Below are positions 1-33,767 of a stretch of DNA of 33,767 nucleotides, in pieces. Source of the DNA: Candidatus Magasanikiibacteriota bacterium. GTDB lineage: Bacteria; Patescibacteriota; Patescibacteriia; Magasanikbacterales; GWA2-37-8. The stretch spans positions 79,911-113,677 of the forward strand of contig JACPGS010000029.1 in the NCBI GenBank assembly GCA_016189025.1, read 5' to 3'. A program made the translations under genes and the position numbers. How positions within the stretch are numbered: the stretch's first letter is position 1; every line of letters starts with the position of its first letter. The notes beneath the pieces were generated by a model, which was not told the origin of the DNA, made no database searches, and saw nothing but the letters and a program-made list of their open reading frames with translations.

Positions 1-12
1 CGGTGATTTTTG

Positions 13-84
13 TGCTCGCGGAGGGAATCGAACCCCCATTGCTGGTTCCGAAGACCAGCGTCCTATCCGTTGAACGACGCGAGC
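13..84 (-). tRNA. tRNA-Arg(TCG)
   Basis: Cloverleaf by eye on minus strand: acceptor GCTCGCG/CGCGAGC, anticodon arm CTGGT-CTTCGGA-ACCAG, T-loop TTCGATT. Confidence 0.95.
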
Positions 85-139
85 TAAGAAACTTGTTAGG
101 CAGGCTCTAAAAATTAATCCCGACCGAAGCCGGGATTAG

Positions 140-212
140 TGCGTCGGCTGGGAATTGAACCCAGGACCTTGGGCTTAAGAGGCCCCTGCTCTACCAGCTG
201 AGCTACCGACGC
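140..212 (-). tRNA. tRNA-Lys(CTT)
   Basis: Minus strand acceptor GCGTCGG/CCGACGC, anticodon loop CTCTTAA, T arm CTGGG-TTCAATT-CCCAG; 73 nt. Confidence 0.93.
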
Positions 213-218
213 TTTTTG

Positions 219-1013
219 TTAAATCGGGTCGTCCGGATTTTTTTTCATTATATTCACGTGCGGCCCTTTCCAGCCTTTTATTTTCAAAGCGGCTTCGGCG
301 GCCGCGGTCTGCGCCTCCTGTTTGCTGGTGCCTTCGCCGGAAGCCGCCAGCTCCTTATCCAAAAAAATTCCCACCCGGAATAATTTGGCGTGGTCGGGCC
401 CCTCTTCGTGGAGCACGCGGTAGGTGGGAGTAATGCCGAGCAGCTCCTGGGCCGCTTCCTGAAAGCGGCTTTTGGCATCCAGGTACAATCCTTCCTCCAA
501 GACCAGCGGCAGCTTAGTCAGCACCCAGCGGGTAATAAATTGACGCGCCAAATCATACCCTTGGTCTAGATAGATGGCGCCGATTAACGCCTCAAACGCA
601 TTGGCCATGATGTAATTGCGCGCTTTGGTGCCGGCGTCGCGGGTTTCACCGTGGCTTAAAAACAGGTAGGGCTCCAGGCCGGTTTCAAAAGCGATGCTCG
701 CGAGCATGTCGGCATTTACCAGGGCGGCGCGCCAGTTGGTGAGTTCGCCCTCCGGATTGGCGTATTCGTTAAACAGATATTCGGTGACAACCAGCTCCAG
801 CACCGCATCGCCCAAAAATTCCAGCCGCTCGTTGTGGCCCAGGGGGAAGTCGCGGTGTTCATTAAGATAAGAGCGATGGATAAAGGCCTGCACCAGATAT
901 TCAGGGTGGCGAAAGGCGAGGCCGATGGTGGCTTCCAGGGCAGAAAAATTTTTTTCCTGCACCTCGGGACGGTTAAGGGCAGATTCTATCAGCGACATAG
1001 GGTAAATAGCCAA
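219..1013 (-). CDS. rnc: Ribonuclease III
   Basis: Motif HNERLEFLGDAVLELVV and C-terminal dsRBD (AKSRFQEAAQELLG...GEGTSKQEAQTAAAEAAL). Confidence 0.95.
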   Translation of the reverse strand: MAIYPMSLIESALNRPEVQEKNFSALEATIGLAFRHPEYLVQAFIHRSYLNEHRDFPLGHNERLEFLGDAVLELVVTEYLFNEYANPEGELTNWRAALVNADMLASIAFETGLEPYLFLSHGETRDAGTKARNYIMANAFEALIGAIYLDQGYDLARQFITRWVLTKLPLVLEEGLYLDAKSRFQEAAQELLGITPTYRVLHEEGPDHAKLFRVGIFLDKELAASGEGTSKQEAQTAAAEAALKIKGWKGPHVNIMKKNPDDPI

Positions 1014-1084
1014 AATATCGCTTATCGTATACGCCGGCTCCTCATATTCAGTTCGGGGTCGGAGTAAGCGACAGGCGATAGAGT

Positions 1085-1576
1085 TTAAGATTGAGAGTGA
1101 GAATGAATAATGGAGGGAGCGGCGCGAGCGGCCGGAGGCGGTGCGCCGGCTTCTTTTCGGGCCGGGTCCAGATTATTGTAAAGCGATCCCAGAACGCCGT
1201 TGACGAATTTCCCCGAGGCCGGGCCGCCGAAAGTCTTGGCCAGTTCAATCGCTTCATTAATCGCCACTTTAGGCGGCACTTCGTGGGAAAATTGCAGCTC
1301 CCATACTCCCAGGCGCAGGATATTGCGGTCCACGATAGTAATTTGCGAAATCGGCCAGGCCGGGGCGTAGCGGATAATCGTTTCATCAATCGCCGCCAGG
1401 TGGTCGGCGACGTCGTTAACCAGCGATTGCGCAAACTCGGTGTCCGGGAGCCCGGGAGCAAACTCTTTCAGATTATGCTCCAGAATCGCCGGCAGCGCCG
1501 CCGAAGGCATCCCGCGGAAGTCCCATTCAAACAGCGTCTGCAGGGCAATCGAGCGGGAGAGGTGGCGGTTAGGCAT
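1085..1576 (-). CDS. nusB: Transcription antitermination factor NusB
   Basis: [14 protein letters not shown] ... [16 protein letters not shown] ... [27 protein letters not shown] typical of NusB. Confidence 0.93.
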
Positions 1577-1616
1577 ACCAGCAGATTAAGTTTGTAAGCA
1601 GAATAAGCAGATTAAG

Positions 1617-1647
1617 CCCAGTGCCACAATGCCATTGTGGCACTGGG
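1617..1647. terminator. Perfect 14-15 bp hairpin, probable rpmF terminator
   Basis: CCCAGTGCCACAAT-GCC-ATTGTGGCACTGGG between rpmF stop and nusB. Confidence 0.6.
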
Positions 1648-1690
1648 TTGACGAGCCAAAATGAACTAGCTCTGCTGGCGCAGCAGCCCA

Positions 1691-1867
1691 CTAGCTAATT
1701 TTTACCACCTGTCTTCCCCGATAGGTGCCGCAGAAAGAGCAGGCGCGATGGGGGCGCACTGGTTTGTGGCACTTGGGGCAGGTAGTGAGATTAGCTGTTG
1801 CTAAGGCAAAGTGAGAAGCGCGGCGGTGTTTGTGGCTAGAAGTACGACGATGTCCGGGTAAACCCAT
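1691..1867 (-). CDS. rpmF: 50S ribosomal protein L32
   Basis: Manual translation MGLPGHRRTSSHKHRRASHFALATANLTTCPKCHKPVRPHRACSFCGTYRGRQVVKIS*; CxxC...CxxC zinc-binding L32 pattern. Not in ORF track because it is short. Confidence 0.92.
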   Translation of the reverse strand: MGLPGHRRTSSHKHRRASHFALATANLTTCPKCHKPVRPHRACSFCGTYRGRQVVKIS

Positions 1868-2023
1868 ATTGAATAAGAGTATAGATAAGGATAAATTCTA
1901 AATTTAAGAACGGAATTATTATATTACAACAGCCCCAAATTGGCAAGAGCAGCGGAGCGGGGGCAGGGACGTTGCTTTTTCACGACCAGCCGGTTATGAT
2001 GGTAGGGTATTGAGAGATTAATT

Positions 2024-3070
2024 ATGGAGATTAATTCAGTGGTAAACCAGGAGCAAGGGGATGCGTGGTTAAAGAAAAACAGCGCGGGTCCTTCTTTTTT
2101 GCAATCCTGGGCGTGGGGCGAGATTTTGCGCGCTGAGGGTAAACCCGTGGAGCGGTTAGCGATTATTGATAATGGGCAGACCGTGGCGCAGGCCCAGGTA
2201 GTGTATGAGCGTATCCCCGGGCTGGGATGGCAGTATGCGTTTTGCCCGGCGGGGCCGGCGGCGGCCAATGAGTCAGGAGTAATGAATTATGGCTGGAAGT
2301 CGTTGGCGGATTATTTGAGGGGAACAGGCTGTATTTTTCTCCGCTGGGAGCCGTCTTTCCTAATTTATAATTCAAAACCGGTTCCGAGCAAGATCGCGGG
2401 ATTCACGATTCAAAAAACCATTGACGTCACTCCCCGCGCCACCACGATCCTTGATTTAAGTAAATCCGAAGGCGAGTTACTCTCGGCCATGCACGAAAAA
2501 ACCCGCTACAATATCCGGTTGGCCGAGCGGAAAGGAATATCGGTAACGCCGGAGAAAAATTTTGCTGAATTTAGACGGCTGCTGCAGGGCACCAGTGAGC
2601 GCGATGCTTTTCGTCCGCACCCGGCCAGACATTATCAAAATATTCTCGCCTCGGAGTTAAGCGTTCAGTTTAACGCCCTCGCTGATAATAAAATTATCGC
2701 CGCCCTGATTGGCGTGCGCTTTGGCAATACGTTCACCTATCTTTTTGGCGCTTCGGATTACGCGCACCGTTCCCTGATGGCGCCGTATTTATTGCAGTGG
2801 GAAGCGATCAAATTTGCCAAACAATGGAGGTATCGGTATTATGATTTCTTTGGCATCGCCCCCGGTCAGCCGGCCAGCCCGTCCGCCGGCCAGCCATCAG
2901 CACGGTTTAGACATGAGTATGATTTAAACCATCAATATGCCGGAGTGGCCAGGTTCAAACTGGGATTCGGCGGCAGCATCCAGGAAGCGCCCGGCACGTA
3001 CGACTTGATTATTTCGCCCGGGAAGTATAAAATGTATCAGTTATTAAGAAGTATCCGTAGACTGGTTTAG
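2024..3070 (+). CDS. FemAB/FemX-family peptidoglycan bridge aminoacyltransferase-like protein
   Basis: PSFLQSWAWGEILRAEG..., LLSAMHEKTRYNIRLAERKGISV..., YYDFFGIAPG, GFGGSIQEAPGTYDLIISP. Confidence 0.88.
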   Translation: MEINSVVNQEQGDAWLKKNSAGPSFLQSWAWGEILRAEGKPVERLAIIDNGQTVAQAQVVYERIPGLGWQYAFCPAGPAAANESGVMNYGWKSLADYLRGTGCIFLRWEPSFLIYNSKPVPSKIAGFTIQKTIDVTPRATTILDLSKSEGELLSAMHEKTRYNIRLAERKGISVTPEKNFAEFRRLLQGTSERDAFRPHPARHYQNILASELSVQFNALADNKIIAALIGVRFGNTFTYLFGASDYAHRSLMAPYLLQWEAIKFAKQWRYRYYDFFGIAPGQPASPSAGQPSARFRHEYDLNHQYAGVARFKLGFGGSIQEAPGTYDLIISPGKYKMYQLLRSIRRLV

Positions 3071-3141
3071 TCCCCGTAGTTTAACGGATAGAACACGAGC
3101 CTCCGAAGCTCGCGATAGAGGTTCAATTCCTCTCGGGGACA
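3070..3141 (+). tRNA. tRNA-Arg(CCG)
   Basis: Acceptor GTCCCCG/CGGGGAC, anticodon arm CGAGC-CTCCGAA-GCTCG, T arm GAGG-TTCAATT-CCTC. Confidence 0.93.
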
Positions 3142-3196
3142 CGTTTTTAACTATTTTTATATGGGCAAAGCAAAAAGCGTCGCCGCGGGATAAATC

Positions 3197-3222
3197 AAAA
3201 CGCCCCCGACGGGGGCGTTTTA
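3197..3222. terminator. Intrinsic terminator hairpin
   Basis: AAAACGCCCCCGACGGGGGCGTTTT. Confidence 0.75.
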
Positions 3223-3618
3223 GTCTGGTAGCACAGCATAAATAATCGCCTGCTCCTGGCCGGGTACTTCGGTAGCCCGGAAGTAATCAATCAGACCATT
3301 ACGTTGTTTCTCCTCCAGCCAGCGGCGCACTGCTTGCCGCAAGACGCCTGTTCCCTTACCATGTTTAATCCGAATCACCTCCGCGCCCAGCATTGTTTGA
3401 TTGTCAAAAAATTGCTCAAATTTCTCTTTGGCTTGGGTAACGGATAGGCCGTGCAGATCAATTTCCGGGACATCACCACCCAGTTCCGCGGCGCAGATGG
3501 CCAGCTCGGGACGGCTGGGTTCCTGGACACCCGCTAGGGCCGCTTGGCGTTTGGTTTTTTCGGCAGCCTCATGTCGTGCTCTGGCAACTTGAAAGGGGTT
3601 CCCAGTTTCCTTCCTCAT
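3220..3618 (-). CDS. Smr-domain protein (MutS2 C-terminal-like)
   Basis: EIDLHGLSVTQAKEKFEQFFD...IRIKHGKGTGVLRQAVRRWL. Confidence 0.9.
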   Translation of the reverse strand: MRKETGNPFQVARARHEAAEKTKRQAALAGVQEPSRPELAICAAELGGDVPEIDLHGLSVTQAKEKFEQFFDNQTMLGAEVIRIKHGKGTGVLRQAVRRWLEEKQRNGLIDYFRATEVPGQEQAIIYAVLPD

Positions 3619-3620
3619 AT

Positions 3621-6065
3621 TTACACAATCGTTACGCTCGCCACCCGGTCGCCGGCTTCCTTAAACCGCATCAGGCGCACCCCCTGGGTGGCGCGGCCGC
3701 TGGTCGCAATAGATTTAAAGGGGAGGCGAATCACCTGGCCCTGGGCTGAAATCAGCAATAAATCTTTGCCCTCCATTTCGGCGCGGTTAATGACGCGGGC
3801 GTAAACCAAGCCCCCGGTTTTGGCGTTAATATTGGCAGTTTTAATGCCGCTGCCGCCGCGCCCCTGCACTTTGTATTCCTGGAGCGGCGTACATTTGCCA
3901 AGGCCGTTGGCGCCGACGGTGAGGAATTCCAAAGTGCGGTTTTTTGTCCCTACTACATCCATGCCGATTACCGCGTCGCTGCCTTTTAAGCGGATGCCCC
4001 GCACTCCGGCCGCGGCGCGCCCCATCGGCCGCACGTCGGTTTCGCGGCAGCGGATGGCCTGGCCGCCTTTGGTCGCCAAAATAATGTCATCGTTGCCGGT
4101 GGACGGTTTTACCCATTCTAGGTTGTCATCGGGCTTAAGTTTCAAAGCAATAATGCCGCTGCGGCGCACGTTCTGGAAATCGGTGAGCAGGGTTTTTTTA
4201 ATCGTGCCGCGATTGGTAACCATTACCAGGTATTCATATTCGCCCATGCTGCTCATGGCGAGCAGGGTGGCCACTTTTTCGTTCGGCGCCAGCTGCAGGA
4301 AGTTCACCAGGGCCTGGCCTTTGGCGGTGCGGCTGCCGGCCGGAATGTCGTAGGCCATCAGCTGGAACACCCGGCCGCGGTTGGTAAAGAACAGCAGGTA
4401 GTCGTGGGTATTGGTGGAGAGCAGCTGGTTCACCGCCTCCTCGGCTTTAGTAGCCATGCCGATTACCCCTTTGCCGCCGCGCGATTGCTGTTTGAAGGTG
4501 TCGGGCGGCAGGCGTTTGATGTAGCCGTCGGTGGTGGTAACCACAATCGTCGGTTCGTTGGGAATTAAATCTTCAGCGGTAAAATCTTTTACGCCCTGGG
4601 CCACAATCTGGGTGCGCCGTTCTTGCCCGTATTTATTTTTCAGTTCCGTAGTTTCCGTTTTAATCAGGCCGGAAATTTTGGCGGGTGAAGCCAAGATGCC
4701 CTCCAGTTCTTTAATCAGGATACGTTTTTCTTTTAGTTCATCTTCTACTTTTTGTCGTTCCAGGTTAGCAAGTTGCTGCAGCTTCATTTCCAGAATAGCC
4801 ACGGTCTGCCGTTCGGTAAATTTGAATTTTTTCATCAGGTTCTCCTTGGCCTCGTCGCGGTCGCGGGAAGCGCGGATGGTTTTAATCACGGCGTCAATCT
4901 GATCAATGGCTTTCTTTAAGCCCTCCAGAATATGGGCGCGTTCCCGGGCCTTCTCCAAATCAAATTCGGTGCGGCGGCGGATCATCGCGCGGCGGTGCTT
5001 GATAAACTCTTCCAGAACATTTTTTAAATTCAACACCCGGGGCTGGATGCCATCCACCAGCGCCAGCAGGTTGTAGTGGAAGGTAGTCTGCAGGTCGGTG
5101 TGGTTATACAGCTGGTTCAGCACTTTTTTGGGGTAGCTGTCTTTTTTCAGCTCAATCACCACGCGCACCCCGTCTTTGTTGGATTCATCGCGCAGATCAC
5201 GAATGCCCTCCAGTTTTTTCTCCTGCACCAGGGTGGCAATTTTTTCCAGCAAATCCGCTTTGTTAATTTGGTAAGGAACCTGGGTGACGATAATCTGGAA
5301 GGCGCCGGTTTTGCCTTCCTGAATTTCCGCTTTGGCCCGTATTACCACCCCGCCCCGGCCGGTGGCATAGGCGGTAGCCAGATCGCGCTTGCCATAAACC
5401 AGGCCGCCGGTGGGAAAATCCGGGCCGCGCACGATTTCCGCCAGCTCCTCCACCGTAGTAGCGGGCTGGTCCACCAGACGGATAATGGCGTCGCACAATT
5501 CATTAAGATTATGGGGCGGGACGCTGGTGGCCATGCCGACGGCAATGCCCAGGGTGCCGTTCAAGAGCAGGTTAGGGACTTTGCCCGGCAGCACCGTCGG
5601 CTCTTTAGTGGTGCCGTCGTAATTGTCGCGGAAGTCCACGGTATTTTTGTCCAGGTCATGCAGCAGCTCTTCGGCTAGCGCGGTCAGCCGCGCTTCGGTA
5701 TAGCGCATCGCCGCCGCCGCGTCGCCGTCCATGCTGCCGAAGTTGCCCTGGCCGTCAATCAGAGGGTGGCGCATGGCAAAGTCCTGGGCCATGCGGGTGA
5801 GCGAGTCGTAAATGGCCGCGTCGCCGTGGGGGTGGTATTTGGCCATTACTTCGCCCACCACGTGCGCGCTTTTGCGGAAGCGGGCGGTGTGGCGCAGTCC
5901 CAAAAGCCCCATCGCATAAAGAATGCGGCGGTGCACGGGTTTTAAGCCGTCGCGCACGTCCGGCAGGGCGCGGGCGACAATTACGCTCATGGCATATTCC
6001 AGGTAAGAGCGTTTTACTTCGTCTACAATGGGGGCAAGGAGGAGTTTAGGAGAGGGGGAGGTCAT
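3621..6065 (-). CDS. gyrA: DNA gyrase subunit A (start at [12 protein letters not shown]...)
   Basis: [39 protein letters not shown]; GyrA C-terminal beta-pinwheel with GGKGVIGM-type box. Confidence 0.97.
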
Positions 6066-6070
6066 ATTTA

Positions 6071-6195
6071 CAGGAGACTTACGCGTTTGGATGCAGTTCA
6101 AGGCGGCAGCGAGCACTGGAGCGAGCCGTAGCCAAGACTACGGCGAGCGAAGCGCGCAGCGACAACGCTGAAATGCGCCAAACGCGTAAGTCTTA
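6071..6195. repeat. MITE-like palindromic element, copy 1 (upstream of gyrA)
   Basis: AGACTTACGCGTTTGG...CCAAACGCGTAAGTCT 16-bp perfect inverted ends; inner hairpin GCCGTAG-CCAAGA-CTACGGC; flanked by ATTTA (6066-6070) and ATTTA (6196-6200); homologous to 27174-27296. Confidence 0.75.
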
Positions 6196-6197
6196 AT

Positions 6198-6461
6198 TTA
6201 TCTAAAAATTTTCTGCCATTCAGTTCGGGTCTTTTCCCACAGCACGCGCTCGCTGCCGGGGCGGCTTTTTAGGCGTCCCATTTCGGCGCGCAGCGACCAG
6301 ACGGCCAAGATCACAATGGCGCCGCCGGTAATCGCCACGGCTAGGAGCAAAGTACGCCGCGCTTTAGGGCCGGGGTCAGGGTAGGGGAGCAGGGCGGGGC
6401 GCGGGCGATCTTTTTCTGATAGCGGTTGATGAGGAGTAATTTCGATAACCATAGTGAGCAA
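6198..6461 (-). CDS. Small hypothetical protein with one predicted TM segment
   Basis: TLLLAVAITGGAIVILAVWSL hydrophobic stretch. Confidence 0.6.
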   Translation of the reverse strand: MLTMVIEITPHQPLSEKDRPRPALLPYPDPGPKARRTLLLAVAITGGAIVILAVWSLRAEMGRLKSRPGSERVLWEKTRTEWQKIFR

Positions 6462-6528
6462 TTGGCAGATTCAGAATTAGTAATGAACGGGCTGATTTGC
6501 TGATTACTGAATCTGCTGAATCTGCTGA

Positions 6529-7143
6529 CTACGTCTTCTCCAGCACCCACACCTGCATTTCGTCGGCTGGCAAATCTTTCTTTTTGATAATTATTTTTTG
6601 GTCAGTCAGTTTGGGCTGCACCCCCAGCTCGTGCAGCCAATCTTTCAGCGGTTTAGCGCCAGTGTCGTTAGGCGAGTGGTAAGCGAGGGGAATGACGACG
6701 CGCGGTTCCAGGGCGGTAACCAAATCCACGGCATCCGGGAGCGGTAGGTAATTCGCTCCGTTGCCGGCGGGCAGGCAGAGGATATCAATCGCCCCGATTT
6801 TTTCCAGCGCCGCCGGGTCTATTTTTTTGGCCAGGCGCCCCAAGTGCACCAGCGAGATTCCTTCGGCAACAATTTTGAAGATCAGCCCGCTGCCCTCGCC
6901 GGGGAAAGCGGTAATCATCACTTCTTTCAGCTCAAATTCGCCCAGGGTATCCACTACCAGAGGGGTGCCGGAGAGGGTAGCCTGCCCCTCGCGCCCGCGG
7001 GAAAACAGGGCAATGGTGGGGGTAAAACTGCGGGGGAAATCGCCGCTCGGGGGGCGATAGGGATCAATCAGCGCCAGCACATCCTGGTCCAGATGCTTAG
7101 TCTGAATTTTGAGTGCGGTTTGGCCGAGCCAGGAAAGATGCAT
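6529..7143 (-). CDS. Metallo-beta-lactamase-fold (UlaG/UPF0173-like) hydrolase family protein
   Basis: MHLSWLGQTALKIQTK... GISLVHLGRL ... IDILCLPAGN ... LEPRVVIPLAYHSP. Confidence 0.75.
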   Translation of the reverse strand: MHLSWLGQTALKIQTKHLDQDVLALIDPYRPPSGDFPRSFTPTIALFSRGREGQATLSGTPLVVDTLGEFELKEVMITAFPGEGSGLIFKIVAEGISLVHLGRLAKKIDPAALEKIGAIDILCLPAGNGANYLPLPDAVDLVTALEPRVVIPLAYHSPNDTGAKPLKDWLHELGVQPKLTDQKIIIKKKDLPADEMQVWVLEKT

Positions 7144-7290
7144 ATTGTTTGAGGATAGTAGGACGGTAGGATAGTAGGCCTGTAGGACGGTAGTTAAGTA
7201 GGCGAATAGGACAGTAGGCGAGATTAGCAGGAAAAAACTAGGCCTAGTTTATCATAAAAGAGGGGCGGGCGCAAGCGCCGAGTCCGCCTA

Positions 7291-7317
7291 TTGACGAAGA
7301 TTATTTTATGGTATAAT
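7291..7317 (+). promoter_or_regulatory. Candidate sigma70-type promoter for DsbA-like gene
   Basis: TTGACG-N15-TATAAT with extended -10 TGG. Confidence 0.5.
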
Positions 7318-7330
7318 AGGCGGGTCAAAT

Positions 7331-8083
7331 ATGGCTTTTATCACTCCTACCCCGCGGCGCTGGTACCATAGCGGTGCGCGTCTGGCGCTCGCCGGGCTTG
7401 CGGCGCTGGGCTTGGCGGTAGTGATTATTTTTATCGGTTTGACCTGGCAGTACTGGCGTCAGATTCGGGGCGGGCAGGGGGCAGAGTTGAAAGAGCGGCT
7501 ATTCGGGGGTTTTACCGCCGGTTTTTCCGGCGGTGGCGGCGCTACCAGGGTGGCGCGCAGCGAGGTGGAAACCAGCGATGACCCGGCGCTCGGCAGCGAG
7601 CGGGCCGCGGTGGTGATTGTGGAATTTGTGGATTTCCAGTGTCCCAACTGCCGCGCCGCGGCGCCCATTATGCAGGCCCTGCTGCAGCGTTACGGCGCCC
7701 AAGTGCGTTTGATTATTCGCGATTTTCCCATTGAACAGATTCATCCGGGGGCCGGGCGCTTGGGGGCGCTCGCCGGGTGTGCCGATGCCCAGGGTCGGTT
7801 TTGGCCGGTGCACGATTTGTTGCTTCGGGAGCAGGAGGCCTTTGCCGGCGAATTAACGCCCGAAAAAATCGCGCGGGTAGCGTCTGAAGCGGATTTGGAC
7901 CTGGCGCAATTAAACCGCTGTCTGGCGGCGCCGGAAACGGAAATTGAAGTGCGGAAAGATTTTCTGGACGGGTTGCGTTTTGGGGTGCGGGGAACGCCGA
8001 CGTTTTTTGTCAACGGCGAAAAGGTGGAAGGGACGATTCCGCTATCCGCCTGGGAGCGGTATCTAGCCAAGTTTCTTAAATAG
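7331..8083 (+). CDS. Membrane-anchored DsbA/thioredoxin-fold oxidoreductase
   Basis: N-terminal TM; VEFVDFQCPNCRAAAPIM (CxxC), GVRGTPTFFVNGEKVEG. Confidence 0.92.
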   Translation: MAFITPTPRRWYHSGARLALAGLAALGLAVVIIFIGLTWQYWRQIRGGQGAELKERLFGGFTAGFSGGGGATRVARSEVETSDDPALGSERAAVVIVEFVDFQCPNCRAAAPIMQALLQRYGAQVRLIIRDFPIEQIHPGAGRLGALAGCADAQGRFWPVHDLLLREQEAFAGELTPEKIARVASEADLDLAQLNRCLAAPETEIEVRKDFLDGLRFGVRGTPTFFVNGEKVEGTIPLSAWERYLAKFLK

Positions 8084-8109
8084 CTTAGAGTATCGAATTA
8101 TTACTATCT

Positions 8110-8202
8110 GGTCGCTCGGTCGTGGTAGACACCCTCCGTGCTCCCCCCGCCTACGCGGGGGTGCGCGCGCAGGGAACCCGTCTACCACTCCCTCGCTCGT
8201 TG
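8110..8202. repeat. Palindromic structured repeat, unit A
   Basis: GTGGTAGAC(8122-8130)...CCCCGCCTACGCGGGG...GTCTACCAC(8180-8188); paralogous to unit B. Confidence 0.7.
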
Positions 8203-8203
8203 C

Positions 8204-8406
8204 CTAGTATGAGACTGTAGAAGAATGCAAGCTATGTCGCGTTTTTAATCTGGTCGCTATCGCTATTGCTAAAACTCACTTGGTTAGTCGCGGCAGACAC
8301 TCTTTGGGTGCTCTCCCGACTAAAGTCGGGCTGCGCGCCCAAAGATACTCGTCTGCCGCTCCCTAATGCTAACTGATTTTTCAATTCTTCTACAGTCTCA
8401 TTCTAG
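8204..8406. repeat. Palindromic structured repeat, unit B, enclosed in ~24-bp inverted repeat
   Basis: GCGGCAGAC(8290-8298)...CCCGACTAAAGTCGGG...GTCTGCCGC(8351-8359); outer IR ATGAGACTGTAGAAGAAT (8209-8226) / ATTCTTCTACAGTCTCAT (8384-8401). Confidence 0.75.
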
Positions 8407-8416
8407 AAGTCATGAT

Positions 8417-9940
8417 ATGCGATTAATTCAATATACGTTACTCACTTTGGGGGCGTTTTTTACCCTGGCGCCGGGTTTAGCCTCCGCACAAGGGGTGCCG
8501 GAGCAGCCGAAAATTCCCGAATTTAATCCCCTTTGCTGGCGGCAGCCGGACTGCGAAGAAACCCGGGCGCGGATTTTGAATAAGACCGTGAAAGAATTGG
8601 AAGATGCCCAAAGTTTTGGCTGGATTCGGGAAAAACCCTGCCTCGGCGAGTGGGGCAAATGTTTGCCGTCCGGCGAAACCGTTACCCGCGTTAAGTTTGC
8701 CGGCCGGACGAGTTTTCGCCATCTGGGTGATTTTATCCAACTGATGTACAAATATCTGGTGGGCATTGCCGGCATTGTCGGGGTAGTGGTAATAATGGTG
8801 GCCGGCGCCCAGTATATCACTTCCGGCGGGAGTTCCGAGCGCATCACCAGCGCCAAAAAACGCATCGGCGGGGCGCTGATGGGGGTATTTTTAGCCTATC
8901 TTTCGTATTTACTGTTAAACGTTCTCAACCCGTCACTGGTTAATTTGCGTCTGCCCCAGGTATGGATGGTGCGGCCGCAAGCGCTGATTCCTCAATTTTG
9001 TTCAACCGCCTCCACCTCTGTTTTTGCTTATGCCGCCCCGACCACTGACCAGACCTCGCCGCTTGAATTTAGCAAATCTTATAATTACGATCTGACCTTT
9101 ACCGGCGAACCCAAAAAAGATGAGCTGAATAAAGCCTGGGACAAAAATACTTTTTCCTGCGGCACGCGTTTTTTGGTTAAAGACGGCGGTCGTAATGCTT
9201 GTTTTGGCGACGTTTGTCCGGATCCCGGTAATCTGTGCACTGATATTAACTTCAGCGATCCTTCTAGGCCCCGCGGGTATCATTGCGAGGCTGTTAGCAT
9301 AGCAGGCGATATTACTTATAGTAAGTTTACTGGGGACCTAGGATGCCTGAGCGTTGCAGTTCCCGGTAAGGCGGGGGAAGGGTGGGAATTTCCGGAGATA
9401 GTTGATGAAAATATTCTCGGAACTTCCCCCCCCGAAACCGAGCTATGGGTTTTTTGTAAAAATGGTAAAGGCTATGATATTGGCGCGACAGAACGGGGTG
9501 GCCGAGCACCCGGCGGTCAAGTGTATGGTTTAGCAGCAAGTGCAGCAAAAATTCGTGCGGCAATTGATAAATGCGGCGGCGAGGATCAGGTGCGCGGGTT
9601 TGCCGTTAAAATGGAGATGAACGAAACTTGCGATCCTACTTTTACCGATGAGGACCATTGGTTGGGGTGGAATGGCAATGACCGGGCGGTAGACCTGGGC
9701 GATGAGGGATTCTTGACGGGTCATATCACTGGTAAAAGAACCGATGTGGAAATGAGTTTATTCCCTCAATCCGGTCAAAAAATTAAACCAGAGCTGCTTA
9801 TTCCGCTGGCCAAAATTAGACAAGGGGTGACAATTAATGTGGAGGCCGAGGAAGTTTATGATATTGATGATACGGAATTGGGAGAGAATTTTCTCTTCGG
9901 CGGCGACCGGTCGGTGTATCGTAACATTGTGACGCAGTAG
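8417..9940 (+). CDS. TrbC/VirB2-like (T4SS pilin-type) N-terminal domain protein with long Cys-rich C-terminal region
   Basis: Signal peptide, then [62 protein letters not shown]; ~300 aa Cys-containing C-terminus. Confidence 0.75.
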
Positions 9941-9942
9941 CT

Positions 9943-12759
9943 ATGGTGGCCGCTGACAAAGACCAATTGATTATCCGCGGCGCCCGCGCGCATAATCTTA
10001 AAAACATCACGGTTACCATTCCAAAAAATAAACTGACCGTGGTTACCGGGCTTTCCGGCTCGGGCAAATCCAGCCTGGCATTCGACACCATCTACGCCGA
10101 AGGCCAGCGGCGCTATGCCGAGTCGCTTTCGGCGTATGCCCGGCAGTTTATGGATACGCGCGACAAGCCGGCAGTGGACTCTATCGTCGGGCTGTCGCCT
10201 ACCATTGCCATTGACCAGCGCGTTTCGGTGCAGAACCCGCGTTCTACCGTAGGCACTGCCACTGAAATTTACGACCATTTGCGTTTGTTATTCGCTACCG
10301 TTGGTACGGCCTATTGTCCGGATTGCCATCTTCCGGTGCGGGCGGAGCGAGTGGGCGAAATTGCCTCGCGCGTCCGGCACCTCGCCCGGAGCGGCGAAGC
10401 GGCAGTCTATACTCCTCTGGTGCGCCGAGCCGCGGTGGACGCCAAGCAGCTGATGGAAACCGTAGAACAGTCGGGGTTAGAGTGGGTGCGGGTGGACGGC
10501 GAATTGATGCGCATTAATGACCTGGCGCGGTTTACCTTTACTACCGGCGCCGAATACACGGTGGAACTTCTGGTGGGGAAAATTACCGACATCAAACGGC
10601 AGGATCCGCTACCTCTGGTAGAAAAAGCTGCCGATTTAGGCAATGGCCTGGTGGTGGTGGCGACCGAAGAAAAGAGCGAACTGCACGCCAGCGTCGGCCT
10701 CTGCCAGCGCTGCGGCAAAATTCTGCCGCCGGTGGAAATCCGCAGCTTCAGCTTCAACAGTCCGCACGGCGCCTGCCCGCGCTGCACTGGTTTGGGCGTT
10801 ACCATGGAGGTAGATCCGAACTTGGTAGTTCCTAATAATCGGCTGACTTTGGCGGAAGGCGCTATTCAGCCCTGGACACGGTTAACAGGGAATCAAAGCT
10901 GGTATCAGAAATTGCTCGCCGCGGTGGCGGAACGGTATCAGTTTTCCCTGCGCGTCGCCGTTGGCGAGCTGCCGGCCAAGGTAATGGATACTATCCTCTA
11001 CGGCAGCGGCGAGGAGCGCTACCGGATTGACAATAAAGAGGTAAATTTCCCGGGCGTGATTCCCGATCTGCTCCAGAAGCATCTGGAAACCACCTCGGAA
11101 TACGTGCGCAAAGAAATTGAGCAATACATGCGCGAGCAGGTTTGCCCCATCTGCCAGGGGCGTCGCCTGCGGCGCGAGGCCTTGGCAGTGCGGGTAGCCG
11201 ACCATACCATTGCCGAACTTTCCGCGCTTTCCGTGGAAGAATTACGCACTCTCCTTAGCGAACTCAAGCTCCCGGCTCCTGAAGGGGCCATCGGCCAGCC
11301 CATTATTGCGGAATTAAACCCCCGCCTTAGTAATCTGGTGGAAGTAGGGCTGGGGTATTTAAGTTTGCATCGCTCTCTAAATACTCTCTCCGGCGGCGAA
11401 GTAACGCGGGTCCGGCTCGCGACCCAGCTATCGGCTGGGCTCACGGGAGTAATTTATGTATTAGACGAGCCCTCGGTCGGACTGCACCCGCGCGACAACG
11501 AGCGGCTGATCGGCACGCTTAAATATCTGCGCGACCTGGGGAACACGGTAATTGTGGTAGAGCATGATCCGGCGATGATGCTCGCCGCCGACTATTTAAT
11601 TGATATCGGCCCGGGGGCTGGCATCCAGGGCGGCGAAGTGCTGCTCGCCGGCACCTTGGCCGAGGTAAAGCGCGCCGGCGGGGCGGCCAGCCATTCCCTG
11701 ACGGCCGGTTACCTGTGGGGCGGGCGCCGCCTGGAGGCGCCCCCGGCGGCCCGGCGCGCTAAGGCCGGGAAAAGCAAAGAAAAGGTTATTTCCATTGTCG
11801 GCGCCAGCGCTTTTAATTTGAAAAATGTTACCGTAGATATTCCCCTGGGCAAGTTGGTATGCGTTACCGGTGTATCAGGGTCAGGCAAGTCGTCGCTTAT
11901 TATTCACATTCTCTCGCGGGCGCTCGCTAAGCATTTTTTCCGCGCCAAAGAAGAGCCGGGCACTCACAAAGCCATTAAGGGATTGGGCAACATCAATAAA
12001 GTGATTGCCATTGATCAGACGCCCATCGGCCGCACCCCGCGCTCCAACCCGGCCACTTATACCGGCGTCTTTACGCCGATCCGCGATCTGTTTGCTTCGC
12101 TTACCGAGGCGCGGATGCGCGGGTACGACGCCGGCAAATTCAGCTTTAACGTGAAAGGCGGTCGTTGCGAAGCCTGCAGCGGCGACGGTTACGTGCGCAT
12201 CCCCATGCAATTTTTGGCCGACGTGTTTGTGGAATGCACCGAATGCGGGGGACTGCGCTATAATGCCGAGGCGCTGGAAATTCATTACCGCAATAAAACC
12301 ATTGCTGATGTCTTGGCGATGACGGTAGATGAAGCGGCGCGATTTTTTGCCGACTTGCCGGCCATTGCTCACAAGCTGCAGGTACTCTCGGAAGTGGGGC
12401 TGGGCTACATTGAGCTGGGGCAACCGGCCACCACCATCTCCGGCGGCGAGGCGCAGCGGATTAAGTTAGCGCAGGAATTAGCTCGCGCTTCCACTGGCGC
12501 CACTTTGTATATTCTGGACGAGCCGACTACCGGATTGCATTTTGAAGACACCAAGCGGCTGATGATAGTATTGCGGCAGTTGGTGGACAAGGGCAATTCC
12601 GTTATCATTATTGAACATAATTTAGACGTGATCCGGGCGGCAGATTGGGTAATTGATTTAGGGCCGGAAGGTGGTACGGGCGGTGGCGAAGTAGTAGCCG
12701 TCGGGTCACCGGCCGCGATTAAAAAATGCCAGCGCAGCTGGACCGGCCGGTATTTGTGA
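9943..12759 (+). CDS. uvrA: Excinuclease ABC subunit A
   Basis: [47 protein letters not shown], Zn fingers, TLSGGE and [16 protein letters not shown]. Confidence 0.98.
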
Positions 12760-12766
12760 ATAAAAA

Positions 12767-12799
12767 ATCCCCCGAGCAAAAATCTCGGGGGGGGGGGGT
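12767..12799. terminator. Convergent terminator hairpin with G12 run
   Basis: CCCCCGAGCAAAAATCTCGGGGGGGGGGGG between uvrA and rplS. Confidence 0.7.
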
Positions 12800-13128
12800 T
12801 ACTTCTTCTCCTTTAATTTCCTCTTAAAGTCGCCGCGCAAGTAGTGCAGTTTAGCGCGGCGCACCCGATACTCCCGCACTTTTTCCACGCGGTCAATCAC
12901 CGGCGAGTGCACCGGGAAAATTTTTTCCACGCCTACCCCCTCGGAAATTTTGCGCACCGTAAAAGTAGCGCCGGCTTCTTTCCCGTGCCGCACGGCGATT
13001 ACGGTGCCCGCAAACACCTGCAAGCGTTCTTTTTCTTCGCCTTTGGCCGTAGTTTCTTTAATTTTTTGGTGCACCTTTACCACCATGCCTGGTTTGAGTT
13101 CGCTGGCGGCAATTGTTTGGTCTGCCAT
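12799..13128 (-). CDS. rplS: 50S ribosomal protein L19
   Basis: [15 protein letters not shown]...[64 protein letters not shown]. Confidence 0.96.
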
Positions 13129-13252
13129 ATTATCACCTGTCATTCCGAACGGAGGCGAGGAATCTTTATCTCACTTTCTATCTTGATGAATGATTTCTCG
13201 CTATCGCTCGCAATGGCAATTAAAATTCGCTATTAGTTAAAGTCGCTCTATT

Positions 13253-13861
13253 TTAGCCGGTTGACGCTGTTCTGTCAATACCTTGGTGGGGGCCTTCGCC
13301 GCGCAATAGATAGGGCTTAATAATGCCGGCGATTTTGTCCATCGTTTCGTTCAGCCGGCCCTCGGCGTTAATCACCTGATAATCAAAGCGGTCTTTGGCA
13401 GTCAGCTCGCGTTCCGCGGATTTAAGCCGCGCCTGAAAATCGCCCTCGGTCATTTCGCCGCGGTTTTTAATGTGGTCCACCATTTGTTCGTGCGATTCGG
13501 GCAGCAGGAACACGGAAACGGCGCGGCGGCCAAACTGCTTCATCAGTTGTTCGGCGCCCTGCACGTCAATGTTAAAAATTACCGGATTATGGTTTAGCAC
13601 CGCCAGAGTTTCTTCGCGGTGCGTGCCGTAATAATCGCCGTGCACGGTGGCCCATTCCAAAAATTCGCCGGCATCGCGCCGGCGCTCAAACTCGGGGCGG
13701 CTCACATAATACATCTTTTTATCCTCGGTGGAAAATTCCCGCCGCCGGCGGGTGGTGTAGGTAACGCTGGAGTGCAGGGCGGGGAAAGTTTTTAAGAGCG
13801 CCTTGGCCACCGTGGTTTTGCCCACGCCCGCCGGGCCGCTGATGATGATTAGGGGGTGCAT
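13253..13861 (-). CDS. gmk: Guanylate kinase (start at MHPLIIISGP...)
   Basis: IISGPAGVGKTTVAKALL, SVTYTTRRRR, P-loop/GMP-binding pattern. Confidence 0.93.
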   Translation of the reverse strand: MHPLIIISGPAGVGKTTVAKALLKTFPALHSSVTYTTRRRREFSTEDKKMYYVSRPEFERRRDAGEFLEWATVHGDYYGTHREETLAVLNHNPVIFNIDVQGAEQLMKQFGRRAVSVFLLPESHEQMVDHIKNRGEMTEGDFQARLKSAERELTAKDRFDYQVINAEGRLNETMDKIAGIIKPYLLRGEGPHQGIDRTASTG

Positions 13862-13877
13862 AATGTTAGGCAGGCTC

Positions 13878-14135
13878 TTAGTCGTAGATGTCTTTGCGAT
13901 GGTCAATATCAAAGCAAATAGCCGTATCGGGAGTTTGGAAGTAAAAGAGGACACGGTACCGTCTAGTGACGCGAAAACTAAAGACGCGGGGCAACCCCCG
14001 CACCTTTTTAACATGCAATCGTGGATCACGCCATTCACTCTGGAAGTGGGCTTCTTGGAGAAAATATAGCCGTTGGATTTCTCGTGGTAGTTTCTGCAGC
14101 GATCGTGTCAAACTTTCCGCGCGGATTACCCTCAT
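13878..14135 (-). CDS. RelE/ParE-superfamily toxin
   Basis: LPREIQRLYFLQEAHFQSEWRDPRLHVKKVRGLPRVFSFRVTRRYRVLFYFQTPDTAICFDIDHRKDIYD. Confidence 0.85.
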   Translation of the reverse strand: MRVIRAESLTRSLQKLPREIQRLYFLQEAHFQSEWRDPRLHVKKVRGLPRVFSFRVTRRYRVLFYFQTPDTAICFDIDHRKDIYD

Positions 14136-14136
14136 A

Positions 14137-14343
14137 CTAGGCGAGGGGCGGATATTGTTTCAAAGTGCGCCGATAGGAACGCTTAAGGCGATCCGCATGG
14201 GCATATCCTTCCAGACTCTCGGTCGGCAACAGCAACATCATTTGCGTCCGAATCAGTTTCAGTTCGGTGAGAATATGCTGGATGAGGTTAGCGGGCACTG
14301 GTTGCCTGGTGATAGCCCGTCGGGGGACTGTGATCGTAGCCAT
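14137..14343 (-). CDS. Putative antitoxin partner (start at MATITVPRR)
   Basis: Small ORF directly upstream of the RelE-like gene, same strand, with TITVPRR AbrB/RHH-like N-terminus. Confidence 0.7.
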   Translation of the reverse strand: MATITVPRRAITRQPVPANLIQHILTELKLIRTQMMLLLPTESLEGYAHADRLKRSYRRTLKQYPPLA

Positions 14344-14442
14344 ATTGGTGAATTTAATTAGGATAATCATCACTCCTGGTAGGAGTTAGTATGTCATGTG
14401 AGCACCGTTCTGTCAACGGGTGTGCTGTGCCATGAGAGATTC

Positions 14443-14856
14443 TTAATTTTTTATTTCAAAATCAACCATAAGTTGTCGCATATAAGGCATGGCAGGAAGT
14501 TCGCTAATCTCGGTGATTGTTGCCCAGCGGTAAGCGGAGTGTTCCTGGCCAATTGTCACTTGATCAGTGACTGCTTGAACGGCATAGACTACAAACTCAA
14601 CCGGAGTATTTCTTAGTGTGTCGCGGTAGATGCCGATTATTTTTTCAGGTTTAATTTGTAATCCAGTTTCTTCTTTTACTTCTCTTTGTACATTTTTTAA
14701 TTGTTCTTCACCTGATTCTAGTTTTCCTCCCGGTAAATCCCATAAGTCAGGGTAGGCTGTTTCGTTAGCTGCCCTCAAAAGTATCAGCCATTTTCCTTCC
14801 GGGTTTCTGATAATCGCTTTTTGAGCGATTATTTTAGTAGTTTTTTCGGCTGTCAT
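14443..14856 (-). CDS. Nudix hydrolase
   Basis: Nudix box GGKLESGEEQLKNVQREVKEETGLQI. Confidence 0.95.
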   Translation of the reverse strand: MTAEKTTKIIAQKAIIRNPEGKWLILLRAANETAYPDLWDLPGGKLESGEEQLKNVQREVKEETGLQIKPEKIIGIYRDTLRNTPVEFVVYAVQAVTDQVTIGQEHSAYRWATITEISELPAMPYMRQLMVDFEIKN

Positions 14857-14927
14857 AGTGTTAGATCGTGCCGCTCTGCTAAATTTTTATTCCAGATATT
14901 CCAGGAAATAATTTTGAGTTGCATAGG

Positions 14928-15644
14928 TTAATCAACGCGAGCCAGGGTAAATTCCCTGGTTTGCCCACGGAAAGAAAGTACCGGCGCGGCGTTTGGTTTA
15001 TTTGATAGGGTAATAGTAAACGATTCCCCATTTTTAATGGGGCCGCCGAGTTCAGCCAGAGTTTGATGAGTGATCGTATTCAGAAAGGCAGCCTGGGGGA
15101 TTTCGTGCGTTACGCCAATGTAGTAAATGGTTTCTCCGGGGCGAAGTTTGTTGACAATTTGCTGCATTTTGGTTGTCATTTCTTGTAACGATTTTGCCAC
15201 ATCGCTCGGTTTTTTATCAGGTAAAATTTCTGGATTTTCAATCCAGTGTTCTACCGGACGCTCCGCATTGAGTATCTGTAGCTGCCGCATTATACCGGCG
15301 GCCACCAGCGGGGCACGGGTTTTAGCTCTTGATTCTATTAGTCGTATTTTATCGCCAAGCCCGCGTTCTGCAATCAGTCGCCGGATTGTTTCCTCAATGA
15401 TAGCGCCGGTTTCCTGGGCGCGACGCACCGAACTGCGGACGATTTTAACTACCCCGCCGCCACCGGCGAGCACATGTTCAATAATTTCTTCTGCTGCTCT
15501 GGCGGCCTGGTGCTGCCCCGTTTCGTTAAGAGCGGCGTCTTTTTCCTGCGATTCTGCTTGACCGTGGCGGAGCAAAATCAATTCTAGCCGGCGCGGTGAT
15601 GGCTCTGCCTCAAAGCGGTTTGGTGATTCTAAGGTTTCCGCCAT
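14928..15644 (-). CDS. Histidine phosphatase (phosphoglycerate mutase-like) superfamily protein
   Basis: LELILLRHGQAESQEKDAALNETGQHQA ... VRSSVRRAQETG ... YYIGVTHE. Confidence 0.85.
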   Translation of the reverse strand: MAETLESPNRFEAEPSPRRLELILLRHGQAESQEKDAALNETGQHQAARAAEEIIEHVLAGGGGVVKIVRSSVRRAQETGAIIEETIRRLIAERGLGDKIRLIESRAKTRAPLVAAGIMRQLQILNAERPVEHWIENPEILPDKKPSDVAKSLQEMTTKMQQIVNKLRPGETIYYIGVTHEIPQAAFLNTITHQTLAELGGPIKNGESFTITLSNKPNAAPVLSFRGQTREFTLARVD

Positions 15645-15659
15645 AACATTTTGTCATTT

Positions 15660-16763
15660 TTACCAAGCGACTTTGTGCTGTTGGTTAGCATAAACGGTAA
15701 CCGGTTTCCCTGGGGGGATTACAGCAGTTGCTATTTTAGTGCCTACTAAGCATGGTTTTTTCAACTCGCGGGCAATAATCGCTGCGTGGCAAGTCAATCC
15801 TCCTTCATCGGTGACAATCGCTGCCACCTGGCGTATCAAACCGGCTAAATTCGGCGTAGTCATGGGCGTTATTAAGATATCGCCCGGTTTAATTTTTTTG
15901 GCGTCGGGCAGACTCTTTACCACGCGCGCTAAGCCGGAAATTTTTCCCGGGTATACTACAGTACCGTGTAAGTAGCGCATTTTATGGCGGTAACGGGGGG
16001 TGATTATCTTTCTTTTCAATAACTTGGCTGCCGGACCGGTTAGTATCTTATATTGTTTGCCATTAAAATACAATAAGCAGTATTTCCTTCGTGAATCTAT
16101 CACAGATTGTTTGGGCAACGCTCCAGTGTTGAAAAATATCAGTAGCTCTTCGGTGGTAAGTAATTTAAGGACTGCGGGGTTAAGATGGTTGCGCGCCGCG
16201 CTAATAGTTAAGAATTCCTCTGCCTTTTTATTCACGACATTAAAACTTTTTCTGATTTTAAGTCGTAGTATTGCAGCGGTGTTAATATAGCGGCGTAAGT
16301 TTTTAGTTAAACTATTATGATTGATACAGGGTAGCTCTAAGTATTGTTCAATAAAATCAGTATAAATGGTGAGATGGAAAATAGGGTAAGTGTTTAGATA
16401 TAGGTCAGTAAATTTTTTCCATCGGCGAGCCGCGATTTTTGGTTGGTTAAGTATAGTTTTAGTCAGTTGGTAAGCGGCAGCAGTTAATCGTTTAATCCGC
16501 CGTTTGGCTTCGGCCTTAATCTGACGGGCAAAATTTCTTTCACGGTTGATTAGTTGAATTAAATTTTTGCCAAATTGCTCGGTCGCCGAATGTTTTTTCC
16601 AGTGGACAAAGACATTACCCCGGCGAGCAGTCAGATGCTCGGGTAGAGTAAAGCCGAACTCTCTTTTTAGTGATAGTAATGATGCTATCATCAAATAATT
16701 TCTCCAGAAATCTCCCTTGCGTGTTACCAATTTTTCCCATTGGTTTTTCAAGTGCATTGGCAT
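15660..16763 (-). CDS. Protein with C-terminal PEP-utilising enzyme mobile (phosphohistidine) domain
   Basis: GDILITPMTTPNLAGLIRQVAAIVTDEGGLTCHAAIIARELKKPCLVGTKIATAVIPPG. Confidence 0.85.
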   Translation of the reverse strand: MPMHLKNQWEKLVTRKGDFWRNYLMIASLLSLKREFGFTLPEHLTARRGNVFVHWKKHSATEQFGKNLIQLINRERNFARQIKAEAKRRIKRLTAAAYQLTKTILNQPKIAARRWKKFTDLYLNTYPIFHLTIYTDFIEQYLELPCINHNSLTKNLRRYINTAAILRLKIRKSFNVVNKKAEEFLTISAARNHLNPAVLKLLTTEELLIFFNTGALPKQSVIDSRRKYCLLYFNGKQYKILTGPAAKLLKRKIITPRYRHKMRYLHGTVVYPGKISGLARVVKSLPDAKKIKPGDILITPMTTPNLAGLIRQVAAIVTDEGGLTCHAAIIARELKKPCLVGTKIATAVIPPGKPVTVYANQQHKVAW

Positions 16764-16764
16764 A

Positions 16765-17856
16765 TTATTTAATCAGCGGGAGAAATTTTTCTAATTCCTC
16801 CGGCAGCGGCGATTCAAAGGTCTGGCGCTGCCCGGCTAAATCGGTAAAGGATAATTTGGTCGCGTGGAGAAATAGGCGGCCGAGGCGGGCGTCCCAGGCG
16901 CGTTTGCGTTTTTTTTGGTAGTAGAGCGGGTCGCCGACGAGCGGGTGATTGTAGGCCAGCAGGTGGGCGCGGATTTGGTGCATGCGGCCGGTGTGGAGGA
17001 TTACGCGCAGTAGCGTGAAGTTGACGAAGCGGCGTTCCGCCAGGAATTCAGTTTTCGCTTGTTTTTCATTACTGTCATTCCGAGCGTCAAGCGAGGGATC
17101 TCTGTCGGTTGGTGATTGAGACAGAGATTCCTCCCCGCTGAGGCGTCCAGTAGGAATGACAGAACGGAGAGGACGCGCCGCCATGCGTTCATAGGTCTTG
17201 CCGCGGGCGATGGGGAAAGTAATAATATCCCAGTCTTTGGCGATTTTGCCATGGGCCAGGGCGTAGTATTCTTTTTCCACGGTGCGGGTTTTAAACTGTT
17301 CTTTTAAGTGGTCAAACATTTTTTGGGTGCGGGCGACTACCAGCAACCCCGAGGCTTCTTTGTCCAGGCGATGGACGATACCGGGACGAAAAGTTTTAAC
17401 TTCGGCAGCCTCTCCTAATTTTTTTAAAGAGGGAAGCGCGTCCCTTATTCCTTTTATCTCGGGGTATTTTTTAAGCAGCCAATTCACCAAGGTATTGGTT
17501 TCGCCGGCCATCGTCGGATGCGTCAGCATCCCACTGGGTTTTTCCACCACCAGATAGTCAAACGTTTCGGCAATGATTTTCGGCTCCGGTGTCAGTCCGA
17601 CTTTTTTGTTAAGGGGTTCCTCCGCTTCCCTTCGGCGGTGCTCGGGGCCAGCCGGAATAACAGCATGAATCACAAGCTCGTCCCCTGTTTTTACCTTTTC
17701 TCCCGCCTTTTTGGGCATTTGATTATTTCGTTGCACTTGTCCCTGCGCAATTATCTTTTGCGCCTGGGAGCGAGCAATACCAAGCAGCGCGGCGAGTGCC
17801 GTATCCAGGCGAGCTCCCGTCTGTTCGGAGGGTATTTTTAATATCTGGCGGTGCAC
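16765..17856 (-). CDS. RluA-family pseudouridine synthase (S4 domain), carrying an in-frame palindromic insertion
   Basis: S4-like N-term; GIVHRLDKEASGLLVVART; LHTGRMHQIRAHL; insertion RPLRSVIPTGRLSGEESLSQSPTDRDPSLDARNDSNEKQ. Confidence 0.93.
   Translation of the reverse strand: MHRQILKIPSEQTGARLDTALAALLGIARSQAQKIIAQGQVQRNNQMPKKAGEKVKTGDELVIHAVIPAGPEHRRREAEEPLNKKVGLTPEPKIIAETFDYLVVEKPSGMLTHPTMAGETNTLVNWLLKKYPEIKGIRDALPSLKKLGEAAEVKTFRPGIVHRLDKEASGLLVVARTQKMFDHLKEQFKTRTVEKEYYALAHGKIAKDWDIITFPIARGKTYERMAARPLRSVIPTGRLSGEESLSQSPTDRDPSLDARNDSNEKQAKTEFLAERRFVNFTLLRVILHTGRMHQIRAHLLAYNHPLVGDPLYYQKKRKRAWDARLGRLFLHATKLSFTDLAGQRQTFESPLPEELEKFLPLIK
17072..17162. repeat. Palindromic repeat element inside the RluA-family CDS
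   Basis: CTGTCATTCC(17072-17081)...GGAATGACAG(17153-17162); inner GGATCTCTGTC/GACAGAGATTCC. Confidence 0.8.
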
Positions 17857-17879
17857 AAGCTCAACGATTATTAGGATTT

Positions 17880-18512
17880 TTAGCGTACGGGGCGAAAATT
17901 CGGATCAGGCGCTCCGCCGGGGCGGGAATTCGGCGCCGAAGGAACACGGCTCGGGCGTCGTTGGGAGTCGGCGATGCTGTTGGCGGGGCGATTAACCGGC
18001 GCGGTGGCCGATTGGGCGGGATTAGGCGGGCGCTGAATAATAGAAGAGGTTTCCCGGTATTTATCATAAATACTGCCGGCGGCCTCCAGGCCTGCTTGCC
18101 GCGACTGGGCTTCTTCTATACTCTCCAGCCGGCGGCGGGTTAGGTTGCGCGCGATCGCTTCCGGGCTTTTTTCTGCCGGGGCAGTCTTTTGTTCGGCGGC
18201 GGCGCGGGATAGGTGTAATAAGGTTTTCCGTACCAGTTGTTTGCCGGTGTAAGTAAGGGTGGGGTCGGCCTGGGTAATTTCTGGTTTGAGTTTTTTTACC
18301 TGCGCCAGCGATAGCCCGCCGCGCTTAATATATATTTGGTGTTTATGCACGGCATTCATCAGCGCCTCGGCCACTTTGGGGTGTTGTTTGTAGAGATGAA
18401 GTTCTCCGCCCGGGGTGAGCATGCCCTGTTGCAGTTTGTGTTTGAAGCTGCCCAAGCCCACGGTAGCGGAAAATTGCGGCCCGGCGCTCGGGAGGTGTTG
18501 GATGGTAGGCAT
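17880..18512 (-). CDS. Hypothetical protein (start at MPTIQHLPSAGP...)
   Basis: Continuous ORF; C-terminus low-complexity Pro/Ala/Arg rich; no family recognised. Confidence 0.65.
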   Translation of the reverse strand: MPTIQHLPSAGPQFSATVGLGSFKHKLQQGMLTPGGELHLYKQHPKVAEALMNAVHKHQIYIKRGGLSLAQVKKLKPEITQADPTLTYTGKQLVRKTLLHLSRAAAEQKTAPAEKSPEAIARNLTRRRLESIEEAQSRQAGLEAAGSIYDKYRETSSIIQRPPNPAQSATAPVNRPANSIADSQRRPSRVPSAPNSRPGGAPDPNFRPVR

Positions 18513-18538
18513 AGAAAAAAACTCAAAATTAAAAAGTG

Positions 18539-18766
18539 TGCGCCTGGATGGAATCGAACCATCCACCCCGTCCTTATACTAAGGTATAAATACTGCACTC
18601 GGTGAAAATATACATATGCTCGTGGGCCTGGATGGACTTGAACCATCGACTTCCACCTTATAAGGGTGGCACTCTGACCACTGAGTTACAGGCCCAAACG
18701 CACATGTCTATTTTCCCCTCGTTTGTATTTATAAGGGACGTGCTCTAACCGCTGAGCTACAGGCGC
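18539..18766 (-). tRNA. tRNA-Ile(TAT), interrupted: 5' half 18729-18766, 3' half from ~18573 to 18539, ~155-nt insert in the anticodon loop
   Basis: Joined halves give GCGCCTG TA GCTC AGCGGTTA GAGC A CGTCC CTTATAA GGACG GGGTG GATGG TTCGATT CCATC CAGGCGC A: 73 nt with all four stems perfect. Confidence 0.85.
18623..18695 (-). tRNA. tRNA-Ile(TAT), nested inside the insert of the interrupted tRNA
   Basis: GGGCCTGTAACTCAGTGGTCAGAGTGCCACCCTTATAAGGTGGAAGTCGATGGTTCAAGTCCATCCAGGCCCA: complete 73-nt cloverleaf, anticodon loop CTTATAA. Confidence 0.93.
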
Positions 18767-18857
18767 TTTAGTGTTTTGATAATATCAAAATTGCCCTAAT
18801 TTTTCAAGACAGTAAGGGTTGCCAGGAAATTTTAAGAATGGTAAACTAGGGGCGACT

Positions 18858-19385
18858 ATGAATTGGAACATCCGGTTATTTTTCGCTATTAACGCCCGGG
18901 TGGGGCGAGAGCGGTGGCTGGATGCCCTGGGCCGGGCCGGCGCCGAGTGGGTGGTATTTGCCATGCTGGCCTGGTACGGGGTCGGCGCCGCAATTTTATA
19001 TCTCCCCGACCGCCGGGCGCTGCTCACTGCCCTTATTTTTTTGGCGGCTGCCTGGACCGTGGCGTGGTTCATTAGCGTGCTGGTCGGCTTGATCGTGCGG
19101 GAGCCGCGTCCGCATCTGCCATATCCGGAAAGTCGTCTATTGTTTCAGCCCCTGATGAGCTGGAAGTCATTCCCCTCCGACCACGCCCTTTCGGCCTGGC
19201 TGATTTTTTTTATGGCGCTGGTGTTTGGTTTGCCAGCGGCCTGGGGGCTGCTCCCGCTCGCCCTGTGGGTATCGTGGGGCCGGGTATATGCCGGCGTACA
19301 TTATCCGTTTGACGTCGTGGGGGGCGCACTGGTAGCGGCACTGGCTGCCTTGGCGAGTTATTATGTAGTAGTGACAGTATTTTGA
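18858..19385 (+). CDS. PAP2-superfamily phosphatase (undecaprenyl-diphosphatase-like)
   Basis: REPRPHLPYP ... SFPSDHALSAW ... SWGRVYAGVHYPFDVVGG. Confidence 0.9.
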   Translation: MNWNIRLFFAINARVGRERWLDALGRAGAEWVVFAMLAWYGVGAAILYLPDRRALLTALIFLAAAWTVAWFISVLVGLIVREPRPHLPYPESRLLFQPLMSWKSFPSDHALSAWLIFFMALVFGLPAAWGLLPLALWVSWGRVYAGVHYPFDVVGGALVAALAALASYYVVVTVF

Positions 19386-19390
19386 ATTAT

Positions 19391-20473
19391 ATGAATATCG
19401 TGATTTTGGCGGGCGGGGTGGGGACGCGGCTGTGGCCGCTGGGGCGGCGCAACAGCCCCAAGCAGTTTTTTCCGGTAATCGGCCAAGAGCCGCTGGTCCG
19501 CGAAACTTACCGGCGTTTTCTTAAAACTTACGGCGCGTCTCGTATTTTCTTTTCGGTTACCGCCGATTTGCTTATCCCCTTGCGCAAACTTTTTCCCCGC
19601 CTGCCCGCCGCACAGTTTATTATGGAGCCGGAGCGGCGCGATACGGCGCCGGCCATGGGATACGTGGCGGCAGTTCTTTCCTTGACTATACCCGATGAGC
19701 CGCTGGTATTTGTGCCGGCAGATCATTTTGTTGCCGACCAGCAGAAGTACCTAGCCTGTTTTAAAGCGGGAGAAAAGCTGGTTAAGGAGACCGGTAAACT
19801 GGTGGATATCGGCATTACTGCCACCTTCCCCAGCACGGTTTTGGGGTACACCAAAGTCGGGGCGCTTTATAAAAAATTGAACGGCGTAGCTGTTTATCGC
19901 TTTGCCGGCCATACGGAAAAGCCCGCTGCCCGCACTGCTTTGCGTTATCTGGCAAGCGGTCAATATCTCTGGCACGGCAATTATTATATGTGGACGCCGC
20001 GGCGATTTTTGGCGGCTTTGGTTCATTACGCCCCATCACTGGGCAAAGGTTTATTAAAAATCCGCGCCCTGATTCAGGCCGGCCGGGCCGCGGCGGTGCG
20101 GCGGGAGTACGCCCGGCTGGAGCGCACCTCGTTTGATTACGCGGTAACGGAAAAAATTAAGCGGCGGGAGGTACTGATTATCCGCGGTGATTTTGGCTGG
20201 AGCGATGTGGGCGCCTGGGATTTGCTGCACGAGCAGCTGCGGCACACCGGCGATGGCGCGGGCAATGTGGTGCGCGGGCAGGTGGCGCATTGGGATACCC
20301 GCAACTGCCTGATTTACGCCCACCCCAAACGGCTGGTGGCGGCGGTGGGGCTCGCGGACACGGTAGTGATTGATACTAATGATGCGGTGCTGGTCTGCCC
20401 CAAAGACCGGGCGCAGGATGTGAAAAAACTTTTCCCGCTGCTGGAGCAGAAGAAGCTGGCGAAGTACTTGTAA
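19391..20473 (+). CDS. Mannose-1-phosphate guanylyltransferase
   Basis: NIVILAGGVGTRLWPLGRRNSPKQFFPVIG ... FVPADHFV ... FGWSDVGAWD. Confidence 0.93.
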   Translation: MNIVILAGGVGTRLWPLGRRNSPKQFFPVIGQEPLVRETYRRFLKTYGASRIFFSVTADLLIPLRKLFPRLPAAQFIMEPERRDTAPAMGYVAAVLSLTIPDEPLVFVPADHFVADQQKYLACFKAGEKLVKETGKLVDIGITATFPSTVLGYTKVGALYKKLNGVAVYRFAGHTEKPAARTALRYLASGQYLWHGNYYMWTPRRFLAALVHYAPSLGKGLLKIRALIQAGRAAAVRREYARLERTSFDYAVTEKIKRREVLIIRGDFGWSDVGAWDLLHEQLRHTGDGAGNVVRGQVAHWDTRNCLIYAHPKRLVAAVGLADTVVIDTNDAVLVCPKDRAQDVKKLFPLLEQKKLAKYL

Positions 20474-20495
20474 AAATCCAAAGTTAGGTTAAATT

Positions 20496-21362
20496 ATGTC
20501 TTTTAATCAAAGAGTTCTCCTGATTTGTCTTTTGGTCATCGTCGGCGCTGCCGGGTTTTGGTGGTGGTATCGGGAGCGCTCCCGGCCCCAGCCCGCTCCT
20601 CTCCCGCCGCGCCCCGAAGTGCCGCTTACCATTATCCCGGGCTGGAATTTGCGCCAGATTGCTAATTATCTGGTGACTCAAGGATTTGCTTCTAGCACCG
20701 GGCAGGTATTTGCCTGGACTGGCGAGCCAGCCCGGTGGCGCGTACCAGCGCTAGCGCCTATTGCTGCTTCTGGCACTCCGGATACTCTGTTAGTTTGGGC
20801 CGACAAGCCATCGCGAGTAAGTTGGGAGGGGTACTTAGCTCCCCAGACGATCCGGGTTTATGCTGACGCGTCTTTGGCTTCGGTATTAGAAAAATTTATC
20901 CGCGAGCGCCAGCGCGAACTGGTTGAGCAATGGCAAGCCAGGCGCGAGATAGCGGCAGGGGCGGAAGGCTTTAATCGTTCCTGGCATGAAATTTTGACGA
21001 TAGCTAGTCTGATTGAAAAAGAGGCGAAGTTTGAGGCGGATCGCGCGCCGGTGGCGGATATTCTGTGGCGTCGCTACCAGCGTAACTGGGCGCTGCAGGT
21101 GGACTCATCCGTCCACTATGCCGTCAATAAAATCGGCACCGTATTCACCACCGCGCGCGACCGGCAAGTCGCCTCTCCCTGGAACACTTATCGCTACCCC
21201 GGCCTGCCGCCCGGCCCCATTAGCAACCCGGGTTTAGCCTCTATCAAAGCCGTGTTGAATCCCCAGCCGAATAATTACTGGTATTGGTTAAGCGGCCGGG
21301 ATGGCAAAATTTATTACGCCCGCACGCTCCCGGAGCATAATCAGAATAAAAAGTATTTGTGA
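20496..21362 (+). CDS. mltG: Endolytic transglycosylase MltG (YceG-like)
   Basis: N-terminal TM; ILTIASLIEKEAKFEADRAPVADILWRRYQRNWALQVDSSVHYA ... SPWNTYRYPGLPPGPISNPGLASIKAVLNP. Confidence 0.93.
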   Translation: MSFNQRVLLICLLVIVGAAGFWWWYRERSRPQPAPLPPRPEVPLTIIPGWNLRQIANYLVTQGFASSTGQVFAWTGEPARWRVPALAPIAASGTPDTLLVWADKPSRVSWEGYLAPQTIRVYADASLASVLEKFIRERQRELVEQWQARREIAAGAEGFNRSWHEILTIASLIEKEAKFEADRAPVADILWRRYQRNWALQVDSSVHYAVNKIGTVFTTARDRQVASPWNTYRYPGLPPGPISNPGLASIKAVLNPQPNNYWYWLSGRDGKIYYARTLPEHNQNKKYL

Positions 21363-21363
21363 T

Positions 21364-22533
21364 GTGTTAACTTCTGATTTTGATTACCATCTTCCTCCCG
21401 AGCTGATCGCCCAGATCCCGGCCGAGCCGCGGGATGGGGCGCGGCTGATGGTGGTTGACCGCGCTAAGCAGACGCGGCAGCACCGGCATTTTTTTGAATT
21501 GGGAGAGTATTTGCGCGCCGGGGATTTGCTGGTGTGGAACAATTCCAAGGTATTCCGGGCGCGTTTATTTGGCAAGTTGATGTTAGATGCGGAGAGCGAT
21601 GATATTGATGACGCTCAAGAGGTAAAGCGTCATCCCACGGGTAAAATTTTGCCAGTGCGCACCGTTGAAGTATTATTAGCGCGGCCGCTGGAGAACAAAC
21701 ATGTCTGGAAAGTGCTGGCCAAACCGGCGCGTCGTCTGCGGCTGGGGATGAAGATAAAGTTTGCCGATGATCTGGTCGGCGAAATTTTATTAAAGGCAGA
21801 CGACGGCACGGTATTGCTGCAGTTTGCCGATGACGATTTGGTAGTCAGGGCGAAGGCGAATAAGTATGGTGAGGTGCCGACGCCGCCGTATATCGATATT
21901 GATCATTCACGCCTGATGGGCGCTGAATTAGCCGAGCGCTACCAAACCGTCTATGCCAAACACGAAGGCTCGGTAGCAGCGCCCACTGCCGGATTTCATT
22001 TTACGCCTGCTTTGATTGAAAAATTAACGGGGCAGGGCGTACAGTTTGCTGAAGTAACGCTCCACGTGGGGCTTGGCACTTTCCAGCCGGTAAAAACCGA
22101 GCGGGTGGAGGATCATGTGATGCACAGCGAATGGGCGGAGCTCTCGGCCAAGAACGCGGATTTGATAAACGCGGCCAAAGCCGAAGGGCGCAGAGTGGTG
22201 GCTGTTGGGACGACGACGGTGAGAACGCTCGAGGGGATCGCGCGAGCGTGGACTTCAGACCTCGGACTTCAGACTTCCAATACGACTCCAGACCGAAGTC
22301 CGAAGACCGAAGTCCGTCCGTTCGACGGCGACATAAATATTTTTATCACCCCTGGCTTCCAATTCCAAATCGTTGACGCGCTGATTACCAATTTTCATCT
22401 GCCGAAGTCTACTTTGCTTATGTTAGTATCCGCATTTGCCGGTGATACCAAGTTTATGTTAGAGTGTTACCAGGAAGCGATTAGGCAAGGGTATAGATTC
22501 TACAGTTTTGGTGACGCCATGCTCATACAGTGA
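21364..22533 (+). CDS. queA: tRNA preQ1(34) S-adenosylmethionine ribosyltransferase-isomerase (likely GTG start)
   Basis: DFDYHLPPELIAQIPAEPRDGARLMVVDR ... SVAAPTAGFHFTPALIEKL ... LHVGLGTFQPVK ... VGTTTVRTLE ... ITNFHLPKSTLLMLVSAFAG ... YSFGDAMLI. Confidence 0.95.
   Translation: MLTSDFDYHLPPELIAQIPAEPRDGARLMVVDRAKQTRQHRHFFELGEYLRAGDLLVWNNSKVFRARLFGKLMLDAESDDIDDAQEVKRHPTGKILPVRTVEVLLARPLENKHVWKVLAKPARRLRLGMKIKFADDLVGEILLKADDGTVLLQFADDDLVVRAKANKYGEVPTPPYIDIDHSRLMGAELAERYQTVYAKHEGSVAAPTAGFHFTPALIEKLTGQGVQFAEVTLHVGLGTFQPVKTERVEDHVMHSEWAELSAKNADLINAAKAEGRRVVAVGTTTVRTLEGIARAWTSDLGLQTSNTTPDRSPKTEVRPFDGDINIFITPGFQFQIVDALITNFHLPKSTLLMLVSAFAGDTKFMLECYQEAIRQGYRFYSFGDAMLIQ
22250..22320. repeat. In-frame palindromic/tandem repeat insertion within queA
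   Basis: GACTTCAGACCTCGGACTTCAGACTTCC...GACCGAAGTCCGAAGACCGAAGTCCGTCC. Confidence 0.7.
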
Positions 22534-22593
22534 AGCGAGATCCTTCGGTCGCTGCGACGACCTCAGGATGATTGGGGTCGCGTGACCCCAATC

Positions 22594-22623
22594 AGTTTTG
22601 GGGATGCGATGTTAATTATTTAG
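22594..22623 (+). pseudogene. Displaced fossil of a queA 3' end
   Basis: AGTTTTGGGGATGCGATGTTAATTATTTAG = SFGDAMLII*, repeating the queA C-terminus YSFGDAMLIQ* ~60 bp downstream of the stop. Confidence 0.7.
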
Positions 22624-22876
22624 CTTGGGCAAGATTATTTTTTCAGCTTGGTCAGTTTCGTTTTTTAGGCAAGAATTTTAGCCTCGTTTCTATTATAGTA
22701 GAAACTGATTTTGTCAATATCCGCCACTAAGGTTTATCCCCAGCAAGGGGTTGAAACGCAGAGAGAGAGAGAGTAATAGAGGAATGTTTACGTTGGTTCA
22801 TTTTTTATGAGAAAAAGAGATATTTTAGCCATCGGTCTTTCCGGGGTAGCGGAAGGGTGGAGTAAATCAAAGTTAT

Positions 22877-23353
22877 ATGGAACCTAATTTTAGGGCGGTT
22901 TATTTTAAGGTTTTTGTTATTGTAGTTGGAGTGGCGGTAGCAGCTGTTGTTATTAAGTGGGGGAAAGCAGCGCCGCGCCCAACAACTCCAGGGCGTTCCG
23001 TCGACGCTGCCGCACCGAATAAACAAATGGAATCTCTAACTTCTAATATTCAAACGTTAATTGATAAAAGTGTAGTTACCAATACTAAGAACAGAGTGAT
23101 TCCTCTTGCTGAAGACAGACCGGGATTTCAACGCGACCTCATTGGTAAATCAATTTCCCAAATCCAGAAAGATTATGGCTCTCCAAGTTTTCTTTGCCGG
23201 ATCAGTTGGTTGAATAAAGAACTGTGGGCAGTTAATATTGGTGTTGATGAGGCAACGGGACTATATTTATCCTTCAAGGATGGAAAGGTATATAATGCTC
23301 ACGTTGATGAATATAATGGTTATGCTGATTGTGATACACTTTATAATGACTAA
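22877..23353 (+). CDS. Hypothetical membrane-anchored protein
   Basis: N-terminal TM VFVIVVGVAVAAVVIKW; no family recognised. Confidence 0.65.
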   Translation: MEPNFRAVYFKVFVIVVGVAVAAVVIKWGKAAPRPTTPGRSVDAAAPNKQMESLTSNIQTLIDKSVVTNTKNRVIPLAEDRPGFQRDLIGKSISQIQKDYGSPSFLCRISWLNKELWAVNIGVDEATGLYLSFKDGKVYNAHVDEYNGYADCDTLYND

Positions 23354-23386
23354 AATGACTTAAATTCAAGTTATGCTCAACTAAAA

Positions 23387-23408
23387 AGACGCCCCACGGG
23401 GCGTCTCT
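23387..23408. terminator. Terminator hairpin
   Basis: AGACGCCCCACGGGGCGTCT downstream of the hypothetical gene and of rplK on the opposite strand. Confidence 0.65.
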
Positions 23409-23446
23409 GCGTTTTTATCTGCGTTATCTATAGCGAAGTAGCTGCG

Positions 23447-23872
23447 TTACCCTTCAATCGTCACCCCCATCTGTCGCGCCGTCCCCTCCACCATCCGCAT
23501 CGCCGCCTCAACATCGTTAGCGTTCAAGTCCGGCATTTTCTTCTCGGCAATGGCGCGCACCTGGGCTTTGGTGATTTTGCCCACCTTTTCCTGGAGCGGT
23601 TTGCCGGAGCCTTTCGGGATGCCGGCGGTTTTTTTAATCAGTTCCGCCACCGGCGGCGTTTTCATAATGAAAGAGAAACTGCGGTCTTCGTAAACCGAAA
23701 TCACCACCGGCACCACCTCGCCTTTTTTGTCCTGGGTTTTGTCGTTGAAATCTTTAACGAAAGCGCCGATATTAACGCCGTGCTGGCCGAGCGCCGGGCC
23801 GATCGGGGGGGCGGGGGTAGCGGTGCCGCCGGGGATTTGCAGTTTGATTTGGGTGATCAGTTTTTTGGCCAT
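23447..23872 (-). CDS. rplK: 50S ribosomal protein L11
   Basis: [42 protein letters not shown]. Confidence 0.97.
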
Positions 23873-23920
23873 ATTTGATAGAGATCCTTCGCTGACGCTC
23901 AGGATGACAGTATTGAAAGT

Positions 23921-24469
23921 TTAAATTTTCTTCACTTGAAGCGCATCCAGCTCCACCGGCGTTTCGCGGCCGAACATGGAAACCAGCACTTTAATGCGGC
24001 CGCGCTCATGATCCACAAAACTCACCTTGCCTTCAAAGTTTTTGAACGGCCCGTCAATAATGCGCACCACGTCGTTGACGTCAAAATCAATCTTATGCTG
24101 CACCGCGGCGCCGCCGGCCAGGCGCTTAATCAGGGCGTCCACCTCTTTTTGGTCAATCGGCGTCGGCGTAGTGCCGCTGCCCACAAAGCCGGTAACGTTC
24201 GGGGTGTTGCGCACCACGTACCAGGAGTCGTCGGTTACAATCATCTCCACCAGAATATAGCCGGGAAAAATTTTTTCCTCCACCTCCACCCGCTTGCCGC
24301 TTTTTATTTTGATGCGTTTTTCTTTGGGCACCAGCACCTGGAAAATTTTGTCCTGCATGTCAAACGACTGAATGCGCTGGTCCAGATTGCGCTTCACGTT
24401 GTCCTCGTAGCCGCTGTAGGTATGCAGCACGTACCAGCGCCGGCCCAAATTAGATATTTGTTTAGCCAT
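23921..24469 (-). CDS. nusG: Transcription termination/antitermination factor NusG
   Basis: RWYVLHTYSGYEDNVKRNL ... FPGYILVEM ... VRNTPNVTGFVG ... VRIIDGPFKNFEGKV KOW. Confidence 0.97.
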   Translation of the reverse strand: MAKQISNLGRRWYVLHTYSGYEDNVKRNLDQRIQSFDMQDKIFQVLVPKEKRIKIKSGKRVEVEEKIFPGYILVEMIVTDDSWYVVRNTPNVTGFVGSGTTPTPIDQKEVDALIKRLAGGAAVQHKIDFDVNDVVRIIDGPFKNFEGKVSFVDHERGRIKVLVSMFGRETPVELDALQVKKI

Positions 24470-24483
24470 ATATTTACCGAACC

Positions 24484-24678
24484 TTACCGGGCAATTAGCT
24501 GCTCAATCCCCAAATTAAATACATAATCCAGCACCGCAAAGAACAAAGCCAGCGCCAGCGACAAGCCGATTACCAGCAGGCTGTAGTTAATGGTCTGCTG
24601 TTTGGTGGGCCAGGTAACCTTGTGCATTTCCTGGTATGAGCCCAGGAGGTAGTTTTTGACGTCGGTTAAGATATTCAT
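24484..24678 (-). CDS. secE: Preprotein translocase subunit SecE
   Basis: YQEMHKVTWPTKQQTINYSLLVIGLSLALALFFAVLDYVFNLGIEQL. Confidence 0.92.
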   Translation of the reverse strand: MNILTDVKNYLLGSYQEMHKVTWPTKQQTINYSLLVIGLSLALALFFAVLDYVFNLGIEQLIAR

Positions 24679-24770
24679 AATGGTTTATTAGAAGCCCGCG
24701 AATCCCGACTAAGTCGGGAAGCGGGCAAGTAAAAATTAATATGTCGGCGGAGCCGACTCCGCTACTAAAA

Positions 24771-24820
24771 AACCCGCCCTGATACCCTGCTCGCCTTAGG
24801 CGAGCAGGGTCGGGTTTATA
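24771..24820. terminator. Strong terminator hairpin
   Basis: CCCTGCTCGCCTTAGGCGAGCAGGG nested within AACCCG...CGGGTT. Confidence 0.7.
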
Positions 24821-24897
24821 AAACAGCCGTTGCGGGCCGTTGTGAATATATCATAAAGGAAAGGCCGCCGCATGTCAAGGTTATGGTTGTGGATAGG

Positions 24898-27156
<2,259 letters not shown>

Positions 27157-27173
27157 TTAAGGAGAGAGAATTA

Positions 27174-27296
27174 CAGGACTTTCGCGTTTGAGCGCAGTTC
27201 TAGGCGCTCGCGAGGAGCGGAATAAGCTGTATACAAATATACAGCGTTGAGCACCGAAGCGAGCAACGACGAAATGTGCCAAACGCGAAAGTCCTA
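27174..27296. repeat. MITE-like palindromic element, copy 2 (upstream of gyrB)
   Basis: AGGACTTTCGCGTTTG...CAAACGCGAAAGTCCT 16-bp perfect inverted ends; inner hairpin GCTGTATA-CAAA-TATACAGC; flanked by AATTA (27169-27173) and AATTA (27297-27301). Confidence 0.75.
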
Positions 27297-27417
27297 AATT
27301 AAACAACGGCTATATTTTAACACAGCTGACCCGCTTCGGCAAGGGCATTAAGAGGGGCAGCGGAGGGCGCTTATCCTTTGTCAGCCGCCCCCTTAGTAGG
27401 GTATACTATATGATATT

Positions 27418-28347
27418 ATGGCTGCTTTATTCCGCAGGACCGGGGCGGCAAAACCACCGCCCTCTCGGCCCCCCGATTATCATCAGTATCGCGACCCCAC
27501 CGGCACGCTTTCCGGCCGCGAGCTGGGGCTGGCGTTATGGTTTGTTAAACATCGGGCGTTGCTGTATCGCCTGGGGTTTTGGCTGTTAGTGGCAGTCAGC
27601 GTGGCCAGCTGGGGGTATAGCTTGGTTCGTTTTGGCAGCTACCTGGCGCAGTACCCGCGTCATCAGCAGCTGCAGCGCGAGCTGGCGCAATTCCCCAACT
27701 ACCTGCCCCTTCATGCCGTGTATGCGCCGGCGGCTCTGGAGATCAGGTCGGTTAAACTGCTGCCCGGGGGACGCACTACTTTCGACGCAGCCGCCGAAGC
27801 AATCAACCCCAATGAGCGCTGGCTGGCCGTAGCGCGTTATCACTTTGTAATCGGCGGGGCGGAAACCGAGCCGCAGGAAGAAACTGTCCTCCCGGGGCGC
27901 CGCCAGCTTTTAGTACAATACGGCATCGCCGCCGCGCCGGCCGGAGGTTTTACCGTTGTGATCGACGAAGTGCGCTGGCGGCGTCTTTCCCCGCGCGATT
28001 TTCCCAATCTGCCAGCCTGGCAGGACGAGCGGCTGCGTTTTGCGGTGGCGGAGGTTAATATCCGCCCCGGCGGTACCGCGCCCGATTCCCCTTTGGGAAC
28101 GGCAATTCAGTTTAAGCTAATTAATCAGAGCGCTTTCAGCTATCGCGCGCCGCGCTTTACCGTCGGGCTCTATGCCGGGTCGGCGTTAGTGGCGGTGATG
28201 CCATTGGAATTGGAATCATTCCCCTCTTTGGCAGGGCGGGAGATTGACCAGCGCAGTTTTGCGCCGCCGCTTACGGCCGAAGCCGTGGAGATTTTTCCCC
28301 GTTTTAACGTTTACGATCCGGCGGTTTATTTGCCTCCGTCGACCTAA
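27418..28347 (+). CDS. Hypothetical membrane protein
   Basis: ORF with one N-terminal TM (ALLYRLGFWLLVAVSVASWGYSLV), directly followed by rodA/ftsW. Confidence 0.75.
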   Translation: MAALFRRTGAAKPPPSRPPDYHQYRDPTGTLSGRELGLALWFVKHRALLYRLGFWLLVAVSVASWGYSLVRFGSYLAQYPRHQQLQRELAQFPNYLPLHAVYAPAALEIRSVKLLPGGRTTFDAAAEAINPNERWLAVARYHFVIGGAETEPQEETVLPGRRQLLVQYGIAAAPAGGFTVVIDEVRWRRLSPRDFPNLPAWQDERLRFAVAEVNIRPGGTAPDSPLGTAIQFKLINQSAFSYRAPRFTVGLYAGSALVAVMPLELESFPSLAGREIDQRSFAPPLTAEAVEIFPRFNVYDPAVYLPPST

Positions 28348-28363
28348 TCTCGTTTAACGCCTC

Positions 28364-29455
28364 ATGACCGGATTGCAAAAATTTTCTCCCCGTAGTTTTG
28401 ACTGGGTGCTTTTCGGCAGCGCTCTGTTGCTTTCCATTTTGGGGGCGGCGGCGATTTATAGCGTTGATTTATCGCGGGGCGGCCCTTTGGTGCTGTTTCG
28501 CCGGCAGCTTTTGTCGTTGGGGGTGGGGTTGTTATTGTTTTTTCTCGCCAGCTTGCCGCATTTCAGCTGGTATCGCTCGGCCGCAAAATCGCTCTACGGG
28601 GTTAGTATCCTGCTATTGGGAGCGGTGCTCTGGTATGGCACCACTATCCGCGGCACGCGAGGCTGGTTTGTGGCCGCTGGGTTTTCTTTTCAGCCGGTGG
28701 AGCTGGCGAAGGCCGGTTTAATTCTGATGCTGGCATCAGTGGTGTATCACTTCGGCCGGCGGTTTGACCGGCTGTTATTTCTGGCGGGAACCGGGGTGCT
28801 CACTGTTTTGCCGATGGCCTTAATTTTAGCGCAGCCGGACCTTGGTTCGGCCTCAATTTTTATATTGCTGTGGTTCGGCATCATGCTGCTGTTGCGCGCC
28901 CCTTTCCGTTATCTGGCAATTTGTTTAGGCGGCGCGGTAGCGGCGGCGGCCGTCGGCTGGTTTTTATTGCAGCCTTATCAGCAAGATCGGTTACGGACGT
29001 TTTTAAATCCGGAACGCGATCCCTTGGGCGCCGGTTACAATCGTACCGAGGCCCTGATTGCCGTGGGGGCGGGGCAACTGTGGGGGCGGGGGTTGGGCTA
29101 CGGTTCGCAGTCGCAGCTGCGGTTTTTGCCCGAAGCGCAGACCGATTTTATTTTTTCCGTCATCGGCGAGGAGCTGGGTTTTGTTGGGGTAGCGGTGTTG
29201 TTTGGTTTGTTTGCGGTAATCTTCATCCGTCTGGGGAAACTTTTGCCGCGCGCGCCCGATGATTTTGTCGCCGTTGGTATCAGCGGGATTATTTTGTTGT
29301 TGGCAGTGCAGCTGTTTCTTAACGTTGGTGCCAATCTGGGCCTGTTGCCGATTACCGGGGTTACCTTGCCTTTTGTCAGCTACGGCGGGTCGTCGCTGGT
29401 CATTAATTTTTGGCTGTTAGGGATTGCCGAGAGCATGGTGGAGAAGCGGTATTGA
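28364..29455 (+). CDS. RodA/FtsW/SpoVE-family cell-shape/division protein
   Basis: Multi-TM; GTRGWF, FQPVELAKAGLILMLA, QPDLGSASIF, NPERDPLGAGYN, QTDFIFSVIGEELGF, GLLPITGVTLPFVSYGGSSL. Confidence 0.95.
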   Translation: MTGLQKFSPRSFDWVLFGSALLLSILGAAAIYSVDLSRGGPLVLFRRQLLSLGVGLLLFFLASLPHFSWYRSAAKSLYGVSILLLGAVLWYGTTIRGTRGWFVAAGFSFQPVELAKAGLILMLASVVYHFGRRFDRLLFLAGTGVLTVLPMALILAQPDLGSASIFILLWFGIMLLLRAPFRYLAICLGGAVAAAAVGWFLLQPYQQDRLRTFLNPERDPLGAGYNRTEALIAVGAGQLWGRGLGYGSQSQLRFLPEAQTDFIFSVIGEELGFVGVAVLFGLFAVIFIRLGKLLPRAPDDFVAVGISGIILLLAVQLFLNVGANLGLLPITGVTLPFVSYGGSSLVINFWLLGIAESMVEKRY

Positions 29456-29464
29456 CGGAGCAAG

Positions 29465-29495
29465 AAAATCGCCCTCCGGAGCGGGGGCGATTTTG
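29465..29495. terminator. Bidirectional terminator hairpin
   Basis: AAAATCGCCC...GGGGCGATTTT between convergent genes. Confidence 0.7.
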
Positions 29496-29498
29496 TTT

Positions 29499-29891
29499 TC
29501 AGCCGGCCGGGTGCACTTCTTGTACCTGCCAGTTTTCGTTCACCCATAGTCCGATCAGCGGTAGATTAAAATTCCAGTCCGCCACCGTCTTCAGGGCAGC
29601 CTGGGTGTGCCGCGTTTGCGTTTCCTGATTCGCGGGGTTGCCGGCGCAATCCTGGTGGCCCGCTATCGCAATTACCCGCGAGGCGTGGTGCCGGGCCGAA
29701 ATGGCGGTGCGCCGCCGGATTGATTCCACGGCGGCGCGGTCGGTATTGGCGGCCAGAATTTTGTTGGGGCCGGGTTCAGTGATCAGATCCACCGCGTCTA
29801 CCTGATAATGTTCCCGCAGCCAGTTGATTACCGGCAGTTGCGTGCGGCCGTCCATACAGTTAATGGCGGTGGCGAATTTTTGCTGGGGCAT
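29499..29891 (-). CDS. Carbonic-anhydrase-like small protein
   Basis: AINCMDGRTQLPV (CxDGR) and IAIAGHQDCAGNP (HxxC) resemble beta-CA zinc-ligand motifs. Confidence 0.65.
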   Translation of the reverse strand: MPQQKFATAINCMDGRTQLPVINWLREHYQVDAVDLITEPGPNKILAANTDRAAVESIRRRTAISARHHASRVIAIAGHQDCAGNPANQETQTRHTQAALKTVADWNFNLPLIGLWVNENWQVQEVHPAG

Positions 29892-29979
29892 AATGTTATT
29901 TATTTTCACTTTTTGTTTTTTTGTTCATCGTTCAATCGCGGGGGGGGCGAATTCGTTCGCCAAAATAGTGATAGGAGAT

Positions 29980-31380
29980 TTACTGACAAGTGCCAGGAGA
30001 AATCTGATTAACTACATTTTTGAGTGTTGGGTCAGTTGGGCATTTTTGTTCCGAGAAGCGGGTGTTAAGTAGGTTAATTGCTTCCGTTTTTCCAAGTGCT
30101 TTGGTATTTTGATCTACATTTGTTGCGTAAAGATCTACCCAGGCGTCAAAATAGAATTGCGCCGCCCACGCACCCATCTCGTCGATGGTTGCATCATTGC
30201 CGTTTGGAACAGTATGATACTTTGCGGCAATTGCATGATATGCCTCGTGGACAACTAAGCTACCACTGAAGATTGGGTTAGATATGTTCCCCGCAAGAAC
30301 ACTTGGTTCAGTTGCCGATGAATTTATTATTGTACACGGGTTACTTTGGCTGGCAATCGGTTGCCAATAGGCAAGGGATCCGTTCAATATAACATTAAAT
30401 GCTGCATAATATGGTATACCTTGGGCATTAAGTCGTACATCTGGAAAACCGCGTGACGAAACGTTGCATTCCATTAAAGGTTCAATATGTAAAGTGCCAG
30501 AAGACACTGCTACAATTGTCGAAGAAACGGATTTGAGCTTGAGAAAATCGTACAATGATAGCCCGCCGGTAAACGGTAGTGGCCGAGAAAATTTAATGTC
30601 TCTCAAAAATCGCAGAGTATTGTAGATTTTGGCGCGGGAAGGTGTCTGATCGCTCCGATTACAAGAGTAAGGTAAATTATTCCAGTTCGTTTGCAAATAA
30701 CGGTTGTCATCCGCAGCCGTATCAGTTTGAGCCATAAAGGTAAGGCTAAAATCCCTATTGAGAGTTTGTATGTCCTCTTCTGTCGGACAGGTTAAATATT
30801 TCGCCACCACTCCAGCCGGAGATTGGTTTGATGTACTTTGTTGTGTATTCGGCGTAGTTGAGAGAGTAGAAGAAGTTGATTGGGAAGCCGGTAAACACGA
30901 ACGATATTCTATTGGTTGTTCCCGGGTTGCATTAGAACAGCCACGAGAAATTAATGTGCAGGTTCGCACTTGTTGACCAGACGACCAACAGGGGCTCCAG
31001 TCGCCACATGACCAAACATCAGAATAACAAGTCGGCGCTTGTTGTGACGGAGAAACGGGGGACGGTAAAATAGTTGCGGTCTTTTTTAGAGTTATTAAAT
31101 AGTTTTTGTCTTTAGGAATTTTATCTAAAGTTTTTTTGATGGTTTTGTTAACTTGTTTCCAAGACTTAAAATATTTAAAAAATGATTCCGGATCTAAAAA
31201 AACTTGTCTGGTGCAGGTTTTAGTGATGTAAAAAACAGCGTTGTTGCCGTTGTATTTATAGGCTGAATAAATTTTTAGGGGACATTTCTTAACGGCTGCT
31301 AAAGCGGTTCCTATAAAAAAAACGTTTATGGAAACAATAAAGGCGATAATTAGAACATGTGTTGTTTTAATTTGCTTCAT
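29980..31380 (-). CDS. Secreted protein with thrombospondin-1-like segment and HEXXH putative metallopeptidase motif
   Basis: Signal peptide; DVWSCGDWSPCWSSGQQVRTCTLISRGC; SLVVHEAYHAIAAKYHTVPNGNDATIDEMGAWAAQ. Confidence 0.7.
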   Translation of the reverse strand: MKQIKTTHVLIIAFIVSINVFFIGTALAAVKKCPLKIYSAYKYNGNNAVFYITKTCTRQVFLDPESFFKYFKSWKQVNKTIKKTLDKIPKDKNYLITLKKTATILPSPVSPSQQAPTCYSDVWSCGDWSPCWSSGQQVRTCTLISRGCSNATREQPIEYRSCLPASQSTSSTLSTTPNTQQSTSNQSPAGVVAKYLTCPTEEDIQTLNRDFSLTFMAQTDTAADDNRYLQTNWNNLPYSCNRSDQTPSRAKIYNTLRFLRDIKFSRPLPFTGGLSLYDFLKLKSVSSTIVAVSSGTLHIEPLMECNVSSRGFPDVRLNAQGIPYYAAFNVILNGSLAYWQPIASQSNPCTIINSSATEPSVLAGNISNPIFSGSLVVHEAYHAIAAKYHTVPNGNDATIDEMGAWAAQFYFDAWVDLYATNVDQNTKALGKTEAINLLNTRFSEQKCPTDPTLKNVVNQISPGTCQ

Positions 31381-31579
31381 AAAATTTAGGATTTAAAATA
31401 TTATTTGTGACTCTATTCCCAATCACCATTCACCCGCATTCGCCCCCCTGCCAAGCACTTACTCACAAAAAAACAAAAATATAATAATTTATTGCACTTA
31501 ATGGGCGGGACGCGCCGCCCATTGGCCGAAATGCGGAGTTCGCCGGAGGCGAATTCCGAGCGAGCGGAGCGAGCGATGT

Positions 31580-31687
31580 CGCTGAACGTTCGCGTGTATG
31601 CGATGTTTTGTGGAGCGTAGCGGAACAAAATATGGGCGAGCATTTGGGCGATAGCCCAAGCGCGAGCCGCATACACGCTGTTATATG
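31580..31687. other. attC-like long palindromic site
   Basis: GCGTGTATGCG(31592-31602)/CGCATACACGC(31668-31678) with inner hairpins, outer AAC/GTT boxes; adjoins the module boundary GTTATATG. Confidence 0.4.
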
Positions 31688-31757
31688 ATGTATGCTTTTC
31701 TTTTTGTCTCGCCACAGCGAGACCGCTTTAATATAACGGCGAAAATTTTAATTTTTT
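31680..31757 (+). repeat. Left inverted repeat of the NYN/zinc-ribbon module
   Basis: GTTATATGATGTATGCTTTTCTTTTTGTCTCGCCACAGCGAGACCGCTTTAATATAACGGCGAAAATTTTAATTTTTTT; matches reverse complement of 33538-33618. Confidence 0.85.
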
Positions 31758-31843
31758 TCAATTTTGGCGGGGCGCAAGAGGGGAATAAAAGGGGTGAATT
31801 GCGCGCCGCCAAAACACCTATTACAATTCACTTCGTCTGTTCG

Positions 31844-32401
31844 TCAAATTGGTTTAAAAACAAAGTTTTCAAATTCTTCTTTAATAAGCAGGCGTGACAA
31901 AGTGGCGTGAGTTTGCAAAGCAATCGTCGGCTTGTGAGCAAAACCAATGTATTCTATGGCCTTGCCCAATTCTTTAACTTTTTTGATAGCAGGGATAAGG
32001 TCAGTATCCGAAGAAATAAGAATAGCGGTATCGTAGGTATTTTCATACGCTCCCACCAGTAAATCCACGGCCAACTGTACATCAACGCCTTTTTCGTGAT
32101 ATTTACCGTCATTATTCATGAGGTATCCTTGGCGAATTACAAAACCTTGTTTAGGGGAGCGCAAGAAGTTAAACAAACCAACCTGCCCGGCACGCAGGCG
32201 CTGGCTTTTGACATCGTCCTGTTTAGCGCGCACCACGCCGATATAGTAACCGGCGTAAACGAGTGCGCGGTCGCGAGCCAGCCAATCGGATAATTGGCGA
32301 TAACCAAACCGAGAAGTGTTTTTTATATTTATATCCTTGAGTTTGTGGTAAAAGTTGCCGCCGTCAATAAAGACAGCGACCCGAGTTTTGGCACTATTCA
32401 T
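31844..32401 (-). CDS. NYN-domain (LabA/DUF88-like) protein, putative nuclease
   Basis: RVAVFIDGGNFYHKL ... EKGVDVQLAVDLLVGAYENTYDTAILISSDTDLIPAIKKVKELGKAIEYIGF. Confidence 0.92.
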   Translation of the reverse strand: MNSAKTRVAVFIDGGNFYHKLKDINIKNTSRFGYRQLSDWLARDRALVYAGYYIGVVRAKQDDVKSQRLRAGQVGLFNFLRSPKQGFVIRQGYLMNNDGKYHEKGVDVQLAVDLLVGAYENTYDTAILISSDTDLIPAIKKVKELGKAIEYIGFAHKPTIALQTHATLSRLLIKEEFENFVFKPI

Positions 32402-32406
32402 AATTT

Positions 32407-32446
32407 AAAAAAAACCCCACCGTGCCTCTTGCGAGGTCAGGGTGGG
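32407..32446 (-). terminator. Intrinsic terminator just upstream of the NYN start codon
   Basis: Minus strand CCCACC-CTGA-CCTC-GCAA-GAGG-CAC-GGTGGGG-TTTTTTTT. Confidence 0.75.
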
Positions 32447-32463
32447 TGGTTTTAGTTATTAGT

Positions 32464-32492
32464 ATATTACCGCTTTTTTGGTTGGTCGTCAA
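32464..32492 (-). promoter_or_regulatory. Candidate sigma70-type promoter upstream of NYN
   Basis: TTGACG-N17-TAATAT on minus strand. Confidence 0.7.
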
Positions 32493-32608
32493 GGGCAGGT
32501 TGTGGATTAGTTTTAGAGAGACATTTGGTAGCATATTTGACGAGATAGGCAGTTAATAAGTGCTGTATTAATAACAAGCTTAACATTTTGTAGGTAAATC
32601 GTCAAAAC

Positions 32609-32671
32609 AAAAAACCGCTCTCACTCTGGCCGCAAACGCGTTGCGGGCAAAGTGAGTTGGAGCGGTTTTTT
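32609..32671. terminator. Long bidirectional terminator downstream of the zinc-ribbon gene
   Basis: AAAAAACCGCTC TCACT...GCCGCAAACGCGTTGCGGGC...AGTGAG..GAGCGGTTTTTT. Confidence 0.8.
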
Positions 32672-32726
32672 GCTTGCCCAACCCACTCATTCATTTTTCA
32701 CTTCCTTTCAGGTAAGTGGGTGGGCT

Positions 32727-33107
32727 TTAGTACATGTCCGCGCCGGTCGTGGTCGAGCGCGGCACGTCCGCTTCGGCCACGAACTTGTCGCCGATTAGGA
32801 CGATGCGGCTGTCCTCACGTCGGCACTCGTGCCGAACGAGCAGGTTCGTGGCCGGAGTCCATTGCGGACGCGGCGGAGTTGCCATGTGCGCGGACGAGTC
32901 ACGCACGAACGGGTGCTGGCCATTCTCTTTTGCACCAGACAAGTATTCCTTGATGCAGTCCTGGCCGGAACAAAAGCCATACTCGTCCATGACGTGATCG
33001 GTACGCTCCTTCCCACACGCGGGACAAACGGAAATGAGGTTCCTGATTTCCATCTCCGTTTCCTTCCCGCAGTGCGGGCACACGTACGAATGACCTGCGT
33101 AACCCAT
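32727..33107 (-). CDS. Small zinc-ribbon protein
   Basis: YVCPHCGKE...ISVCPACGKER (CPxCG x2) and FCSGQDC; SD GGAGG before ATG. Confidence 0.8.
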   Translation of the reverse strand: MGYAGHSYVCPHCGKETEMEIRNLISVCPACGKERTDHVMDEYGFCSGQDCIKEYLSGAKENGQHPFVRDSSAHMATPPRPQWTPATNLLVRHECRREDSRIVLIGDKFVAEADVPRSTTTGADMY

Positions 33108-33175
33108 ACTACCTCCATTTTCTGTTCAGGGACGTGCTGAACGCACAAAGCCTTCCATAATTGGAAGGCTCCGTT

Positions 33176-33273
33176 GAAGGTCTTTCAGAGCGGCAAGTGG
33201 ACAAATGGGTCAACAAAAGCCACTACCGATGAAAGACCTTCGAAGGAATCTTCCAGCATAAGTGACCCATTTG
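33176..33273 (-). ncRNA. Candidate pseudoknotted leader RNA of the zinc-ribbon gene
   Basis: GAAGGTCTTTCA(33176-33187)/TGAAAGACCTTC(33230-33241), inner AGTGG/CCACT, loop CAAATGGGTCA(33202-33212) pairs with TGACCCATTTG(33263-33273). Confidence 0.65.
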
Positions 33274-33280
33274 CGCACAT

Positions 33281-33310
33281 AAAAAACCGCCCGACTTGAA
33301 TCGGACGGTT
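33281..33310 (-). terminator. Intrinsic terminator upstream of the zinc-ribbon leader
   Basis: Minus strand AACCGTCCGA-TTCAAG-TCGGGCGGTT-TTTT. Confidence 0.75.
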
Positions 33311-33400
33311 TGAAATTTTGAAAAAATCAAACTACCAACTCAAGACGGAGTTGGCATAAGAATATGAATTTTGGCAAAGTGTGAATTTCATAACACTAAT

Positions 33401-33429
33401 AATATAGCACATTTTGTGAAAATTGTCAA
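33401..33429 (-). promoter_or_regulatory. Near-consensus sigma70 promoter with extended -10
   Basis: TTGACA-N17-TATATT, preceded by TGC at -10. Confidence 0.75.
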
Positions 33430-33537
33430 TAGCCGGCGTGTGGATATTGTTTTGGATATCAATTTAAGAAAATCAGATAAATTCGGTTTTTGGCCTGTTC
33501 GCACAGGCTAAAAACACCGCTTTCCCCCTTATTAAAT

Positions 33538-33618
33538 AAACAAAAATTAAATTTCGCCGTTATTTAAAGCGTCGCCCGCCTCACAGCGGGCGAAAAAGAA
33601 AAGTATATTTCATATAAC
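33538..33618 (-). repeat. Right inverted repeat of the NYN/zinc-ribbon module
   Basis: Minus strand GTTATATGAAATATACTTTTCTTTTTCGCCCGCTGTGAGGCGGGCGACGCTTTAAATAACGGCGAAATTTAATTTTTG; homologous to 31680-31757. Confidence 0.85.
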
Positions 33619-33767
33619 GTTTCCGACACTAGTGTTGCGTTAAGCAACATTTCGCACCTTAAAATTTAGCTAACTGTAAAGGGAAATTGGCATTTTTTGG
33701 TTGCGCACGACTTGAATCTGGTATGATGATTTTATTAACTTTTTAATAAAACCATCTATGTTCCAAG

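Follow-up and report, generated by a model that had tools for sequence, protein, structure and literature searches.

A pseudoknot RNA behind a leader-peptide attenuator in Patescibacteria, a candidate second stage of transcription attenuation

The window analysed here, a 33,767-nt stretch of a Candidatus Magasanikiibacteriota contig, carries towards one end a minus-strand gene for a 126-residue zinc-ribbon protein. On that strand its 5′ leader runs from a promoter through a leader peptide, a terminator (T1), a pseudoknot and a second hairpin (T2) to the gene, with the following parts.

33401-33429, minus: promoter-like site TTGACA-17-TATATT (11/12), with TG before the -10 box; relatives share its spacing to the ATG
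33332-33391, minus: leader peptide ORF MKFTLCQNSYSYANSVLSW, 19 codons, near-leaderless, its ATG 9 nt behind the -10 box
33333-33356, minus: attenuator 1:2 hairpin TGCCAACTC-CGTCTT-GAGTTGGTA
33284-33311, minus: terminator T1, AAACCGTCCGATTCAAGTCGGGCGGTTT plus a T-run (regions 3:4)
33263-33273, minus: pseudoknot helix 5′ arm CAAATGGGTCA, conserved in position and covarying
33250-33255, minus: P1a 5′ strand TGGAAG, antiterminator-like, partner 33162-33167, from the covariation alignment
33243-33247, minus: P1b 5′ strand, partner 33170-33174, covarying
33230-33241, minus: P2 5′ strand GAAGGTCTTTCA, perfect stem, covarying
33220-33224, minus: P3 5′ strand AGTGG, covarying
33215-33219, minus: CTTTT, the U-rich junction next to the pseudoknot 3′ arm and ahead of it; CUUUU or a near variant in most copies
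33202-33212, minus: pseudoknot helix 3′ arm TGACCCATTTG, conserved in position and covarying
33196-33200, minus: P3 3′ strand CCACT, covarying
33176-33187, minus: P2 3′ strand TGAAAGACCTTC, perfect stem, covarying
33162-33174, minus: P1b and P1a 3′ strands, of which 33162-33172 doubles as the T2 5′ arm
33147-33172, minus: hairpin T2, GGAGCCTTCCA-ATTA-TGGAAGGCTTT, terminator-like, with a weak U-tract in the window
33124-33142, minus: third hairpin GTTCAG-CACGTCC-CTGAAC, with no counterpart seen in relatives
33112-33116, minus: Shine-Dalgarno sequence GGAGG, read directly
32727-33107, minus: regulated gene, zinc-ribbon protein with N-terminal CxxC motifs, below family cut-offs

Strong terminator-like hairpins flank the zinc-ribbon gene on either side (32605-32675 and 33284-33311) and end in AACCGC/GCGGTT, and a gene for an NYN-domain protein (PF01936; 31844-32401, minus) lies downstream of it. 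We take the minus strand to be the relevant one because it reads into the zinc-ribbon gene, has a near-consensus promoter and scores higher with the covariance model described below (94 bits, as compared with 50 bits for the plus strand). The plus-strand RNA folds too (z = -5.6), and as the functional form it is disfavoured by the gene direction, the promoter, the leader peptides and the higher minus-strand model score. Coding overlap was likewise rejected as an explanation of the pseudoknot region; an open frame does run through it in the window, and across the copies no reading frame stays open.

The helices picked out by the first-pass annotation are all present: a perfect 12-bp stem (P2, 33176-33187/33230-33241), exactly where it had been placed; the inner AGTGG/CCACT stem (P3, 33196-33200/33220-33224); a perfect 11-nt complementarity of the apical loop, which forms the interleaved helix 33202-33212/33263-33273; and two further hairpins, AGCCTTCCA-ATTA-TGGAAGGCT and GTTCAG-CACGTCC-CTGAAC. 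Its judgement that such pairings are unlikely by chance is borne out by shuffling and by a scan of the window. A perfect helix of at least 12 bp arose in 1 of 3000 dinucleotide shuffles of the pseudoknot segment and an interleaved 8+8 pair in none of the 3000; the pseudoknot is the only interleaved pair of at least 9+9 within the 33.8-kb window, no interleaved 11+11 pair occurs in 20 shuffled windows, and the 211-nt minus-strand leader has an MFE z-score of -6.3. The Rfam scan (release 15) that had been proposed finds no family at the gathering threshold over the pseudoknot in the window or in 13 relatives, and at relaxed thresholds there is no convincing match to the element; the Rfam matches in the scanned sequences are tRNAs and one group I intron, all outside it. 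This intron (RF00028, 858-1194) lies close behind a tRNA gene in L027:704-1194.

Six relatives were recovered by a DNA search in the order together with a protein search, and a covariance model built from the resulting seven sequences was used to find further copies, giving 13 beyond the window, all of them in Patescibacteria. They lie mainly in the window's own family (Magasanikbacteria), plus scattered distant families: the covariance search places the RNA in 9 of the 86 genomes of the order, in one genome from elsewhere in the phylum and in two further families of the class. A second model (R2) yielded no new copies in searches of the orders of G745, G308 and G482 and of the family. Two viral contigs (L033 and L034) gave pattern matches only, with the second half and the pseudoknot absent, and were discarded. 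All 14 copies lie just upstream of a gene and in line with its direction, and all have a pseudoknot helix of 10-17 bp joining the apical loop to the strand just upstream of the stem. The helix sequence varies between copies (GGGTCA, AGGTCA, ACTTCA, TATCCC, AGGCAA, ACGCCA, TTGAGC), and in some loci it is individually non-significant against shuffles (58/300 in L028 and 31/300 in L029). We nonetheless regard it as conserved, because its 3′ arm falls at a constant place, offset 35-43 of the core, in 14/14 copies.

Covariation of the full structure, pseudoknot included, was scored on an ungapped composite alignment (A4), from which one bulged C was omitted in each of L019 and L026. Because complementarity and the model were used to place the arms in A4, its counts lean towards the structure; with that proviso, 94.2% of paired cells can pair and 30 of the 38 pairs show two-sided changes, the corresponding values for the pseudoknot helix being 99.3% and 8 of 10 pairs. 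The covariation score of 0.585 compares with a mean of 0.195 in shuffles, none of 500 of which reach it, and with at most 0.144 for controls in which the structure was slid along the alignment. Compensatory changes are seen in every helix; for example, one P1b pair is UA in ten copies and CG in four, and another occurs as AU, UA, GC, GU and UG. The check on homologs thus came out opposite to the result that the first-pass annotation had named as refuting its proposal, and we conclude that the pseudoknot element is a genuine family of structured RNA in Patescibacteria, one absent from Rfam. Three observations strongly support the annotation's suggestion of a cis-regulatory RNA: the element keeps its position before genes, each of its helices shows compensatory changes, and the base of its stem faces a competing hairpin. 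We regard this role as close to certain.

The genes downstream of the 14 copies are mutually unrelated. Zinc ribbons follow the RNA in the window and L019 and a small CxxC protein in L020; a haem-oxygenase-like protein (PF14518) follows it in L028 and L023, a PPDK_N protein (PF01326) in L029 and L025, and a threonyl-tRNA editing domain (PF08915) in L032 and L030, the second locus of each pair being assigned by sequence likeness to its scanned partner. The remaining genes include several unknowns. The stand-alone, archaeal-type PF08915 domain lies under the RNA in two distant families, with an Asp/Glu racemase coming after it in L030, and it is possible that this gene and its regulator RNA are a horizontally moved cassette. 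The zinc-ribbon protein (P0001) is found in 2/86 genomes of the order, has one relative only and has no useful relative in the PDB. Since the RNA precedes unrelated genes and the protein is so restricted, the two are independent of one another, and the proposal that the RNA is a partner of the encoded protein fails. Like a type III toxin-antitoxin system, to which the annotation had loosely likened it, the locus has a pseudoknot RNA ahead of a small gene. Tandem pseudoknot repeats leading up to an attenuating terminator, and a nuclease resembling ToxN, were both looked for in the window and are absent, in keeping with the annotation's own remark that the protein is not a recognised ToxN. The order it gave, promoter, structured RNA, terminator and gene, also differs from that observed, as the terminator (33311-33284) comes before the pseudoknot and not after it. 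With unrelated genes downstream as well, either a toxin-antitoxin-like RNA or a partner of the zinc-ribbon protein is already contradicted and scarcely credible.

The module upstream of the pseudoknot has a short ORF, control codons, a 1:2 hairpin and a terminator, as leader-peptide attenuators do. All 14 operons contain a leader peptide, directly upstream of the pseudoknot in 12 and at the start of the operon in two, and the control codons are usually those for Tyr/Phe, Trp or Leu/Ile/Val. Peptides directly upstream include MKNQIQQSAMYYFSHSILELC (L019), MKMAKIAQVNAYYYAVPS (L027), MKKLTQKINSMSWWAKLFLV (L029), MKNFKILNTSWCWTVPPR (L023), MNNLNQKFAVSIIIIGS (L022) and MTKHNLSISNVVIINLLAPMG (L020), all written here up to the stop codon. 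The pseudoknot is inside the operon in L026, where the first gene is preceded by MKQQSIQIQAWYSNRTPLESR, and in L030, where it is behind MHNQSFYFSFWFTPSRLRGWF and a chorismate mutase gene, itself a link to amino acids. A TrpR (PF01371) gene is directly upstream of the Trp-codon leader of L029, and that of L025 is likewise beside a trp-repressor gene, as judged by the same sequence motif. A mechanical scan found 10 promoter-leader-terminator sets in 141 kb, compared with about 0.9 in shuffles. T1 is at the same place in relatives with unrelated sequence, and in the window the Tyr codons 10 and 12 sit just ahead of the 1:2 hairpin. Complementarity of region 2 to the T1 5′ arm (region 3) is clear in L020, L027 and L032; in the window it amounts to 7 bp, which 24% of shuffles match, and in most other loci too it is individually non-significant.

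Attenuators of the same type are also seen elsewhere. Those at L013:1236-1355 (MQPNHSNQVFFYFTSPGSGGGDCGC) and L011:1501-1660, reverse (MKLCLTAQLTVWFYTAPPGLAR), have no pseudoknot and precede small or unknown genes, and leader-peptide attenuators seem to be common in this lineage. A near-leaderless leader ORF at L046:5892-5990 (MIFMVRQCVSSSSSGIEAG) has five consecutive Ser codons and a strong terminator after it, and looks like a serine attenuator. At L047:4319-4931 the aromatic leader peptide MHNQSFYFSFWFTPSRLRGWF precedes a small ORF and a chorismate mutase gene (PF01817), and this, judged from its sequence, is a Phe/Tyr/Trp attenuator in a Patescibacterium.

The base of the long stem is closed by P1a (GGAAG/CUUCC, with GGAAG conserved), the 3′ strand of which is the 5′ arm of T2, the hairpin behind the stem, such that the putative expression platform shares a strand with the sensor domain. 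P1a and T2 are therefore mutually exclusive. Six copies carry C in place of U at core position 90; all six have a G in the T2 arm, and the A is kept in P1a, leaving an A-C mismatch that weakens the antiterminator. As the T2 partner follows the change and that of P1a does not, T2 pairing is under selection in its own right. Calculated without a pseudoknot energy model, the P1a and T2 states lie within about 7 kcal/mol of each other in 11/14 copies, and the sign of the difference varies among copies; duplex energies are -2 to -6 kcal/mol for P1a, -11 to -20 for the pseudoknot helices and -7 to -23 for T2. Behind the stem, 13/14 copies have a predicted T2-type hairpin, and a run of at least four T comes after it in about 8/14; T2 may terminate transcription, though perhaps not in every copy, as the U-tract is weak or missing in the window and five other copies, L019, L025, L030 and L031 among them, and in L023 the T2 match is lost. 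Pseudoknots are able to block nucleases, and such copies could be taken to mean that the pseudoknot, lying towards the 5′ end of the mRNA, stabilises it or blocks exonucleases, with T2 simply a stabilising hairpin. We consider this distinctly unlikely, as it leaves unexplained both the complementarity of the T2 arm to P1a in nearly all copies and the U-tracts where they occur.

The linker from the pseudoknot 5′ arm to P1a is 0-7 nt in 12/14 copies and the stem has about 35 stacked layers; on geometric grounds, a closed pseudoknot and a closed P1a therefore probably cannot coexist, whereas opening P1a frees 8 nt, with which the 5′ arm could reach the apex. In L020 and L021 the linker is longer, at 28-39 nt, and comes with an extra hairpin; there the two could coexist, and these copies argue against the exclusion.

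Our preferred reading, to which we give a probability of roughly 0.6, is that transcription of the zinc-ribbon gene is attenuated in two stages within its 5′ leader, the pseudoknot forming the second, and a two-stage mechanism seems likely. The first stage would be a classical ribosome-mediated attenuator: region 1 would be covered by a ribosome stalled on the Tyr codons of the leader ORF, region 2 would then pair with region 3, and polymerase would pass T1. In the second stage the pseudoknot RNA would choose between the antiterminator P1a and T2, a closed pseudoknot opening P1a and releasing T2 (off) and an open one leaving P1a to serve as antiterminator (on), with the balance presumably set by a ligand or factor. 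Full expression would then require both amino-acid shortage and a second signal. The copies named above for a poor T2 U-tract, and L023, count against this model, as do the A-C mismatch of P1a in six copies, the varying sign of the energy difference and the unconvincing region 2 complementarity at several loci, the window included.

The pseudoknot could be a metabolite aptamer, and so a candidate new riboswitch class; this would specify the second signal of the two-stage model, and we hold it as a possibility falling short of an even chance. The bound state would be the compact pseudoknot, in which the CUUUU junction forms a U.A-U triplex with AAAU/AUUU of the pseudoknot helix, and the ligand a general starvation or nucleotide signal common to all of the regulated genes. 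Conservation beyond base pairing among the copies (GGAAGAU, CGAAG, CUUUU, AAAU) is consistent with this, one RNA before unrelated genes suggests a common small signal, and the published tandem T-box(Leu)/ppGpp leaders (PMC9481103) are a working precedent for an amino-acid sensor joined to a second signal; however, the gene contexts converge on no single metabolite, and the copies are only 14 and scattered. Alternatively, the pseudoknot could be the binding site of a regulatory protein, either a leader-binding antiterminator or an RNA-binding regulator, rather than of a small molecule. The long conserved stem, with its symmetric internal loops and conserved mismatch, is compatible with protein recognition, as are the diverse gene contexts, but no candidate protein gene accompanies the RNA, and the window's zinc-ribbon protein, missing at most other loci, is excluded from that role; we think such a site unlikely.

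This structurally well supported family of 14 copies is very probably an undescribed RNA switch beside a classical amino-acid sensor; a search of the open-licence literature found no cis-regulatory RNA class or leader-peptide attenuator described from Patescibacteria. It suggests that amino-acid attenuators persist in these gene-poor bacteria with a second RNA switch stacked behind them, and the signal of that switch would reveal what else they monitor during amino-acid shortage. A bolder and rather doubtful extension is that it is a new Patescibacteria riboswitch class for a general starvation signal, forming with Tyr, Trp or branched-chain leader attenuators a two-input AND gate on accessory genes moved between distant lineages.

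In H-type pseudoknot riboswitches such as SAM-II, preQ1 and fluoride, a hairpin loop pairs with a flanking strand, a U-rich loop lies by an A-U-rich helix and the terminator shares a strand. The RNA described here resembles them in all three respects, and differs in having no convincing Rfam match, a much longer stem and a pseudoknot arm upstream of the stem. Its first stage resembles classical trp, phe and ilv attenuators in the short ORF with Trp, Tyr/Phe or branched-chain codons, the 1:2 hairpin, and region 2 near the stop with a terminator 20-45 nt on; unlike these, the Patescibacteria ORFs are near-leaderless, have a pseudoknot module behind them and mostly do not precede biosynthetic operons. 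The LEU element of actinobacterial leuA leaders, in which the Leu codons lie in the base stem and are paired to the Shine-Dalgarno sequence (PMC1262725), likewise combines a leader peptide with a conserved pseudoknot and an alternatively folded state in the leader of amino-acid genes, but here, in another phylum, the pseudoknot forms a module of its own behind T1, with a terminator-like T2, a distinction drawn from the description of the element. The tandem T-box(Leu)/ppGpp leaders (Sherlock 2018, reviewed in PMC9481103) are read as AND gates, and like the window's leader they combine in series a sensor of amino-acid starvation with a second RNA switch, each with its own expression platform. 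There is no Rfam T-box match in the window or the 13 relatives, and by the features tested the pseudoknot RNA belongs to neither the LEU element nor the T-box(Leu)/ppGpp leaders; relative to the latter, the amino-acid sensor is here a leader-peptide attenuator and the second RNA an undescribed pseudoknot.
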